A DNA stretch of 64,000 bases from a virus. Shown in pieces: positions 1-64,000 of the stretch (its first letter is position 1; every line of letters starts with the position of its first letter). A model generated the notes under the pieces. It was not told where the DNA came from and did not search any database. It saw only the letters and a program-made list of their open reading frames with translations. The position numbers were made by a program, and so were the translations under genes. The stretch is from the IMG/VR virus record IMGVR_UViG_3300021197_001481, positions 1 through 64,000 of that record; one strand, written 5' to 3'.

Positions 1-2
1 AC

Positions 3-320
3 ACTGGAGAAGAAGTCGAAGTCCAGTACCCATTTGAAAATGGTTACGGATCTCCCATGTACACCAATGTCATGTGGCGAGACAACTACCGTACACCAGA
101 CAAGAAAGAGTATTTCATGCCGACTCCCGATGCTACAACAGGACAAGGACAGGGTACACCAGAGGAACTTCGATTCGATCCCGAAACGATGACTCTGCCT
201 TGGACGAGTCCTGCTACGGGCGTTCACTATGAAGGAGATGCCTCTAAGTTAGCAAGTCACAAATGGAATGACTACGCAAACAACGATGATCTACTAGAGA
301 AGTGGGACAACACAATTTGA
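3..320 (+). CDS. C-terminal part of an unrecognised protein (5' truncated)
   Basis: The reading frame is open from base 3, so the gene begins before the window and only about 105 C-terminal residues are visible; the in-frame ATG at 57 is more likely internal. The visible part is polar and rich in Pro, Thr, Asp and aromatic residues, with no membrane segment and no motif I recognise. The stop TGA (318-320) overlaps a TTG start of the next gene (TTGA), which suggests translational coupling. From its neighbours it is probably a virion or secreted accessory protein, but that is inference only. Confidence 0.55.
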   Translation, partial: TGEEVEVQYPFENGYGSPMYTNVMWRDNYRTPDKKEYFMPTPDATTGQGQGTPEELRFDPETMTLPWTSPATGVHYEGDASKLASHKWNDYANNDDLLEKWDNTI

Positions 321-1372
321 AGCAATTAATTTTCGCACTTTCGGCAACCTTCTGCGTCACTTCGGCGGCGCAGGAGGTTTGTCGTCCCCCAATGGTTTCT
401 TTCGGTGTGCATCGTGAAGAACTCAAAGACGGTTGGTTACATTCCACCGGAGGAATGGTTAACGAAACTCGAATGCTTGAGGTTGATTATTTTGATAATC
501 GTCGCATAGATCAATTTGAGTTTACCTCTCAGGGGTGGGTAGACTTGACACCCATTGCTATCCAAGGTAGAAAAATAAAATATAGACACAAAGTACCAAT
601 CAACTTAGGTGACTACACTATATCCCAAGACACACTCGACTATGAAGTGTGTGCCTCTGATGGTTACGTCACATTCTATTGTGAGAAATATGTTGCATCC
701 GGAGAGACTGAACGTATTGAGTGGGCATATACCGTAGAGATCGCACCATTCGGGGATCTCAATGGTGACGAGTGTATTAATGCAAGAGATCTTGGATTGT
801 TGCTTGGTGAGTGGGGAGTAGAAGGATCGCCGGGAGACTTCAACAATGATGGAACCGTAGATTCAACAGACTTGGGCATTCTACTTACAAACTGGAAAGA
901 CTACGACTGCATCGAACCACCAGATGATCCGGAGAATGGACCATACAATCCAGTGTGGGAATCGGCAGATGACATACTCGCCTTTACCATCGACTCATTT
1001 ACCGAAGTCCTTCTCACTGAAGATGTCACGGTAGAGAATCTAAAGGGTAGAATGATTGGTATCGTAGACGATGCTGGTAATGGTGCAACACAATTCTTAC
1101 ACATGATAAGCGGATGGCAAGTCCTTGGTTTATCGGGATGGAGTCCACTTGATACATGGGTGGTGGAAGTGTACGACGATGATGTATTGGTGGGTAGAAC
1201 CTCATCTGGTTCGGATGGACCAGTGTACAACCCAGACAGCACTGCCAACTATGGAAACTCTATCTATTGGAAACCAGCAATTGAACTGCCTAAAGTTGGG
1301 GATCGGTGGATCCTGTATCGATGGATAGACACGCCGGATATTCCAGAATATCCACCTTCTAGAGTGAACTGA
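317..1372 (+). CDS. Secreted protein with two dockerin type I repeats
   Basis: The frame is open from GTG 302, but I prefer TTG 317: it overlaps the previous stop, has GGGA nine bases upstream, and gives a textbook signal peptide (MKQLIFALSATFCVTSAA, cleavage after residue 18). Residues about 147-193 hold two EF-hand-like dockerin repeats: one with D147, N149, D151, N155 and D158, the other with D174, N176, D178, D182 and D185, each followed by LGxLL and ending in a W. The first loop has E where Gly is usual. The rest is beta-rich and unrecognised, with several Cys in the N-terminal half. Dockerins bind calcium and usually mediate protein docking. Export from the infected cell, for example to act at the cell surface, is inferred. 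Planctomycete secreted proteins commonly carry such repeats, so capture from the host is possible. Confidence 0.75.
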   Translation: MKQLIFALSATFCVTSAAQEVCRPPMVSFGVHREELKDGWLHSTGGMVNETRMLEVDYFDNRRIDQFEFTSQGWVDLTPIAIQGRKIKYRHKVPINLGDYTISQDTLDYEVCASDGYVTFYCEKYVASGETERIEWAYTVEIAPFGDLNGDECINARDLGLLLGEWGVEGSPGDFNNDGTVDSTDLGILLTNWKDYDCIEPPDDPENGPYNPVWESADDILAFTIDSFTEVLLTEDVTVENLKGRMIGIVDDAGNGATQFLHMISGWQVLGLSGWSPLDTWVVEVYDDDVLVGRTSSGSDGPVYNPDSTANYGNSIYWKPAIELPKVGDRWILYRWIDTPDIPEYPPSRVN

Positions 1373-1382
1373 TTTCTTTTGT

Positions 1383-1390
1383 TATAAATA
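1383..1390 (+). promoter_or_regulatory. T4-type late promoter TATAAATA
   Basis: The exact T4 late promoter octamer TATAAATA lies in the short gap after the secreted dockerin gene, 32 bases before the ATG of the protease gene, leaving room for a leader and the ribosome site GGAGG. The window encodes gp55 and gp33, the factors that read such promoters. Functional use is inferred. Confidence 0.65.
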
Positions 1391-1422
1391 GAATGTCACA
1401 ATACCTAACATATGGAGGATAA

Positions 1423-2451
1423 ATGCGACTACAATACACTTACGAAGAGAGCGACTGTTACGAATACGATCCAGAGGCGACATACATCGGTGGTGCGCCC
1501 CCGACCCGAACCGAGGGTATTCCCGTTGGTTGGAAAAAAGGATCATTTGCAGAACAAGACGGACTTGATCTTTCATCCTTCAATGTTCGCAACCGCCGAT
1601 ATAATAACAAATCAGGTAGCACCAACCTAGACGATATCAATAACTGGAACAGCGGTTATTGGGCGACTGTTCTTGTTTCGCCTAAGCACGCAGTGGGTTG
1701 TCGCCATTACTGGAGACAAGTTCCAAGTCAAGAACGCAATCAGCGTTTCATGGGTAAAAGCGGAAAGATGTATTACCCCGAATGGGAATCTACCACCGAA
1801 TTAAGTGGAGATAAAATTGTAATTACATTTAAAGAAGAACTTCCTGATGATGTAACACCAATTCAGTGCGGGGATCTTGAGTATGTGCCAGTGGGAAGTA
1901 AGATCTACCAATTAACCAATCAGGGTATGCTTCACTACATGTATAGCAAGGGTGGTAGAATGTCTGGTTATAGTGGTCGTGTGTTTGACTTCGAGTATGA
2001 AGTTGACGACATCATGGGCGAAAGACTAGGAATCTGGAGTGGTGATTCTGGTACTCCGACATTTGTCAAGGACGAAGACAACGACAAACTCTATTGGTTA
2101 GGAAATAAATGGGGTGGTTTCCCTGTACGAGAAAACGATCCTTCTACGATTGAGTTGTCTGATTTCCTTGCAGGTGCAACGAGTGACGCTCGTCCACGAG
2201 GTTATGACTTTCCTATCGCCAAACTCAGTGGTGGAACTATAGACTTCAACAATGACGGTAAGATTGATTCTGCCGATCTCGGACATATTCTATCAGCATG
2301 GGGAACCAATCCCAAGATCAATGAGTATTTTGAACTACACGATCTAAACGACGACGGAGTGATCGACTCTAGTGACATGGGTGAGATACTTGCCAATTGG
2401 GGTATAACTGGTGATAAAGTAATTTTTGATCCTGACGAGATCGACGAGTAA
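1423..2451 (+). CDS. Trypsin-like serine protease with C-terminal dockerin repeats
   Basis: A chymotrypsin-fold peptidase is indicated by a His in the VSPKHAVGCRHYW segment (H95 most likely, H89 possible), an Asp region that reads like trypsin around D130 (GDKIVITFKEELPDDVTPI), and the nucleophile motif GDSG at 207-210 with S209. Two dockerin repeats follow at about 272-326 (D274-D285 and D307-D318), each ending in LGxIL or MGEIL plus a Trp-Gly. There is no signal peptide, so it may be a virion component released or exposed during infection. GGAGG lies seven bases before the ATG and a late promoter octamer upstream. The pairing of protease and dockerin is common in planctomycete exported enzymes; in a phage I do not know of a precedent. 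The triad assignment is from pattern only. Confidence 0.72.
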   Translation: MRLQYTYEESDCYEYDPEATYIGGAPPTRTEGIPVGWKKGSFAEQDGLDLSSFNVRNRRYNNKSGSTNLDDINNWNSGYWATVLVSPKHAVGCRHYWRQVPSQERNQRFMGKSGKMYYPEWESTTELSGDKIVITFKEELPDDVTPIQCGDLEYVPVGSKIYQLTNQGMLHYMYSKGGRMSGYSGRVFDFEYEVDDIMGERLGIWSGDSGTPTFVKDEDNDKLYWLGNKWGGFPVRENDPSTIELSDFLAGATSDARPRGYDFPIAKLSGGTIDFNNDGKIDSADLGHILSAWGTNPKINEYFELHDLNDDGVIDSSDMGEILANWGITGDKVIFDPDEIDE

Positions 2452-2456
2452 ACCTA

Positions 2457-2687
2457 TTAGACTGCTTTGCGTCTTGCTCGGGACATGAAGCGTGATCGCA
2501 ATGCCCGGTTTACTACTTGGTTGTAGCGGATGACATAATCAGCAACATCTTTATCATCAATATCATTGATGTCAGGTAATTTTGTTTTTTCTTCCTCAAT
2601 CTCATCAACTTCTTCTTCGATTTCGGGTTGTACAACCTTCTTCGATGCTTCGTTGAGTGATTTGAAAAGATTTTTGTCTAGACGCAT
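2457..2687 (-). CDS. Small charged protein, unrecognised
   Basis: This 76-residue frame fills the only stretch here without a plus-strand gene and converges on the protease gene five bases away. It has AGAGGT before its ATG and a TATACATA octamer 16 bases upstream, which support a real late gene. The middle is acidic (EIEEEVDEIEEEK), the end strongly basic (RSRFMSRARRKAV), giving a bipolar protein. Such small acidic-basic proteins in T4-like phages can be prohead core or DNA-associated, but I cannot assign a function. Confidence 0.6.
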   Translation of the reverse strand: MRLDKNLFKSLNEASKKVVQPEIEEEVDEIEEEKTKLPDINDIDDKDVADYVIRYNQVVNRALRSRFMSRARRKAV

Positions 2688-2703
2688 ATGTTACCTCTGA
2701 TAT

Positions 2704-2711
2704 TATGTATA
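2704..2711 (-). promoter_or_regulatory. Candidate late promoter TATACATA
   Basis: On the minus strand this octamer differs from TATAAATA at one position and lies 16 bases before the ATG of the 76-residue gene. A plus-strand CTACATA lies 15 bases away, so the intergenic region looks like a divergent late promoter pair. Confidence 0.5.
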
Positions 2712-2726
2712 AGAATTTTAAAACTA

Positions 2727-2733
2727 CTACATA
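2727..2733 (+). promoter_or_regulatory. Candidate late promoter CTACATA
   Basis: The heptamer CTACATA lies 50 bases before the ATG at 2784 and opposite a minus-strand TATACATA. The same heptamer precedes the neck, tube and gp3-like genes in this window. The role is inferred from recurrence. Confidence 0.45.
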
Positions 2734-2783
2734 TTGATAACGGTTTTAGGTAAAACCACAAGAAATCTCAAGGAGAATGTTGA

Positions 2784-3059
2784 ATGACTGATCGATCAAA
2801 AGATGCTTTACACAAGAAGTTTGGTATGGCAGCAATTTTAGTAGGGTGGTTTGTGACCATTGCCGCACTTGTATATAATTTTGCAACAACTAATGCAAAT
2901 TATGCACATAGAATTGCAACGATTGAGCAGGAATTACTCAACCTCGACTCACGAATGGATGTGAGTGAGGCATTCAGGATTGAACTTGCTGCTGACTTAG
3001 CAGAAATCAAGACGGATCTACTCTGGATCCGTCGAACAATGGAAGAACAAGGAAGATAA
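2784..3059 (+). CDS. Small membrane protein with coiled coil (XhlA/spanin/holin-like topology)
   Basis: The 91-residue protein has a short basic N-terminus, one transmembrane helix at about residues 15-34, and then a charged heptad-like helix to the end. AAGGAGA lies eight bases before the ATG. This topology is like hemolysin XhlA-type proteins and some phage lysis accessory proteins, but there is no diagnostic motif. No endolysin or holin was recognised in the window, so a lysis role is only one option; a virion membrane-associated protein is another. The next gene starts four bases downstream, so they are probably co-transcribed. Confidence 0.65.
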   Translation: MTDRSKDALHKKFGMAAILVGWFVTIAALVYNFATTNANYAHRIATIEQELLNLDSRMDVSEAFRIELAADLAEIKTDLLWIRRTMEEQGR

Positions 3060-3062
3060 ACT

Positions 3063-5336
3063 ATGTGGTATCCACCCAATAAACAACAAATCGAAAGTAA
3101 CACTAACCCATTCCGTGCTTTGACTCCAGAGCAGATGCGTCTCAAGCACCAACAGGAGATCGCTGAACAAGAGATGCGGAAGGCAGAAGAAGAGGGAAAA
3201 AAGAATCTTGATGAAAAAGTCAAGGTTCCTTCTAAACTGATCAAAGATTTCCAGAAGGAGATCAAGAACGAACGTGATTATCAGTTCGCCGGGACAGACG
3301 ACAAAGAGAACAAAAAGCAAATCATTGAGGATGAGAAAGAACTTCTTAAAGTTTTAAAGTTCTTACAAAAAGGACAAATTGAAAAAGCATATGACGCTTT
3401 CGACGCACTGGATACCGCGTTAGCAGATGTCGTGCCACAAAAACTACTCAAGTTTATGGACCAGAATCTCGATGAAAATACCATTGCACTTCTCGATGAA
3501 ATCGTAAGAGCAAAAGACAAGTACCCTGAAATTGACAAGATCAAAAAGGTCATGAAGAAAAAGGGCATCGGGTTCTACACCGAAAAGGGTAAGATCATGG
3601 TCAACCCCAAGAATGAGATGGAAGCAAAAGAAGCACTTAACAAAGCATTCGGTGGCGACTACGAGAAGAAAACCGGTATGCAGGTCAAGGGTGATAAAAA
3701 GACTTCACTCTCCGCAGAGACAGAACTTGATGAAGGTCTCGGTCGGAACATGCGTATGATAAAGTCGGTCAAGGATAAGTTGACCAAGGCAGGCATCAGA
3801 AGTGCCATCATGTTTGATGAGGTCCATGTCGCTCCCGACAATGTAAAAGAAGCAGAAAAGATTGTTGGTAAGATGCCATTCAAGGTTGTCCCACAAAAGA
3901 AACTCGAAGAGATGTCTGCCAAGGATCACTACAGGAAAGTCATGAGAGGTGGCAAGGGTAAGGGATTCGTGGTTAGCAATCCCATCGACCGTGAACGATA
4001 CCCTAACCGTGAGAAAGAAGGACTCGAAGGACCATACAAGAGTCGCAAGTCTGGTAAGATTTTCTACTACGACAAAAAAGAGGGCAAGTATTACGATCCT
4101 GATTCTGATATGTTCCTTGATGTTTCCGATGTCATGGAGTCAACCGAACTCGATGAAGCAACCTTCCACACTGTTTTTGTCACTGCAAGTAGAACAGCGT
4201 ACAGAAAACTCGAATCATTGATTGCATCCATTGATGGATATAAAGGGGCAGAATTTGATAACGGCAAAGCATCTTTCGTCTTTGATGCAAAGAGTCATGG
4301 TGGTGCAGCACGCAGAAAAGTGGGCGAGTTTATCAAGAAGGTAAGTGGTGCTAAATTCAGTCACGCCATAGCAGAGGACACCGAACTCACTGAAGCATGG
4401 ACCGCAGACAGCGTGAAGAAAAACGCCGACATTGGTTCCGATAGTGGTTACGGTATCAACATCAAGAAGCGTGGGTCGATCACCAAGACTCCATACAAGC
4501 ATATGCTCATGCTACGAACCAGTGCCAAGAAGATCAAGGTCAGATTCGATCATGGTAAGGATGAGTTCGTTGGTTCTCCTGAGCAGGTTGCAGATCACCT
4601 CAACAGAATCCTTGGTATCAAGGAAAACCCAGAGTACGAAAAGGAACTATCAGATATGAACATCGGAGAGATCAACGAAAAGGTCATGCGACCAATGGGA
4701 CTTCCCGGTAAGTTCCCACCCAAGGGTAAGTTTACCAAACAACAGATTGATGCACTTCGTAAGGAGTACGCCAAGATTGGTAGCGTCGATCCCTCGTCCA
4801 AGACCTATGGTAACTTAACAGACTTCCTTGATTCGTTGTCCGATGATATGATCAAGCAACTTTCAACAGCGAAGATTAAGTTTATCTCAGGACTTGCACT
4901 CAACCGTGCAATGAAACGAGGACTCAAGGACTCATACGAGTTTGACTCAAAGACTGGTGAGTACATTCGTGCAGACGGAGAAGATCCACTAGGAATCGAC
5001 GGTGGGTTGCAGAGACAGGTCAAGGAGTCCGTTGAACTAGATGAAGCAGCAGACGAAGTTGCTGCCCGTGAACTGACTCTTTACATCGAAAATGATGCCA
5101 GTCTTTATCGACAAAGAGTTCAACCAATTATTAAGAACCTTGCACGCAAGATGAAGAAGGGAACCTTTGATGCGGAACTCGCAGTAAAGGGATTCATGTA
5201 TGCAGTCGAACATGGTCTTAAGAATTACAAGAAAGACTTTGGTCCCGGATTCAAGATCGACAAGGATACCAAGAAGAAGGTTGCACAAGACCTACTAGAC
5301 AACTTCATGGATGAGATCGAGGACGCAGCAAAATGA
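3063..5336 (+). CDS. Large virion protein with repeated prohead-protease-like sites
   Basis: This 757-residue Lys/Glu-rich protein has no membrane segment. Four short near-identical acidic tags interrupt it: ELDE at 221-224 and 362-365, ELTE at 441-444 and ELDE at 658-661, each preceded by a few acidic or small residues and followed by Gly or Ala. They match the (L/I)xE consensus cut by T4 prohead protease gp21. Cutting there would release five pieces of about 224, 141, 79, 217 and 96 residues. Proteins of this build occur in marine T4-like phages as internal head proteins; I infer that it is packed in the prohead and processed, possibly ejected with DNA. The individual segments were not recognised. 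It starts four bases after the membrane protein gene. Confidence 0.62.
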   Translation: MWYPPNKQQIESNTNPFRALTPEQMRLKHQQEIAEQEMRKAEEEGKKNLDEKVKVPSKLIKDFQKEIKNERDYQFAGTDDKENKKQIIEDEKELLKVLKFLQKGQIEKAYDAFDALDTALADVVPQKLLKFMDQNLDENTIALLDEIVRAKDKYPEIDKIKKVMKKKGIGFYTEKGKIMVNPKNEMEAKEALNKAFGGDYEKKTGMQVKGDKKTSLSAETELDEGLGRNMRMIKSVKDKLTKAGIRSAIMFDEVHVAPDNVKEAEKIVGKMPFKVVPQKKLEEMSAKDHYRKVMRGGKGKGFVVSNPIDRERYPNREKEGLEGPYKSRKSGKIFYYDKKEGKYYDPDSDMFLDVSDVMESTELDEATFHTVFVTASRTAYRKLESLIASIDGYKGAEFDNGKASFVFDAKSHGGAARRKVGEFIKKVSGAKFSHAIAEDTELTEAWTADSVKKNADIGSDSGYGINIKKRGSITKTPYKHMLMLRTSAKKIKVRFDHGKDEFVGSPEQVADHLNRILGIKENPEYEKELSDMNIGEINEKVMRPMGLPGKFPPKGKFTKQQIDALRKEYAKIGSVDPSSKTYGNLTDFLDSLSDDMIKQLSTAKIKFISGLALNRAMKRGLKDSYEFDSKTGEYIRADGEDPLGIDGGLQRQVKESVELDEAADEVAARELTLYIENDASLYRQRVQPIIKNLARKMKKGTFDAELAVKGFMYAVEHGLKNYKKDFGPGFKIDKDTKKKVAQDLLDNFMDEIEDAAK

Positions 5337-5344
5337 GATACATA
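5337..5344 (+). promoter_or_regulatory. Candidate late promoter GATACATA
   Basis: The octamer keeps the TACATA core and lies directly after the stop codon of the large virion protein, 17 bases before the ATG of the first small beta-rich gene, with AGGAG between. It is weaker than the CCTACATA copies elsewhere. Confidence 0.4.
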
Positions 5345-5361
5345 GAAATAGGAGATAACAC

Positions 5362-5778
5362 ATGAGTGATTTAGGAGCAGGTGGAACAGTTGACTACAGT
5401 GCTATTGGGAACTTCACCACAAGAGCAAATTCAAATGCGACTGATATCCGCAGAACAATCGCACCAACCCCAACGGTGGTTGGAACTTTTCATTTTCTTA
5501 ACAACGCAGGATTCAGTGGTGCAGGTGATGTAATCAAAGGCGTGTTACCCGGAGTTGATACCACAATATTAAATCAGGGTCTGCTTTTGCGTGTTGTTGA
5601 CAATGTAGCAGGAACTGTCGGACACGTTGGAATCACAAAAGCAAGTGCAGTTGCTGGGGATGCTGTGCTTCTTGAAGCGGGTGATGAACTTTACGTCCCG
5701 GCGAAGAAACTCAATGACATTATCATCGGACATACAACAGCGACCGCAGGGATTACCCTTTCTGTATTAGGAGAGTGA
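5362..5778 (+). CDS. Small beta-rich protein A (paralogue of the next gene)
   Basis: The 138-residue protein shares its N-terminus with the following gene product: MSDL, then VDYS, then NATDIRR at similar spacing. The remainder alternates hydrophobic and polar residues with many Gly, Thr and Val, as in a beta-sandwich, and the C-terminus (GITLSVLGE) resembles that of the minus-strand protein at 9821-10642 (VNMSILGT). AGGAG lies upstream. A head decoration or other small virion protein is plausible from context, but no family was recognised. Confidence 0.6.
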   Translation: MSDLGAGGTVDYSAIGNFTTRANSNATDIRRTIAPTPTVVGTFHFLNNAGFSGAGDVIKGVLPGVDTTILNQGLLLRVVDNVAGTVGHVGITKASAVAGDAVLLEAGDELYVPAKKLNDIIIGHTTATAGITLSVLGE

Positions 5779-5779
5779 T

Positions 5780-6316
5780 ATGAGCGACCTAGATGCTAAC
5801 GGGAATGTTGACTACAGTAACATTCCAGCGTTCACTGTTCGTGGGAAACAAACAAACGCCACTGATATTCGTAGGTCTATCGGTACATTTCCCTCTGTCT
5901 ATAAAATTACCAACTTACGTCAAGCAAACACGGCGGACACATTCCAAACAATAAAAGAACTTACTGGTGTCTCTGCTGCGGTCGAGGGCATAGAAATAAC
6001 TGTTCATGGGATGACGGCGAGTCTTGCTCTTCAGAAATTTCGCTCCCACAATACTCTTATTAAATTTGGTGGAATAACAGGTTCAGTTGCAAATCCTCCT
6101 ACTGCTGACTTCTTTAAAGACAAATTTATGATTGAAAGAACTCACCTGTCGGGAGGAGGATTCACCGCTGATGTTAATGCAGAGACAAGCGAGGGTATTT
6201 TTATTCCAATAGAAGATCTTTCACAGATATCAATTGCAGGAATAACAAATGTAAACTCAGTAGTTTTGCTCCCAGACACTATTTACGAATCATTATTGGA
6301 GATTAAAATCAAATGA
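5780..6316 (+). CDS. Small beta-rich protein B (paralogue of protein A)
   Basis: The 178-residue protein begins with the same MSDL / VDYS / NATDIRR pattern as protein A and starts one base after its stop, with GGAGAG as ribosome site. The body is a little longer and more divergent, with a GIFIPIEDL segment near the position of DELYVPAKKL in protein A. This is a tandem duplication with divergence. Function is unknown; surface decoration of the head is a guess. Confidence 0.6.
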   Translation: MSDLDANGNVDYSNIPAFTVRGKQTNATDIRRSIGTFPSVYKITNLRQANTADTFQTIKELTGVSAAVEGIEITVHGMTASLALQKFRSHNTLIKFGGITGSVANPPTADFFKDKFMIERTHLSGGGFTADVNAETSEGIFIPIEDLSQISIAGITNVNSVVLLPDTIYESLLEIKIK

Positions 6317-6870
6317 GCATATATTCAGGATCATCTCCCTTTTCTAGAGGTAAACTAGGTGGCAACAAACTTGCCGGTACAAAAACATCCCGTGGTACTG
6401 CAAAGAAAAGAAAACTTAGGGACGACGCAAGGCGGACAGTAAATGTCGTTACGGCAACCGGAGACGCAACAGACTTCCGAGGTGCTGTCTATATCGGGGG
6501 TGGGGCGGCAACTTTCAACGATGACGATTCTATTATGAAAAGAATCGCAAATTTTGTATCGACCGCCTCGCTCGCCACCAATCTTAAACTTTTCGATAAC
6601 ACCGATTGTTTTAGTCTGAAAATCACAATCGGCAACAACTTCAAGACGGACGGTGCGTTCACTGCCACCTCGGCAGAGGAAGCGATTGGTGGATTAAAAA
6701 AGATGCAATTCACTTTAACAGTCGAGGACGATACAACATATGAAGGGTTATTTGACAGATATGGCACCGGTGGTGCTGGACTGGGGGGTTATATTATTGA
6801 ATTCCCACTACTCACTGCTGCCCCCACATTAGGAAAAGAATGCACTTTAAAGATAACTTACGTCGATTAA
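6313..6870 (+). CDS. Small virion-like protein with basic N-terminus
   Basis: The 185-residue protein overlaps the preceding gene by four bases (ATGA). Its first 40 residues are Gly/Ser/Lys/Arg-rich and probably disordered (ending KKRKLRDDARR); the rest looks beta-rich with many Thr, Gly and Phe. No motif was recognised. It closes the operon of beta-rich proteins and is directly followed by the exonuclease promoter. Confidence 0.55.
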   Translation: MSIYSGSSPFSRGKLGGNKLAGTKTSRGTAKKRKLRDDARRTVNVVTATGDATDFRGAVYIGGGAATFNDDDSIMKRIANFVSTASLATNLKLFDNTDCFSLKITIGNNFKTDGAFTATSAEEAIGGLKKMQFTLTVEDDTTYEGLFDRYGTGGAGLGGYIIEFPLLTAAPTLGKECTLKITYVD

Positions 6871-6871
6871 C

Positions 6872-6900
6872 TTGACACAATACAGAATGGATGCTATAAT
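6872..6900 (+). promoter_or_regulatory. Consensus sigma70-type promoter before the exonuclease gene
   Basis: TTGACA (6872-6877), a 17-base spacer and TATAAT (6895-6900) give a perfect consensus, with TGC before the -10 box (extended -10). Transcription should begin near 6906-6907, which is after the ATG at 6901 and on the in-frame GTG at 6907. This suggests early expression by unmodified host polymerase and raises the question of a leaderless start. Confidence 0.8.
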
Positions 6901-7566
6901 ATGCATGTGAACAACGATAAAACATTTACTCATGTACCCACTAAACATACTTTTGAAAATCTAAAGTGTGTTACGACCGAGGGCAGCAGACATTACGTCT
7001 GTCCAGATGGAAATAAGTATTTTTCCGTCACCACGGTAACAGGACATAAGAAGAAAGCATTCTTTGCCGAGTGGCGAAGAAAGAACCCAGAGGAGTCCAA
7101 GCGGGTATGCTCGCGTGGAAACAATCTGCACTCCCTTATTGAAGATTATATTAACAACAAGGAACTCAACCCAAAGGGTAACGAGACCATGCTGTTTAGA
7201 CAATCTTTACCTATGCTCAATAAGATTGATAATATTCACGCCCAAGAAGTACCACTCTATAGTAAATTACTTAAACTTGCTGGTCGCGTGGACTGCGTTG
7301 CTGAATTTGATGGTGTTCTATCGATTATCGATTTCAAGGGTTCAACCCGAGAAAAGCGTAGAAGTGATATTGGCAATTACTTTCAACAAGCAACTGCATA
7401 TGCAATTATGTGGAAAGAAATGACTGGTCAGACTATTGAACAGATTGTCATTCTAATTGCAAGCGAAGATGGAAGCACACAAGAGATCGTGGATAACCCG
7501 ATCAATCACGTTGCCTCTCTTCGTCAAACTATTGAAGACTTCCAGAACCTTACAGTCCAGCGGTAA
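6901..7566 (+). CDS. PD-(D/E)XK exonuclease (Cas4/RecB/MGME1-like)
   Basis: The catalytic core reads as LAGRVDCVAEFDG followed by LSIIDFKGS: the D of GRVD and the D...K of IDFKG are the PD-(D/E)XK metal and catalytic residues, and YFQQATAYA supplies the conserved Q-x-x-x-Y helix. An upstream HSLIEDYI helix fits the family as well. At 221 residues it is close to the single-domain size. No four-Cys iron-sulfur cluster of the Cas4 type is evident. The likely job is trimming DNA ends for recombination-dependent replication. The ATG at 6901 abuts the -10 box; GTG 6907, at the expected transcript start, is an alternative giving 219 residues. The 3' end overlaps the convergent Cys-rich gene by 17 bases. 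Confidence 0.78.
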   Translation: MHVNNDKTFTHVPTKHTFENLKCVTTEGSRHYVCPDGNKYFSVTTVTGHKKKAFFAEWRRKNPEESKRVCSRGNNLHSLIEDYINNKELNPKGNETMLFRQSLPMLNKIDNIHAQEVPLYSKLLKLAGRVDCVAEFDGVLSIIDFKGSTREKRRSDIGNYFQQATAYAIMWKEMTGQTIEQIVILIASEDGSTQEIVDNPINHVASLRQTIEDFQNLTVQR

Positions 7567-9817
7567 TTTCTCGTCGTCGTAGGACGGCAGGATTTAATCG
7601 TGAAGTTGCTGGTCGAAGACCCTGATTAACAGTGGTCTTGACTGTTGGTCGATTTACACCCTCAGCATGAAACTTGAGAAGCATTGATGGGTGATTTATA
7701 CTGCGACCTGCGGCAGCAAGTCCTGTACTTTCCGCAAACCAATCAGATGCCTCGATGATGAAGTTCATTTTTCCCTCGTTGTTATGCACGGCATCTCTTG
7801 CGAGTTGTGATAAATCGAAGTAAATTTTGTCACCGGGTTTTACATCGTCACCGACAGTTATTGTTGAACTCGGGGTTAACACGCGGTCAGTTGCATTTCT
7901 ACTTTTTTCTTGGTTCGTCCATCCCCTCGCAGCACCAGTGTTTGGATTAACTCCCCAGTATGTACAGTCAGCAATCGAATTATCGATAGTTTTCTTTGAT
8001 TTATACACACTAAGTTTTAGTGGGTGAACAAATGGTGCTGATCCGGTAAAGGCAACTCTACCAAAGACATCAGCAACGGTGAGTTCTAGAACACAAGACA
8101 TTACTGTGTCTCTTGGTCCAATTGCAGATTGGTTGACGGCATTTCCTGAAAATGCCTGTCCACTTTCGGTGGTAAGACCAGCATTCAGATCGTGGTTAAT
8201 GAAAAGCATCGGAACTAAATCATGATCCTTGTAATTACCACGGAGTGAATCAACTTCACCTGATTTGAGTATTACTTCTTGATTGGGAATACAGTCGTCA
8301 CACCATGTACAACCGGCGACTCCTGTATCATCAAATTCACAACATTCATTTTGACCCTTATCACATTCAGGTCCACCACATACACCGCATACTAGTGGTT
8401 CGCATTCACCTTCACAACCGGGCGAGTCGCATCCGTTTTCACAGATAATCTCTCCTGTACATTCTCCACCACAACCTCCACCACAAGGTTTGTCTCCTGT
8501 ACATACTATTGGACCGGGTTCCCCACATCCACATCCGGGATCTTCTTCACAGGCATTGTCGGGTGGACAACCTCCACCACAAGGTGTGTCTCCTGAACAA
8601 ACCACTGGTGGAGGACCATTACAGACACCACAATTACAGACACCACATCCGTCAGCGACTCCACAACAAGATTGACCGCCTGACCCACATGTCGGACATT
8701 CACAACATGGATTATCGCTTCCACAACATGGATCACCACTGTCGATGGGTTCGCATGAAAAATCGGGTGGTTGGCAAGGATTCGTGGACGGGGTTAGCGT
8801 GCATATTTCACAATTGGGATCGCAAGGTCGCTCCTTGCAAGGATCAATTTGATGATCTTCGCAACAGGAGAATCCACCAGCAGGATCGCAAGCGAAGCAA
8901 CTACATTCACAATCATTGCACTCAATACCCTGTGCCGTGGGACAAGGACCGGTTTCGCAAATGTTCGCACAACATTCTTCACAATTACAACCCACCCCCG
9001 ATGATCTCTGCTCTGGTATTTCTCCGGTGCTAGGGTCAATGAAACGAGGAAGACCATTTGCATACTGTGTTGCTCGACCAAGAAGATCTGAAGTTCGATC
9101 TATAACTAAGTTTGATATATTGGAATTATTACGATCCTGAGCGTGTATGTTTGTGGGATCATACCGGGGATCATTTTTTACCTCGATAGGTCCAGTGTCT
9201 TCAGCGACCTCGATAGTTCTGTTATCATGAGAGAAAGCAACTCCACCTGAATCTTCGTTAGTTTTAACACCATCGATACGAAAACTATTTTTACCCATAG
9301 ACATCGCAGGGGTTGATCCCATTATTTTTTTTACTTCATCATATGAGGCGGTCGGCATAGGTTCATGAACCTGCATACCTTTTCTATAACGAGCATATTC
9401 TAGATTACCAGAAATGTTTATGACAGGAGAGTGGTTTTTACCAGCATCATTATGATCGTTTCTGTTTTCTGAAAATATTTGAGTATGGGAGGGGACTAGT
9501 AGATTAATTGCACCAAGACCGAAAAAACTGTCCGTGACATTGCCGCCATTTGTCTGGTTCAACGCAGCACGGGATGTCATCAGTCTGACATCTGCTGCAC
9601 TTTTTGTATTATCCTCTGCACCTACACCAAGTCCGTCAAGAATATCATCGCAACAGTCTGATCCATCAGGAGAAGTACCGGGATGGTCACATGTCGGACC
9701 TTCTGGACAGTTTCCATGCAAACATGGATTTAGGTAAAATGGGATGTCTTGCTTAAGACGTACTAATCGCCCTACACCTAAATGTCTACCTGCTGTTACG
9801 CGATGTCTTGCTGCCAT
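7550..9817 (-). CDS. Cysteine-rich structural protein
   Basis: The 755-residue protein has three parts. Residues 1-274 are a polar region with a short Cys cluster near 32-56. Residues about 275-515 contain about 53 Cys in about 240 positions, with Gly, Pro and Asp between, and a repeated unit (VVCSGDTPCGGGC and IVCTGDKPCGGGC). Residues 516-755 are a beta-rich C-terminal domain with the look of a DNRLRE-type jelly roll (FVHPLKLSVYKSKK, then IYFDLSQLARDAV, then MNFIIEASDW). There is no signal peptide. The Cys region could be disulfide-linked in the mature virion or bind metal. A fibre or decoration attached to head or tail is plausible. It converges on the exonuclease gene and follows the other minus-strand beta-rich gene by three bases. 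Confidence 0.65.
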   Translation of the reverse strand: MAARHRVTAGRHLGVGRLVRLKQDIPFYLNPCLHGNCPEGPTCDHPGTSPDGSDCCDDILDGLGVGAEDNTKSAADVRLMTSRAALNQTNGGNVTDSFFGLGAINLLVPSHTQIFSENRNDHNDAGKNHSPVINISGNLEYARYRKGMQVHEPMPTASYDEVKKIMGSTPAMSMGKNSFRIDGVKTNEDSGGVAFSHDNRTIEVAEDTGPIEVKNDPRYDPTNIHAQDRNNSNISNLVIDRTSDLLGRATQYANGLPRFIDPSTGEIPEQRSSGVGCNCEECCANICETGPCPTAQGIECNDCECSCFACDPAGGFSCCEDHQIDPCKERPCDPNCEICTLTPSTNPCQPPDFSCEPIDSGDPCCGSDNPCCECPTCGSGGQSCCGVADGCGVCNCGVCNGPPPVVCSGDTPCGGGCPPDNACEEDPGCGCGEPGPIVCTGDKPCGGGCGGECTGEIICENGCDSPGCEGECEPLVCGVCGGPECDKGQNECCEFDDTGVAGCTWCDDCIPNQEVILKSGEVDSLRGNYKDHDLVPMLFINHDLNAGLTTESGQAFSGNAVNQSAIGPRDTVMSCVLELTVADVFGRVAFTGSAPFVHPLKLSVYKSKKTIDNSIADCTYWGVNPNTGAARGWTNQEKSRNATDRVLTPSSTITVGDDVKPGDKIYFDLSQLARDAVHNNEGKMNFIIEASDWFAESTGLAAAGRSINHPSMLLKFHAEGVNRPTVKTTVNQGLRPATSRLNPAVLRRREITAGL

Positions 9818-9820
9818 AGG

Positions 9821-10642
9821 TCAAGTTCCTAGAATTGACATATTAACGAATGATGTCGTGGCATCATAATTCACGGATGTTGCTAAAAGTTTATCAGTAT
9901 TTTTAATTTCAATGAAGACCTCTTCTCCGGGGGAGATAAGGTATCCAGTAGAAGCACCGGCAGCGAGTGCCCCGGTGAATCCAATACAAAGAAGTCCACC
10001 ACCCGGTCCTGCTTCACCGGGAGTCAATCCCTCAAGACCGCTGTAATAGTTTTTAACTTTTATACCAGAATCAAGTGTAAATCCATCAAAACTATAAAGA
10101 GTGGAATCATTGAAACCAGTGCTGAACGATGTCATTCCTGTTGGGAGAGCAACCGAAGTAATTTCGACTGCACCTGTAACGGCAACATCATAATCTGCTG
10201 CGGTTTTTACCGCAACACTATTACTTCCAATACCAACAACAGAAAGAGTGATTCCGGCAGCGATGCTGCGAATATCACATGATGCACCAACAACTTGATC
10301 AATGGTTCCACCTACAATAGTAATATCATTTACTTCTAGTGTGGCACCAGAAAGACTAACAGGAACTGCTTGATCGCCGACTGTATTACCTCTAACGGCA
10401 ATAAACCCGTTCGTGAGATAACCAGAGTTTCCTATTGTTGAAATTCTAGCAGGAAGGGGGGAGTCATCTGATAATAGAGCAAATTCTCCCACACCACCGG
10501 TGCTTAGTTTAATTACCTGAAAGTGAACGTCATGTTGACCATCACCATAATTCGCACTGTTGACGAAATCGGTGGCAATTACAGATCCACCTTCACCCAA
10601 ATTTAATGTTACATGATCTTCTGCTGTTGCTGCATTTGCCAT
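9821..10642 (-). CDS. Beta-rich virion-like protein
   Basis: The frame can be extended to a TTG at 10648, but the ATG at 10642 has GGAG seven bases upstream and gives MANAAT, so I use it (273 residues). The sequence is rich in Gly, Thr, Val and Ser with alternating hydrophobics, typical of beta-sandwich virion proteins. The C-terminus (GEEVFIEIKN, then NMSILGT) resembles that of the small protein at 5362-5778, so the two may share a fold. It is the first gene of a two-gene minus-strand operon with the Cys-rich protein. A CTACATA box lies 34 bases upstream. Function is unknown. Confidence 0.6.
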   Translation of the reverse strand: MANAATAEDHVTLNLGEGGSVIATDFVNSANYGDGQHDVHFQVIKLSTGGVGEFALLSDDSPLPARISTIGNSGYLTNGFIAVRGNTVGDQAVPVSLSGATLEVNDITIVGGTIDQVVGASCDIRSIAAGITLSVVGIGSNSVAVKTAADYDVAVTGAVEITSVALPTGMTSFSTGFNDSTLYSFDGFTLDSGIKVKNYYSGLEGLTPGEAGPGGGLLCIGFTGALAAGASTGYLISPGEEVFIEIKNTDKLLATSVNYDATTSFVNMSILGT

Positions 10643-10670
10643 TGACAATCTCCATTTAATAGTGTATGCT
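10642..10670 (+). promoter_or_regulatory. Sigma70-type promoter for gp33
   Basis: TTGACA (10642-10647), a 17-base spacer and TATGCT (10665-10670), with TG directly before the -10 box. The -35 box overlaps the ATG of the divergent minus-strand gene. The late-type CTACATA box overlaps its -10 end, so gp33 may be transcribed both before and during the late phase. Confidence 0.6.
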
Positions 10671-10675
10671 ACATA
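10669..10675 (+). promoter_or_regulatory. Candidate late promoter CTACATA, right arm direction (gp33)
   Basis: The plus-strand half of the inverted repeat CTACATA-G-TATGTAG, 38 bases before the gp33 start. It has the same heptamer as before the neck, tube and gp3-like genes. Confidence 0.5.
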
Positions 10676-10676
10676 G

Positions 10677-10683
10677 TATGTAG
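10677..10683 (-). promoter_or_regulatory. Candidate late promoter CTACATA, left arm direction
   Basis: The minus-strand half of the same 15-base inverted repeat, 34 bases before the ATG of the beta-rich virion-like gene. The two heptamers face away from each other with one base between, which looks like a bidirectional late promoter; it could instead be an operator for a dimeric regulator. Confidence 0.5.
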
Positions 10684-10713
10684 TGAGTTTTTAACCTTGA
10701 ACACGGAGAAATA

Positions 10714-10938
10714 ATGTTTGATAAACTTGAAAAAGACTTTTCTAAATCTGTAGAGAAGCATGTAAGAGATAATGACTGTGGGTATATCGATGCAGTCGTT
10801 GAAATTTGTAATGAATTAGAAATAGAACCCGCTTTAGGTGCAAAATACCTTAGCATACCAATAAAAGAAAAGATTAGAGTCGAGGGCGAGGAAATAAATC
10901 TTTTGCCAAGAACCCCAAAACTTTGGGCAACCCCTTGA
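10714..10938 (+). CDS. gp33: Late promoter transcription accessory protein (gp33-like)
   Basis: The 74-residue protein matches the compact gp33 of marine T4-like phages: an N-terminal helix FDKLEKDFSKSVEKHV, then YIDAVVEICNELEIEP, IPIKEKIRVEGEEINLLP and a short tail. In T4, gp33 (112 residues) bridges RNA polymerase and the sliding clamp and works with gp55 to activate late promoters. It lies next to gp32 here. The stop TGA (10936-10938) lies inside the -35 box of the gp32 promoter. A sigma70-type promoter and a CTACATA box precede it. The assignment rests on sequence pattern, not on a search. Confidence 0.72.
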   Translation: MFDKLEKDFSKSVEKHVRDNDCGYIDAVVEICNELEIEPALGAKYLSIPIKEKIRVEGEEINLLPRTPKLWATP

Positions 10939-10962
10939 CAACCCACGAATCTGTGCTATACT
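10935..10962 (+). promoter_or_regulatory. Sigma70-type promoter for gp32
   Basis: TTGACA (10935-10940), a 16-base spacer and TATACT (10957-10962) preceded by TGC, an extended -10. It lies 54 bases before the gp32 ATG, giving an untranslated leader of about 48 bases with AGGAG near its end. Strong transcription fits a protein needed in stoichiometric amounts. The leader contains CAACTG...CAGTTG (10973-10978 and 10985-10990), a small hairpin that could matter for translational control as in T4 gene 32, though this is speculative. Confidence 0.75.
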
Positions 10963-11016
10963 TAGCACATACAACTGACGAAAACAGTTGAAAACAGACA
11001 TAGGAGAACAAAACAC

Positions 11017-11916
11017 ATGTCATTTGAATCAATGAAAAAGAACAGTAAGAACTCAGACGCACTTATTCAAAAGTTGTCTGCAATGGATGATACCAAGAAG
11101 AATTCGTACAAGGATGATCGTTTCTGGCGACCGCAAGTTGATGATGCGGGAACTGGTACTGCGACCATTCGCTTCCTTCCAGAAGCACCGGGTGAGGACA
11201 CCCCATTTGTACTTTACTATTCCCACGGATTTCAGGGACCGGGAGGTTGGTATATCGAAAACTCCCGTACCACTCTCGGGGAGAAAGATCCTGTCTCAGA
11301 GATGAACACTCGTCTTTGGAACAGCGGGGAGCAGGCAAAGAAGGATCTCGTTTCCCAACGATACAAGCGAAAGAAGAGTTATGTCTCTAACATCCTTGTT
11401 ATCGATGATCCTGCCAATCCCGAAAACAACGGTAAGGTTTTCCTCTACCGTTATGGCACCAAGATCTACCAGAAGATTCAGGACGCGATGAAACCTGAAT
11501 TCTCAGACGAAGAGGCAATTGTCCCCTTCGACTTCTGGAAGGGTGCAAACTTTAGACTTCGTATTCGCAAGGTTGCTGGTTTCCTCAACTATGACAAGTC
11601 CGGATTTGATTCCATGTCCGAACTGTTCGACGGTGACGATGATCGCCTGAAGAAGTTGTGGGATGGCGAATACAAGTTGAATGAGTTCGTTGACTCCAGT
11701 AACTATAAGTCATATGACGAACTCAAATCGCGTCTCGAAATGGTCCTCGGTAGTTCCGCCCCCAAGGAAACTGCTGAAAACACTTCGCTTGAGTCTTCTA
11801 ATGAGTGGGGAAGTGATGATCCTCCCTCAACACCGGCGACGAACTCTGAGAGTTCTGCGCCGACTGAAGAAGACGACGCAATGTCTTACTTCGAGAAACT
11901 CGCAAGTGAGGATTGA
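11017..11916 (+). CDS. gp32: Single-stranded DNA-binding protein gp32
   Basis: At 299 residues it is the size of T4 gp32 (301). The N-terminal basic helix, the OB core beginning at FWRPQVDDAGTGTATIRFLP, and the segment YSHGFQGPGGWYIENS, VFLYRYGTKIYQKIQDAM, PFDFWKGANFRLRIRK are typical of the gp32 of marine T4-like phages. The C-terminus after about residue 245 is acidic and Ser-rich, ending EEDDAMSYFEKLASED, as expected for the partner-binding tail. The protein has no cysteine at all, so the His-Cys3 zinc site of T4 gp32 is absent. It coats ssDNA during replication and recombination and should work with UvsY, UvsW and gp46/47. Its gene has its own promoter and is closed by a strong terminator. 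Confidence 0.92.
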   Translation: MSFESMKKNSKNSDALIQKLSAMDDTKKNSYKDDRFWRPQVDDAGTGTATIRFLPEAPGEDTPFVLYYSHGFQGPGGWYIENSRTTLGEKDPVSEMNTRLWNSGEQAKKDLVSQRYKRKKSYVSNILVIDDPANPENNGKVFLYRYGTKIYQKIQDAMKPEFSDEEAIVPFDFWKGANFRLRIRKVAGFLNYDKSGFDSMSELFDGDDDRLKKLWDGEYKLNEFVDSSNYKSYDELKSRLEMVLGSSAPKETAENTSLESSNEWGSDDPPSTPATNSESSAPTEEDDAMSYFEKLASED

Positions 11917-11951
11917 TCGAGACAATGCTTCTTGTTAGGGAGCAGAGAAAA

Positions 11952-11975
11952 CCCCGGAGCAATCCGGGGTTTTTT
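11952..11975. terminator. Bidirectional intrinsic terminator between gp32 and the tape measure gene
   Basis: CCCCGGA (11952-11958), loop GCAA, TCCGGGG (11963-11969), then six T on the plus strand. Four A precede the stem (11948-11951), so the minus-strand transcript has TTTT after the same hairpin. It ends gp32 transcription and lies directly past the stop of the convergent tape measure gene. Confidence 0.9.
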
Positions 11976-13576
11976 CATGCGCCGACATATCTTGCTGCAT
12001 CAATGTCAGTTGCTGGTTCTTCCGATGTCTCGAATGATTGTGTATTCATTGCAGTAGTGTTAACTTGGTTAACAGTTCCTCCTGCGGCAGAACCCTGTTG
12101 TGCTTGTAATCTTGCTGCGTCTGCCGATGCATTCGCTTGTTGGAATTTTGCATAGTCTCTGGCAATTCTTCTCTCATCTGCTTCTGCTGCTTCCAATCCT
12201 TCGCCACCGCTTAGACCAAATGTTGCTTTATTGATTGCATACGAGATACCATAATCCATTTTATTCTTGAGAACTTTAAACGAGAACATAAGTTCTTGGA
12301 AGAATCTCTTAATAGAATCAATTGGTCCTTGAACGAAAGAAGAAAGAACTGCAAATCCACTTGTAATAAATCCAAGAACACTGTTGAATGCATTTGGAAT
12401 TGTTACGGTAAAGAAGTTACCAATTGCATTAATTCCACTCATGAATAGGTTTGGCACTGTGACTGTGTAGAAATCGAAGACCATAATAAAGAAATCTTTA
12501 ATCCCATTTACCGCCGACATGAATATTTCTGGTATGGTTTCTGTAAAGAAAAGAAACGCTTCATAGAAGAAATCTCCCATCTTGGTGGTGAGGTTGTCGA
12601 AGAATTCCAAGACACTATCGAATGATATGAATCCGAAAGAAAGTCCTTCGATGATCTGTGCGAATATACCTTGAATACCGCCGATCAGTTTCTCAAAGAA
12701 TGTTCCCTCAGTTCCAAAGAAACCACGGAAGAATCCGACCACGCCTTCGACGATGGTGATAATCTGTCCGAGGATAGGGACTGCTTTGAACACTTTCCCG
12801 AGAACTCCTCCAAGTTTACCAACAAAACCAACAACAGGTTTTACAAAACCAAATATGGTTTTAAATACTCTACCAATTGTAGCAAAAATTCCACCTGCGG
12901 TTTTTCCTACTGTACCAACCACTCCAAATATTTTACTAAAGATACCCATCACTGGTTTAAATCTGCCGAATATCTTCCCCAAGAAAGTGAATACTGGTTT
13001 TATCTTATTGAATACTTTACCAAAGAAACCAAACAATTTAGACTTACCCATACTTTTACCAAGGGCACCGAAGACTGATTTAAATGATTTTATGATCGAT
13101 CCGACAATTTTGCCCTCTTTGATTCGAGTAAATACATTACTGATTCCTTTGACTATATTCTTGCGAACATTAAACAGAGCGGGCAACCCTTTGAGTATTC
13201 CCTTTATGGTGCCAATTGCTCCAGAAAGGACAGCGGAATATTGATAAACTACTGCACCCGCAAGAAGGAATGGGAGTTTCAGCGTATCAAATACGGTGAG
13301 TTCTCTCATATTGAAACCTTTACTGAGGGTGTCACCGAGTTTTTCTAGTCCACCTAAGATAGAATTACTAAGTCCAGCGAATATTTGTCTTTGCTTAGAT
13401 GCTGCTTCTTGCTGTGCTTCTTTACCGCTAATTTCAGCACCACCGGCGATCTGGATCGCCTTAACGATTCGATCAGTGTTCTTTTCGTCAGCAGTACGTT
13501 GACCATCCAAAAGACCCTTAAGTCCTTCGTTTGGTTTTGTAAAACGTCCTTTATCGTCGCGGGGTGGTAGTGCCAT
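11975..13576 (-). CDS. gp29: Tail tape measure protein (gp29-like position)
   Basis: The 533-residue protein starts with a polar, basic N-terminus (MALPPRDDKGRFTKPNEG). A long central part consists of repeated Gly/Phe/Lys amphipathic and hydrophobic helices (FGKVFNKIKPVFTFLGKIFG and similar, about 150-440), as in tape measure proteins, and the Ala/Gln-rich C-terminus is polar. It directly follows the frameshifted gp26-like gene (stop and start overlap as TAATG), the usual place for a tape measure behind its chaperone. By the known rule of about 1.5 angstrom per residue the tail would be short, roughly 80 nm. In T4 this role is held by gp29 (590 residues). The stop codon overlaps the bidirectional terminator. 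Confidence 0.75.
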   Translation of the reverse strand: MALPPRDDKGRFTKPNEGLKGLLDGQRTADEKNTDRIVKAIQIAGGAEISGKEAQQEAASKQRQIFAGLSNSILGGLEKLGDTLSKGFNMRELTVFDTLKLPFLLAGAVVYQYSAVLSGAIGTIKGILKGLPALFNVRKNIVKGISNVFTRIKEGKIVGSIIKSFKSVFGALGKSMGKSKLFGFFGKVFNKIKPVFTFLGKIFGRFKPVMGIFSKIFGVVGTVGKTAGGIFATIGRVFKTIFGFVKPVVGFVGKLGGVLGKVFKAVPILGQIITIVEGVVGFFRGFFGTEGTFFEKLIGGIQGIFAQIIEGLSFGFISFDSVLEFFDNLTTKMGDFFYEAFLFFTETIPEIFMSAVNGIKDFFIMVFDFYTVTVPNLFMSGINAIGNFFTVTIPNAFNSVLGFITSGFAVLSSFVQGPIDSIKRFFQELMFSFKVLKNKMDYGISYAINKATFGLSGGEGLEAAEADERRIARDYAKFQQANASADAARLQAQQGSAAGGTVNQVNTTAMNTQSFETSEEPATDIDAARYVGA

Positions 13577-13755
13577 TATTGTTTCTTATATGCCTCTTGT
13601 TGCTTTTCTAAATGTTCATGGAGAAGTGCGGTATAAATCTGTCTTTCCCACGGGATCATATTCTCAAGTTCCGTTAAACTATATTTATGCTCCTGCATCA
13701 TTAAAAAATTAACACGATAATGGTACTCTAATGTATCGTGAGCGAGGCATATCAG
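13576..13755 (-). CDS. -1 frameshift extension of the gp26-like gene (tail assembly chaperone C-terminus)
   Basis: In the -1 frame, reading goes on past the gp26-like stop for 59 sense codons, beginning LICLAHDTLEYHYRVNFLM and containing YSLTELENMIPWERQIY, and ends at a TAA that shares its A with the ATG of the tape measure gene. The 38-codon ATG-started frame inside it lacks an obvious ribosome site, so fusion to the upstream protein (229 + 59 = 288 residues) is the better explanation. Phage tail assembly chaperones of the lambda G/GT type are made exactly this way and sit just before the tape measure gene. PWER-containing tails occur in such extensions. The frame is seen directly; its translation is inferred. 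Confidence 0.75.
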   Translation of the reverse strand: MICLAHDTLEYHYRVNFLMMQEHKYSLTELENMIPWERQIYTALLHEHLEKQQEAYKKQ

Positions 13756-14441
13756 AAAAAATCAGAGATTCCCTCTAGTACCACCTTATTCTCATGACCA
13801 CAAGAAGTACACTTATATGTAGTTTCATATCTTAGTTTGGGCATAGACTCAAAGAAACTTTGAATTTTTTCAACTTCTTTCATACTAAGTGAGTCAACAA
13901 ACTCCTTCACTTCGTTCTTGTCGTAATCACTGACCTTGTGTACAGTAGTAGAATCATAAATCGATTCTATACAACTAATCAACACATCAACGGGATCGTT
14001 TGTATCGGTCTTAGTTAGGGTTCCCATAGAAGGGTGTCTCAAAATAACACCAACATCAGATGTCAATGCTACTTTAGGATCGACTTCCTCGCCACGGACT
14101 AGTTTAATATCTTTTTCTAGATTAATCACGGTTGGGTGCGTTTCACCACACTCCTCGCATTTAAGAAGAATCTCAACTTCCTCTCCAATCGACTTAGATC
14201 TCAACATCAAAAAGATGTATTCAACATCATACGATGTTAAATCTTCTACGACGATATCATCTTCTACACATACGCTGATCAACTTTTTAAGAGAATCAAA
14301 CGCTTGTTGTGAACTGTTGCCTTCTTTTGCCATGAGCAAAAGTTTTTCTTCTTTCACCAAGAAGGGTCTGTAACTAATAGTCTTTCCTGTCGAGGGAAGT
14401 TTTAGTGTATATGTGGGTGTCTCTAACTTTGGTAATGCCAT
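13752..14441 (-). CDS. gp26: gp26-like baseplate hub / tail assembly chaperone, zero-frame product
   Basis: The 229-residue protein begins MALPKLETPTYTLKLPSTG and continues YRPFLVKEEKLLLMAKE, the hallmark of the T4 gp26 baseplate family (PF12322). Two Cys pairs (CEECG near 108-111 and CTSCGH near 211-214) could form one zinc site. T4 gp26 has 208 residues and is listed as a hub subunit. Its place before the tape measure, and the -1 extension, argue that in this phage it acts as the tape measure chaperone. It lies 21 bases after the tube-family gene in the minus-strand operon. Confidence 0.8.
   Translation of the reverse strand: MALPKLETPTYTLKLPSTGKTISYRPFLVKEEKLLLMAKEGNSSQQAFDSLKKLISVCVEDDIVVEDLTSYDVEYIFLMLRSKSIGEEVEILLKCEECGETHPTVINLEKDIKLVRGEEVDPKVALTSDVGVILRHPSMGTLTKTDTNDPVDVLISCIESIYDSTTVHKVSDYDKNEVKEFVDSLSMKEVEKIQSFFESMPKLRYETTYKCTSCGHENKVVLEGISDFF
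13755..13761 (-). promoter_or_regulatory. Programmed -1 frameshift site T TTT TTC
   Basis: The minus strand reads GAT TTT TTC TGA at the end of the gp26-like gene; T TTT TTC is a canonical X XXY YYZ slippery heptamer, and the zero-frame stop follows at once. A Shine-Dalgarno-like GAGGG (13771-13775) lies nine bases upstream, the spacing known to stimulate -1 shifting in E. coli dnaX. After slipping, both tRNAs still read Phe codons. Confidence 0.78.
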
Positions 14442-14462
14442 AATATTTTATCCTTCTTTCAA

Positions 14463-15011
14463 TTATAGATTGCTTGTCCAGCGTCTGAAGGAAAAATCAA
14501 TGTCTGTTTTGACGAGAGCATCTCCTCCTGCACCAGATAATTCAACTGCGTTCACTGTCTTTGGAAATAAATCAAAAACACGAACCTTATAAACTTCTTT
14601 ATTTTTTAAATCTGTCATTGTTATATCTAGCGAGTTACAGATATATTCATCATAGTAACCACATTGAAAAGTTTCCTCATCAATGATCGCTCTTTGCCAC
14701 GCCTCGAATGCTTTTCTGACATTGAAGGTAGAATCCTCCAAGAAAACCATTTTAAGGTCTCCTTCATACACTCTCCCATAAGGCATTTCCCTATCAATAC
14801 CTTGCAGTTTAACAGGATTGGATCCAATTGCACTTCCGGGAAGTGATACAGATTCAAGTCTGGCATTTAGTTTTTCACTGGTTCCACGATCAAATAACTG
14901 CGTCCCTGTTCGGGTCGATGAAAATAATATCTCATAGCGATGTGGGTATGCGACACCCGACTTTCCTATTTCCGATACAAACTTATTGACGTTGAAACCA
15001 AACATACTCAT
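14463..15011 (-). CDS. Tail-tube-family baseplate protein (gp54-like position)
   Basis: This 182-residue protein has the layout of the T4 gp19 tube family: a hydrophobic start (FGFNVNKFVSEIGKSGVAYPHRYEILF), a LESVSLPGSAIGSNPV segment like the LPASEIG segment of gp19 here, then LKMVFLEDSTFNVRKAFEAWQ, matching ITLLVDGEFSTRNAFERWM of gp19. In T4, gp54 and gp48 share this fold and start the tube on the baseplate. gp48 is present separately at 16235, so this is best read as the tube initiator. The ATG overlaps the stop of the 54-residue gene (ATGA). Confidence 0.65.
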   Translation of the reverse strand: MSMFGFNVNKFVSEIGKSGVAYPHRYEILFSSTRTGTQLFDRGTSEKLNARLESVSLPGSAIGSNPVKLQGIDREMPYGRVYEGDLKMVFLEDSTFNVRKAFEAWQRAIIDEETFQCGYYDEYICNSLDITMTDLKNKEVYKVRVFDLFPKTVNAVELSGAGGDALVKTDIDFSFRRWTSNL

Positions 15012-15172
15012 GACTTTTTCTTACTCCTCTTTGTGTATTTTCTTTTCTTCTTTGGTTCTTCTTGTTTATTATCTGTAGAACCAACCAACCATTTAAATTC
15101 CATACGGTCGATAATATCAAAAATACTAGGGATCTCCCAGTCAGTAAGGGGGTTGCTTTGTTTATTGCTCAT
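15008..15172 (-). CDS. Small 54-residue basic protein
   Basis: This short frame fills the gap between two structural genes and has ATGA overlaps at both ends: its ATG overlaps the previous stop and its TGA overlaps the next ATG. That tight coupling is the main evidence that it is real. The sequence has a hydrophobic and aromatic N-terminal half (DWEIPSIFDIIDRMEFKWL) and a Lys/Arg-rich C-terminus (KKKRKYTKRSKKKS). It may be a tail assembly factor, by neighbourhood; no family was recognised. Confidence 0.7.
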   Translation of the reverse strand: MSNKQSNPLTDWEIPSIFDIIDRMEFKWLVGSTDNKQEEPKKKRKYTKRSKKKS

Positions 15173-15774
15173 TGTTTTTTCCTTCTATCTCTTCCTTGTT
15201 CTATACTTCTTCTTCTGCTATCCGACCATACGGTTCTCGGTGATCCACCTCTGAAAAATGTTTCAAATTTTTTAGATATATCACCAAGATAAAACTCACG
15301 CCACAAGGAAGGTTTCATTTCAATAGCAACAGAACCCATACGATTATGTGTGTACTGTTTAATACAAGGGAATGCATGACGCATACTCCTTCTATATTTA
15401 GCAATCATTTTATAGGTTATTCTAGATCTTGCATCTTCATTTTCAATATCATCATCTAATCTACCTAACAAATTTTCTATAAGATCCGTTCGTAGTTCTG
15501 GTGGTAGATAGAATGGATTAAGACCAAGCATGGTATTTGGTCTTTGTTCTAAATTTATTGCCATAGGAAACATGTGATAGTATGGGAGAGATTTCGTTCC
15601 TTTCCCCTCTGGATTCCTATATGAAAACATGTAACATTTTCCAACGAATCTTCTAGATCGGGGGATACCCTTCGGTTTTCTGATATCAACATCAGTCGAA
15701 CCCAAGTCTGGAGCAATCTCCTGTAAAAAGGATGCCAGTGGTGGTGCGACTTTTCTTAATTCTTCATACAGCAT
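15169..15774 (-). CDS. Conserved virion-associated protein of marine T4-like phages, function unknown
   Basis: The 201-residue protein contains LPYYHMFPMAINLEQ, MLGLNPFYLPPELRTDLIENL, ITYKMIAKYR and FPCIKQYTHNRMGSVAIEMKPSLWREFYL. This pattern (an F-P-x-x-x-x-L segment, then GxNxxYLxPxLR, then a Cys-Ile-Lys stretch) is one I associate with an uncharacterised structural or assembly protein found near gp4 in marine T4-like phages. The start overlaps the gp4 stop (TAATG) and its stop overlaps the 54-residue gene. The C-terminus is basic. A head or tail joining role is possible but not shown. Confidence 0.55.
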   Translation of the reverse strand: MLYEELRKVAPPLASFLQEIAPDLGSTDVDIRKPKGIPRSRRFVGKCYMFSYRNPEGKGTKSLPYYHMFPMAINLEQRPNTMLGLNPFYLPPELRTDLIENLLGRLDDDIENEDARSRITYKMIAKYRRSMRHAFPCIKQYTHNRMGSVAIEMKPSLWREFYLGDISKKFETFFRGGSPRTVWSDSRRRSIEQGRDRRKKQ

Positions 15775-16211
15775 TAGAATATTTCCTTTTCTGTAAGAAT
15801 TTTAAAACACCACCCACGTTCATGACAAACCTCTTCTGCCGCCTGCCATTTTGCATTATTGACGGCAAAGGTTTTTACCTCAGTCATATAACGACGGGTG
15901 ATCCTACCGCTAGTGGGTTTGTTAGGTTCTTTTGTTTGTTTGAATGGTTTGACTTCGATCATCAGAGTCTCAATCTCTCCGGTTTTATTACGAAGTTCTA
16001 CCATAAAGTCTGGGTAGTATCTGTGTTTTTTCCCATCCACAGGAGATACATAAGGTATACAGATCTCTTCAGATGCCCATGTAATAACATTGGGGTTGTC
16101 ATCAAAGAGTTTCATACATTTTCTCTCCCAGAGACTACGGTAGATGATCTTTGTAGGATCCCCTTGATATTTATCTGGGCGAGTTGGTTTGTATTTTCCT
16201 TTATATGCCAT
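15774..16211 (-). CDS. gp4: Head completion protein gp4 (TnsA-like nuclease fold)
   Basis: The frame can be extended to 16253, but homologues begin near MAYKGKYKP, so ATG 16211 is preferred (145 residues; T4 gp4 has 150); ATG 16217 is also possible. Conserved blocks are YRSLWERKCMKLFDDN, VITWASEE, YYPDFMVEL, LMIEVKP and AKWQAAEEVCHERGW. The D of YPDF and the E-x-K of IEVKP match the TnsA-type PD-(D/E)XK nuclease core. In T4, gp4/gp50 completes the filled head before tail joining. It heads the minus-strand operon that ends with the tape measure and is divergent from gp48. Confidence 0.85.
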   Translation of the reverse strand: MAYKGKYKPTRPDKYQGDPTKIIYRSLWERKCMKLFDDNPNVITWASEEICIPYVSPVDGKKHRYYPDFMVELRNKTGEIETLMIEVKPFKQTKEPNKPTSGRITRRYMTEVKTFAVNNAKWQAAEEVCHERGWCFKILTEKEIF

Positions 16212-16218
16212 ATACATA
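16211..16218 (+). promoter_or_regulatory. Candidate late promoter TATACATA for the baseplate operon
   Basis: The octamer lies 16 bases before the gp48 ATG with AGGAG between. It overlaps the start codons of the divergent gp4 gene. The next 25 kb are genes on the same strand with very short gaps, so this could drive the whole baseplate operon. Confidence 0.5.
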
Positions 16219-16234
16219 TATCTAGGAGCAACAC

Positions 16235-17323
16235 ATGGCAGAAGAAAACTCATCTTTTTCAGTTGGAGAAAATTTAGATCTTGCGAGCGACTCAGTTAAT
16301 GGTCTTTTTGCAAGTAGTAGGAGAAGTGGTTCTCTGAATTCCATAACTAATGGAAAACCACTTTACTATCCTTCCGATTTACTTGCAGCAGACAACCCCA
16401 ACGCAGAGAACACAAATGGAATTGTTAGTTGGTTAGAATTTAGAATTTTCTTTAAACAGAATGGTAGTCTTAGTAGTGTTGTAAAGAAAACAAAATCAGG
16501 ACTTGGTAATATCATTGCTGATGTTTCAAGTGGATTTGATCAGACAGAAGAGACAGAAGGTGAAACTGCACAAACAATCCTAGAGAAGTTGCAGTTTAGT
16601 GATGATGAGATCCAAAAATCAATTGCAACAGAAAGTGTCACTAGCGACACTCGACTCGGCAAGGGTACAGAGGAAACAAATGATTCTGTGTTTTTATATG
16701 TTCCCGGTGGCATAGAGTACAACGATTCCATGCAATATGAGGAAGTTGGTTTTGCTGGAATTAGAAACCTCTCAAGTGTTTCTGCTAGTGCAAGCACCGT
16801 TGCTCTTGGCGTACTTAAGAAATTAGCAGGAACAGTCGATAAAGCAGCGGGGGCGTTGGGACAAGAATCTTTAAACTCAGAGCAAGCAATTACCGCAGAA
16901 CTAGGTGTTGTCATGAACCCAAGAAAAGAACAAATCTTTCAGGGCATTGATATGCGATCTTTTGTTTATAACTTCACGTTTATTCCCAGAAATCAAGAGG
17001 AAGCAAAAACAGTTGCCGACATCATTAAAGTTTTTCGATTCCACGCATACCCAGAACTCTCTGCAAACAGTGCCTTCTTCAACTTCCCATCTGAGTTTGA
17101 AATTAAACACAGAGTGTTTGATTCTACTGCGGGGGGTGCAGTAAAAGATAATCCAGTAGTGCCTAAACTCAATCGTTGTTTTCTTGAAAAAATTACAACC
17201 AACTACACACCCGACGAAGTTTACTATGCATTCAAAAACGGAATGCCCCCCAAGATCACCCTATCGCTCTCCTTCAAGGAAGCAGAATACATTACAAGAC
17301 AGCATGTCAACGAAGGATTCTGA
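16235..17323 (+). CDS. gp48: Baseplate tail tube cap gp48
   Basis: The 362-residue protein matches T4 gp48 (364) in size. The C-terminal half carries the marks of the gp48 family: MNPRKEQIFQGIDMRSFVYNF, then FIPRNQEEAKTVADIIKVFRFH, LNRCFLEKITTNYTPDEVYYA and MPPKITLSLSFKEAEYI. This part has the tube-like fold that caps the baseplate hub and starts tube polymerisation. The N-terminal half is polar and divergent. AGGAG precedes the ATG. Its stop overlaps the gp53 start (TGATG). Confidence 0.88.
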   Translation: MAEENSSFSVGENLDLASDSVNGLFASSRRSGSLNSITNGKPLYYPSDLLAADNPNAENTNGIVSWLEFRIFFKQNGSLSSVVKKTKSGLGNIIADVSSGFDQTEETEGETAQTILEKLQFSDDEIQKSIATESVTSDTRLGKGTEETNDSVFLYVPGGIEYNDSMQYEEVGFAGIRNLSSVSASASTVALGVLKKLAGTVDKAAGALGQESLNSEQAITAELGVVMNPRKEQIFQGIDMRSFVYNFTFIPRNQEEAKTVADIIKVFRFHAYPELSANSAFFNFPSEFEIKHRVFDSTAGGAVKDNPVVPKLNRCFLEKITTNYTPDEVYYAFKNGMPPKITLSLSFKEAEYITRQHVNEGF

Positions 17324-18213
17324 TGTACTTTAAAAATTTCCCGTCATTACAATATCCCTCATCCGGACAACTTGAAGAGATTCAAGACATATTGCTCCGT
17401 GTTGGATTTTCATCCAAAGTAAAAGAAACAGCAGAGACATTTGTCTTATACAATATCCAAGAGGGTATAACTCCAGAAAGAATCGCAGAAGAGGTTTATG
17501 GGGATCAACAGTATTTTTGGGTTGTTTTATTATTCAATGATTTGATGGATCCACAATATAGATTTCCTTTACGATCCAAATCCCTTGACGATTTTATTAC
17601 TAAAAAATACCCATCAACAACTTTGTTCATATCCCCAGAAGGGATAACACAAGAATTCTACAAACACCCAAACCCATCAGACACACTCAATAAAAACTTT
17701 GCCGAGGGAGACACTATTACATTGTACCTTGGTAAGAAAAATAGTTATAAGGACACAGGACAGAATAAAGTTTTAGGTGTTATCAAACGATATATTCCCG
17801 AGCAATCTGCATTACAATTATATCAATTAGAGGGAACTATTAGTCCGGGAGACACAATAGTCCGTGGACATAACAAAGAACTCCGGGCAGAGGTCCGTAA
17901 GGTGATCGACAGTCGCTATGCTGTACATCACTTCGAGAACGATAGTATCATCATAAACCCACTAGGGACTCCACCAGATGACAACGGCAACCAAGTCCCG
18001 ATTGGTCAAACCGGAGATGGATTTTCTTCCTCACCTGTAGGCGTTACACAATGTGTTTTAGAGAATTATATTAATGACGGAGACACAACTTACATTGTAA
18101 CAAACGAAGAATATGAATTTACTAAAAATGAAACGAATCGCAAGATCAGACTTCTCAGTCCTGAATTGTTGGAAAATGTAGTACGAGAACTCCGAGAGGT
18201 TCTTGGTAGGTAA
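17323..18213 (+). CDS. gp53: Baseplate wedge subunit gp53
   Basis: The first hundred residues are typical of gp53: MYFKNFPSLQY, then IQEGITPERIAEEVYGDQQYFWVVLLFNDLMDPQYRFPL, a LysM-like segment that in T4 joins neighbouring wedges. At 296 residues it is longer than T4 gp53 (196), the extra C-terminal part being beta-rich with a segment that ends in helices. It overlaps gp48 and the hub gene by one base at each end. Confidence 0.85.
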   Translation: MYFKNFPSLQYPSSGQLEEIQDILLRVGFSSKVKETAETFVLYNIQEGITPERIAEEVYGDQQYFWVVLLFNDLMDPQYRFPLRSKSLDDFITKKYPSTTLFISPEGITQEFYKHPNPSDTLNKNFAEGDTITLYLGKKNSYKDTGQNKVLGVIKRYIPEQSALQLYQLEGTISPGDTIVRGHNKELRAEVRKVIDSRYAVHHFENDSIIINPLGTPPDDNGNQVPIGQTGDGFSSSPVGVTQCVLENYINDGDTTYIVTNEEYEFTKNETNRKIRLLSPELLENVVRELREVLGR

Positions 18214-19559
18214 TGTCAGATTTCAATATAACACCATCGGTATCTCCAAGTGACAAATACACAAAGTTAAATGACTTTGAGTTGATATCTCTTTTCATGG
18301 AAAGTGATTCTGGCGGAAAAGTTGATCTAAAAAACATATATCAAAATTTATCTTTTGTTGAAGATATTGATAGGTCAGCGATCTCTGGTTCGATTTTGAT
18401 CAAAGATGGAAATGATCTTTTAAATACCTTCCCCATATCCGGACATGAATCAATAACTTTAGAATTTCGCACACCCGGAATTGACTCAGATTTTATCAAA
18501 CTTAAATTTAGAGTAGTGGAAATTGTTGACAGAGTTAGATCTCCAAACGAAAGAGGGGAGGTCTACCGCCTCCGGTTTGTATCAACATCTGCCATTAAAA
18601 ATAAGTCAACTAAAATATCAAAATCATTCAAGGGAAAAATTAGCGACATAGTAAAAACTATTTACACCGAATATATTGGTGGTGATGTAGATGCTCAAGA
18701 AACGAAGAATGAACAGAAATTTATTATTCCCAGATGGTCTCCATTTAAAGCAATAGAATGGTTAGCACTTCGATCACTTCCTGCAAAAAGAAGCGACGAG
18801 ACTAATTATTTTTTCTTTGAAACTGTAGATGGTCATCGCTTTGTAACACTAAGTCAATTGTGTTCTGAAGAAAGTGCGATTACATATTTTCAAATTCCTG
18901 TCGGACAACGAGATGGTGACTCCGACAATATGTCCAGAAATTTTTCAAACGTAAAAGATGTCCGAATTATAAAGGTAAACCAAAAGTTAAAAGAACACAT
19001 GGAGGGGGCGTTTTCTTCTGTTTTGTATCAACACGATGTCACCACCAAACAATGGGGACGGAAAGTGTACAACTACAACGAAGACACGAATGTGCGACAT
19101 ATCACAGATAATCGTGTAACAAAAAACGATAGTATTTACACAACAACCCCAAACACCAATTTTAATTTAACCACAAAACAAACCGGATTGATGGGTGGTG
19201 ATTATCCCAATGTGCAAAACCACGAAGATTGGTTCCAGCGTTCAATGTCAGAAAAATCACTTCTAGATACTATTAAAATAAGAATACAAGTCGCTGGCAA
19301 TTCTCTTTTGCGAGTGGGACGAGTCGTTGAATTTTTTGTCCCCAAAGCAGCGGCATTAAAAACATCAGACACTGAGTGGTATGATTCTCGATTGAGTGGC
19401 AAATATTTAGTGACAACTTTACGTCATACCATATCACCTGACGGATACACTAATACCATGATATTAGCGAAGAATTCTTATGAGGTATCGATTGCTGACA
19501 ATTCAACTTTCATGGGAACAAGTAACAATACACCGACAAATATAGTGGAGAAAAGATAA
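18213..19559 (+). CDS. gp27: Baseplate hub subunit gp27
   Basis: The 448-residue protein (T4 gp27: 391) has the hub pattern: early LSFVEDIDRSAISGSILIKDGNDLL, then SFKGKISDIVKTIYTEYI, WSPFKAIEWLALRSLP and FFFETVDGHRFVTLSQL, and a C-terminal YLVTTLRHTISPDGYTNTM segment. gp27 forms the trimeric torus that carries gp5 and contacts the tube. The gene is directly before gp5, with TAATGG overlap. Confidence 0.87.
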   Translation: MSDFNITPSVSPSDKYTKLNDFELISLFMESDSGGKVDLKNIYQNLSFVEDIDRSAISGSILIKDGNDLLNTFPISGHESITLEFRTPGIDSDFIKLKFRVVEIVDRVRSPNERGEVYRLRFVSTSAIKNKSTKISKSFKGKISDIVKTIYTEYIGGDVDAQETKNEQKFIIPRWSPFKAIEWLALRSLPAKRSDETNYFFFETVDGHRFVTLSQLCSEESAITYFQIPVGQRDGDSDNMSRNFSNVKDVRIIKVNQKLKEHMEGAFSSVLYQHDVTTKQWGRKVYNYNEDTNVRHITDNRVTKNDSIYTTTPNTNFNLTTKQTGLMGGDYPNVQNHEDWFQRSMSEKSLLDTIKIRIQVAGNSLLRVGRVVEFFVPKAAALKTSDTEWYDSRLSGKYLVTTLRHTISPDGYTNTMILAKNSYEVSIADNSTFMGTSNNTPTNIVEKR

Positions 19560-20464
19560 TGGAATTTTTTGCAGGTAAAAATGGATTTATATGGTTTCAG
19601 GGTGTCGTTGAAAATAGAAATGATCCTGAGATGCTTGGTAGAGTTCAGGTTCGTTGTTTAGGTTTTCATACCGAGAACAAACAAGAACTCCCAAGCGAAG
19701 ATCTTCCGTGGGCATATCCTATTCAACCAATTACATCTGCTGCGATGAGTGGAATCGGGGAGACACCAGTCGGTCCTGTCGAGGGTACATGGGTGTTTGG
19801 TTTCTTCCGCGATGGCGACTCTGCACAAGAACCAATGATACTCGGAACTCTTGGTGGTGTCCCTCTACAAAAAGCAAACCCCAACGAGGGGTTCAGCGAT
19901 CCGTCAGGATACTATCCAATTGAAAGTTTACTTAACGAACCGGATACAAACAAAGTTGCTCGCGGAGTTGAAGAGGGGACTGTCGTAGAAAAGAAAAAAG
20001 GGGATATAGACAAGATGACTCTTGCCGGTGGGGTTGGTGGAGGTTCGGAAGTCGAAGAACCAGAAACACCGTTCAACGCACAGTATCCTTTCAACCATGT
20101 AAAACAATCCGAGTCCGGACATATCCAAGAAGTTGACGACACTCCGGGTGCAGAAAGACTGCATAAATATCATAGGTCGGGCACGTTCGAGGAAATACAC
20201 CCAGACGGCAAGCAGGTTATAAAGATTGTCGGCGACAAATATGAGGTAGTTTTAAAAGATGACAATTTGCATGTCAAGGGAAAATTAAACATAACAGTTG
20301 AGGGTGATACATCAATCTACTCAAAGGGTAATTGTACAGCACAAGTCGATGGTGATATGGAACAAATTGTTGGTGGAGATTTGACGTTAAATGCGGGTGG
20401 AGAAGTAAAAATAACCGCAGGATCAAATGTAACGGTTCAAGGGAATTCAATTAGGTTAAATTAA
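19559..20464 (+). CDS. gp5: Baseplate central spike gp5 without lysozyme domain
   Basis: The N-terminal OB fold is clear (FIWFQGVVENRNDPEMLGRVQVRCLG, then LPWAYPIQP, GTWVFGFFRDG, PMILGTLGG). A variable linker follows, and from about residue 235 short beta repeats (GDTSIYSKGNCTAQVDGD, GGDLTLNAGGEVKITAG) form the triple-stranded helix of the spike. At 301 residues it lacks the T4 lysozyme domain that gives T4 gp5 its 575 residues. The PAAR tip protein is four genes on. Without the enzyme, cell-wall passage must depend on another protein, or the host envelope does not need it. Confidence 0.87.
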   Translation: MEFFAGKNGFIWFQGVVENRNDPEMLGRVQVRCLGFHTENKQELPSEDLPWAYPIQPITSAAMSGIGETPVGPVEGTWVFGFFRDGDSAQEPMILGTLGGVPLQKANPNEGFSDPSGYYPIESLLNEPDTNKVARGVEEGTVVEKKKGDIDKMTLAGGVGGGSEVEEPETPFNAQYPFNHVKQSESGHIQEVDDTPGAERLHKYHRSGTFEEIHPDGKQVIKIVGDKYEVVLKDDNLHVKGKLNITVEGDTSIYSKGNCTAQVDGDMEQIVGGDLTLNAGGEVKITAGSNVTVQGNSIRLN

Positions 20465-20465
20465 T

Positions 20466-23400
20466 ATGGCATATGAGTTAGTGCAACAAATTATTAAAGA
20501 TCTAAGAATTCGTAGAATATTTCTGCGTTTGTTTTATGATGGAACTCCGCTCCCCTTCAAAGCAACAAGACCATTCAGTTACTTTGTTGACACTATCGGT
20601 GTAGAAATCTTCGGTGAGATTGATGATGTTACATCTGAAATATCAGAAAAATTAAATACAAATATTGAAGATATTCATGCGTACCTAACAGAAACTGAAC
20701 CACTCCCACCAAAAGTAGAACCAAAAAGTTATGTCGCTGGTGACACCGAATCACAATTGGTTTCTTTTGGCAGAGTACAACCCACACAGGTCAGTGAATT
20801 TGAAAGAGGGATACAAGGAGAGGACGGTAAAGACGGCGCAGGAATCTCGGAAGTTACTATTGTCGATGGTGAACTGGTTGTTGAACTAGACAAACCAACT
20901 TCAACAGACATACGCGAATCTGAGACAGTAAACCTTGGCGTTGTTAAAGGCGACAGTATATCTGCTGTTCGGGACGGGGACAACCTAGTTGTAACCCAGA
21001 CCGGAGGTGATGGTACTGTAACCACAATCAGTGATGATAAAGTAGTCGGTGACGATGGTAAGGGTGTTGAGGTATCAATCGCAACAAACCCAGATGGTGT
21101 TCCTGTTCTAACGGTTATAAACATTGACAAAACAGGAGCAACCACTGAGGGAGCAACCGCTGGACTATCTGGTGCCGATGGCAAAGACGGTTCTGATGGT
21201 CAATCCGCCTTAACTGCTTTTGATACAACTGCGTGGTTAGTTGCCGGAGACCTTGGAGGCGGCACACCACAACTTGGCGGTGGTATTGCTGGTGTTGGTG
21301 GAGTCAGTGTTCCTGATATCATAAGCACGGGCGGTCAGTTTTCAATATTCTTTAACGGACAATCAACCGGTTCTGGTGATTTTATTAAGTTCCCCGGAAC
21401 TGTTGCACAGGGTGATAAAGTAGCAGAAACACAAACTCTACTGATCGAGGGTACACAGTTAGATTTAATCCAAGTACCGGTAGATTCTATCACCGCTCCA
21501 AGTAATGCTGGTTCTTCTTTTGGTGTTGATCAAATTTTTGCCCGAGTTGTTCTAGACACAAATGCCGTGACAGGACCGGGAATAAATGTTAATCACTCAA
21601 ATTCATTTGGGTTTACAGCGACTGTAAGTATAACCAATGTAAGAGAACCGGGTGATACATTTGGTGATCAAAATGTGTCCTCTAGTTACATTAAAATTAA
21701 AAATGTTATTTTGCCGAAGGGTGCAAGCGGTCCGGACGGCGCAGCAGGAACAGCAGGAACCACTGGTAACACAGGAACCGCTGGTACAACTGGTACAACT
21801 GGTACGACTGGCAACACCGGTGAAACAGGTGAGACTGGGGCAGCAAGCAACCTCGGAGTTGCCCGATATCAATTTACTATCAATGGTCCGTTTGCAGGAA
21901 ACTCAGGATTCCCAGAGTTTAACTCTGCAATGACTAATGGTTTCTTACACCTTAGAAATGATCACAGAGGTGCAACTGGATGTTCTCTCGCAATATCAAT
22001 CGAAACTATTGATAATCAGTCAAGCGACAACTTTTCAGGTCTAGGAAAAGTAATAACCGCGACTATAGAAAAATTTGGTGATCCCACAACAAAAGCATCA
22101 ATTGATTTAGTGGGTGGTTTCTTTAACAACCAAACAGATAGTTATATAAATGGAAATGAATGTGATATTGCTCAGAATGTTATTTCTGGTGCATCCTCTT
22201 CGGACGCACTACAAGACGGAGACATAGTTGTTCTTAGTTTTGTCAGGGGTGGACAAACTGGTGCTGGAATAACAGGTGCAAGACTTGAAGGAACTAATCT
22301 GGTATTTGATACTCTCAATGCTGATGGAAGCACCGGGTTATCCTCTGATTTAGGAAACGTCAAAGGGTCTGACGGTGCCGCCGGTACAACTGGCACAACT
22401 GGCAACACCGGAAACTCAGGAACCACTGGTGCTGGTGTTACCGGTGTTACAATTTCTCCAGAAGGTGTTCTTGAAATTGTAATTCAAGATTCAGATGGAA
22501 ATACATCAGGAGTCACTGCTGGAGTATCTGGTCCTAAAGGTGATGATGGTGCCGCTGGTACAACTGGTACAACTGGCAACACCGGTGAAACAGGAACCAC
22601 AGGAAACACAGGAAACTCAGGAACCACAGGCGGTGGTGTTAGTGGTGCTTCGTTAGAATATGGTGTTATACAAACCCAACCCGATTCGGGTAAAAACATA
22701 GTAAATCAGCAACACAGTTTTGCATTTAACTTCACGATTCAGGATGGGGATGGTAACACCTTTATTGTTGAATGTCCCGAGACTACAGGAGGATTTACAT
22801 ATAACTCCGGAGTTGTCATTGGTGATGGTGGTATCGATCCACAACCCGGACTATTATACACAGAATCATCCAGCGAATACGAATTCTCTGGTGGTGATGT
22901 AACTTATTCAATTCCATCATATGCAATTGGATCAACCGCAACAACAACATTAGAACAACTCGACGGCGGGACTTCGGATCTTTATTTTATACTAACTACA
23001 GGAAACTCATCAGATCGGGCACAAATTGCTGAAGGTATTAGTATGGATACTGCGACCGGAAGAGTGGGGATCAAATTTGGTCTTGAACTAGGTCACGGAA
23101 TTAGTTTCAGTGATGGTAGTTTCCTCGGTAGCAAAAATGAACTTGTTACAAGTGTTAATGGATCGACTGGAGATGTTCTTACCATACCATCACAGGTTGC
23201 CCACTTCACAATCCAAGCGTCATCTTCTATATCCACAGGTGCAAAGACATCAGCACTTCACAGAATACCATATAGTGCAAAAATTACTGAGGTTGGAATT
23301 CGTACAGGAAATACAGGAGGAATCACTGCATCCTTTAGAAAAATACGAAATCAAGATATTTTTGACATGACTGAAGGAATAAGTTACTCGTCATTGATCG

Positions 23401-23558
23401 GAACCGTAAATGCCGCAACAGCAGCATTTGGTGCAACCGCAACAATCAACTCAATTGATGGTCCCAACTATGTTTATATGAACATTGATGCCATCGCCTC
23501 TGGCATAACACTCGTCCAAGGGTTTATGGAATACATTAGATTTGATGGGAGCGACTAA
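20466..23558 (+). CDS. Long baseplate-attached fibre with collagen-like repeats
   Basis: The 1030-residue protein starts with a helical segment (LVQQIIKDLRIRRIFLRLFYDGTPLP) that probably anchors it to the baseplate. Three Gly-X-Y tracts, rich in GTTGNTGETG, lie at about residues 418-462, 635-658 and 689-728, with a shorter GEDGKDG near 117. Between them recurs a module reading roughly GVxxVxI, G-x-L-x-I-x-I, then TAGVSG. The C-terminal 300 residues are a beta-rich domain, likely the receptor-binding tip. Collagen-like tracts form trimeric rods in phage fibres. The gene lies between the spike and a beta-helix protein. Confidence 0.75.
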   Translation: MAYELVQQIIKDLRIRRIFLRLFYDGTPLPFKATRPFSYFVDTIGVEIFGEIDDVTSEISEKLNTNIEDIHAYLTETEPLPPKVEPKSYVAGDTESQLVSFGRVQPTQVSEFERGIQGEDGKDGAGISEVTIVDGELVVELDKPTSTDIRESETVNLGVVKGDSISAVRDGDNLVVTQTGGDGTVTTISDDKVVGDDGKGVEVSIATNPDGVPVLTVINIDKTGATTEGATAGLSGADGKDGSDGQSALTAFDTTAWLVAGDLGGGTPQLGGGIAGVGGVSVPDIISTGGQFSIFFNGQSTGSGDFIKFPGTVAQGDKVAETQTLLIEGTQLDLIQVPVDSITAPSNAGSSFGVDQIFARVVLDTNAVTGPGINVNHSNSFGFTATVSITNVREPGDTFGDQNVSSSYIKIKNVILPKGASGPDGAAGTAGTTGNTGTAGTTGTTGTTGNTGETGETGAASNLGVARYQFTINGPFAGNSGFPEFNSAMTNGFLHLRNDHRGATGCSLAISIETIDNQSSDNFSGLGKVITATIEKFGDPTTKASIDLVGGFFNNQTDSYINGNECDIAQNVISGASSSDALQDGDIVVLSFVRGGQTGAGITGARLEGTNLVFDTLNADGSTGLSSDLGNVKGSDGAAGTTGTTGNTGNSGTTGAGVTGVTISPEGVLEIVIQDSDGNTSGVTAGVSGPKGDDGAAGTTGTTGNTGETGTTGNTGNSGTTGGGVSGASLEYGVIQTQPDSGKNIVNQQHSFAFNFTIQDGDGNTFIVECPETTGGFTYNSGVVIGDGGIDPQPGLLYTESSSEYEFSGGDVTYSIPSYAIGSTATTTLEQLDGGTSDLYFILTTGNSSDRAQIAEGISMDTATGRVGIKFGLELGHGISFSDGSFLGSKNELVTSVNGSTGDVLTIPSQVAHFTIQASSSISTGAKTSALHRIPYSAKITEVGIRTGNTGGITASFRKIRNQDIFDMTEGISYSSLIGTVNAATAAFGATATINSIDGPNYVYMNIDAIASGITLVQGFMEYIRFDGSD

Positions 23559-24700
23559 TGGCATTAACTGATTTTTTCTTATCACCAGATGGAGATGGAT
23601 CGAAAGACGGTTCGGATATCGATAACGCATTCCAAGCGATTACCAGTGGAGATTGGACATCTAGTCTTGATTCACAGACATTGCAAGATCGAAGGTGGAT
23701 ATGGTTAGAGGGAACGTACAACTGCACAACTCAACTTGTTACTTCGGGAACTGTTCCTACTGCTGCCGCACCAATGCAATGGGTGGGTGCTGATTCGTCT
23801 GGTAATATTCTTCGTCCAAAGTTTGATGAAACTGGTATGAGTCTAGATCTTACCAACTACCCAAAATTTGTTTGTAGTGCAGACGTAGAAATGATTTTCA
23901 CCCATGAACATACTGCGTATAAGTGTTTATCTTTTGAAAACACAAGTGCATCTTTTAGTAAAAGTGGTATCATAGAAAATACCGCTGGTGATCTTGATGT
24001 TCAAAACTGGACTGGTTGTTTTTTCAAGACAGCATCAAACAGCACTGGTGTTGAGGTCTTAACAATGAGTAACTCAAACTTAAACATGTGTGAACTTGTA
24101 ATGACAGGTGGAGGTTTTTCCTCTGTGGTGCGTATGCTTAGTGGTGGTGTTATGAACAACTGCCGTATAAAAGGTCCGGGTATTCTTTCTGGCGGTGGAA
24201 ACTCTTGTGGAGTTCGGATAAACAGTGGTAGCGTCACAATCCTTGATACATTGATTTACAATATTCCGGGGGATGCTATTTTCCACGAAAGTACAAACGA
24301 TAGACAGTCAATTTCAGTATCAGGTTGCTCTATTATAGATGTTGCTGGTGCCGGTATTGACACCAGCAGTTTAGACGGCACAAACATTGCATCAAGAGGA
24401 TCGGTAATGGAGTGTTGTGTTATGTTTAATTGTGGAACAGGAATTGAAGCAGCAGCAGAAGATGGTAGGCAACCCGGCGCACAATTCCTTGCAATGGGAG
24501 AAAACACTGCTAACTTTAGCAACATGGATTCATACGAAGACATGATTGATGTGATTGCAATCACAACTGCCGATTTTGTTGATTATGCGAACGATGATTT
24601 TAGAATCAGAAGAGACTCCGCGATCTATAAAATTCTAGGAGACAAAAACATGGGTGCGTTACAAAATGAAGATTATGAATTTGCGAGTGTGTCCTCATGA
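23558..24700 (+). CDS. Right-handed beta-helix protein (tail spike or fibre tip)
   Basis: The 380-residue protein opens with FFLSPDGDGSKDGSDIDNAFQAI, a common start of pectate-lyase-like spikes, and goes on with short turns of Asn, Ser, Gly, Cys and Ile (VLTMSNSNLNMCELVMTG, then MNNCRIKG, VTILDTLIYNI, ISVSGCSIIDV, MECCVMFNCGTGIE) typical of a parallel beta-helix. It is the size of a trimeric phage spike and could bind or cleave a surface polysaccharide. No catalytic residues can be named from the sequence. It overlaps the fibre gene by one base and the PAAR gene by four. Confidence 0.68.
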   Translation: MALTDFFLSPDGDGSKDGSDIDNAFQAITSGDWTSSLDSQTLQDRRWIWLEGTYNCTTQLVTSGTVPTAAAPMQWVGADSSGNILRPKFDETGMSLDLTNYPKFVCSADVEMIFTHEHTAYKCLSFENTSASFSKSGIIENTAGDLDVQNWTGCFFKTASNSTGVEVLTMSNSNLNMCELVMTGGGFSSVVRMLSGGVMNNCRIKGPGILSGGGNSCGVRINSGSVTILDTLIYNIPGDAIFHESTNDRQSISVSGCSIIDVAGAGIDTSSLDGTNIASRGSVMECCVMFNCGTGIEAAAEDGRQPGAQFLAMGENTANFSNMDSYEDMIDVIAITTADFVDYANDDFRIRRDSAIYKILGDKNMGALQNEDYEFASVSS

Positions 24701-24963
24701 AACCAGCAGCAAGAATGGGCGATCAGTGTGCTGGTCAAATAGTCACCGGAGCAAATTCTGTTTTTATAGAGGGAATGCCCGCCGCCCACCTCGGTAGTGT
24801 GGTTTCGCCTCATCCATACGGAGACCACATTCATAGCGTGACTATTGTTAGCGGTTCAAATAGCGTTTTTGTTGAGGGAAAACCACTCGCCAGACTTGGT
24901 GATCAGGCAGGGTGTGGAGTACATAGGATAACATCAGCAGCAAGTTCTGTTACAGGAGATTAA
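24697..24963 (+). CDS. gp5.4: PAAR-domain spike tip protein (gp5.4-like)
   Basis: The 88 residues make one PAAR domain: PAARMGDQC at the start, GSNSVFVEGKPLARLGDQAGC near the end, and the conserved His and Cys residues (H in SPHPYGDHIH, C in GDQAGCGVH) that bind the metal at the tip. It caps the gp5 beta-helix and pierces the envelope. Its ATG overlaps the stop of the beta-helix gene (ATGA). Confidence 0.92.
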   Translation: MKPAARMGDQCAGQIVTGANSVFIEGMPAAHLGSVVSPHPYGDHIHSVTIVSGSNSVFVEGKPLARLGDQAGCGVHRITSAASSVTGD

Positions 24964-24965
24964 AT

Positions 24966-25808
24966 ATGCCAGTTTTTACAAGACCATTATTAGACGTTAC
25001 AGGATGCGACATTCCGTCGTTAGATCTATCCTCCGCAGAAAAAGCAATTATGGAATTAGTTGGTTCTGACGCTGGTGGATTTCAAAATCCAATTGAAGAT
25101 GCCATGAGCAGCGTTCAGGGTTCTATTGGGAATGCTATAGCAGGAATTAATACCAGTCTGGGTGTTACGTTTAATGACGCTGATGGTAATCCAGTGGTTG
25201 ATCCAGAAACCCTAGAACCTCTTACCACTTTTGGATTTTTATCACAAGAATTAGGAAAACTCGATTCAGGTATAGATGACTTTAGAATTCACAGCGACCG
25301 ACTCAGTGGTGTAAGTATCGCAGATGCCTTTGGTTCTGACAAATACGGTCCCGGTGGTATTCAGGGCGAGTATCCCGGTCTAGGTGGTCTTCACTCTGTT
25401 GCGTCACAATTCAACACACTAAAAGAAACATTGAGGGATCCTGCTCAGGCAGCAGAGGATCATTACTCTCCAATTTTTAACAGTCTTTTCGGACCGGGAG
25501 ACGACATGATGAGATCAATTCAGTCTTTGGTTGATGGAGATGTTGGAAACTTTATGACAAACTTCCCAACCGGTGGGAACGATTCCCTTGCAGAACTTTC
25601 ATTACTAGGAGCGAACATCCAAGACCTCCAAGCAAGTATTCCCGCACTTATCAACGATGATAATCTACAATTCGAGTTCGCATTGGACTTCATTGCAAAA
25701 CAAACAACCGGACTTAGCGTTCTATCCATGTTGGATGAACCATGTTTCGGAACTCGCCTATTAGGAAAAATAGGTAGTCCAGATTTTAAGAGTATTGCTG
25801 GTTTATAA
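24966..25808 (+). CDS. Baseplate-region virion protein, function unknown
   Basis: The 280-residue protein lies between the PAAR tip and gp25, two bases after the former. It is largely helical and polar with Gly/Asp-rich loops, and includes MPVFTRPLLDVTGCDIPSLDLSSAEKAI and a segment with SQFNTLKETL. There is no membrane segment and no motif recognised. Genes in this position in marine T4-like phages are usually baseplate or hub-associated, which is my only basis for a role. Confidence 0.5.
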   Translation: MPVFTRPLLDVTGCDIPSLDLSSAEKAIMELVGSDAGGFQNPIEDAMSSVQGSIGNAIAGINTSLGVTFNDADGNPVVDPETLEPLTTFGFLSQELGKLDSGIDDFRIHSDRLSGVSIADAFGSDKYGPGGIQGEYPGLGGLHSVASQFNTLKETLRDPAQAAEDHYSPIFNSLFGPGDDMMRSIQSLVDGDVGNFMTNFPTGGNDSLAELSLLGANIQDLQASIPALINDDNLQFEFALDFIAKQTTGLSVLSMLDEPCFGTRLLGKIGSPDFKSIAGL

Positions 25809-25825
25809 AGCATAGATACTAAGAC

Positions 25826-26206
25826 ATGGCAAAATATACCGACATAGATTTAAACTTTTCGAGAAACCCGGTCACGAACGATGTGTCTATTCTTCAGGAT
25901 GCTGCGTCCATCAAGGCGGCAGTGAAAAATCTAATCCTAACGGATGCAGGCGAAAGACCCTTTAATCCAACACTAGGTTCTTCGATTCGGGGACTTTTAT
26001 TTGAACCAGCATCACCGATTATTGCAAGTGAGATTGAAGCAAGAATTAGAACTGTTCTAAGAAACTTTGAACCCAGAGTAAAGATACTTCGAGTTGATGT
26101 TGTGGCAATATTTGATAGAAATGAATTTGAAGTGACTATTGGATTTAGAATGACTGGCGATACGAGAACTACAGTAGTTCCAATAACACTTAAGAGGTTA
26201 AGGTAA
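25826..26206 (+). CDS. gp25: Baseplate wedge subunit gp25
   Basis: The 126-residue protein (T4: 132) shows the gp25 pattern: DIDLNFSRNP, IKAAVKNLILTDAGERPFNPTLGSSIRGLLFEP, then IEARIRTVLRNFEPRV. The family is named lysozyme-like, yet is structural in the sheath initiator complex with gp53 and gp6. The gene is followed by gp6 with a one-base overlap (TAATG). Confidence 0.93.
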   Translation: MAKYTDIDLNFSRNPVTNDVSILQDAASIKAAVKNLILTDAGERPFNPTLGSSIRGLLFEPASPIIASEIEARIRTVLRNFEPRVKILRVDVVAIFDRNEFEVTIGFRMTGDTRTTVVPITLKRLR

Positions 26207-28107
26207 TGGCAACAAACAGAAAAAACTTATCAGTTAACTCTATAGAATTTGAGGACATCAAAGCAAATTTAAAAACTTTCCTCAAGGGTCAAACTGAATT
26301 TAAAGACTACGACTTCGAGGGTTCTGGTATGGCAGTCCTCATTGATCTTCTTGCATATAACACATACTACCAAGGTTTTTACAACAATGTCGTCGCTAAC
26401 GAAATGTTCTTGGACAGTGCTGTCAAAAGAGCATCAGTGGTATCACTTGCAAAGAGTCTTGGTTACACACCAAACTCAAAGACCGCACCAACAGCAGTTG
26501 TGGATGTGACTCTCGTAGAAGATCCACTATCAACTATTCTTCTTCCGGGCGCACAATTTACCACGGTCCTTAATGGCAAATCCTTTACTTTTGTAAACAC
26601 CGAATCAGCAGAAATTAACTGGACAGGTGCAACTACTCCGGCGATCACAAGTCTAAACATCAAAGAGGGATCTCTTTCTAGTGTATCTTATATCGTCCCC
26701 GATACACAAGATAATAGAAAGTATAAAATTAATGATCCCAATGTTGACATATCTACAGTTAAAGTAAGAATCCAAACCTCCCAAACAGACACCAGCGGTC
26801 TCACCGACACATGGTCTCGGGCAGGAGATTTAACCGAAATAACAAAAACATCAAAATCGTATTGGATAGAAGAAAATACATCTGGAGAGTTTGAAATTTA
26901 CTTTGGGGATGGTGTCATCGGAGAAAAACCAGAGACAGGTAATCTAATAACAATCACATATTTAATTACAAATGGAATTTCTGCAAATGGAGCAGGAAAC
27001 GGAGACAGTGCAACGAGTAGAGCATTTACTTACCTCAACGCAGGTAATGATGTCGAAGTTAAATCTATCGCTTCGGGTGGAACAAATCTTGAAACAGTGG
27101 ACGCTATAAGATTTAAAGCACCAAGAGCATTTACTGCACAAAACAGAGCAGTATCAAAAGATGATTACTCATCTCTAGTCGAATCTAACTTTACGGGATT
27201 TGATTCGGTCTTCGTTTTTGGTGGAGAAGAAGCAGATCCCCCCGAGTTTGGCAGTGTTTTTGTTGCACTAAAACCAAGCACTGGCACTATAGTGAGTGAT
27301 GTTGTAAAGAAAACTGTTGAGGACTTTTTAAAAACTAAAGCAGTCCTATCAATTACTCCAAAGGTAGTTGATCCAGATTACACATACCTAAATCTAGAGA
27401 TAAACACATTATACGACGAGACAAAAACAACAATATCAACTGATGCACTCGCATCATCAATCCGCAGTGCCGTAATATCTAATATTAAAAACAATTTAGG
27501 AAGATTCAATCAATCATTCTCTATATCAAAACTACTAACAACCGTTGATGCTGTTTCTTCTTCCATTGATTCGAGTGATGTCGAGGTAATAATGGAGAAA
27601 AGACTTCTCCCAACATCTGCTAGGAATGTTTCTTATCTTGTAAAGTGTGGTAATCCAATTTACCACCCACACGATGGACACATGAGTGTTGTATCTTCAA
27701 ATGTTTTTAGATATTTGGATCCCACGGACACCACCACCAAAGATGTTTTCGTAAAAGACAACGGCAATGGAAAAATATCCTTTTATAGAACTGTTGGGTC
27801 GGCGGATGAGATTGTTTTACAAGATGCAGGAACAGTTGATTACGAAAATGGTATTATCCGTATAGATCAAGTTCAAATTTTATCACCAGTGGACACACCT
27901 GTAATTAAAATATTTGCTGTAGCAAAAAATCAAAGATATATTTCCAGTAGGGATCAAATTCTCTTCAATGATTATCTTGAAAACTCTTCTGCAATTAAAG
28001 TGTTAACCAATGGTGTGACGCAAACATCATCAGTTCCAAGTTCATCTGGAACCAGTTCGTCTGGGAGCAGTTCGACTGGGAGCAGTTCTTCAAGTTCTGG
28101 GTATTAA
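26206..28107 (+). CDS. gp6: Baseplate wedge subunit gp6 (baseplate J family)
   Basis: The 633-residue protein (T4: 660) starts with LSVNSIEFEDIKANLKTFLKGQ, then YDFEGSGMAVLIDLLAYNTYYQGFYNNVVANEMFLDSA, the clearest gp6 signature. The middle carries EIYFGDGVIGEKPETGN and a DAIRFKAPRAFTAQNRAVSKDDY segment, the baseplate J core. The last 25 residues are almost only Ser, Gly and Thr, encoded by short repeats, and look like a disordered tail unusual for the family. gp6 forms the ring that ties the wedges together. Confidence 0.9.
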   Translation: MATNRKNLSVNSIEFEDIKANLKTFLKGQTEFKDYDFEGSGMAVLIDLLAYNTYYQGFYNNVVANEMFLDSAVKRASVVSLAKSLGYTPNSKTAPTAVVDVTLVEDPLSTILLPGAQFTTVLNGKSFTFVNTESAEINWTGATTPAITSLNIKEGSLSSVSYIVPDTQDNRKYKINDPNVDISTVKVRIQTSQTDTSGLTDTWSRAGDLTEITKTSKSYWIEENTSGEFEIYFGDGVIGEKPETGNLITITYLITNGISANGAGNGDSATSRAFTYLNAGNDVEVKSIASGGTNLETVDAIRFKAPRAFTAQNRAVSKDDYSSLVESNFTGFDSVFVFGGEEADPPEFGSVFVALKPSTGTIVSDVVKKTVEDFLKTKAVLSITPKVVDPDYTYLNLEINTLYDETKTTISTDALASSIRSAVISNIKNNLGRFNQSFSISKLLTTVDAVSSSIDSSDVEVIMEKRLLPTSARNVSYLVKCGNPIYHPHDGHMSVVSSNVFRYLDPTDTTTKDVFVKDNGNGKISFYRTVGSADEIVLQDAGTVDYENGIIRIDQVQILSPVDTPVIKIFAVAKNQRYISSRDQILFNDYLENSSAIKVLTNGVTQTSSVPSSSGTSSSGSSSTGSSSSSSGY

Positions 28108-28120
28108 TAGGAGATAAAAA

Positions 28121-30610
28121 GTGCCTTTAAAAATATTCGGTGGGTCACTTCTCCTACCACTAAAAATTGATGGATATACCTTCGATAAACTCCCATATGC
28201 TCCGGGAGTTGATGAAAGATTTTCCACACAATTAAAAGATCAACTGCCGGATTTCGTACTAGAAAATTACGAAACATTTGTTCAATTTGTAGAGGCATAT
28301 TATGAATGGTCCGAACAACACGGAAACCCAAGAGCAGAGGGTGTTCGATTAAACACATACAATGATATTGATGAAACTCTTGATTTATTTTTGGAGTATT
28401 TCAGAAATACTTACATTAAAGATTTTCCATACAAACTAGCAGACGGAGCAAACGAAAAAACTCTAATCAAAAATGTTGGTGATATGTATCGGTCAAAGGG
28501 GTCTAAGGCATCCTTTGATTTGTTGTTCAGGGTTTTATTTGATACATCAATTGAAATTAATTATCCCAAAGACAGAATTCTTAAACTATCAACTGCCACA
28601 TTTGATGACAAACAATTCATAAGAGTTGCACCTCTCATTTCAATTGATGAAGCAAAGACATTAGAAAATAGTCTTCTTGTACAAAAATCTAAATTCAAGA
28701 AAGAGATAACTGCGACAGCATTAATTGATCGTGTAGATTATGTTCATGAAGGTGGATTTGACTTTTTCTCTCTTGCCGTACAAGATATATCTGGTACGTT
28801 CAATAAAGATACTTTTGTTGATGTTGTTACATCTGGAACCACATCTGCTGCATATTCTTTACCTGTATTACCAACACTACATTCTCTGAAAATAAATTCT
28901 GGAGGAACTGGGTATCAACTAGGAGATGAAGTAGATGTTTATGACTCATATGGAAATAGATTATTAAACGCAGCAATAAACAACATAGGTCCAATTGGGG
29001 ATATTCGTGGTTTTGAGTTCAAACAAAATTTTGGTGTTTATAGATCAGATCAATCTATTGGTTTTTCTTTCGATACCTTTAGCGGAACCGGAGCAAGTCT
29101 CTCAGCACTTGGCGAACAAGTCCTAACTGATGGACCAGACACATACAAAGACGACACCGGAAAAATTAGTGGTCGTTCCTTTATTCAAGATAGTTTCTTT
29201 TATCAAAACTATTCTTATATTATTCGAGTCAACAAAAGTCTAGAACAATTTGCAGATGCAGTTCGTCGCCTAGTTCATCCATCGGGAACATTGATGTTTG
29301 CAGAATACATCAATGAAGTTTCGATGTCTGGTGATGCTGGAATAACCACAGATAACCTAACAAGATTCGTTCCTGTCATCGGTCACTATCTTCCACACAC
29401 ATTTGGAACAACTATTGATCCCCGAGGGTTTACTCTAGATGCGGTTCACACTGATTTTTATCCACTTGGATACAACGGTCAAGACGGCAACACGTTGGGG
29501 GAATTTATCGGGATTACATTAGCAGCAGGAATAACAGGAACTCCTCACCTTTTTCCACATCTTGGACTTACACACGACCCACTAACAGTTCATAGTAACA
29601 CGACCAACACGCCTTATACCCTCAAACCTTTTAATAATGTAGAAACCAGAAGGACTATTATAAATGGTGCGTTAGGATCTACTGGATATATTGGACTAAC
29701 AAGTGACTCTATTGGAGAACACGCAGGACTCATGGGATTTTTCCCAACGGGTTCCAGTAGAATAAGCACCATCGGTCCGGTGGGGGTTTTTGGCAGTGGA
29801 ATTACTCACTACGGTGGTTACACATCTCCACAAGAAACCAGTCTTTCTGGTGGATTCTCTGGTGGTCAAATTGTCCAAATCGTCGGGACCGACTCCGCAA
29901 CAGCAGACTACTGGATTGTGTATCGTCACCCTACTCACTTAGGACTAGAGGGATTGGGAACAACTGGTACAAGGGAAGTTGTTCGTATTCCAATGCAACC
30001 AGTACAAGCAGGCGGGCAGAACATAGCAACAATTGCACCAGATTCTAGCGGTTATAATTTTGAAGAAACAACTGGGATTACAATAAACGGAACACCATAC
30101 AGTATTGGAGAAATAGTAACACAGACAAGACCAAGAGAACCAATTGCCATAGGAAGAGTGATTAAATTTGATCCATCTGCATTTGGTAATCAGGGATCTG
30201 TTGCAGACGGCATCGCACCATCCGATCCACTGTATAATCTCGATATTGATATACTTGAAGTTGAGGTTTTAAATGGTAAGTTTACCACGGGACTCATATC
30301 AGGAGATCTCAATAAGGATGGCAAGGTCGATGGACTTGATCTTTCATTATTACTTTCTAATTTTGGTCTAACCGGTGAGGGAGATTTAAACGAAGATGGA
30401 ATTGTTGATGGCGGAGATCTCGCTGGTCTTCTCGCATCTTGGGATCAACTTCCGAAACCAATCATAGGTGAGACTTCTGGAGGATCTAGACTAGTTGATT
30501 CTTCGTTTAATAACAACATATATACTAGTATAACTCACGATACAAGTTGGATGGATATACCAATCAGCGTTATGGTAAATGATATCCAGTATAGTAACTT
30601 AACAAACTGA
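28121..30610 (+). CDS. gp7: gp7-like baseplate wedge protein with internal dockerin repeats
   Basis: Start is GTG 28121 with AGGAG seven bases upstream. The first 230 residues are typical of the marine-phage wedge protein in the gp7 position (QLPDFVLENYETFVQFVEAYYEW, then DMYRSKGSKASFDLLFRVLFD). The 829-residue protein (T4 gp7: 1032) continues with beta domains. At 728-775 it holds two dockerin type I repeats (D729-D740 and D755-D766, each followed by LxxLL and an F or W), placed before a short C-terminal end. Dockerins are not part of T4 gp7; this looks like an inserted module on the outer baseplate. They could bind calcium, stabilise the baseplate or dock to a host cohesin-like protein. Gene order (gp6, this, gp8) supports the assignment. 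Confidence 0.75.
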   Translation: MPLKIFGGSLLLPLKIDGYTFDKLPYAPGVDERFSTQLKDQLPDFVLENYETFVQFVEAYYEWSEQHGNPRAEGVRLNTYNDIDETLDLFLEYFRNTYIKDFPYKLADGANEKTLIKNVGDMYRSKGSKASFDLLFRVLFDTSIEINYPKDRILKLSTATFDDKQFIRVAPLISIDEAKTLENSLLVQKSKFKKEITATALIDRVDYVHEGGFDFFSLAVQDISGTFNKDTFVDVVTSGTTSAAYSLPVLPTLHSLKINSGGTGYQLGDEVDVYDSYGNRLLNAAINNIGPIGDIRGFEFKQNFGVYRSDQSIGFSFDTFSGTGASLSALGEQVLTDGPDTYKDDTGKISGRSFIQDSFFYQNYSYIIRVNKSLEQFADAVRRLVHPSGTLMFAEYINEVSMSGDAGITTDNLTRFVPVIGHYLPHTFGTTIDPRGFTLDAVHTDFYPLGYNGQDGNTLGEFIGITLAAGITGTPHLFPHLGLTHDPLTVHSNTTNTPYTLKPFNNVETRRTIINGALGSTGYIGLTSDSIGEHAGLMGFFPTGSSRISTIGPVGVFGSGITHYGGYTSPQETSLSGGFSGGQIVQIVGTDSATADYWIVYRHPTHLGLEGLGTTGTREVVRIPMQPVQAGGQNIATIAPDSSGYNFEETTGITINGTPYSIGEIVTQTRPREPIAIGRVIKFDPSAFGNQGSVADGIAPSDPLYNLDIDILEVEVLNGKFTTGLISGDLNKDGKVDGLDLSLLLSNFGLTGEGDLNEDGIVDGGDLAGLLASWDQLPKPIIGETSGGSRLVDSSFNNNIYTSITHDTSWMDIPISVMVNDIQYSNLTN

Positions 30611-30617
30611 GAAGCAA

Positions 30618-32558
30618 ATGGCAGAATTATCAACTAATCTTAAAGTTTTTCTTGCACGCGAATTACAGAGGCAATTCTCATCCCTCGATAATAGCGTTGC
30701 TTTGTTTATATCTGGAACCAGTGTCACTACATCCAAAGGAGTCTCTTCCTCTGAACTACTGGATAATAGTATCGAAAAAGAGTTGAACACTCGAAGACAA
30801 GTACAAACTGCAAAAATCCTAACAGATTCCACAGTTGCTCTAATGATACCAAGATATAATTGGACCAACAAAACAATATATCTACCATTCTCTTATTCAG
30901 CAGATAACGCAACAAGACAATTCTATGTCTATACCACTGAAGGCAATATCTATGCCTGTATTTCAAATGGTGGCGGCAGACAGTCCATAGAAGAACCAAC
31001 GGGAACAGGAACATCTCTAATATATTTGAGTAACGGGTATATTTGGAAATTTATGTATAAAGTTCCTGTAGATCTTATCGATTTTGTCGATGCAGATTAT
31101 GTTCCAATTAAAGAACTGCCCATATACGAAAATAAACCATTTGGTTATGGTTCTGATGATAAACAGTTACAATACGCTGTTCAGTATGCCGCTGGTGGTG
31201 GTAATATTTCTGCTATTGATATTACTACAATAGGTAGTGAATATCCTTATACTATAAAAGCATCAGCATATCATAAACCAAGAGAAATTACTTCCAGTAG
31301 CATAAAACTAGATGCTAGAGCAAGCGGAATAACTGATGTTTATAACGAATACAGCATCCGGTTTATTACAGGAGAAGCAGCAGGTCAATTTAGTAAAATT
31401 ACTGCCTATGATGGTTCCACAAAAACAGCAACCATAGAGACTCCATTTACACCCAACCCATCATCTGAAGATATTTATGAAATAACACCGACCATTACCA
31501 TTACGGGAGATGGTTCTGGTGGAAATGCATATGCAAAAATGCATTCATACGCAGAAAACACAATTGAAACCATAGTAATAGCGAATGCAGGAACGAATTA
31601 CACCACTGCCTCTGCAACAGTTTCTCCTGCTGGACTGGGTACAGTTCTTTCTGTTTATCTTAATCCAACGGGTGAAATTGGACGAGATCCGATTTTTGAT
31701 TTGATGGTGAAAAGACTTTCCATTCTTATAAAAATAGAAGGAAGAGAAAAACAAAAAGCAGTTCTCGGAAACGATTACCGAGAATATGGACTCTGGTTAT
31801 CTCCTAAAATTACGACAGGTTATAGTGGCGGCGGAAAGATTGCAGGAACCGATGCATTCGTTCGTACTAAAGTAGATTTAGAAACATCTATTGGACAAAC
31901 TTTCGATGATTTGTTTGTCTCAAGCGGAGAATATATTTTTGGTAGTGAATCATTCAATTCTGGTAAAGTTGCAAATGTAACAAATCCCTTCAGTAAATTT
32001 AGTCCCACCAGAGGACAGTTGACTCTGGATGGTTTAAACTCCAAATTAAAAAATGGTGAAACAGTATACACGTTTACCGAAGATAGTGTTTCAGGTGGAT
32101 ATACGTTTAGTGGTAAAACAGCAAGAGTCACAAACACATTGCTCGAAGATTCTGTTCGGTCTTCTTTTAATGAAGTCTATCGATGTTCACATAAATTAGG
32201 TATTTCTAGAACAGACGGATTATCATTTGACCCCGGAACTCCATATACATCAATCCCATTTGATGCAGCAGTAACAGGTGGTAGTGGTAGTAGTGCTGTT
32301 GTTCTAGACTTTACAAATATTGCTGGGGGTAGTGGAGATCTTTTCTTGAGTAATGTTGTTTCTGGATCATCTTCAAACACAACTGGTTTCATCGCCGGAG
32401 AAACTTTAGCAGTAAATAATTTAGAACTAAATATTACTAGTGTTTCACCTCCAGAACTGAATTTATTTTCTGGTAAAATGTTATACATAACTGGTATAGA
32501 ACAAGTAACAAGGAATGCAGAGCAACTTGATTTATTCAAAATCAATCTTGACTTTTAA
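30618..32558 (+). CDS. gp8: Baseplate wedge subunit gp8
   Basis: The N-terminal 200 residues carry the gp8 pattern of marine T4-like phages: STNLKVFLARELQRQFSSLD, IPRYNWTNKTIYLPFSY, FYVYTTEGNIYACISNGG and YIWKFMYKVPVDLIDFVDADYVPIKEL. The C-terminal part (646 residues in all; T4 has 334) adds beta domains. gp8 dimers lie at the wedge periphery. It begins seven bases after the gp7-like gene. Confidence 0.85.
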   Translation: MAELSTNLKVFLARELQRQFSSLDNSVALFISGTSVTTSKGVSSSELLDNSIEKELNTRRQVQTAKILTDSTVALMIPRYNWTNKTIYLPFSYSADNATRQFYVYTTEGNIYACISNGGGRQSIEEPTGTGTSLIYLSNGYIWKFMYKVPVDLIDFVDADYVPIKELPIYENKPFGYGSDDKQLQYAVQYAAGGGNISAIDITTIGSEYPYTIKASAYHKPREITSSSIKLDARASGITDVYNEYSIRFITGEAAGQFSKITAYDGSTKTATIETPFTPNPSSEDIYEITPTITITGDGSGGNAYAKMHSYAENTIETIVIANAGTNYTTASATVSPAGLGTVLSVYLNPTGEIGRDPIFDLMVKRLSILIKIEGREKQKAVLGNDYREYGLWLSPKITTGYSGGGKIAGTDAFVRTKVDLETSIGQTFDDLFVSSGEYIFGSESFNSGKVANVTNPFSKFSPTRGQLTLDGLNSKLKNGETVYTFTEDSVSGGYTFSGKTARVTNTLLEDSVRSSFNEVYRCSHKLGISRTDGLSFDPGTPYTSIPFDAAVTGGSGSSAVVLDFTNIAGGSGDLFLSNVVSGSSSNTTGFIAGETLAVNNLELNITSVSPPELNLFSGKMLYITGIEQVTRNAEQLDLFKINLDF

Positions 32559-32566
32559 GGAATAAA

Positions 32567-35500
32567 ATGACGACCAAATCATACAGAAACGACTTCCACG
32601 GAAAAAACCCATATTACGATGACTTTGACCCAGCGAAAAAGTTTGTTCGTATCATGTCTCGTCCCGGTTTACCTCTTCAAGCAAGAGAGATTACCCAGTT
32701 ACAGACTATTCTACAAAATCAAATTGAAAGAATCGGAGATCACTTCTTCGAGGAAGGTGCTTCTGTTCGCGGTGGCGACATCACTGAGGCAAATGGTGTT
32801 GCTCTACGCCTTGCAAACACATCGTATACAACAGACCAACTAAAATCCTTTATAAACAAAGTAATACAAAATGCTTCATCTGGTGTCCGAGCAAGGATTA
32901 CTTCTTTCGCTGACAAGAGTGCAACACTTTCAAATGATGAATATCAGATTCTCTTTGCTACCTATATTACCTCTGGATCATTTGATTCCGGAGACACACT
33001 TGAAATTGCAGGAACTCTTCCTCTAGAAACAGTAGATCTTATTCCCGCAGCAAATTCCGGACCTCCTGCCGTCAGTATTGCTACCAATATTGTTGGTATA
33101 AACACAGGAATATATTACGCGGATGGATTTTTTATTGAATCGGATGCTGAAAGTATTGCTGTTGCAGGAACAACCTACGATTCAGGCGCAGACGCATCTC
33201 ATAGAGATTTTAGTAACCCGTCTGCTTCTATTGGTTATGATATCAAGAGAGAACTTATCAGTTCTGATGAAGATGAATCACTAAAAGATCCTTCGTTTGG
33301 TTTCTATAACTTCAACTCACCCGGTGCGGATCGTTATAAAGTAACTCTAGAACTTTCTCAGAAAGATATTTCAGGTGGTTTGACCTTTGATAGTGAAGAC
33401 TACTTTGAAATTATGAGAATTATCAATGGTGAGACCACGAAACAAGTTCGCTATACTGATTATGCTATATTCGAGGATACTCTGGCAAGAAGAACATTTG
33501 ATGAGTCTGGAAACTACACAGTAAGACCTTTTCAAATAACAACAGCGTCTCACAGTGAAGCATTTGGTCAGACTGATGAAACAAAACATGCGATCAAAAT
33601 TGATTCAGGGAAAGCATATATTGGCGGTTATGAATTTGAGACAATTGCTCCAAGATATATCGCTGTCTCTAAAGGGCGAACAACAAACAGAATTCAACAG
33701 GCAACTCTTAGTACAAAACTAGAAAACTACGTCACTCTCATATCATCAAATGATGTACAAAAAGGAGATGAACGAACCACCTTTACAAAAAATCAAAAAG
33801 CATCAATACAACGCAACACTACTGAAATTGGAACATGTAACGTAAGATCCATTGAAGATGTCGTAATTGATTCGACTACTACCGAAACAAGACTATATCT
33901 ATTCAACATTAATATGACCAATAGTGATGCTGACGATGGAATTAGTGCTTTTAAAGATTCGACACACATAGCAGTAAACAATGGTACTAGTAATGTGCAA
34001 AGATTTCAGATTGGTACTGAAACTGGAGACACTCCTTTAGAAAATATTGGTCCGTCGAGGCAAATATTCAAAGCACCAATTGGATCTGGTCTCATTCGTG
34101 CCTCTGGTTCAGATGGTTTGGTTTCTTCTTTCCTAGTAAAGAAACCATATACATTTGATATTGCTAGTGGTGCAGCAACTATAACTTCAACAAAACCATT
34201 CCTCGATGGTACTGAGTCAAACTACGTCATTTATTATGATGATAGCAGCAGCGGTGACGGTGCAACAAAAATGAAAGTGGGTGATTCTACTAATGGTTTT
34301 GTTCTAACCACAAACAACAACGATACTAGTCCAAAAGTAACTATCACTAAAGGTAGTTCTGTTGTTGATTCGGGTGAAGGAACCATCATTGCTTCGCAGA
34401 GATGGCAATCCGATGCCAGTTCTGATATAGAAAACAATATTAGGGTTAAAACATTAGTTGATAGCACTATGGGTGCTAAATTAGGTAATGCTACAACAGG
34501 TATTATCGAATTAGATCACTGTGATGTTTTTAGTCTCACCACACTAAATGATGGAGTCAGAGAGGTTTCTAGTAGTTTTGAACTGGATGTAAACTCAGGC
34601 GTTGATGCGTACAGAAGAAGTAGACTTATCTTGAGAGCAGGAGCAACTTGTGCTACTGACGAAGATGGAAATCTAGTCATTAACTCTGCCTCATACAAGC
34701 GTTTTCAGCACTCCGGTGATGGACCATTTACGGTGGACTCATACCCACTAACACAAATAACATACGAAGAAATTCCAAACTTCACTGATCCAGAAACAGG
34801 AGAGATTTATAGTCTTGCTGATGCTTATGATTTTAGACCAGTAGCAACAGACGCAAACAATACATCTTTCGACAATGGTTCGGGGGGCGCACAGGTAGTT
34901 GCTTTCTCAAACCCAGTCAACACTAGTACGGTTTCATATGAACACTACTTATCAAGAATTGATAGTGTTGTTTTAGATAGGCAGACCAGAGAATTTAAAA
35001 TTGTTGAAGGCAAACCCTCTGTTAGTCCAATTGCTCCAGAACTTGACTCACTGGATATGAATCTAGGCAATCTTATTGTACCACCATACACACGACTTTT
35101 CAGTGATATAAAATATCGATACATCGATAATCAAAGAAGCACGATGATGGATATCAATGAGATAGAAGGATCCCAGCAATTTGACTCTTATTATGCGTTT
35201 AAAAATGATCTAGAACAAGAAGCACTTAACCGGGCACAAAACTTTAGATCATCTAGAACTGCTTTTTCTGATGGTATATTCGTTGACACATTCATTGGTC
35301 ACAATAATGCAGTTACCGCAAAAAGAAGTCACAACTGCTCAATCGATCCAGAAAACGGAGAACTACGACCCGCATTTGAAAGTACCTTTATTAGAATGGG
35401 TATCACGGGAGCAAGTCTCGGTTCTGATATAGTCCACACGGATGACAATATTTTCTTACCAACCTCAACATCTGTGGTTTACGATTCAAACATGATCGCT

Positions 35501-38278
35501 ACTGATATCATAAGTGCAAATCAATTTGCTGTAGCAGACTATCTTGGAACAATGAAAGTGTCTCCTAGTAGTGATAACTATTTTACAAGCAGAAAACCAC
35601 TAGTAATGGTAAATGCCATAGGTGAGGTTGATAACTGGGAAACTACAATCAGTGCCTTCCAACGAGGACGAGCGTCTGGTTTTGGATCACAGTGGAGAGA
35701 TTGGGAAACACTCTGGTTTGGTTCTAGAAAAAGAAATGACGTTAATGTTGAACACGATTCATCTAGTTCTGAATATACAAACCCAAGAAGATCTTCATAC
35801 GTCTCTAGAGTTATCTCTGATAAACTCTTAAAAAGAATTGGAAATAAGATTGTTGATTTAAGTATTGTACCTTATATCAATGCTAGAACGATTACATACA
35901 CTGCGGAAAATCTGAAACCAAGCACCTTGCACAGAGTTTTCTTTGATGGTGTACAAATGACCCAGACAACACCGCTACCGAGAACAGATATTGCTGGTAA
36001 GATAAGTGGATCATTTATCTGTCCGAATAATATTCTTACGGGCAAAAAACTAATCAGAATTGTAAATACAAATGATGGAACTCTAGATCTAGCAACTTCA
36101 AGTGCTGATGCAGTATATTATGCAGAAGGGTTGTTAGACACTAAAGAAGGTGACTCATACTCTGTGCGTCCCGTCATAACTAGACGGAAAGCAAGCAACG
36201 TCGATGATGTTTCAAGTGACTATTATGATGCAAACTCTGCAAACAATCTTTCTAGATCTTATAATTCATTAACCCCGTTTGCTCAGGAAATTTCAGTAGA
36301 CCCTACAAATTTCCCAAATGGAATTATGCTGAAAGATATTGAATTATTCTTCTCTAAAGTTGCCACGGGAACCTCACTAGAACTGGACCCAATCAAAGTT
36401 CATATTCGACCAATGTATAACGGCGCACCACATCCGTTTAAAGTTCTACCATTTTCTGAAATAACAAGAACAAACGTAAGAACGGCAAAATACGATTCTC
36501 CAATTGGTAGCGGAGAAAAGTTTGAATTTTCTACTCCAGTGTACCTAAAACCAAATACAAATTATGCAATCTGTATTAGTACAAATGGAAATTATGAACT
36601 CTTTTATGGTGAAGAGGGAGAAGTGGAGAAAAAGGGAGACGTAGTTAATGCAACACAAGGCACCATGACCACTACAAAACCATTATACTTCGGATCACTA
36701 CACCTACCCCTCAACAATGGTACTTCAACAGCATATGATAATCGATTCCTTAAGATGGCAGTGAACCAATGTTCCTTTGGGGTGTCAGAATCGGGCGACT
36801 CGATAAATACAAGTTCTGTTAAGTTTGAAACAGACATCTCATTGACAGTTCCTTATCATGTATGTTTTATCCATAGCAACACACAACCATCGGACGCAGT
36901 AAATCCAGTATATGATTTGACTTCATCTAAACAGATAAGTGGTTCTATTGTTAGAAATAATATCGATGTCAATACAACAATTGATGATTGGGACGATAAA
37001 CTTATCATTGCTCCTGATCAACCCCTGTCTATAACCACTAAATTTATATCAGACAGTAAGGGTGCAGTTGCCAGTATGGTTGATGGTGACAGGTTAGGTT
37101 TCCTTGCAGTAAATTACATGGCAAATAACGATGACGGAGCAGCAACAACAGAAGAACTGCAACCCACATCAAGATTAGCATCAAACAGATCACGTTACAT
37201 AGGAAGAAAAGTAAATCTAGACAGAGCAGCAGATGATATTGTTGTGATGGTTGACGGTTCATATGTCAACCAATCAAAAATTAGGGTCTATGTAAAACTA
37301 CAGGGACCAGATCAACCAAACGGTGTTTTTGATGATAATGATTATGAAGAGTTATTCCCCGAAGGCAACCCAACGCCCGGAGAATTTGAAGCACTTAAAC
37401 CAACAGGTGAAGTTGGTGGTGTGATGAGATTTACAACCAACAACCTACTGCCCGGAACAAGTACAGAATTTACTGCCTATCAAGTTAAAATTCTATTGAT
37501 GGGTCAAAACATTGCCAATAATGGTAGTGCTAGAGAAGTTCCTGTTATCAATACAGTCTCTGCTGTTCCTCTTCGTAGAGTTTCACAAGATGAAATTCGT
37601 AGATATACTCCAGCAGGAACAGTATTGTCGTGGGCAGGTGGAGCAGCACCATTTGGATTTGTGTTATGTGATGGTTCTTCTTACAATATTGCCACACAAC
37701 CAGAATTTAAAATTCTCAAGGAAGCAATTGGAAGCACATTCAATCTAAACACTGATCCGGGTGGTAACCAATTTAGAGTTCCTGATCTTCGAGGAAGAAC
37801 TATTGTAGGAACTTCCGTATCCTCACCTACTTCCTCTACATATTCCTTATCCGAAAGAACAATTTCTGATTCTAGTGGTAGCGAATCTATTACTCTTACA
37901 AAACAACAACTTCCTCCACACTCTCACGCACTAGGCGAAGGTAGAGACACCGAGGGTGCTGGTCAGCAGGGTGAAGATAATTATAACCCCAACGATCTGA
38001 GGGTCTCGGACAGGTTGCCTGATGGTGCGTTTATTCCAACCTCAACAAATATGGGCGGAAATGATGATGGTAAGCAAAATGCGATTTGGACTTTCGACGG
38101 TAAGTGGAATAGTGGTAGACATGGTACGCTTCGTCCAGTTGCCGGAAAGAACCCGCCAATTAGCAATACAACAGACCCAGAAGATGATGAAGGTTACCGA
38201 AGCATGGCAGGAAGACCAATTACAGAATCACAGAAGATGGACCCCTTCCTCGTTCTTAACTATATAATTAAGATCTAA
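32567..38278 (+). CDS. gp10: Giant gp10-like baseplate wedge protein with C-terminal collar domain
   Basis: The 1903-residue protein begins with the gp10 head of marine T4-like phages (DUF4815-like): YRNDFHGKNPYYDDFDPAKKF, then PGLPLQAREITQLQTILQNQ and HFFEEGASVRGGD. Very long beta-rich central modules follow. From about 1680 a phage tail-collar domain is evident (GTVLSWAGGAAPFGFVLCDG, FRVPDLRGRTIVG, TLTKQQLPPHSHALGEG), the same domain as in T4 short tail fibre gp12. T4 gp10 has 602 residues, so this appears to combine gp10 with functions of gp11/gp12. It is the largest gene of the window. Confidence 0.82.
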   Translation: MTTKSYRNDFHGKNPYYDDFDPAKKFVRIMSRPGLPLQAREITQLQTILQNQIERIGDHFFEEGASVRGGDITEANGVALRLANTSYTTDQLKSFINKVIQNASSGVRARITSFADKSATLSNDEYQILFATYITSGSFDSGDTLEIAGTLPLETVDLIPAANSGPPAVSIATNIVGINTGIYYADGFFIESDAESIAVAGTTYDSGADASHRDFSNPSASIGYDIKRELISSDEDESLKDPSFGFYNFNSPGADRYKVTLELSQKDISGGLTFDSEDYFEIMRIINGETTKQVRYTDYAIFEDTLARRTFDESGNYTVRPFQITTASHSEAFGQTDETKHAIKIDSGKAYIGGYEFETIAPRYIAVSKGRTTNRIQQATLSTKLENYVTLISSNDVQKGDERTTFTKNQKASIQRNTTEIGTCNVRSIEDVVIDSTTTETRLYLFNINMTNSDADDGISAFKDSTHIAVNNGTSNVQRFQIGTETGDTPLENIGPSRQIFKAPIGSGLIRASGSDGLVSSFLVKKPYTFDIASGAATITSTKPFLDGTESNYVIYYDDSSSGDGATKMKVGDSTNGFVLTTNNNDTSPKVTITKGSSVVDSGEGTIIASQRWQSDASSDIENNIRVKTLVDSTMGAKLGNATTGIIELDHCDVFSLTTLNDGVREVSSSFELDVNSGVDAYRRSRLILRAGATCATDEDGNLVINSASYKRFQHSGDGPFTVDSYPLTQITYEEIPNFTDPETGEIYSLADAYDFRPVATDANNTSFDNGSGGAQVVAFSNPVNTSTVSYEHYLSRIDSVVLDRQTREFKIVEGKPSVSPIAPELDSLDMNLGNLIVPPYTRLFSDIKYRYIDNQRSTMMDINEIEGSQQFDSYYAFKNDLEQEALNRAQNFRSSRTAFSDGIFVDTFIGHNNAVTAKRSHNCSIDPENGELRPAFESTFIRMGITGASLGSDIVHTDDNIFLPTSTSVVYDSNMIATDIISANQFAVADYLGTMKVSPSSDNYFTSRKPLVMVNAIGEVDNWETTISAFQRGRASGFGSQWRDWETLWFGSRKRNDVNVEHDSSSSEYTNPRRSSYVSRVISDKLLKRIGNKIVDLSIVPYINARTITYTAENLKPSTLHRVFFDGVQMTQTTPLPRTDIAGKISGSFICPNNILTGKKLIRIVNTNDGTLDLATSSADAVYYAEGLLDTKEGDSYSVRPVITRRKASNVDDVSSDYYDANSANNLSRSYNSLTPFAQEISVDPTNFPNGIMLKDIELFFSKVATGTSLELDPIKVHIRPMYNGAPHPFKVLPFSEITRTNVRTAKYDSPIGSGEKFEFSTPVYLKPNTNYAICISTNGNYELFYGEEGEVEKKGDVVNATQGTMTTTKPLYFGSLHLPLNNGTSTAYDNRFLKMAVNQCSFGVSESGDSINTSSVKFETDISLTVPYHVCFIHSNTQPSDAVNPVYDLTSSKQISGSIVRNNIDVNTTIDDWDDKLIIAPDQPLSITTKFISDSKGAVASMVDGDRLGFLAVNYMANNDDGAATTEELQPTSRLASNRSRYIGRKVNLDRAADDIVVMVDGSYVNQSKIRVYVKLQGPDQPNGVFDDNDYEELFPEGNPTPGEFEALKPTGEVGGVMRFTTNNLLPGTSTEFTAYQVKILLMGQNIANNGSAREVPVINTVSAVPLRRVSQDEIRRYTPAGTVLSWAGGAAPFGFVLCDGSSYNIATQPEFKILKEAIGSTFNLNTDPGGNQFRVPDLRGRTIVGTSVSSPTSSTYSLSERTISDSSGSESITLTKQQLPPHSHALGEGRDTEGAGQQGEDNYNPNDLRVSDRLPDGAFIPTSTNMGGNDDGKQNAIWTFDGKWNSGRHGTLRPVAGKNPPISNTTDPEDDEGYRSMAGRPITESQKMDPFLVLNYIIKI

Positions 38279-38293
38279 TACAGAAAGACACTA

Positions 38294-40087
38294 ATGGCAG
38301 GAAAAGCGTTTAATAATCTGAATAAGATTTTCCTCTCGGACACCTTCCGAGCGTGGTTTGATAAAACAAACCAAATTGTCAACACATTAAATCCTCTTGA
38401 GGTTTATGGTGTTACCGCAGGCGAAGGCGAAGTAGCAGGAATAACAATGGACTTCGGATCTGATGGTATTGTTACCGTTGGTCTTAAACTTCCTGATGCA
38501 CTAACCGGCGACTTTACATTCAATAGTGGTGTGACTTTTGCTAATTTTGTAAGTGTTTCTGGTCTTACTGTAGACTTTGCTCCCAACGGAGGAAATGGTG
38601 CGACACTGACTGGACGAGTTGTCCGTAGCGTCAATGGAGCGTTTGGGGATGTTGCACTCGACTTTGTTGCAATTCCCGGAAACTCTGCTGATGGCGACAT
38701 CTTGTATTATGAAAATACTGGTGCAGGTGCAACTTTCAGATCATATAATCTTTTCTCAGACGGAACTGCCGACAATGGAATGATGCATATTGGTGGGAGC
38801 GGCGGCGTATTCTTTGGTATTACCGCAGGTGGTGCATCTTCTGCAAATGAATTTGTAAAACTAGGAAACATCCAACTAGTAGGTGCAACCGCATCTGGTA
38901 TCTACATGGTGGACAACTCACAGACAGCATTAAGCACCGCAAAGATTGCGGGTGCAGATATTCGTTACGGAACCGAAGGAAGTTCACAACTTCTAACAAT
39001 CGGTGGCAGGAATATTTCCGGTGTTGCACACGGAACCAAGAATCTAATTCTTGATTTCAACAGACAGTCGATTATTGTCGGTGGTGGTGCTGTTTCTAGT
39101 GTAGGAACCACAAACGGTATTGTAGATATTCGAGACGAGGGTAACATTGGTATCCCCATACAATACACAGACACAAGTGGATCCACTTTTGCCATTAAGT
39201 ATCTTTCCGCAGGTGAAACACTAGGAGGACTTTCTGGTGGCGGCGAAGCGGGTCTTGCCCACTTCCAAGGACACCCAGCAACAAAGGGTCTTCTAGGAGA
39301 TAAGAGAATCCGTTTGGCAAATGTCGCTGGATCTGTTGAAGTGGAACTAGTAGGATCTGGTAAAACTTCTGGGTTTGCTGTCTACGGACAAAAACCAGAG
39401 TATGGAAATGCTCTTCTACCTGCAATGGTCGTGAGACGAGACGGTGATGTGGTAATAGGTGGTATTCGTGCAGAAGATGGCGGTATCACAGGAACCACAT
39501 ACGGTGCATTGAACATTGCAAGTGGAAAACTCCGTGTCGGTGGTTCTGCGGGTGCAGTAGTAACAAACGGTTATCAGGTTCTTTCTTCAGATGGTGATGT
39601 TGCAAGTTGGAAAACTCTGTCATCGACCGCTTTTAATTATAGTGGAGATGTAGGATCAGTTCTAAATGGTTACCAATCTCAAACAGACATTGTTTTAGAT
39701 CAAGCACTTGGTGGAATTAGGTGTCAGGATAGAGATGGAAATGACATGACAGGACCATTCTCCGCAACTATCAATATGCCGCTTGCATTACTTACAGGAA
39801 GCGTTGATATTTCTGATGTATCCCAGCAAGCAGTGTATGGGGTTAGAATGGTATTAGATGGTATTAATATAGACAAGTTCATTAGTGCAAGAGATTTTGT
39901 TTCCATAGGAAGTTATGGATCAACCACTTCCAAATTAATGAGTCAATCATTCACTTTCAGCGGAAATGCAAGCAGCAGTGTGAAGTTTTTCCCCTTCATG
40001 ACAACACTAAGCACATACGGGATTAATCAAAAATTCTTATATCAAGCAAAAGGGTCATACTTAGTAACTTTCAATAAGTTAGGATAA
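38294..40087 (+). CDS. Fibre or baseplate-appendage protein
   Basis: The 597-residue protein starts with NNLNKIFLSDTFRAWFDKTNQIVNTLNPLEVYGV, a short helical anchor seen in fibre-like proteins after gp10 in marine T4-like phages. The rest is Gly/Thr/Val-rich and beta-structured with periodic ITxDFGxxGIVTV-like strands. A VRSVNGAFGDVAL motif, also seen as VTSVNGSTGDVL in the collagen-like fibre, occurs near residue 111. It probably forms a short tail fibre. No catalytic motif. Confidence 0.6.
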   Translation: MAGKAFNNLNKIFLSDTFRAWFDKTNQIVNTLNPLEVYGVTAGEGEVAGITMDFGSDGIVTVGLKLPDALTGDFTFNSGVTFANFVSVSGLTVDFAPNGGNGATLTGRVVRSVNGAFGDVALDFVAIPGNSADGDILYYENTGAGATFRSYNLFSDGTADNGMMHIGGSGGVFFGITAGGASSANEFVKLGNIQLVGATASGIYMVDNSQTALSTAKIAGADIRYGTEGSSQLLTIGGRNISGVAHGTKNLILDFNRQSIIVGGGAVSSVGTTNGIVDIRDEGNIGIPIQYTDTSGSTFAIKYLSAGETLGGLSGGGEAGLAHFQGHPATKGLLGDKRIRLANVAGSVEVELVGSGKTSGFAVYGQKPEYGNALLPAMVVRRDGDVVIGGIRAEDGGITGTTYGALNIASGKLRVGGSAGAVVTNGYQVLSSDGDVASWKTLSSTAFNYSGDVGSVLNGYQSQTDIVLDQALGGIRCQDRDGNDMTGPFSATINMPLALLTGSVDISDVSQQAVYGVRMVLDGINIDKFISARDFVSIGSYGSTTSKLMSQSFTFSGNASSSVKFFPFMTTLSTYGINQKFLYQAKGSYLVTFNKLG

Positions 40088-40094
40088 TATACAC

Positions 40095-41159
40095 ATGGCA
40101 GATTACGACGGAATTATAAGAGGACCAAACAGGGTTTATTATGTCTTTGATAGACTGAGCGGAGATGGTACGGGTGGTACATCTGCCAATTTTTTAACCA
40201 CCATTGATATATCGGGATCAACTACAGCATATGTTAGTGCTGGGGGTCATACGGTCGGCACCACTGCTGAACTAGACATGTATGTTGGTAATAGAGCATA
40301 TACTAACTTCACAAGAAAAAACGAAGTATTATTTTCTGATTTTGTGAACGGAGGAATCACTTCAACCACAACTTCATTTACACCAGATCCTAGAATTCAG
40401 TTTGGTATTATCATAAACGGAACTGCTGGTTCGTTTACTGGACATCATATGGATGAAATTCATGTGACCGCTAATGCAGGAGAAACTTTCCAAGGATTTT
40501 TAGGGCACATAGAATACAGTGCAAACAACACATCACTAGCAACAGACACAGCGTTATTGGGATTGGTTGCTTTTGGATTATCCGGATCTGATGCAACATC
40601 CACTGAAGATCTATACGTTATGGGAGCAGGAAAAACTCTTGAAAATAAAGATAATTCAACAACTACCACAGTAGCGAGTGCATCTAAAATTAATTATGTT
40701 GATGTGGATGTTTATAATAGTATTATTTCTGGACAAATTCGTTCTCAATTTAATACATTTGGTCTAATTGGAATAACCATTGGTGATGCTGATCAGAAAC
40801 AAAATGTATTCTTTAATCCATGTGACGAAGAACTTGTTTCCTACGTTTCCACTTTGCTACCTGCGTTTGATCACGGGGCATCTGGTGCTTCTGGACAAGA
40901 TTATACTCAGACAAATGTATTTACTATGTTGGCGGGTGTGACTGGCGATCTTTCGGATGTAAATACTAATGGTACAAATGTTATTTATGGAGTTACCTTT
41001 AATGCTTCCACTGGTGGAACAGTAGGAAACTCCGCCTTTGAAGAATTTTCTCATGCAGTCATTCATAAGTACACAGAGAAACAAAACAACATGGGCGGAA
41101 AACTATATGAACTGGGATTAAAGAAATCAACAAGAGCAATGGATGAAATAGATTTCTGA
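40095..41159 (+). CDS. Virion-associated protein, unrecognised
   Basis: The 354-residue protein opens MADYDGIIRGPNRVYYVFDRLSGDG and is rich in Gly, Thr, Ser and Asn with beta-strand periodicity; the last 40 residues are more helical and charged. It is the last gene of the baseplate/fibre run and starts seven bases after the fibre protein, so it is probably part of the same appendage. No family recognised. Confidence 0.5.
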   Translation: MADYDGIIRGPNRVYYVFDRLSGDGTGGTSANFLTTIDISGSTTAYVSAGGHTVGTTAELDMYVGNRAYTNFTRKNEVLFSDFVNGGITSTTTSFTPDPRIQFGIIINGTAGSFTGHHMDEIHVTANAGETFQGFLGHIEYSANNTSLATDTALLGLVAFGLSGSDATSTEDLYVMGAGKTLENKDNSTTTTVASASKINYVDVDVYNSIISGQIRSQFNTFGLIGITIGDADQKQNVFFNPCDEELVSYVSTLLPAFDHGASGASGQDYTQTNVFTMLAGVTGDLSDVNTNGTNVIYGVTFNASTGGTVGNSAFEEFSHAVIHKYTEKQNNMGGKLYELGLKKSTRAMDEIDF

Positions 41160-41170
41160 TTATCCTGCTC

Positions 41171-41178
41171 CCTACATA
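41171..41178 (+). promoter_or_regulatory. Candidate late promoter CCTACATA for the neck-head operon
   Basis: The octamer lies in the 41-base gap after the fibre genes and 22 bases before the gp13 ATG, with AAGGAG between. It is identical to the octamers before gp19 and the gp3-like gene. Confidence 0.55.
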
Positions 41179-41200
41179 TATTATGGCAAGGAGCATATAA

Positions 41201-41992
41201 ATGGCAAAACCCACATCTAGACAGGAACTCAAGGATTATGCACTTCGCAGACTTGGATCACCTGTTGTTGAAATTAACGTAGATGACGCACAAGTAGAGG
41301 ACCGTGTAGATGATGCTCTACAAATGTTTGCTGAGTATCACTTTGATGGTGTTCAGAAAGCATTCTATAAGTATGCAGTAACAAGCGAGGACATCAGCAA
41401 CGGTTATATTGATACCGACTCATTAGTAAAAAATGATGGGGCAATTGGTCCCGAACTAGAGGCAGGGAACCAAATTATTTCTGTCCTCCGTATTTTTGAA
41501 TTTTCTGAGGGTGGAACTAGCAATATATTCAGTGTGCCATATCAGATGGCACTGAATGATGTGATGGGAATTAGAAACCCCGGTTCTATTATTGACTATA
41601 CCATGACACAATCACATATCCAGATGATTCAAGATTATTTGGACCCAGAAAAGGCGATACGATTCAGTCGTGTAACAAACAGAATTTACGTTGACACAAA
41701 CTGGACTGAAGATATTTCAGCAGGACAATTTTTAACAATCGAATGCTACGTTGCACTGAGTCCGACAACCTATCCAGAAATTTTTAACGATATTCTTCTT
41801 AAAAAGTATGTCACTGCTTCCATCAAACAGCAGTGGGGAGCAAACTTATCAAAGTATACAAATGTCACTCTTCCGGGTGGTCTTTCATATAATGGTTCAG
41901 AAATTTATCAACAAGCAACCGATGAAATGAACCAAATTGAAGAGTCGCTTTCTGATAAGTATGAACTTCCACCAGATATGAGCGTAGGGTAA
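41201..41992 (+). CDS. gp13: Neck protein gp13
   Basis: The 263-residue protein starts TSRQELKDYALRRLGSPVVEINVDDAQVEDRVDDALQMFAEYH, the standard start of gp13 in T4-like phages, and ends with EEIY-like helices (EIYQQATDEMNQIEESL). gp13 and gp14 form the neck that joins head and tail. It has its own late-type promoter box and is followed by a small coiled-coil protein and gp14. Confidence 0.92.
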   Translation: MAKPTSRQELKDYALRRLGSPVVEINVDDAQVEDRVDDALQMFAEYHFDGVQKAFYKYAVTSEDISNGYIDTDSLVKNDGAIGPELEAGNQIISVLRIFEFSEGGTSNIFSVPYQMALNDVMGIRNPGSIIDYTMTQSHIQMIQDYLDPEKAIRFSRVTNRIYVDTNWTEDISAGQFLTIECYVALSPTTYPEIFNDILLKKYVTASIKQQWGANLSKYTNVTLPGGLSYNGSEIYQQATDEMNQIEESLSDKYELPPDMSVG

Positions 41993-41996
41993 ATCA

Positions 41997-42455
41997 ATGT
42001 CATTTAACAAAAATATAGACACATCAAGTTTCGACGATTTTGACTTTGGATTTGAATTGGTAGACAGTCCTACTCCAACCGATACTCCACAAGAACAACA
42101 GTCAGTTTCTGTTGACACAAGCGAAATTGATGATCGACTCGAATCATTAGAAAAGAAAATTAGCAATGTTCTTAACATTGTATCCCTTAATGATTCTGGT
42201 GATGATATCAAACAGGCAATTGAAGAACAAGGATCATGTATTAATAATGCATTGGACTCAATAGAAGAAGTGAAAGACAGTTTAGAAAAAGACTACGAAA
42301 AAAAACTAGAGGAAATTGAGAATCTCGTTCTCCCGCTTCTAGTAAATCTTACAAAAAATCCAGAGAGAGAATTCATAAAGTGGCCAAGTCGAGCAGAATC
42401 TGTTCAGGGTCACATCAATAAAATCTTAGAGGTAACCAGAGGCGATGGCGACTAA
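41997..42455 (+). CDS. Small coiled-coil virion protein between gp13 and gp14
   Basis: The 152-residue protein has an acidic N-terminus (FDDFDFGFELVDSP), a long coiled coil (about 45-115), and the C-terminal stretch LTKNPEREFIKWPSRAE that recurs in small proteins between neck genes of marine T4-like phages. Role unknown; a neck or whisker accessory is possible. It overlaps gp14 by eleven bases. Confidence 0.6.
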   Translation: MSFNKNIDTSSFDDFDFGFELVDSPTPTDTPQEQQSVSVDTSEIDDRLESLEKKISNVLNIVSLNDSGDDIKQAIEEQGSCINNALDSIEEVKDSLEKDYEKKLEEIENLVLPLLVNLTKNPEREFIKWPSRAESVQGHINKILEVTRGDGD

Positions 42456-43299
42456 TCCATATTTCCGCAAAGCAGTTCCAGCAGAACAAGACCTGATTGA
42501 TGATCTCTCTATAGAAGTTATCAAAATAAATGGTTTTGATATGATATACCTGCCAAGAACTCTTGTGCGGGAAGATGAACTTTTTGGTGAAGACAGATCT
42601 CCTTCTAGATTTACAACTGGACGAGAAATAGAAATGCTTGTCGAATCAGTTGATGGGTTTGAGGGCGACGGAGAAGTGTTCTCTCGATTTGGTCTTGAGA
42701 TCAAAGACAATGTTTCGCTGCTGGTAGCGAGAAAAAGATTTGAGACAGAATTTGGAGATCTTGGATTTTTATCACCCAGAGAAGGTGATCTATTGTACTT
42801 TCCAATCTCCGGAGGATTGTTTGAAATTGATTATGTTGAGAGAGAAAATCCATTCTATCAACTTAACAAAATTAGCACATACAAAATTACATGCTCGCTC
42901 TTCCGATATAGTGGAGAGGATTTCAACACCGGGTGGACTGTTATTGATGGGGTTACCTCAGACCACACACAACAATATACGACTCTCGTTCTTGGTGCTG
43001 GATCAGGAAATTATAAAGAAGGCGAAACAGTCATACAAGGTGCTGGTTCTACCATTGCAGGACAGGTACAAGAATGGTTGTCTGCAAGCACTACTCTTTA
43101 CGTTACAGGACTGACAGGAGAATTCCAAGCAGGAATCACCGTCCAAGGACAGTCTTCTGGTACTGAATATCTCCTTGGAAGTTCTGGAGTCACCAGTCAC
43201 TTTGCTGTTAATGATGTCGATGAAGATAACTTAGAATTTGAAACAGAGAACCTCTTTGACTTTACTGATACAGATCCGTTCTCGGAAGGTGATCTATAA
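42445..43299 (+). CDS. gp14: Neck protein gp14
   Basis: The gp14 pattern is clear: NPYFRKAVPAEQDLIDDLSIEVIKINGFDMIYLPR, EDRSPSRFTTGREIEMLVES, FLSPREGDLLYFP and LFEIDYVERENPFYQLN. It has 284 residues (T4: 256). The C-terminal third is a GAGSGNYKEGETV-type beta module that T4 lacks. Together with gp13 it closes the head and binds the tail. It overlaps gp15 by one base. Confidence 0.92.
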   Translation: MATNPYFRKAVPAEQDLIDDLSIEVIKINGFDMIYLPRTLVREDELFGEDRSPSRFTTGREIEMLVESVDGFEGDGEVFSRFGLEIKDNVSLLVARKRFETEFGDLGFLSPREGDLLYFPISGGLFEIDYVERENPFYQLNKISTYKITCSLFRYSGEDFNTGWTVIDGVTSDHTQQYTTLVLGAGSGNYKEGETVIQGAGSTIAGQVQEWLSASTTLYVTGLTGEFQAGITVQGQSSGTEYLLGSSGVTSHFAVNDVDEDNLEFETENLFDFTDTDPFSEGDL

Positions 43300-44150
43300 T
43301 GTTTGAAACTTTTTATAACGAAACTATAAGAAACACAGTAATTGGATTTGGTTCTCTTTTTAATGAGATTTATGTTGTCCGTAAAGATAACAGCGGAAAC
43401 GAAACAAGTCGATTCAAAGTCCCTATCACATATGCACCAAAAGAAAAATTCATTCGGATGCTCAACGAGTATTCTGGATTAAAGGGATCTGCAAACGAAC
43501 GAGACATATCCACAATTCTTCCACGAATCGGTTTCAATATCGAGGCGATCATCTATGATGCTGAAAGAAAAAGAAACACTTTATCAAAACGATACAGTGC
43601 TAGTTCTACATCAAATCAAATAAAAACAGAGTATGCAGAAGTTCCATATGCGGTTGACTTCTTTCTTACCGTGGCAGCAAGAAGTATGGAAGACGGTCTT
43701 CAGATTATCGAGCAGATCCTAGCATACTTCACACCAGAATTTACAGTCACGATGAACTTCACAGATTCTAGAAATAGAATTGATGTGCCAATTGTTCTTT
43801 CCTCTGTCGCATCAGAAATCGATTTTGAGGGTGACTCCTCAACACAACGATCTATTATTTTTAACCTTGCCTTTACCGCTCGAACATATGTGTATGGTCC
43901 CACCAAGGAAAGCAAGATTATTACAAAAGTCGATACTACATTCTTCAATACTGACTTCGATACCCAAGGAAACCTCACAGGAGCAACCGGCGCACTTGCA
44001 AGGGTTATTGCAGGTATCACTGGTCCTAATGGTGCAACCTCTGATATAAATGAATATACTGGAACGAATGTGTTTGGATCTACCACTGACAGAGCAAATT
44101 CGATCTTTGAATACCCAGACACACTTGATTCGCTAGGAGCAACAATATGA
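43299..44150 (+). CDS. gp15: Tail terminator/sheath stabiliser gp15
   Basis: The 283-residue protein (T4: 272) opens MFETFYNETIRNTVIGFGSLFNEIYVVR and has VPITYAPKEKFIRML, LPRIGFNIEAIIYDAERKRN and VPYAVDFFLTVAARSMEDGLQIIEQILAYFTPEFTVT, all marks of gp15, which caps the sheath and tube at the neck. It overlaps the gp16 start by four bases. Confidence 0.93.
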   Translation: MFETFYNETIRNTVIGFGSLFNEIYVVRKDNSGNETSRFKVPITYAPKEKFIRMLNEYSGLKGSANERDISTILPRIGFNIEAIIYDAERKRNTLSKRYSASSTSNQIKTEYAEVPYAVDFFLTVAARSMEDGLQIIEQILAYFTPEFTVTMNFTDSRNRIDVPIVLSSVASEIDFEGDSSTQRSIIFNLAFTARTYVYGPTKESKIITKVDTTFFNTDFDTQGNLTGATGALARVIAGITGPNGATSDINEYTGTNVFGSTTDRANSIFEYPDTLDSLGATI

Positions 44151-44605
44151 GTGATAATTTAGAAAATTCTTTGAATATAGAAAAGACAGAAACAAAAAAC
44201 GAAGTCGTCAGAAAACCACCAGTCGAGATCGTAGTTTCTGATGAGGTGAGAGCGAACAAAAAACAAAACGATGCAAATAAAGACTATGCAGAAGTTCGTG
44301 ATAATCTAAAGAATATAATTGGCACAGGGTTAAATGCCATCGACGGGATTCTTTCCGTTGCAAGTGAGGGAGAGTCTCCACGGGCATATGAGGTCGTCTC
44401 ACAGTTAATTAAGAGTGTCACAGATGCCAACAAAGATCTCATCGGTCTACATGAGCAGATGAAGAAACTCGACGAAGATACCGGGGGAAGATCCTCGGGT
44501 CCAGTCACCAATAATTCGATTTTCGTTGGTTCCACAAAAGAACTACAAAAACTAGTGAAGAATAACTTTAAACAATTGGAAGATGAAGCGAATGGCGAAT
44601 CATGA
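44147..44605 (+). CDS. gp16: Small terminase subunit gp16
   Basis: The 152-residue protein (T4: 164) has the gp16 core DYAEVRDNLKNIIGTGLNAIDGILSVASEGESPRAYEVVSQLIKSV and a C-terminal SIFVGSTKELQKLV segment. gp16 forms a ring that recognises viral DNA and stimulates gp17. The gp17 gene begins inside its 3' end. Confidence 0.9.
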   Translation: MSDNLENSLNIEKTETKNEVVRKPPVEIVVSDEVRANKKQNDANKDYAEVRDNLKNIIGTGLNAIDGILSVASEGESPRAYEVVSQLIKSVTDANKDLIGLHEQMKKLDEDTGGRSSGPVTNNSIFVGSTKELQKLVKNNFKQLEDEANGES

Positions 44606-46235
44606 GTCAACATACCTTGGTAACATAAACCTAAAACCTGCTGGCGTGAACATCGAGTTCACCGAAGAACAAGTTCAAGAGTATCTTAAGTGCCAAGCAG
44701 ATCCCCTATATTTTATTAAAAATTATATCAAGATTATTTCTCTTGATCATGGTCTTGTTCCATTTAAAACTTGGGCGTACCAAGACAATATGATCAACAC
44801 AATCCACAATAATAGATTCACAATTGCTAAACTTCCCCGACAGTCCGGGAAGTCTACTACCGTTATTGCATATCTCTTGCATTATGTTCTTTTCAATTCA
44901 GAAGTCAACGTGGCAATTCTTGCTAACAAGCAGGCGACCGCACGCGAACTACTCTACCGTCTGAAGTTGGCATATGAAAACTTACCCAAGTGGTTACAAC
45001 AAGGAATTGTAGAATGGAACAAAGGTAATATTTCTTTAGAAAATAACTCTAAGGTTCTTGCCTCATCCACCTCGTCCAGTGCAGTTCGTGGTGGTTCGTT
45101 CAACATGATCTTTCTAGATGAATTTGCGTATGTCCCTGAAAATGTGGCAGATGAATTCTTCTCGTCTGTCTATCCGACAATCTCATCCGGTAAAGAAACC
45201 AAAGTCCTAATTATTAGCACCCCCAAAGGTTTGAATATGTACTACAAACTGTGGCGGGATGCAGAGGAAGGAAATAACTCTTATGTTCCTGTTGAAGTAC
45301 ATTGGTCGGAAGTTCCGGGTCGTGATGACAAGTGGAAGAAAGAAACGATTGCCAATACGTCAGCGTCACAATTTCGTGCTGAGTTTGAGTGCGAGTTTAT
45401 TGGGTCACAGAACACTCTGATTGATCCGTCTAAATTAAAATGTTTAGCGTATCGAAAACCATGTGCAGAACGCGATGATGGTTTTGTACAATACTATCCA
45501 CCCGAGGAAGGTCGCACATATTTCATGGCAGTTGATGTGTCGCGTGGTCGAGAACTTGATTATCATGCAGTCACAGTTCTAGATATCACAGAGATGCCAT
45601 ACAAAATTTGTGCAATTTATAGAAATAATCAACTTGCTCCGATGCTCTTGCCGAACGTGGTGAACGCTATGGGTCACATTTACAACAAAGCATGGTGTCT
45701 GGTAGAGATTAATGATATCGGGGGTCAGGTCGCGGATGTTCTATACAACGAACTTGAATATGAAAATCTTATGATCACCAGTGTTCGTGGTCGAAAGGGT
45801 CAGACGATGGATGGTGGTTTTGGTAGTTTTCAATCACAACTTGGTGTGCGAACCAGTCCCGCTGTGAAAAAACTTGGATGTGCCTTACTCAAAGACATGA
45901 TCGAGGGCGACAAAATGCTCATCGAAGATTATAATATGATCCAAGAACTTACTGCTTTTGTTGCAAAAAAGAATTCTTACGAAGCAGAAACTGGTCACCA
46001 CGATGACCTAGTAATGACTCTGGTTTTGTTTGCATGGACCACTTCACAGAATTATTTCAAAGAACTAACAGACCTAGATATAAGGACGAAACTTTATCAA
46101 GATAAGATTCGTCAAATAGAAGAAGATCTTGCTCCATTTGGTTTTATTGACGACGGGTCGTCGGACGATACCTTCGTTGACAATCAAGGAACGCGATGGA
46201 GTGTGGATAACGACAACAATAATATGGATTGGTGA
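44592..46235 (+). CDS. gp17: Large terminase subunit gp17
   Basis: The frame extends to ATG 44583, but ATG 44592 has GGAAG eight bases upstream, so I use it (547 residues; T4: 610). The ATPase has Walker A PRQSGKST (82-89), Walker B IFLDE (173-177) and coupling motif ISTPKG. The C-terminal nuclease has AVDVSRG, VEINDIGG and HHDDLVM, the RNase H-like acidic residues. It translocates and cuts DNA at the portal. It overlaps gp16 by 14 bases. Confidence 0.95.
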   Translation: MANHESTYLGNINLKPAGVNIEFTEEQVQEYLKCQADPLYFIKNYIKIISLDHGLVPFKTWAYQDNMINTIHNNRFTIAKLPRQSGKSTTVIAYLLHYVLFNSEVNVAILANKQATARELLYRLKLAYENLPKWLQQGIVEWNKGNISLENNSKVLASSTSSSAVRGGSFNMIFLDEFAYVPENVADEFFSSVYPTISSGKETKVLIISTPKGLNMYYKLWRDAEEGNNSYVPVEVHWSEVPGRDDKWKKETIANTSASQFRAEFECEFIGSQNTLIDPSKLKCLAYRKPCAERDDGFVQYYPPEEGRTYFMAVDVSRGRELDYHAVTVLDITEMPYKICAIYRNNQLAPMLLPNVVNAMGHIYNKAWCLVEINDIGGQVADVLYNELEYENLMITSVRGRKGQTMDGGFGSFQSQLGVRTSPAVKKLGCALLKDMIEGDKMLIEDYNMIQELTAFVAKKNSYEAETGHHDDLVMTLVLFAWTTSQNYFKELTDLDIRTKLYQDKIRQIEEDLAPFGFIDDGSSDDTFVDNQGTRWSVDNDNNNMDW

Positions 46236-46281
46236 AAATGATTAATTTGATAGATAATACAGCGTTGATAAGGAGATAACA

Positions 46282-48654
46282 ATGGCATTTCAACTCAGTC
46301 CCGGTGTTGATGTAAAAGAAATTGATCTAACAGCAATCATCCCTGCGGTGTCCACAACCAAAGCAGGATTTGCAGGACTTTTTAATTGGGGTCCACTAGA
46401 GCAAAGAATTACAGTCACCAGCGAAAACGAACTCGTAGAGAGATTTTCTACCCCTGATAATACAAACTACCCACACTGGTTTACCGCAGCAAACTACCTT
46501 GGTTATTCTAATAACCTTCAAGTTGTTCGTGTTGTAGATCAAGATGCAGCACTAAATGCAACCACCAATCGCGTTCAGGTAGGTGGCGTTCTTGTGAAAA
46601 ACAGCGAACACTTCGAGGAAGTAGATTCTACAATTTCAGCAGCACAGCATGAATTTGTTGCAAAATATCCCGGAACACTTGGAAACTCACTTTCTGTTTC
46701 TGTTTCTGATAATACTGATATTGCATTAAATCCAATTATTGCTTATCCTACCTCTGATGTAGGTGGGGTATTAGACTCCGATAATGCACCAACCACAAGC
46801 ACAACTTCCTTTGGTTTTATTAAAACTTGTGATATCTTTGTTCCGGACTCCGGGTCTTCGACGAGGGAAGATAGTGGCGGTCTGGATAAACTTAGATTTA
46901 AGAGAGGTAACCCACAGAACATCACTGGTGTGACCAATGCATTCTCTCTTGGATTTATCCAAGAGGGAGATGGAACTGCTCCAGTTGGTGCCGGGAGTGG
47001 TCTGACTCTCGGATCGAACGGCGCAGCAGGCGGAATTACTCTTCCTGTATCTGATATGAGTGGAACTGTTGCCACAGGCGATTATGTTGCTCTCACTAAG
47101 AACAATAATATCAACATTTCCAAAATTACATCATATGTCGATCACGGAACCACTGGTGAAATTACACTCGGTACGGATGGTTTTGGTGTAGGACTTACAT
47201 TGTCACTCGCAGAAGCAACCGACGAACTAACTGTTCTCGGGCAGGTCACTACTGGTGCAACCTTTGCAAATGCCACAGGAATGACTGCTGCAAGCGTTCT
47301 CTGGAAGTATCACAACGAGTTTAATACCAAACTACCCGCTACTAGTTCATCTGTCGAAGCACACGGTGCTTCTTTCGATCTACTCCATGCCATTGTGGTC
47401 GATGCGAAAGGTGACTGGACTGGAACCAAGGGTACTGTTCTCGAACGATTTGAAGGACTTTCCAAGGCAAAAAATGCCAAACGAGAAAATGGTACTTCAA
47501 TCTATTACAAGGACTTTATTAACGCAAACTCCAAGTATGTTTGGTCTTCCGATGCACCGACAAACGGAGGTGTTGGACTGCCAGATGTTTCTTCTGGAGC
47601 ATACGCTTTTGGCGATAACTCAACATCTGTTGGTGGTACATTCTCAGAACTCACCGGAAACTACTATGAAGATTTGAACTTCGGTGCTGATGGAGCGACA
47701 TCTGCAAACGATTTCTACAGCAATGGATATGATCTTTTTGCCGACAGTGAAACTGTTGACATTTCTCTTATCCTTGGTGGACCACAAGAAGGAATTCAGG
47801 CGAAGCAACTTGTTGATCTTGTCACCGACAGGAAAGATGCAGTTGCATTCTTGTCTCCTGCTAAGACTGCTGTTGTAAACTCCTCTGGAAATGCTTCTAA
47901 GAGTGCGGCAATTGCTACGGCAAACGTCTCAGCATATCGTCAAGGACTTAACGGTTCGGATGCCGGTGGTGATGTGGACTTCAGTGATGATAACCTAAAC
48001 GTATCATCATCCTACGCAGTTCTCGACAGTGGTTACAAGTACATGTATGACCGATACAATGATGTCTTCCGATTCGTTCCACTTAATGGTGACATCGCAG
48101 GTATCGCGGTACGATCAGACAATGAGACCGAAACTTGGTTCTCACCTGCTGGTTTCAACCGTGGTCAGGTTCGCGGAGTCGTGAAACTTGCATATAACCC
48201 ACTTAAGGCACAGCGTGATGAACTTTACATTAACGGAATCAACCCCGTAGTCTCCTTCCCCGGAGAAGGTACTGTTCTCTTCGGAGACAAGACCATGCAG
48301 AGTAAACCAAGTGCATTCGACAGAATCAATGTTAGACGACTCTTCATTGTTCTTGAGAAGGCAATCGCAACTGCCGCGAAGTTCCAACTCTTTGAGCAGA
48401 ACGATGCATTTACCCGTGCTTCCTTCAGACAACTCATCGAACCGTTCCTCAGAGAAGTTCAATCTCGTAGAGGTGTAATCGACTTCAAGGTTGTATGTGA
48501 TGAATCAAACAACACTGGCGAGGTAATTGATAGAAACGAGTTTGTTGCAGATATCTTTATCAAACCAACCCGTTCGATTAACTTTATTACTCTTAACTTT
48601 ATTGCCACACGAACTGGCATCAACTTTGACGAAATTGGCGGGTCTTCCTCGTAA
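46282..48654 (+). CDS. gp18: Tail sheath protein gp18
   Basis: The start MAFQLSPGVDVKEIDLT and FAGLFNWGPLEQRITV, and the end (RGVIDFKVVCDESNN, RNEFVADIFIKPTRSINFITL), are typical of sheath proteins. At 790 residues it is longer than T4 gp18 (659), the extra being in Gly/Ser-rich insertion domains facing outward. It forms the contractile sheath around gp19. GGAGAT precedes the ATG, and the 12-mer TGATAGATAATA lies upstream. Confidence 0.94.
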   Translation: MAFQLSPGVDVKEIDLTAIIPAVSTTKAGFAGLFNWGPLEQRITVTSENELVERFSTPDNTNYPHWFTAANYLGYSNNLQVVRVVDQDAALNATTNRVQVGGVLVKNSEHFEEVDSTISAAQHEFVAKYPGTLGNSLSVSVSDNTDIALNPIIAYPTSDVGGVLDSDNAPTTSTTSFGFIKTCDIFVPDSGSSTREDSGGLDKLRFKRGNPQNITGVTNAFSLGFIQEGDGTAPVGAGSGLTLGSNGAAGGITLPVSDMSGTVATGDYVALTKNNNINISKITSYVDHGTTGEITLGTDGFGVGLTLSLAEATDELTVLGQVTTGATFANATGMTAASVLWKYHNEFNTKLPATSSSVEAHGASFDLLHAIVVDAKGDWTGTKGTVLERFEGLSKAKNAKRENGTSIYYKDFINANSKYVWSSDAPTNGGVGLPDVSSGAYAFGDNSTSVGGTFSELTGNYYEDLNFGADGATSANDFYSNGYDLFADSETVDISLILGGPQEGIQAKQLVDLVTDRKDAVAFLSPAKTAVVNSSGNASKSAAIATANVSAYRQGLNGSDAGGDVDFSDDNLNVSSSYAVLDSGYKYMYDRYNDVFRFVPLNGDIAGIAVRSDNETETWFSPAGFNRGQVRGVVKLAYNPLKAQRDELYINGINPVVSFPGEGTVLFGDKTMQSKPSAFDRINVRRLFIVLEKAIATAAKFQLFEQNDAFTRASFRQLIEPFLREVQSRRGVIDFKVVCDESNNTGEVIDRNEFVADIFIKPTRSINFITLNFIATRTGINFDEIGGSSS

Positions 48655-48659
48655 AACGC

Positions 48660-48667
48660 CCTACATA
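48660..48667 (+). promoter_or_regulatory. Candidate late promoter CCTACATA before gp19
   Basis: The octamer lies in the 31-base gap between sheath and tube genes and 18 bases before the gp19 ATG, with AAGGAGA between. An extra late promoter would fit the large amount of tube protein needed. Confidence 0.55.
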
Positions 48668-48685
48668 GAAAAGGAGATATAACAC

Positions 48686-49249
48686 ATGAATATCGAAAGA
48701 TTTAAATCAGCACTTTCTACCGGTGGCGTTCGTCCTGCATTCTTCCGAGTGCAAGGCAACATCGGAAAGACATCGTTACCAGATAAGGTTGGGTTCCTTG
48801 TCAAAGCAGCATCTTTACCAGCATCAGAAATTGGTGAGATTCCTGTAGACTACCGTGGTAGAAACCTTAAATTACCCGGTAAAAGAACCTATGCAGATTG
48901 GGATATTACTCTTCTAGTCGATGGAGAATTCTCAACGAGAAATGCATTTGAGCGTTGGATGAACGACCTCAATGATGCAGTCGAAAATGTTGCGGATCAA
49001 GAGCATAACTTAAACAATGTTCTGTTCCCCAACTGGAGTATCGACCAACTAGATCGCACTGGTAACCCAATTAAGACTTATACCATGTTCCACTGCTGGC
49101 CAAAATCAGTTTCTTCAATAGAAACATCATATGATAATGAAGCACTAGCAGAATTTTCCGTGACGCTCGCCTATTCTTACTTCCTCACTAACGACGGAAC
49201 TGGTAGTAATCGAGTACCTCTCGGTGATGCCGCGTTCCCCGGTGAGTGA
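48686..49249 (+). CDS. gp19: Tail tube protein gp19
   Basis: The 187-residue protein (T4: 163) has KVGFLVKAASLPASEIGEI, VDYRGRNLKLPGKRTYADWDITLLVDGEFSTRNAFERWM and FHCWPKSVSSIETSYDNEALAEFSVTLAYSYF, the gp19 pattern. Hexameric rings stack to make the tube. AAGGAGA lies ten bases before the ATG. The position directly after gp18 confirms the assignment. Confidence 0.94.
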   Translation: MNIERFKSALSTGGVRPAFFRVQGNIGKTSLPDKVGFLVKAASLPASEIGEIPVDYRGRNLKLPGKRTYADWDITLLVDGEFSTRNAFERWMNDLNDAVENVADQEHNLNNVLFPNWSIDQLDRTGNPIKTYTMFHCWPKSVSSIETSYDNEALAEFSVTLAYSYFLTNDGTGSNRVPLGDAAFPGE

Positions 49250-49269
49250 TAGATAATAAGAGGTGAATT

Positions 49270-50778
49270 ATGCCAATAGATTTCTTTGGTTTTAGTATAG
49301 GAAGAAAGCAACAATCGCCTTCGCCGAATTTAGACCCTTCTTTGGGTGTGAAAGAAGCGAAGTCGTTTGTTCCTCCCCTATTAGATGATGCAGGACTAGT
49401 CGATGCAGGCGGATACTTCGGAGCGTATCTTGATCTTGATGGTTCTCTTAAAACAGAATCCGAATTTATTGCAAAGTATCGAGAGATGTCTCTCCACCCA
49501 GAAGTGGAAAGTGCTATCGAAGATGTTTGCAATGAAGCGATTGTTCTTGATGATGAACGCAAACCAGTCGAGTTGATTCTTGATCAGGTTAATGTGTCAG
49601 ATCAAATTAAGAAAAGGATGTATGAAGAATACGACCAGATTCTAAGACTTCTTGATTTTAGTAATCGTGGATATGAAATTTTCCGAAGATGGTTTATTGA
49701 TGGTAAAGGATACTACCATATTATCATTGATAAAACCAATCCCAAAAAGGGAATAGTTGAACTTCGACCTATTGATGCACTTAAAATCAAGAAGATGGCA
49801 GAAGTACAAAAGGCAACAGACGAAAAAACAGGGACAAAGTATGTCAAAGGTGTTAGAGAATTTTACACCTTTAGAGACAACCCAACAGATCAAGAAGGTC
49901 TTAAACTTTCCCCTGAGTCCATTTGCTATTACCACTCAGGTCTTTTCGATCCACTCTCCAACCGGGCAATTAGTTATCTCCATAAAGCAATTAAACCACT
50001 CAATCAACTTCGCATGATCGAAGATGCCGTGGTGATCTACAGAATCTCCCGTGCGCCGGAACGTAGAATCTTTTATATCGATGTGGGTTCTCTTCCCAAG
50101 AATAAGGCAGAGGCATATGTTCGTGATCTTATGAACAGATACCGAACAAAACTAACATATGATGCGTCTACTGGTGAAGTTCGTGATGAGAAAAAGCACA
50201 TGTCTATGCTCGAAGATTATTGGTTACCTCGTCGTGAAGGCGGCAAAGGAACCCAGATCGAAACTCTCGACGGTGGACAGAACCTCGGTGAGATGGAAGA
50301 TGTTGAATACTTCTTAAAGAAACTTTATAAAGCACTCAGTATTCCTCAGTCTCGAATGGAAGCAGAAAACGGTTTCAATATGGGTAGGTCTTCTGAGATC
50401 ACCCGAGATGAATTGAAATTCCACAAATATGTCGAACGACTTCGCACCAAATTCAATGGTGTCTTTACTCAACTACTCAAAACACAATGTATTCTCAAAG
50501 GTTTGATGAAAGAAGAAGATTGGTGGAAGGTCGAACAAGATCTTAAGTTTGAATATATCACTGATTCGTATTTTACCGAACTCAAGGACTATGAGATACT
50601 TTCAGAAAGACTAGATATATTACAGAGTGTTGGTGAACACATTGGTGATTATTACTCTAGAGAATGGGTCAGGCGAAATATTCTTCAACAAACCGAAAAG
50701 GATATGAAGCGAATGGATAAACAAATTCAGAAAGAGCGAGAACTTGGACTGATTAAGGATGACTCCGGAGGATTCTAA
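49270..50778 (+). CDS. gp20: Portal protein gp20
   Basis: The 502-residue protein (T4: 524) contains YREMSLHPEVESAIEDVCNEAIV, GRGYYHI-like GKGYYHIIIDKTNPKKGIVELRPIDA, SPESICYYHSGLFD and MEAENGFNMGRSSEITRDELKF, the hallmarks of gp20. It nucleates prohead assembly and is the motor's DNA channel. AGAGGTG lies before the ATG and TGATAGATAATA upstream. Its stop and the next ATG overlap (TAATG). Confidence 0.95.
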   Translation: MPIDFFGFSIGRKQQSPSPNLDPSLGVKEAKSFVPPLLDDAGLVDAGGYFGAYLDLDGSLKTESEFIAKYREMSLHPEVESAIEDVCNEAIVLDDERKPVELILDQVNVSDQIKKRMYEEYDQILRLLDFSNRGYEIFRRWFIDGKGYYHIIIDKTNPKKGIVELRPIDALKIKKMAEVQKATDEKTGTKYVKGVREFYTFRDNPTDQEGLKLSPESICYYHSGLFDPLSNRAISYLHKAIKPLNQLRMIEDAVVIYRISRAPERRIFYIDVGSLPKNKAEAYVRDLMNRYRTKLTYDASTGEVRDEKKHMSMLEDYWLPRREGGKGTQIETLDGGQNLGEMEDVEYFLKKLYKALSIPQSRMEAENGFNMGRSSEITRDELKFHKYVERLRTKFNGVFTQLLKTQCILKGLMKEEDWWKVEQDLKFEYITDSYFTELKDYEILSERLDILQSVGEHIGDYYSREWVRRNILQQTEKDMKRMDKQIQKERELGLIKDDSGGF

Positions 50779-51494
50779 TGCGATTTCTTATAGATCTAAT
50801 TGAAAATAACGACAAGAAAGAGAGCAAGGTTCTAATCGAATCAATGATCTCTGATGTTGTTACTTCTAAATTTACAAAACGACGTTCTTCTATCTTGAAT
50901 ATTTTTGAAGAAGAGGGCGAAGCGACCCCCGAAGACATCGAAGGAACTCTCGACGATCCCATGCTGGATCCTAACTTCTCAAGAGAGTATTTCTTCAAGA
51001 GATTTAAGTATGAAGGCAAGGAGATTGTCCTCAAGAGATTAGGTCTTGGGCAAAACGCACCAACAATCACATACATCGACAAAGAGCGTTACGAGATTTT
51101 TTCTACACCCAAGCAAGCAGAAAAAGAAACAATTCGATACATCAAAGATGGTTCATTCGACGAGGCGATGAAAGAAAAAGAAGATAAAATCGCTGCTGTT
51201 GATGCCGGTAAAAAAGAAGAAGAAGACAAAAAGAAAAAAGAAGAAGAGAATCAGGAGAAAATCACAGATTCATTCGAGTATGTGGTTTCTTCCGAACGCC
51301 CCAGTATACTAACCTTCAGCAGCGGAGAAGAGAGAGTTATCACAGTTTCCGAGGCGACAGACGCATTGGAAATATTAAAACTACTAAATAATGAGAACGG
51401 AATAGAATTTTTAAATCGCTTATCTCATAGCAAAACATCTTATCTAGAAACATTAGACTTCTTTCTTGATAAGGTCCGAAAAGGAGTAATCTAA
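50778..51494 (+). CDS. Prohead-region protein, unrecognised
   Basis: The 238-residue protein lies between portal and prohead core genes with one-base overlaps. It starts MRFLIDLIENNDKKESKVLIESMISD, contains PMLDPNFSREYFFKRFKYEGKEI, a Lys/Glu-rich likely coiled coil (about 130-162) and a C-terminal helical part. It may be a core or portal-associated protein, by location only. Confidence 0.55.
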   Translation: MRFLIDLIENNDKKESKVLIESMISDVVTSKFTKRRSSILNIFEEEGEATPEDIEGTLDDPMLDPNFSREYFFKRFKYEGKEIVLKRLGLGQNAPTITYIDKERYEIFSTPKQAEKETIRYIKDGSFDEAMKEKEDKIAAVDAGKKEEEDKKKKEEENQEKITDSFEYVVSSERPSILTFSSGEERVITVSEATDALEILKLLNNENGIEFLNRLSHSKTSYLETLDFFLDKVRKGVI

Positions 51495-51802
51495 TGGAAG
51501 TTGAAAATATTGTAAGAGCATTGGAACAAGGAAAACTCAATGATGCCAAAAACGGCATTGGTGAGGTTCTTCTTGGTAAAATTGCCAATTCACTAGAAGA
51601 AAAAAGAGAAACCCTCGGTGATACGTTAGTTACCCCAACAGATGTGCAAGAAGGTGACAAGGCAGAATATGAGGCATTCTTTAAGAAAGCAATGAAGAAG
51701 TTTGGTATCTCGTCTCCTGCTGATCTCAAATCAGAAGAAGAGAAGAAGAAGTTCTTCGATTACGTTGACAAGAATTATAAAGGCGAAAAGGAAGAAAACT
51801 GA
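51494..51802 (+). CDS. Prohead core component (gp67/gp68 position)
   Basis: The 102-residue protein is charged and helical and carries YEAFFKKAMKKFGISSPADL followed by FFDYVDKNYKGEKEE, a C-terminal motif common in small proteins just before gp21 in marine myoviruses. In T4 this place is held by core proteins gp67 and gp68. It overlaps both neighbours by one base. Confidence 0.65.
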   Translation: MEVENIVRALEQGKLNDAKNGIGEVLLGKIANSLEEKRETLGDTLVTPTDVQEGDKAEYEAFFKKAMKKFGISSPADLKSEEEKKKFFDYVDKNYKGEKEEN

Positions 51803-52449
51803 TGCTACTTATTACCGAAGTAAATGATAACGTCAACTTGATCACAGAAGGAACCGAAGGTTCCAAAGAATATCATATTGAAGGTATCTTTATGGAGGCA
51901 GGTAAGAAGAACCGCAACGGTCGTGTATACCCCCAAAAAGTTCTTTTCAATGAAGTTAAACGATACAACGAGGACTTTGTTTCAAAGAACCGAGGCATGG
52001 GTGAACTAGGTCATCCAGATGGTCCTACCGTTAACTTAGAAAGAGTTTCCCATATCATCAAGGAACTCAAGACTGACGGTGACAATATTATGGGTAAGGC
52101 AAAGATCCTTGATACACCATATGGTAAAATTGTAAAGAACCTAATCGACGAGGGCGTTAAAATTGGCGTTTCCTCCCGTGGGATGGGTTCTCTTAAAAAC
52201 GTAGAAGGCGTAAATGAAGTCCAAGATGACTTCATGCTCGCCGCAGTAGATATTGTTGCTGACCCATCTGCTCCCAACGCATTTGTTGAAGGAGTCATGG
52301 AAGGCAAGGAATGGGTTTGGAACAACGGAGTTCTCAAACCTAGACACATTGAATCGTATCGTGACAGGATTCAAAAAGCATCGACTCGAAGTGAGATTCA
52401 AGAAGCGAAGTTGTATGCCTTCGCTGATTTCCTGTCAAAATTAATTTAA
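51802..52449 (+). CDS. gp21: Prohead protease gp21
   Basis: The 215-residue protein (T4: 212) has IEGIFMEAGKKNRNGRVYP, GELGHPDGPTVNLERVSH with H71, and IGVSSRGMGSL with S124/S125, the His and Ser of this herpesvirus-protease-like family; VDIVADPSAPNAFVEG follows. It cuts core and capsid proteins after (L/I)xE. The likely targets here are gp22, gp23 (LKE, residues 46-48) and the ELDE protein at 3063-5336. Confidence 0.93.
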   Translation: MLLITEVNDNVNLITEGTEGSKEYHIEGIFMEAGKKNRNGRVYPQKVLFNEVKRYNEDFVSKNRGMGELGHPDGPTVNLERVSHIIKELKTDGDNIMGKAKILDTPYGKIVKNLIDEGVKIGVSSRGMGSLKNVEGVNEVQDDFMLAAVDIVADPSAPNAFVEGVMEGKEWVWNNGVLKPRHIESYRDRIQKASTRSEIQEAKLYAFADFLSKLI

Positions 52450-52450
52450 T

Positions 52451-52458
52451 TATAGATA
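52451..52458 (+). promoter_or_regulatory. Candidate late promoter TATAGATA before gp22
   Basis: The octamer differs from TATAAATA at one base and lies 26 bases before the gp22 ATG, with AAGGAG between. It is also close to the GATAGATA before gp18 and gp20. Confidence 0.35.
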
Positions 52459-52484
52459 TCAAAGAGTTAAACAAGGAGCAGACC

Positions 52485-53717
52485 ATGACTCGTAAAGACC
52501 CACTTGAAACAGCGAAGGCAATCTTAGAAGGTAATACTTCGCTTACCGAAATGGACGATAAAGAAATGAAGAATGAAATGGCAGCAATGAAGGAAGCAAT
52601 GATGAAGGATTTATCCGACAAAGATGCTTCTGAAGACGAAGTTGCCGAAATGATGGACAAGATGGAAGCAATGTCCTACAAAGAGATGAAGGAAATGATG
52701 GCAAAAGAAGGCATCAAATACGAAACCTACGTCTCTGAGGACGAAGTTGAAGAGGAAGTCGAAGTTGATGACGACCTTGAGGACATCGAAGAGGAAGAGG
52801 AAAAGGAAGTCGCTAAGACCAAGAGTGACGAACCCGATTCAACCCGTGCTGACACCGAAGGCGATCTTGAAACTCTCAAGAAAGCAAAGAGTGCTAAGAA
52901 GGTTGATGCTGGTAAGATTAAACCTTCCGCTGCTTCTGGTAAGATTGAGAAACCTTCTATGAAGGAAGATCTTGACGCTCTCTTTACTGGCGAAGAACTC
53001 ACCGAAGACTTCAAAGAGAAGGCATCGGTCATCTTCGAGTCTGCTATCAACATGCGAGTCGAAGCACTCGTAGAAGAAATCGAAGCAGAACATACTGCTC
53101 AACTAGAGGAAGATAAGGAAGAGTTCCGCAACGAACTATCCGCTAAAATGGATGATTATCTTTCTTACGTTGTCGAAGAGTGGATGAAGGACAATGAACT
53201 CGCTATTGAGCGTGGTCTTCGTGGCGACATTGCCGAGTCCTTTATGACTGGTCTCAAGGGTCTTTTCGAGGATCACTATATTACTGTTCCTGATGACAAG
53301 TATGATCTCCTCGAAGGTCTTTATACTAAGGTCAGTGGTCTTGAAACCAAACTCGACGAACAGATTCAAAAGAACACAGAACTCAATAAGGATGCTATGG
53401 TTTCTCGCTGCATCAACGTCTTCGCTGAAGTCAGTGAAGGTCTTACCGATGCAGAAAACGAAAAACTACAGTCCCTTGCTGAAGGACTAGAATACGATTC
53501 GGAAGATCAGTTTAGAGATAAACTAACTGTCCTCCGCGAAAACTACTTTAATGATGTTTCAGAAACAAACGAACTCGCTAATGAAATTGTGGGTGACACA
53601 ATCAATGAGTCGGCAGAAGAGGTACACGCCCCCTCCCTCGACGGTTCTATGAAGTTCTACTCTGATATGTTAACACGGTCTGCCATCGTAGAAAAGCAGA
53701 CGAACTTTAAGGGTTGA
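52485..53717 (+). CDS. gp22: Prohead core scaffold protein gp22
   Basis: The 410-residue protein (T4: 269) is highly acidic and helical. After an early Met/Lys/Glu-rich part and a strongly acidic stretch (about 87-108), the C-terminal half has the gp22 core: FKEKASVIFESAINMRVEALVEEI, LSAKMDDYLSYVVEEWMKDNELAIERGLRGDIAESFMTGLKGLFEDHYI. It fills the prohead and is degraded by gp21. AAGGAG precedes the ATG. Confidence 0.9.
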   Translation: MTRKDPLETAKAILEGNTSLTEMDDKEMKNEMAAMKEAMMKDLSDKDASEDEVAEMMDKMEAMSYKEMKEMMAKEGIKYETYVSEDEVEEEVEVDDDLEDIEEEEEKEVAKTKSDEPDSTRADTEGDLETLKKAKSAKKVDAGKIKPSAASGKIEKPSMKEDLDALFTGEELTEDFKEKASVIFESAINMRVEALVEEIEAEHTAQLEEDKEEFRNELSAKMDDYLSYVVEEWMKDNELAIERGLRGDIAESFMTGLKGLFEDHYITVPDDKYDLLEGLYTKVSGLETKLDEQIQKNTELNKDAMVSRCINVFAEVSEGLTDAENEKLQSLAEGLEYDSEDQFRDKLTVLRENYFNDVSETNELANEIVGDTINESAEEVHAPSLDGSMKFYSDMLTRSAIVEKQTNFKG

Positions 53718-53770
53718 TACCCGGTAAATTATCTAAAGTATTCCAAAATAATTCAAAGGAGAATTCAAAA

Positions 53771-55231
53771 ATGGAAAAGCAATTTGTTACCGAACAACTC
53801 AGAACTAAGTGGGCACCTGTCCTCGAACATGCCGACATGCCCGCAATTTCTGATGATTATAGAAAAAACGTCACTGCCATTCTCTTAGAGAACCAAGAGC
53901 AGTATCTCAAGGAAGCAGCACCCGCCAACTTTGGTTCGGGTCTTGCCGGTGGAGCAAACACCAACGGTGCTTTCAGTTCCGTCGCTGGTTTTGATCCAGT
54001 GCTTATCTCGCTCGTTCGTCGTGCGATGCCAAACCTAATGGCATATGATGTCTGTGGTGTTCAACCCATGAACGCTCCCACAGGACTCATCTTTGCCATG
54101 AAGGCAAACTACAAGCAGCAAGGTGGCGGTGAAGCACTCTTTAGCGAGGCAGCAACCGCTTTCTCTGCTACTGGCACTTCCTCGACGGCATCTGGGTCCA
54201 CCGCTCCCGGTGGTGTTGGCGACGATCCTCTACTCGTCTTCGAGGTCGGTCAGTCAAACCAAGAGACCAAGTATAACGGATTCGATGGTATGTCCACCGA
54301 TCAAGGTGAACGACTCGGTGGTGGCGGTGGTGATGATAACTTCAGTGAAATGGCATTCGTCATTGATCGTCAGTCCGTTACTGCTAAGACTCGTGCCCTC
54401 AAGGCAGAGTACACCACTGAACTCGCTCAGGATCTCAAGGCAGTTCACGGTCTTGATGCCGAAACTGAACTCGCAAACATTCTCAGCACTGAAATTCTTG
54501 CTGAAATCAACCGCGAAGTCATTCGTACCATCTACACCGGTGCTAAACTCGGCGCACAGCAACCAGACCTTCTCCACAAGGGTGCAGGTAATACTGCTCA
54601 GGCGATTGCTGCTGGTGCTTCTGCTGGTCTTAGTGGTCCGTATTCTAATGATGGTCTTCAAACACACGGTGGTATCTACGACCTTGAACTCGATTCAGAC
54701 GGTCGTTGGTCTGCGGAACGCTTCCGTGGTCTGGTCTACCAGATTGAACGCGAAGCAAACGCAATTGCTAAGGAAACTCGTCGCGGTAAGGGTAACATGC
54801 TTATCACTACCTCAGACATTGCTTCCGCACTAGCAATGAGTGGTTTCCTTAACTTGACTCCAACTCCAAATGTTCCCAATATGCCCGATGATACTGCGAA
54901 CACCTATGTTGGTACTCTCAACGGTAACATTAAGGTCTATGTTGACCCCTATGCTACCTCTGGTAAGGATTACTGCTGCGTAGGTTACAGAGGTACTTCA
55001 CCTTACGATGCTGGTATGTTCTACTGCCCATACGTTCCACTCCAGATGGTTCGTGCGGTTGGTGAGCAGTCCTTCCAACCCAAGATCGGATTCAAGACTC
55101 GTTACGGTCTTGTAAACAACCCGTTCGTTGGTGCATCTGATCCACATGCTTCTGGTGCGGTTCGTAGCAACCAATACTACAGAATCTTCCGTGTTGATCG
55201 ACTACACGGCGTATTCGGCACCAACGCCTGA
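53771..55231 (+). CDS. gp23: Major capsid protein gp23
   Basis: The frame extends to 53714, but ATG 53771 has AAGGAG ten bases upstream and gives the usual start (486 residues; T4: 521). N-terminal helix WAPVLEHADMPAISDDYRKNVTAILLENQEQYLKEAAP carries the likely gp21 cut after LKE48. Then VLISLVRRAMPNLMAYDVCGVQPMNAPTGLIFAMK, MAFVIDRQSVTAKTRALKAEYTTELAQDLKAVHGLDAE and GYRGTSPYDAGMFYCPYVPLQMVRAVG follow, the gp23 signatures. HK97-fold shell subunit. No gp24 vertex protein was seen in this window. A terminator closes the operon. Confidence 0.95.
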   Translation: MEKQFVTEQLRTKWAPVLEHADMPAISDDYRKNVTAILLENQEQYLKEAAPANFGSGLAGGANTNGAFSSVAGFDPVLISLVRRAMPNLMAYDVCGVQPMNAPTGLIFAMKANYKQQGGGEALFSEAATAFSATGTSSTASGSTAPGGVGDDPLLVFEVGQSNQETKYNGFDGMSTDQGERLGGGGGDDNFSEMAFVIDRQSVTAKTRALKAEYTTELAQDLKAVHGLDAETELANILSTEILAEINREVIRTIYTGAKLGAQQPDLLHKGAGNTAQAIAAGASAGLSGPYSNDGLQTHGGIYDLELDSDGRWSAERFRGLVYQIEREANAIAKETRRGKGNMLITTSDIASALAMSGFLNLTPTPNVPNMPDDTANTYVGTLNGNIKVYVDPYATSGKDYCCVGYRGTSPYDAGMFYCPYVPLQMVRAVGEQSFQPKIGFKTRYGLVNNPFVGASDPHASGAVRSNQYYRIFRVDRLHGVFGTNA

Positions 55232-55258
55232 TACTGATTCTTAGGTAAACTGAACGGA

Positions 55259-55292
55259 ACAGGGAGAGGGTAAAACCTCTCCCTGTTTCTTT
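55259..55292 (+). terminator. Intrinsic terminator after the major capsid gene
   Basis: ACAGGGAGAGG (55259-55269), loop GTAAAA, CCTCTCCCTGT (55276-55286), then TTCTTT. The stem has eleven pairs. It ends the long neck-capsid operon. Confidence 0.9.
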
Positions 55293-55293
55293 G

Positions 55294-55301
55294 CCTACAT
55301 A
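55294..55301 (+). promoter_or_regulatory. Candidate late promoter CCTACATA before the gp3-like gene
   Basis: The octamer lies just past the terminator and only five bases before the ATG at 55307, so a transcript starting about six bases downstream would be leaderless. It is identical to the gp13 and gp19 octamers. Confidence 0.45.
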
Positions 55302-55306
55302 CTTGT

Positions 55307-55897
55307 ATGGCAACACCTCCAAAAAGACAAAATCCATTTGAAGGCAGTAACTTTGTCGCTGGGATGACATCTGGTAGAGAAAGTGCAGCGAAAGAATCTG
55401 TGCTTGATCGTCAACCGTCGTCGCAGAACTATATCTACCCACCTTACTTTCAATTTATTATTTCTGCTCTACCGCAGATGACATATTTTACAACGAAAGC
55501 AGCACTTCCTGATTTTGGATATGATTCTGCTTTAGTTCAAGATAACCGATTTGCTCAGATTAAACATCCTGCCAGTAAAGTGGGATTTGCTAATCTTGAT
55601 ATATCTTTCTTGGTAGATGAGGATATGGGTAACTGGAGAGAAATCTCCGACTGGATCAAAAGGACCACTGTAGTTGACAATCACTTTGATATTGATCCAA
55701 ACAGTAAAGATCATTTCTGCGATGGTACTCTTATAATCACAAATAGTTCAATGCAACCAAATGTTGAAGTTACCTTTAGGAATATGTTTCCAATCTCGAT
55801 CACAGGTTTTCAATTCGATAGTAGCGTCACAGAACTGACTCCTTTTGAATCTACAGCGACTTTCGCCTACGACTACTACGAAGTCAAGAAAATCTGA
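55307..55897 (+). CDS. gp3: Tail completion protein gp3 (tail-tube fold)
   Basis: The 196-residue protein (T4 gp3: 176) has a tube-family layout: YPPYFQFIISALPQ, FTTKAALPDFGYD, VGFANLDISFLVDEDMGNWREISDWI, VEVTFRNMFPISITGFQFDSS and a C-terminal ATFAYDYYEV. In marine T4-like phages gp3 lies between gp23 and uvsY, as here. gp3 terminates the tube. There is no clear ribosome site before the ATG. Tube-family membership is firmer than the choice of gp3. Confidence 0.75.
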   Translation: MATPPKRQNPFEGSNFVAGMTSGRESAAKESVLDRQPSSQNYIYPPYFQFIISALPQMTYFTTKAALPDFGYDSALVQDNRFAQIKHPASKVGFANLDISFLVDEDMGNWREISDWIKRTTVVDNHFDIDPNSKDHFCDGTLIITNSSMQPNVEVTFRNMFPISITGFQFDSSVTELTPFESTATFAYDYYEVKKI

Positions 55898-55907
55898 TCT
55901 TTTCTCC

Positions 55908-55935
55908 TTGACTTGACCCAAATCCCTTGTACACT
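55908..55935 (+). promoter_or_regulatory. Sigma70-type promoter for uvsY
   Basis: TTGACT (55908-55913), a 16-base spacer and TACACT (55930-55935) with TG directly before the -10 box, 48 bases before the uvsY ATG. Confidence 0.55.
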
Positions 55936-55983
55936 CTGAGTGTCAACGAAGGAAAAGGGAAGAAGTATTAGGACTTTAATATT

Positions 55984-56418
55984 ATGAACTTTGATAAAAT
56001 AAAGCAAATGGTTTTGCAGGATTGCGAAATCGACGAGACTCAACTGGACGCAGAATCGCTGCGACTCCCCCAGTTACATAACAAATATCTGAATATCTAC
56101 TTGGACACGAAACTCATTCTAGAGAGAAAACAGAATGAATTCAATAAGTTACGTCGTTTAAAGTGGGAATATTATACAGGAAAAATGGATGCTGAGGTTC
56201 TCGAACATATGGGTTGGGAACCATTTGATCTAAAAATCCTCAAACAAGATATTGCAATTTATATGGATGGTGACGATGACCTGATTACCCTACAGGAACA
56301 GGTTCGTTATTATAAAGAGATATGTGCGTACCTAGATGCTACCGTCAAGGAAGTCACATATAGACATAATAAGATTCGTAATGCCATCGACTGGAAAAAA
56401 TTCTTAGGAGGACAGTAA
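55984..56418 (+). CDS. uvsY: Recombination mediator UvsY
   Basis: The 144-residue protein (T4: 137) is helical and matches UvsY: LPQLHNKYLNIYLDTKLILERKQNEFNKLRRLKWEYYTGKMD and LLKQDIAIYMDGDDDLITLQEQVRYYKEICAYLDATVKEVTYRHNKIRNAIDWKKF in order. UvsY loads the UvsX recombinase on gp32-coated ssDNA. It is the first gene of a recombination operon with its own promoter and overlaps the next gene by one base. Confidence 0.93.
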   Translation: MNFDKIKQMVLQDCEIDETQLDAESLRLPQLHNKYLNIYLDTKLILERKQNEFNKLRRLKWEYYTGKMDAEVLEHMGWEPFDLKILKQDIAIYMDGDDDLITLQEQVRYYKEICAYLDATVKEVTYRHNKIRNAIDWKKFLGGQ

Positions 56419-56921
56419 TGTCATTTTATGATAATGATGAATTTGATTTTATCCAAATACTTGAGGATAATTTTTCTACTATAAAAGAAGAATTTCAAAA
56501 CATCCCCAGTGATGAATTTAAAGAGTGGCACGAACATTCTCTCTACTCCGGTAATCAATGGAGTGTTTTTGGATTTTTATTTGAAGAACAATGGATGAAT
56601 AGGGCATGGTGTCCAAATACATTCGATATTCTTAAAGGAATAAAAAACATAACAATCGCTGGGTTTTCAAACCTAGACCCCGGAACACATATTCGCCCAC
56701 ACACAGGTTACACCACTGAAGTTTTACGTTGTCATATGGGAATTATTGTTCCGGAGGGGGATTGCTGTCTACAAGTTAAAAATGAAACAAAAAAATGGGA
56801 AGAAGGAAAGTGTTTTGTTTTTGATGATACAGTAGAACACTCTGCTTGGAATAATACCGAGAGTAATAGAGTGGTTTTACTCATAGATTTCTTGAGACCA
56901 GAAAAGTTTCCAAAATGGTAA
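56418..56921 (+). CDS. Aspartyl/asparaginyl beta-hydroxylase-like 2OG-Fe(II) oxygenase
   Basis: The 167-residue protein matches the AspH family: SNLDPGTHIRPHTGYTTEVLRCHMGIIVPEGDCCLQV, then WEEGKCFVFDDTVEHSAWNNTESNRVVLLIDFLRP. H106 (RCHMG) and H141 (EHSAWN) fit the two iron-binding His of the family and R151 (NRVVLL) the 2-oxoglutarate-binding Arg; H95 in the HTG stretch is also conserved. The substrate is unknown; hydroxylation of an Asp or Asn in a virion or host protein is possible. It lies between uvsY and the riboflavin-kinase-like gene. Confidence 0.85.
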   Translation: MSFYDNDEFDFIQILEDNFSTIKEEFQNIPSDEFKEWHEHSLYSGNQWSVFGFLFEEQWMNRAWCPNTFDILKGIKNITIAGFSNLDPGTHIRPHTGYTTEVLRCHMGIIVPEGDCCLQVKNETKKWEEGKCFVFDDTVEHSAWNNTESNRVVLLIDFLRPEKFPKW

Positions 56922-57235
56922 TTAAAGGAAAAGTTGTTAAGGGTAAGGGGTTAGCGAGAACTCTCGGATTCCCCACTGTCAACATAACAAATGATTTAAA
57001 CGTCCAGTCAAATGTATATTTTATAAACCACAAAGTTCATGGCATAGGATCTGCAATTGTTATGAAAGATTATTGTGAAATTCATTTCATAGAATCACCC
57101 TCGAATATTGAATCATACATTGAATGTGATGTTGATAGAGTATTGTTTGATGAGGATGACCCTCCAAGGGAAGGATTACTTTCTAGAGTATTATTTGATG
57201 GGATTATGAATGAGCGAAAACGCCAAACACTATAA
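56915..57235 (+). CDS. Riboflavin-kinase-like small protein
   Basis: The first 23 residues (VIKGKVVKGKGLARTLGFPTVN) read like the start of flavokinase domains (GxVxxGxGxGRxLGFPTxN), with T21 and N23 of the PTxN magnesium and ATP site. Downstream, IESYIECDVDRVLF fits the catalytic Glu strand (E66) and PREGLLSRVLFDGIM the R-x-E-x-x-F helix region. At 106 residues it is shorter than most flavokinases (about 120-150) and could be inactive or use a different substrate. It overlaps the hydroxylase gene by seven bases, sits in a recombination operon, and is not among T4 genes known to me. Confidence 0.62.
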   Translation: MVIKGKVVKGKGLARTLGFPTVNITNDLNVQSNVYFINHKVHGIGSAIVMKDYCEIHFIESPSNIESYIECDVDRVLFDEDDPPREGLLSRVLFDGIMNERKRQTL

Positions 57236-57638
57236 GTGGACAGAATCAGTTAAGAACGATAGAGTTTATCACGAAGCAGATATGGGTGAGGGTAAAACTT
57301 TATTGATTACATACTCCAAAAAAGAAGGAGGTAACAGTCATATGTCCTTTGATATCAATGGGGATAAAAATTTCATGTCTGGTCTTAATAATTTCTATAT
57401 GCTGTACGAAACACTATTCCAGTCATATTTTTCTTATCTTAAAAAATATCAACCAACAAAAACGGAGATGTATTTAGATCTCCGTAGTGAATTTGGTAGA
57501 AAAGCAGCACCAATCTACGAACGTCTTCTGAAAAGAAAATGGAACCAAAAGGCAGAGGAGATAGGATACACATTTGTTGGTGTTGAAATAGATGACGTAG
57601 ATGATATGACTTTTACATGGATAAAAGATAATCCCTAA
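57210..57638 (+). CDS. Hypothetical protein upstream of uvsW
   Basis: The 142-residue protein overlaps the previous gene by 26 bases. It has HYKWTESVKNDRVYHEADMGEGKTLLITYSK, LNNFYMLYETLFQSYFSYLKKYQPTKTEMYLDLRSEFGRKAAPIYERLLKRKW, and an acidic end. No family recognised. Gene order puts it in the recombination operon. Confidence 0.6.
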   Translation: MSENAKHYKWTESVKNDRVYHEADMGEGKTLLITYSKKEGGNSHMSFDINGDKNFMSGLNNFYMLYETLFQSYFSYLKKYQPTKTEMYLDLRSEFGRKAAPIYERLLKRKWNQKAEEIGYTFVGVEIDDVDDMTFTWIKDNP

Positions 57639-57641
57639 ATA
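57634..57641 (+). promoter_or_regulatory. Candidate late promoter CCTAAATA before uvsW
   Basis: The octamer overlaps the stop of the previous gene and ends five bases before the uvsW ATG. CTAAATA is the form reported for late promoters of T4-like cyanophages. In T4, uvsW is expressed from a late promoter, so this placement fits, though a transcript from here would be nearly leaderless. Confidence 0.4.
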
Positions 57642-57646
57642 AAGGG

Positions 57647-59155
57647 ATGAGTGACCTTTTAATAGAGAATGTTGATACGGTAAATGTTAGGGTTCGCTGT
57701 GAACGTAGTATCGCAAAAGAACTCTCTGATTACTTTACATTCAAAGTCCCCGGTCACGCCTATATGCCTGCGTACAGAAAACGCATATGGGATGGACAAA
57801 TCAAACTCTACAACATGTTCTCTCAACAGATCTACGCAGGTCTTGAGAAGTATGTCCATCGCTTTGCAACTGAGCGTGGATACAAAGTAGAAGCAGAACC
57901 AAGAAAATCGCATTCATTCACCACAGACAGTGTTCGATCCTATATGGAAGATCATTTAACACTGTCTATTGGTGACAAACCTATCCAACCCCATGAACAT
58001 CAGGTGAACGCCGTCACGCACGCTCTGAGGGACGACAGGGCGTTGCTAGTGTCTCCCACTGGTTCGGGTAAGAGTCTAATCATTTACGCTCTTATGCGTT
58101 ACCATTTGGATAAAATAGAAAATAACAGAAAGATCTTGATCATCGTTCCGACCACAAGTCTGGTTTCGCAGTTGTACTCCGACTTCTCGGACTACTCCAA
58201 GATCTCATCGTGGCATGTGGATCAGAATTGTCACAAAGTTATGGCGGGTGTTCCTAAAGATGATATCAAACGAAGGGTAATTATCTCAACATGGCAGAGT
58301 ATCCATAAACAACCAAAGGAATACTTCGATAAGTTTGCAGCAGTATTTGGTGATGAGTGTCACCTCTTCAAAGCAAAGTCTTTGACTGGTATAATGACTA
58401 AACTAGAGGACTGTCCAGTCCGTATAGGAACTACTGGTACGTTGGATGGTTCTCTCACACATAAACTGGTAATTGAAGGGTTATTTGGTCCTGTACATCA
58501 GGTCACAAAAACAAAAACGCTGATGGAAAGAAAACTCTTGTCAGAGTTGAAGATAGATGGTATACTGTTAAGACATAGCGAAAGAGTTCGCAATGAGATG
58601 AAGCGAAGCACATATCAAGATGAAATTGACTTCATCGTGCAGAACCAAGAACGGAACAAGTTTATCTGTGATCTTTCCTCGAACCTAAAGGGTAATACTC
58701 TCGTATTATTTCAGTTTGTTGAGAAGCATGGTAAACAACTGTACGAAATGATGGAAGCAAAGAATCCAGATAAGAGAGTCTTCTTTATACACGGCAAAGT
58801 AGAAGCAGATCTACGAGAAGAAGTCAGACGTATTGCCGAAAAAGTAGAGGATGCTATCATTATAGCATCATATGGTACATTTAGTACCGGTGTGTCCATC
58901 AAAAGACTACATAATATTGTGTTCGCTTCACCATCGAAGAGTAGAATTCGTGTGTTGCAGAGCATCGGTCGTCAGTTAAGAAAGTCGGAGCATAAAGATG
59001 TCGCAAAACTCTATGACCTTGCAGATGACCTATCTTGGAAAAAACACAAGAATCACACCCTTCGCCACTTTGAAGATCGACTTAAGATCTACGAAGGCGA
59101 GGGTTTTGAACACAAAATAATCAGAATCAATCTGAAGGAGGATTCACATGTCTAA
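57647..59155 (+). CDS. uvsW: DNA/RNA helicase UvsW
   Basis: The 502-residue protein has the N-terminal UvsW domain (FTFKVPGHAYMPAYRKRIWDGQIKLYN), Walker A SPTGSGKS (136-143), GDECH box, GTTGTLDGS motif III, and C-terminal helicase motifs LVLFQFVEKHG, ASYGTFSTGVSIKRLHNIVFASPSKS and QSIGRQLRKS. UvsW branch-migrates junctions and unwinds R-loops, switching T4 from origin to recombination-dependent replication. Overlap with the Sm-like gene is eight bases. Confidence 0.95.
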   Translation: MSDLLIENVDTVNVRVRCERSIAKELSDYFTFKVPGHAYMPAYRKRIWDGQIKLYNMFSQQIYAGLEKYVHRFATERGYKVEAEPRKSHSFTTDSVRSYMEDHLTLSIGDKPIQPHEHQVNAVTHALRDDRALLVSPTGSGKSLIIYALMRYHLDKIENNRKILIIVPTTSLVSQLYSDFSDYSKISSWHVDQNCHKVMAGVPKDDIKRRVIISTWQSIHKQPKEYFDKFAAVFGDECHLFKAKSLTGIMTKLEDCPVRIGTTGTLDGSLTHKLVIEGLFGPVHQVTKTKTLMERKLLSELKIDGILLRHSERVRNEMKRSTYQDEIDFIVQNQERNKFICDLSSNLKGNTLVLFQFVEKHGKQLYEMMEAKNPDKRVFFIHGKVEADLREEVRRIAEKVEDAIIIASYGTFSTGVSIKRLHNIVFASPSKSRIRVLQSIGRQLRKSEHKDVAKLYDLADDLSWKKHKNHTLRHFEDRLKIYEGEGFEHKIIRINLKEDSHV

Positions 59156-59717
59156 TAATTACAAAGTCCTTAAGTTACGAAGTGGCGATAGTATTGTCGC
59201 AGAAATTATTGAGAACTCAAAATCTCATATTCGTGTTAGTAGACCAATGGAAATTAAGTATATGCATTTTATTGATGCAATTGGTCGTAAACATGAAACC
59301 CTGATCCTTGTAGATTGGTTAAAATCAACAACAGTAAATACAGTTAAATTAGAAAAAAACTTCACTCTCGGAATATTTACTCCGAGTCCTGATGTTATTG
59401 AATCATATAATCAACAAAAAGAATTAGAGGATCATGGTGGGAAGATTCCATCAAGAAAATCTTTTGGTTTATTTAATAAACAAAACCAAGAAGGATTAGA
59501 AAGTTTAATAAACAAAATGGAAGAAGAGTTTAAAAACATAGACATGGATCGATTAGAAGAAATGATTCAGGATCAAGTTGATGAGGGTGCAGAGGAGTTA
59601 ATAGAAGAGATTATGAATAATAATCAACAAGAGAGAATGATTGATGAGACATCTGATCCTAACTTCGGTACTAGTTATTGTGACTGGTCACCAAACATAG
59701 AAGATTATCTTTCTTAA
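59148..59717 (+). CDS. Sm/Lsm-like fold protein
   Basis: The 189-residue protein starts VLKLRSGDSIVAEIIENSKSHIRVSRPMEIKYMHF, reading like the Sm1 part of an Lsm fold (K-L-x-S-G-D-x-I-x-A-E-I), followed by strands and a VDWLKSTTVNTVKLE segment. Small proteins of this kind recur near recombination and head genes in marine T4-like phages. The C-terminal half is a separate acidic helical tail (MEEEFKNIDMDRLEEMI). An RNA-binding role is possible but the RNA site is not evident. Confidence 0.6.
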   Translation: MSNNYKVLKLRSGDSIVAEIIENSKSHIRVSRPMEIKYMHFIDAIGRKHETLILVDWLKSTTVNTVKLEKNFTLGIFTPSPDVIESYNQQKELEDHGGKIPSRKSFGLFNKQNQEGLESLINKMEEEFKNIDMDRLEEMIQDQVDEGAEELIEEIMNNNQQERMIDETSDPNFGTSYCDWSPNIEDYLS

Positions 59718-59721
59718 TTAC

Positions 59722-59750
59722 TTTACAAACACTAATGTGTATGGTATACT
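59722..59750 (+). promoter_or_regulatory. Sigma70-type promoter for gp55
   Basis: TTTACA (59722-59727), a 17-base spacer and TATACT (59745-59750) preceded by TGG (extended -10), 23 bases before the gp55 ATG. Expression from host-type promoter before the late phase suits a late sigma factor. Confidence 0.7.
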
Positions 59751-59773
59751 TACAGTAAATAAGGTGTAACCCG

Positions 59774-60328
59774 ATGAGCGATAAAGATAGTCACTATGTT
59801 GATAACCAAAAATTCCTAGAAGCAATGACCGAGTGGAAAGAGCAGATTAAAGTTGCTGAAGAAACCGGTGAAGGTAAACCACCTGTGTCTGAATACATTG
59901 GTGAGTGTTTTCTTTTGATTGCTGAAAGATTATCAATGCGAGCAAATTTTATTAACTACCCATTCCGTGAGGAAATGGTAGGAGATGCAATTGAAAACTG
60001 TCTTATGTATGCAAGCAATTTTGATCCTGCAAAATCAAAGAATCCGTTTTCGTATTTTACTCAAATCATCTATTATGCCTTTCTTCGACGGATCCAAAAA
60101 GAGAAAAAGCAAAGTTATATTAAATATAGAATTATTGAGTCTGCCGATCATATGGGAGACATTGCTAGAATTCTTGATCCAGAAAAAACTACAGGTAATC
60201 CATACGCAGAATTTTTCAAACTGACAACAAAGGACATAGACAACTTTACTCCTAAAAAGAAGAAGAAGAAGTCCTCTACCAAAAAGAAAAAGACTGATGG
60301 AGATGATAAATGCGAATCGCTATTTTAA
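59774..60328 (+). CDS. gp55: Late-transcription sigma factor gp55
   Basis: The 184-residue protein (T4: 185) has the gp55 core: EYIGECFLLIAERLSMRANFINYPFREEMVGDAIENCLMYASNFDPAKSKNPFSYFTQIIYYAFLRRIQKEKKQ. This is a sigma region 2 that reads the single late -10-like octamer. The C-terminus is Lys-rich and ends DDKCESLF, where T4 gp55 holds its sliding-clamp-binding end. It acts with gp33. The 3' end overlaps gp47 by 19 bases. Confidence 0.93.
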   Translation: MSDKDSHYVDNQKFLEAMTEWKEQIKVAEETGEGKPPVSEYIGECFLLIAERLSMRANFINYPFREEMVGDAIENCLMYASNFDPAKSKNPFSYFTQIIYYAFLRRIQKEKKQSYIKYRIIESADHMGDIARILDPEKTTGNPYAEFFKLTTKDIDNFTPKKKKKKSSTKKKKTDGDDKCESLF

Positions 60329-61359
60329 CTGATACCCACTTTGGTGCGAGAAATGACTCGCAGCAATTCTTAGATTATTTTCTTGGTTTCATTGAGAACC
60401 AGTTTCTACCAGAGTGTGAGAAACAAAACATAGACACCGTGTTGCACTTGGGAGATCTTATGGATCGCCGCAAGTTTGTCAATTTCAATACACTTAATCA
60501 AGTTCGTGAGAGGTTCATCGAGAAACTCGAAGAACGAAATATTAAGATGTATTGTCTTATCGGTAACCACGACACCTATTATAAAAATACAAACGAGGTC
60601 AATTCATTAACAGAATTGTTTGGTAAGAGATACGAATGTTTTATTCCTATTGATCAACCCACAGACATCTGCCTCGGCGGAAAAATGTTTGGTATGGTTC
60701 CGTGGATAAACAAAGAGAATAAAGAACAGTGTGACCATTTCTTAAAAAATAGTAAAGCAGATATCGTGTGTGGTCACTTTGAACTATCTGGTTATGAAGT
60801 TCTTCGGGGTGTTAAGTTTGATGGTGGTATGAGTGATAATCTTCTTCGTCGGTTTGACGAAGTGTGGTCTGGTCACTTTCACATGAGGCACAGTAAAAAT
60901 AATGTTCGATATCTAGGAACACCCTATCAGATCACATTCTCGGATCTCCACGAACAAAAAGGATTTTATGTCTATGACACAGAGTCTGGAGACTTAGACC
61001 ACATTGAGAACGATGAGAGAATGTTCCTACATATTGATTACACAGATGAAACTAATATTGATGACTTGTCTGAATATGAAAACAAGTATTTGAAATTGTT
61101 TGTGCGTGAAAGAAAAAGTCAAAGTAAATTTGATACCTTTGTTGATAACCTTTATGATGCAAAAGTAGGTAGTCTGACTATCATCGAGAATGATGATTCC
61201 TCTGTTATAGAAGATACAGAAGTAGCAGACATGTCACTGGACACGTTGTCCTTGATTTACAAAGAAGCAGAAGATTTCTATGAAACTATAGAAGGAATTA
61301 ATGTTTCTAGATTAAAGAGACTCATAGAAGAAATTTACATGGAGGCATTATCCCAATGA
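60310..61359 (+). CDS. gp47: Recombination endonuclease subunit gp47 (Mre11 family)
   Basis: The 349-residue protein (T4: 339) has the calcineurin-type phosphoesterase motifs in order: DTHFG (8-12), LGDLMDRR, IGNHD, and GHFEL and SGHFH. It forms the Mre11-Rad50-like nuclease with gp46 that resects DNA ends. Its stop overlaps the start of the small Cys-rich gene (ATGA). Confidence 0.95.
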   Translation: MRIAILTDTHFGARNDSQQFLDYFLGFIENQFLPECEKQNIDTVLHLGDLMDRRKFVNFNTLNQVRERFIEKLEERNIKMYCLIGNHDTYYKNTNEVNSLTELFGKRYECFIPIDQPTDICLGGKMFGMVPWINKENKEQCDHFLKNSKADIVCGHFELSGYEVLRGVKFDGGMSDNLLRRFDEVWSGHFHMRHSKNNVRYLGTPYQITFSDLHEQKGFYVYDTESGDLDHIENDERMFLHIDYTDETNIDDLSEYENKYLKLFVRERKSQSKFDTFVDNLYDAKVGSLTIIENDDSSVIEDTEVADMSLDTLSLIYKEAEDFYETIEGINVSRLKRLIEEIYMEALSQ

Positions 61360-61607
61360 GCGAATCAGAAGGTTTAGGAGACACAGTAGAAAAAATTATC
61401 ACCACTGTTGGTAATGTTACCAAGATAGAATGGATCAGGAAAAAGAAGGGGTGTGATGGTTGCCGTAAACGAAAAGAGGCACTTAATAATGCATTCCCAT
61501 ATAAGAAATCAGAAACTACGTCAAAATCAGAAGAAGAACCCTGTACCGATTGTGAAAAAAAGAAAAAGAAAAAGGGTGGATGTAGTTCCTGTGGAAAGAA
61601 TAAATGA
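61356..61607 (+). CDS. Small Cys-rich protein between gp47 and gp46
   Basis: The 83-residue protein opens EGLGDTVEKIITTVGNVTKIEW, then KKGCDGCRKRKEALNNAFPY, a pattern (GLGDTVEKI ... CxxCxxRKxxLNxxFPY) that recurs in small phage proteins of marine and Bacteroidetes phages. A second set PCTDCEKKKKKKGGCSSCG gives eight Cys-type ligands in total, probably one or two zinc sites. It is inserted between the two nuclease subunits with four-base overlaps on both sides. Confidence 0.7.
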   Translation: MSESEGLGDTVEKIITTVGNVTKIEWIRKKKGCDGCRKRKEALNNAFPYKKSETTSKSEEEPCTDCEKKKKKKGGCSSCGKNK

Positions 61608-63328
61608 TTAGATTTCATAATGTGCAGTTCAAAAATTTTGGTTCGTTCGGAAACACTCCTACCGAAATTAATTTAAATAGACACAGATCAACTCTAGTGT
61701 CTGGTATGAATGGTCACGGAAAGTCTTTCGCTCTCCTTGATTCTATTACGTTTGCCCTGTTCGGGAAACCATTCCGTAAGATTAATATTCCTCAACTGGT
61801 AAACTCTATTAATGAAAAAGACTGTTGTGTTGAAGTTACATTTTCTGTTGGGGAAGATGAGTATCAAGTTATTCGACAACTTAAACCAAAGAAGTTTGAG
61901 ATTATTAAGAACGGAAACTTGATTGATCAAAACGCAAAGGCAAAAGATTATCAACGAATGCTTGAGGAGAATATTCTCAAGATGAACTACAAGTCTTTTA
62001 CTCAGGTGGTTATTCTCGGCAGTTCGTCGTTCGTTCCGTTTATGCAATTGACTGCTGCCGACCGACGAGAAGTTATCGAGGATGTTTTGGACATCCAAGT
62101 TTTCTCCGACATGAATACTGTATTAAAGACCAGAGTCTCTCTTAAGAAAGAGGAGATTAAGGATCTAGACAATAAAGCAGAACTCTTAAAGTCTAAGATC
62201 GAGATTGTTGAAAATCATATTGCTTCTGTTAAAGAAGCAGATGACTCTAAAATTTCTCTTTTAGAAGAAGAACTAGAAGTAACCGATGCACTGGTAGATT
62301 CAAATGAATCAGTGGTCAGTGGTCTTCTGGATGAACAAAAAGAATTGATTGACAAGACAGGTGATATTGATTCTGTTAAGTCGTCGTTGTCTAAGTTTGA
62401 GAATATGAAAACTATTATTAAGAAGACACATGACAATAACATCAAGAAGATAACTGATATGCAAGACATGGAACAGTGTCCGACCTGTACACAGGGTGTT
62501 CCTGATTCTGTTAAATCTAAACTTATTGGAAAGTTTGAGGCAAAGCGTGATGAATTTGTTGCTGGTCTAGAAGACATCACTGAAAAAATTAAAAACAAGA
62601 ACGAAATGTTGGATGACTTAAAAAATCTTTCGACCCGAGCGAAGGAAGTTCATGAGCAAATTGTTCAACGACGAAGCGACATTGACTCAAGCAAAAAGTA
62701 TTCAAAGAAACTTACAAAAGAAATACAGGATATCCAAAGTAAGTCTGCACAATCGGACAACACCGAAAATGCCACGGTATTGAAGAAGTATAAAAAGGAT
62801 ATGGACAGCGTTGGTGAGGAAAAGAACAAATTTAAAGAGGATGCTTTGCTCCTTGGTTGTCTTGGTAATCTACTGAAGGATACTGGAATCAAGTCTAAGA
62901 TCATCCGTCACTACCTCCCAATCATGAACAAACTTATTAATAAGTTTCTAACTGACATGGGATTTTTCGCCCAGTTCTCTCTTGATGAAAACTTTAATGA
63001 AACAATCAAGAGTAGACACCGAGATCAATTTAGTTACATGTCTTTCTCTGAAGGAGAAAAGATGAGAATCGATCTTGCTCTACTCCTAGCATGGAGAGAG
63101 ATCGCTCGACTTAAGAATAGTGCAAATACTAATCTATTAATTCTAGACGAAGTGTTTGATTCTTCCTTGGACTCAGTGGGGACAGAGGAGTTCATGAAGT
63201 TGATGAGCGTTCTCAGTGCGAATACGCATGTGTTTGTGATCAGTCATAAGTCTGATCAACTCGTAGATAAATTTGATAATCAGATTACCTTCGTGAAGAC
63301 TGGTAACTTTAGTAAACTAACTGGATAA
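61604..63328 (+). CDS. gp46: Recombination endonuclease subunit gp46 (Rad50 family)
   Basis: The 574-residue protein (T4: 560) has Walker A GMNGHGKS (34-41), long coiled coils on both sides of a zinc hook CPTC (about 292-295), the ABC signature region FSEGEKMRIDLALLLAW, and Walker B LLILDEVFDSSLD. With gp47 it makes the end-resection complex. The stop shares an A with the next ATG (TAATG). Confidence 0.94.
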   Translation: MIRFHNVQFKNFGSFGNTPTEINLNRHRSTLVSGMNGHGKSFALLDSITFALFGKPFRKINIPQLVNSINEKDCCVEVTFSVGEDEYQVIRQLKPKKFEIIKNGNLIDQNAKAKDYQRMLEENILKMNYKSFTQVVILGSSSFVPFMQLTAADRREVIEDVLDIQVFSDMNTVLKTRVSLKKEEIKDLDNKAELLKSKIEIVENHIASVKEADDSKISLLEEELEVTDALVDSNESVVSGLLDEQKELIDKTGDIDSVKSSLSKFENMKTIIKKTHDNNIKKITDMQDMEQCPTCTQGVPDSVKSKLIGKFEAKRDEFVAGLEDITEKIKNKNEMLDDLKNLSTRAKEVHEQIVQRRSDIDSSKKYSKKLTKEIQDIQSKSAQSDNTENATVLKKYKKDMDSVGEEKNKFKEDALLLGCLGNLLKDTGIKSKIIRHYLPIMNKLINKFLTDMGFFAQFSLDENFNETIKSRHRDQFSYMSFSEGEKMRIDLALLLAWREIARLKNSANTNLLILDEVFDSSLDSVGTEEFMKLMSVLSANTHVFVISHKSDQLVDKFDNQITFVKTGNFSKLTG

Positions 63329-64000
63329 TGCAAGAAGGTCAAAGATCAAAATCGTTGCTCCGCTACCCCGGCGGAAAGTCATACGCCATTAGTGCGTTGA
63401 TGCCATACTTCCCGACAGACATCACCGAAATGGTTTCTCCGTTCTTCGGGGGAGGTTCTCTTGAATGGGAGTGTGCATCCAGAGGTATCACCGTTCATGG
63501 TTATGATATCTTTGAACCACTAGTTAACTTCTGGCAACACGTTCTTAATCACAAAGAAAAACTATATGCTCGTATATTAGAGTTTCCTATTCCTCTTCCC
63601 AAGGAGGAATTTTATCGTATCCAAAAAGAATATGATAATCTAGAGAACCGATTAGAGAAGGCAGCACATTTTTATCTTTTAAACAGAACTAGTTTTTCTG
63701 GAACAACTTTCTCTGGAGGAATGTCTCCTTCACAGAAGAACTGGAATCCTAGATGTATAGAAAAGTTAAAGAAATTTTCACTAGGTGGACTTTTTGGATC
63801 ATCTGGTGACGTGACAGTCGGTTGCGAAGACTTTAGTGTTTCTATGGAAAAGCATAAAGATATCTTTGCCTACATGGATCCCCCGTATCTTTTAGATAAT
63901 TCTACTTTATATGGTGACCGAGGAAGCACTCATAAAGATTTTGATCATATGCAATTCTATAATAGTGTAAAAGATATGAATGCCAAGTGGGCGGTATCAT
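63328..64000 (+). CDS. dam: Dam-type DNA N6-adenine methyltransferase (3' truncated by the window)
   Basis: About 224 residues are visible and the frame stays open to the last base. Motifs of the D12 class: YPGGKS (13-18) and FFGGGSLEWE for S-adenosylmethionine binding, LNRTSFSGTTFSGGMSPSQ with the fold between, and the catalytic DPPY at 184-187. ATG overlaps the gp46 stop. It may protect or mark phage DNA; the target site cannot be read from the sequence. Confidence 0.88.
   Translation, partial: MQEGQRSKSLLRYPGGKSYAISALMPYFPTDITEMVSPFFGGGSLEWECASRGITVHGYDIFEPLVNFWQHVLNHKEKLYARILEFPIPLPKEEFYRIQKEYDNLENRLEKAAHFYLLNRTSFSGTTFSGGMSPSQKNWNPRCIEKLKKFSLGGLFGSSGDVTVGCEDFSVSMEKHKDIFAYMDPPYLLDNSTLYGDRGSTHKDFDHMQFYNSVKDMNAKWAVS

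Follow-up and report, generated by a model that had tools for sequence, protein, structure and literature searches.

Here we present a tail gene of a T4-superfamily virus that very probably encodes a tail assembly chaperone of the lambda G/GT type, the long form of which would be produced by -1 translational frameshifting. A frameshift of this design had been proposed in the initial annotation of the DNA, and it is strongly supported by conservation of the slippery site, codon constraint on the shifted frame and the absence of another start, as well as by family matches and synteny. From sequence, conservation, coding constraint, homology and synteny we infer that slippage occurs, the rate at which it does so and the chaperone role of the products. 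The chaperone idea had been put forward as new; however, according to the papers that cite their study (PMC10885494, PMC12846349), Vladimirov, Gautam and Davidson (Virology 2022, 566:9-15) had already identified the tail assembly chaperone genes of T4-like phages. Since the general idea is already published, this analysis is a confirmation and an extension, not a discovery, and the locus is a well-supported new instance of an already known system.

Genomic context and the proposed frameshift site

The window, that is, the whole stretch of 64,000 nucleotides analysed here, comes from an IMG/VR virus record of 86,816 bases and carries hallmarks of the T4 superfamily, among them a gp23 capsid, a gp20 portal, a sheath, UvsW and a gp32-type single-strand DNA binding protein. 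The locus lies on the minus strand, on which the tail tube gene, the gp26-like putative chaperone gene, its extension and the tape measure gene follow one another in that order. The upstream neighbour encodes the tail tube protein (14463-15011; phrog_45 tail tube, E 5.4e-32). The gp26-like gene itself (13752-14441), identified through PF12322, phrog_150 and an AlphaFold2 model, encodes the short isoform of 229 residues (TAC-N). It is followed by a -1 frame extension of 59 codons (13579-13755), which constitutes the 'gp51' domain and would form the C-terminal part of a 288-residue long isoform, and then by the gene for a tape measure protein of 533 residues (11975-13576; matches to phrog_58, E 6.5e-14, and to further phrogs for tape measure proteins). 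Across the entire 86.8-kb record, gp26-type and gp51-type matches occur only once each.

At its 3' end the gp26-like gene reads GAT TTT TTC TGA, so that the slippery heptamer T_TTT_TTC (13755-13761) stands directly before the frame-0 stop TGA (13752-13754). This ending, the canonical heptamer and the stop as the very next codon had all been described in the initial annotation and are seen at 13761-13752, as is the GAGGG noted nine bases upstream (13771-13775), a Shine-Dalgarno (SD)-like motif and possible stimulator separated from the heptamer by a 9-nt spacer. Upstream, the -1 frame is shut by a stop of its own, TGA at 13764-13762, and it is open only from 13761; because of this closure, the overlap between the 0 and -1 frames is just 10 nt, exactly T_TTT_TTC plus TGA. 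After the slip, the -1 frame would be translated for 59 codons as LICLAHDTLEYHYRVNFLMMQEHKYSLTELENMIPWERQIYTALLHEHLEKQQEAYKKQ, ending at a TAA (13576-13578) that shares its final A with the start codon ATG of the tape measure gene, an overlap that likewise agrees with the earlier description. With an extension of 59 codons, the shifted product would therefore have 229 + 59 = 288 residues, the length originally predicted. In a scan of the 301 stop-to-stop ORFs of at least 60 codons in the window, the gp26-like ORF was the only one to combine a slippery heptamer no more than 12 nt from its stop and a -1 extension exceeding 10 codons.

Identity and probable function of the two products

The gp26-like protein matches PF12322 (positions 2-218/219, E 1e-64) and phrog_150 'baseplate hub' (E 4e-68), and it is homologous to T4 gp26 throughout (hhalign E 1.5e-19). 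The AlphaFold2 model is confident (pLDDT 92.5), and its matches among viral structures are mostly proteins of the gp26 family. A fold search of the PDB with this model returned nothing significant; the tail assembly chaperone of HK97 (gp13, with the TAC-N fold; 2ob9) appeared weakly among the hits (E 1.5, probability 0.57, 62 aligned residues), and the PDB sequence relatives were at chance level only. Two CxxC pairs were also observed, at about residues 94-100 (KCEECGE) and 209-216 (KCTSCGH); they are shared with T4 gp26 and in part with gp51, they are a point of difference from lambda G/GT, and they probably form a zinc site split across gp26.

The extension matches phrog_634 'baseplate hub assembly catalyst', the 'gp51' family (E 3.5e-22), and a Pfam scan with it gave no real family. 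Alignment with the C-termini of gp26 homologues, which had been suggested as a check on the frameshift, placed the extension on the C-terminal part of phrog_150 (positions 236-280, 1.7e-6) and, by hhalign, on residues 207-244 of T4 gp51 (E 4.5e-5); hhalign against T4 gp26 gave no alignment (E 0.95).

In the mechanism that we propose, most ribosomes would halt at the TGA and release the 229-residue short form (gp26, comparable to lambda gpG). A fraction would slip back one base on T_TTT_TTC, perhaps aided by the GAGGG 9 nt upstream, and would yield the 288-residue long form (comparable to lambda gpGT), the last 59 residues of which would be the 'gp51' domain. By analogy with lambda, the tape measure protein would be coated by the short form while the tail is built, and the role of the long form would be to connect the coated protein with the tail tube subunit. 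The T4 equivalents would then be gene 26 for the short form and gene 51, a short-type domain fused to the tail, for the long form.

The proposed likeness to lambda G/GT rests on gene order and on the frameshift layout. In lambda, as in the window, the gene lies between those for the tail tube and the tape measure, the order V-G-T-H being the one seen here, and a short form is accompanied by a -1 frameshifted long form that arises near the 3' end. The two systems differ in their slippery sites, G_GGA_AAG in lambda and T_TTT_TTC in the window, and in the length of the extension, which at 59 residues is shorter than the T part of lambda. The conserved translational frameshift of the lambda G/GT tail assembly chaperones was reportedly described by Xu, Hendrix and Duda in 2004.

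That gp26 relatives are tape measure chaperones, as first suggested for this DNA, is a probable reading, backed by the analogy and by earlier publications. It competes with the view that the role of gp26 is chiefly structural, as a protein of the hub, the long form being a minor structural variant with no part as a tape-measure chaperone. This view accords with the historical annotation of gp26 as a 'baseplate hub subunit' and with genetics cited in a T4 review that place gp26 in the hub (PMC3004832). However, Table 2 of the same review classes gp26, like gp51, as a hub assembly chaperone, and gp51 is reported there to be absent from the T4 particle (PMC3004832); furthermore, the gene order and the frameshift are those known from chaperone loci in other tailed phages, and the T4-like chaperone genes are attributed to Vladimirov et al. 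(2022) in the papers that cite them (PMC10885494, PMC12846349). We consider a mainly structural role very unlikely.

Conservation of the slippery site

Conservation was assessed in 88 sequences, 78 of them distinct, comprising the window, 80 IMG/VR relatives with gp26 proteins 37-46% identical to that of the window, and seven isolate genomes. In 88/88 sequences T_TTT_TTN stands 0-9 nt ahead of the frame-0 stop, which answers the question of conservation raised with the initial annotation, and a -1 extension with protein-level selection is present across all 88. The heptamer is mostly TTTTTTC or TTTTTTT, with TTTTTTA in two, and the T_TTT_TTN site extends to the rhizobiophages phiM19 and Atu_ph04, to Vibrio D483 and to Xanthomonas X1.

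The first Phe codon of the site is TTT in all 78 distinct sequences, as against a TTT share of 66% among the Phe codons of the gene bodies, and the base before it is T in 78/78 compared with an expected number of about 44 (log10 P of -14 and -20, respectively, both naive values uncorrected for phylogeny). Among Phe-Phe pairs elsewhere in the gp26-like genes, just 6 of 62 are encoded as TTT-TTC. The +1 frame is shut soon after the stop, within 28 codons, in nearly all relatives.

Two further arrangements were encountered. The Ackermannviridae Vi01, PP35 and Ea2809 (about 3260-3470) and Vibrio D508 (about 3180-3390) have -1 extensions with PWH or similar motifs at a non-canonical site consisting of ATT or CTT, then TTC; judged from the sequence, these ATT_TTC and CTT_TTC sites possibly support a non-canonical frameshift. 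In Stenotrophomonas phage IME-SM1, there is no simple -1 extension at the annotated gp26 end. Its gp26 (2501-3343) continues in frame into a tail that looks unrelated, and a different frame holds a PFE-type motif, a layout that may reflect a frame error or another arrangement.

Coding of the extension

Single-base differences between the extensions amount to 1041 synonymous versus 422 nonsynonymous when scored in the -1 frame; scoring in the two remaining frames gives 253:1412 and 97:1557. In the stretch ahead of the first Met of the window extension, the -1 frame has 2088 synonymous versus 775 nonsynonymous differences; the region before the first Met is equally constrained in this frame and therefore must be translated.

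This bears on an alternative in which gp51 would be an independent small product: ribosomes would start at an internal ATG, by reinitiation or coupling once gp26 has been terminated. GenBank does annotate gp51 separately, as a protein of 43 residues in Syn1 and in like manner in S-P4, phiM19 and D483, and codons 19-20 of the window extension are ATG ATG. Nevertheless, the 18 codons that precede the first ATG are under protein selection in the -1 frame. Moreover, the position of the first ATG varies anywhere from codon 1 to codon 55 among the relatives, no ATG, GTG or TTG occurs within the first 15 extension codons in 29 of 76, and a start within the first 32 codons is accompanied by an SD-like motif in only 3 of 76. 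Taken together, these observations exclude translation from a start of its own as the mechanism in general, and an independent start for the extension, which in relatives lacking the heptamer had been named as fatal to the frameshift, was rejected on this survey of 76. A separate start would also leave the invariant heptamer unexplained, and it stands against the continuous fusion seen in T4 gp51; we give it little credence. An ORF lies downstream of the extension in 73/76 relatives, and it commonly overlaps the extension stop.

The idea that the T run holds a sequencing or assembly error, the true gene being one continuous fusion, draws on the proneness of homopolymer runs to errors and on the existence of fused forms such as T4 gp51, but it is refuted for the family and almost certainly wrong here, because the T run varies in length (6, 7 or 8 T, with C, T or A at the seventh base) in independent assemblies and yet the shift is -1 in every case, as it is in isolate genomes such as Syn1, S-P4, MA10 and phiM19, the heptamer being present in 88/88.

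Stimulatory signals

An SD-like motif upstream of the heptamer was found in 57 of the 78 distinct sequences, compared with a mean of 38 and a maximum of 50 under a null obtained by synonymous resampling of codons. GAGGG at the exact 9-nt spacing was present in 39/78. Where Glu-Gly occurs near the gene end, Glu is encoded by GAG in 38/59 cases, whereas its general share is 27% (P 3e-9, a value that takes no account of shared ancestry). As for RNA structure downstream of the site in the window, none of three folds beat its shuffles.

Relationship to T4 genes 26 and 51

T4 gp51 has been called an essential protein of unknown function (PMC3004832). We found that this protein of 249 residues consists of a PF12322 domain (residues 1-201) with phrog_634 at its C-terminus, and that T4 gp26 (208 residues) has PF12322 only, the tail being absent. 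T4 gp51 is thus a gp26-type domain plus the tail and T4 gp26 is tailless, so that the one putatively frameshifting gene of the window corresponds to two T4 genes. In T4, genes 26 and 51 are separate and divergent, and gene 26 ends GAG TTC TTT GAG, a sequence that, unlike the end of the window gene, has no slippery run. Phage 44RR has the same two-gene layout as T4, and gp51-type long genes are found across T4-type phages. According to Vladimirov et al. (2022), as related in PMC10885494, some T4-like phages have a short gene and a long fused gene in place of frameshifting.

The gp26/gp51 loci of cyanophages (Kyanoviridae), e.g. Syn1, S-P4 and MA10, share the heptamer, the -1 extension and the gene order with the window, but their records show gp26 alone or two separate genes. 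Six public records give gp51 as an independent small ORF, as 'hypothetical' or not at all, even though it represents the continuation of gp26 in the -1 frame. A joined gp26-gp51 product is annotated in none of the public records that we examined. Poly-T slippery sites in T4-like chaperone genes are credited to Vladimirov et al. (2022) by PMC12846349. A similar frameshift is described for the tail assembly chaperone genes of Vandenendeviridae and Andersonviridae, in which, as here, the short chaperone gene ends in a poly-T slippery site and precedes the tape measure; these belong to a different phage group and have a GTTTTT motif (PMC12846349).

These comparisons can be joined in a single reading, the case for which we regard as evenly balanced: the frameshifting gene would be ancestral in the T4 superfamily; T4 gp51, the essential 'hub assembly catalyst', would be a hard-wired duplicate of the frameshift product, and so would bridge the tape measure (gp29) and the tail tube; and the Ackermannviridae (Vi01, PP35, Ea2809) would use ATT_TTC_ATT_TAA for the same -1 extension. 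Through this locus gp51, a T4 assembly factor that is little understood, is tied to the frameshift that is best known among phages. The phage strategy is known, but in public records it is usually mistaken for one ordinary gene or two; the T4-like records examined show gp26 alone or two independent genes, and annotation pipelines should join the two. The contrast between frameshifting and two-gene phages also provides a natural test of how the ratio of short to long form is set.

Other features of the window

Elsewhere in the window, the minus strand encodes a protein of 755 residues (7550-9817) with a central Cys-rich region of repeated C-x-x-C and CG motifs, for which Pfam and PHROG searches returned no match. 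Additionally, two adjacent plus-strand genes (302-1372 and 1423-2451) encode proteins with dockerin type I / EF-hand matches, cellulosome-like or calcium-binding modules that are unusual for a phage.
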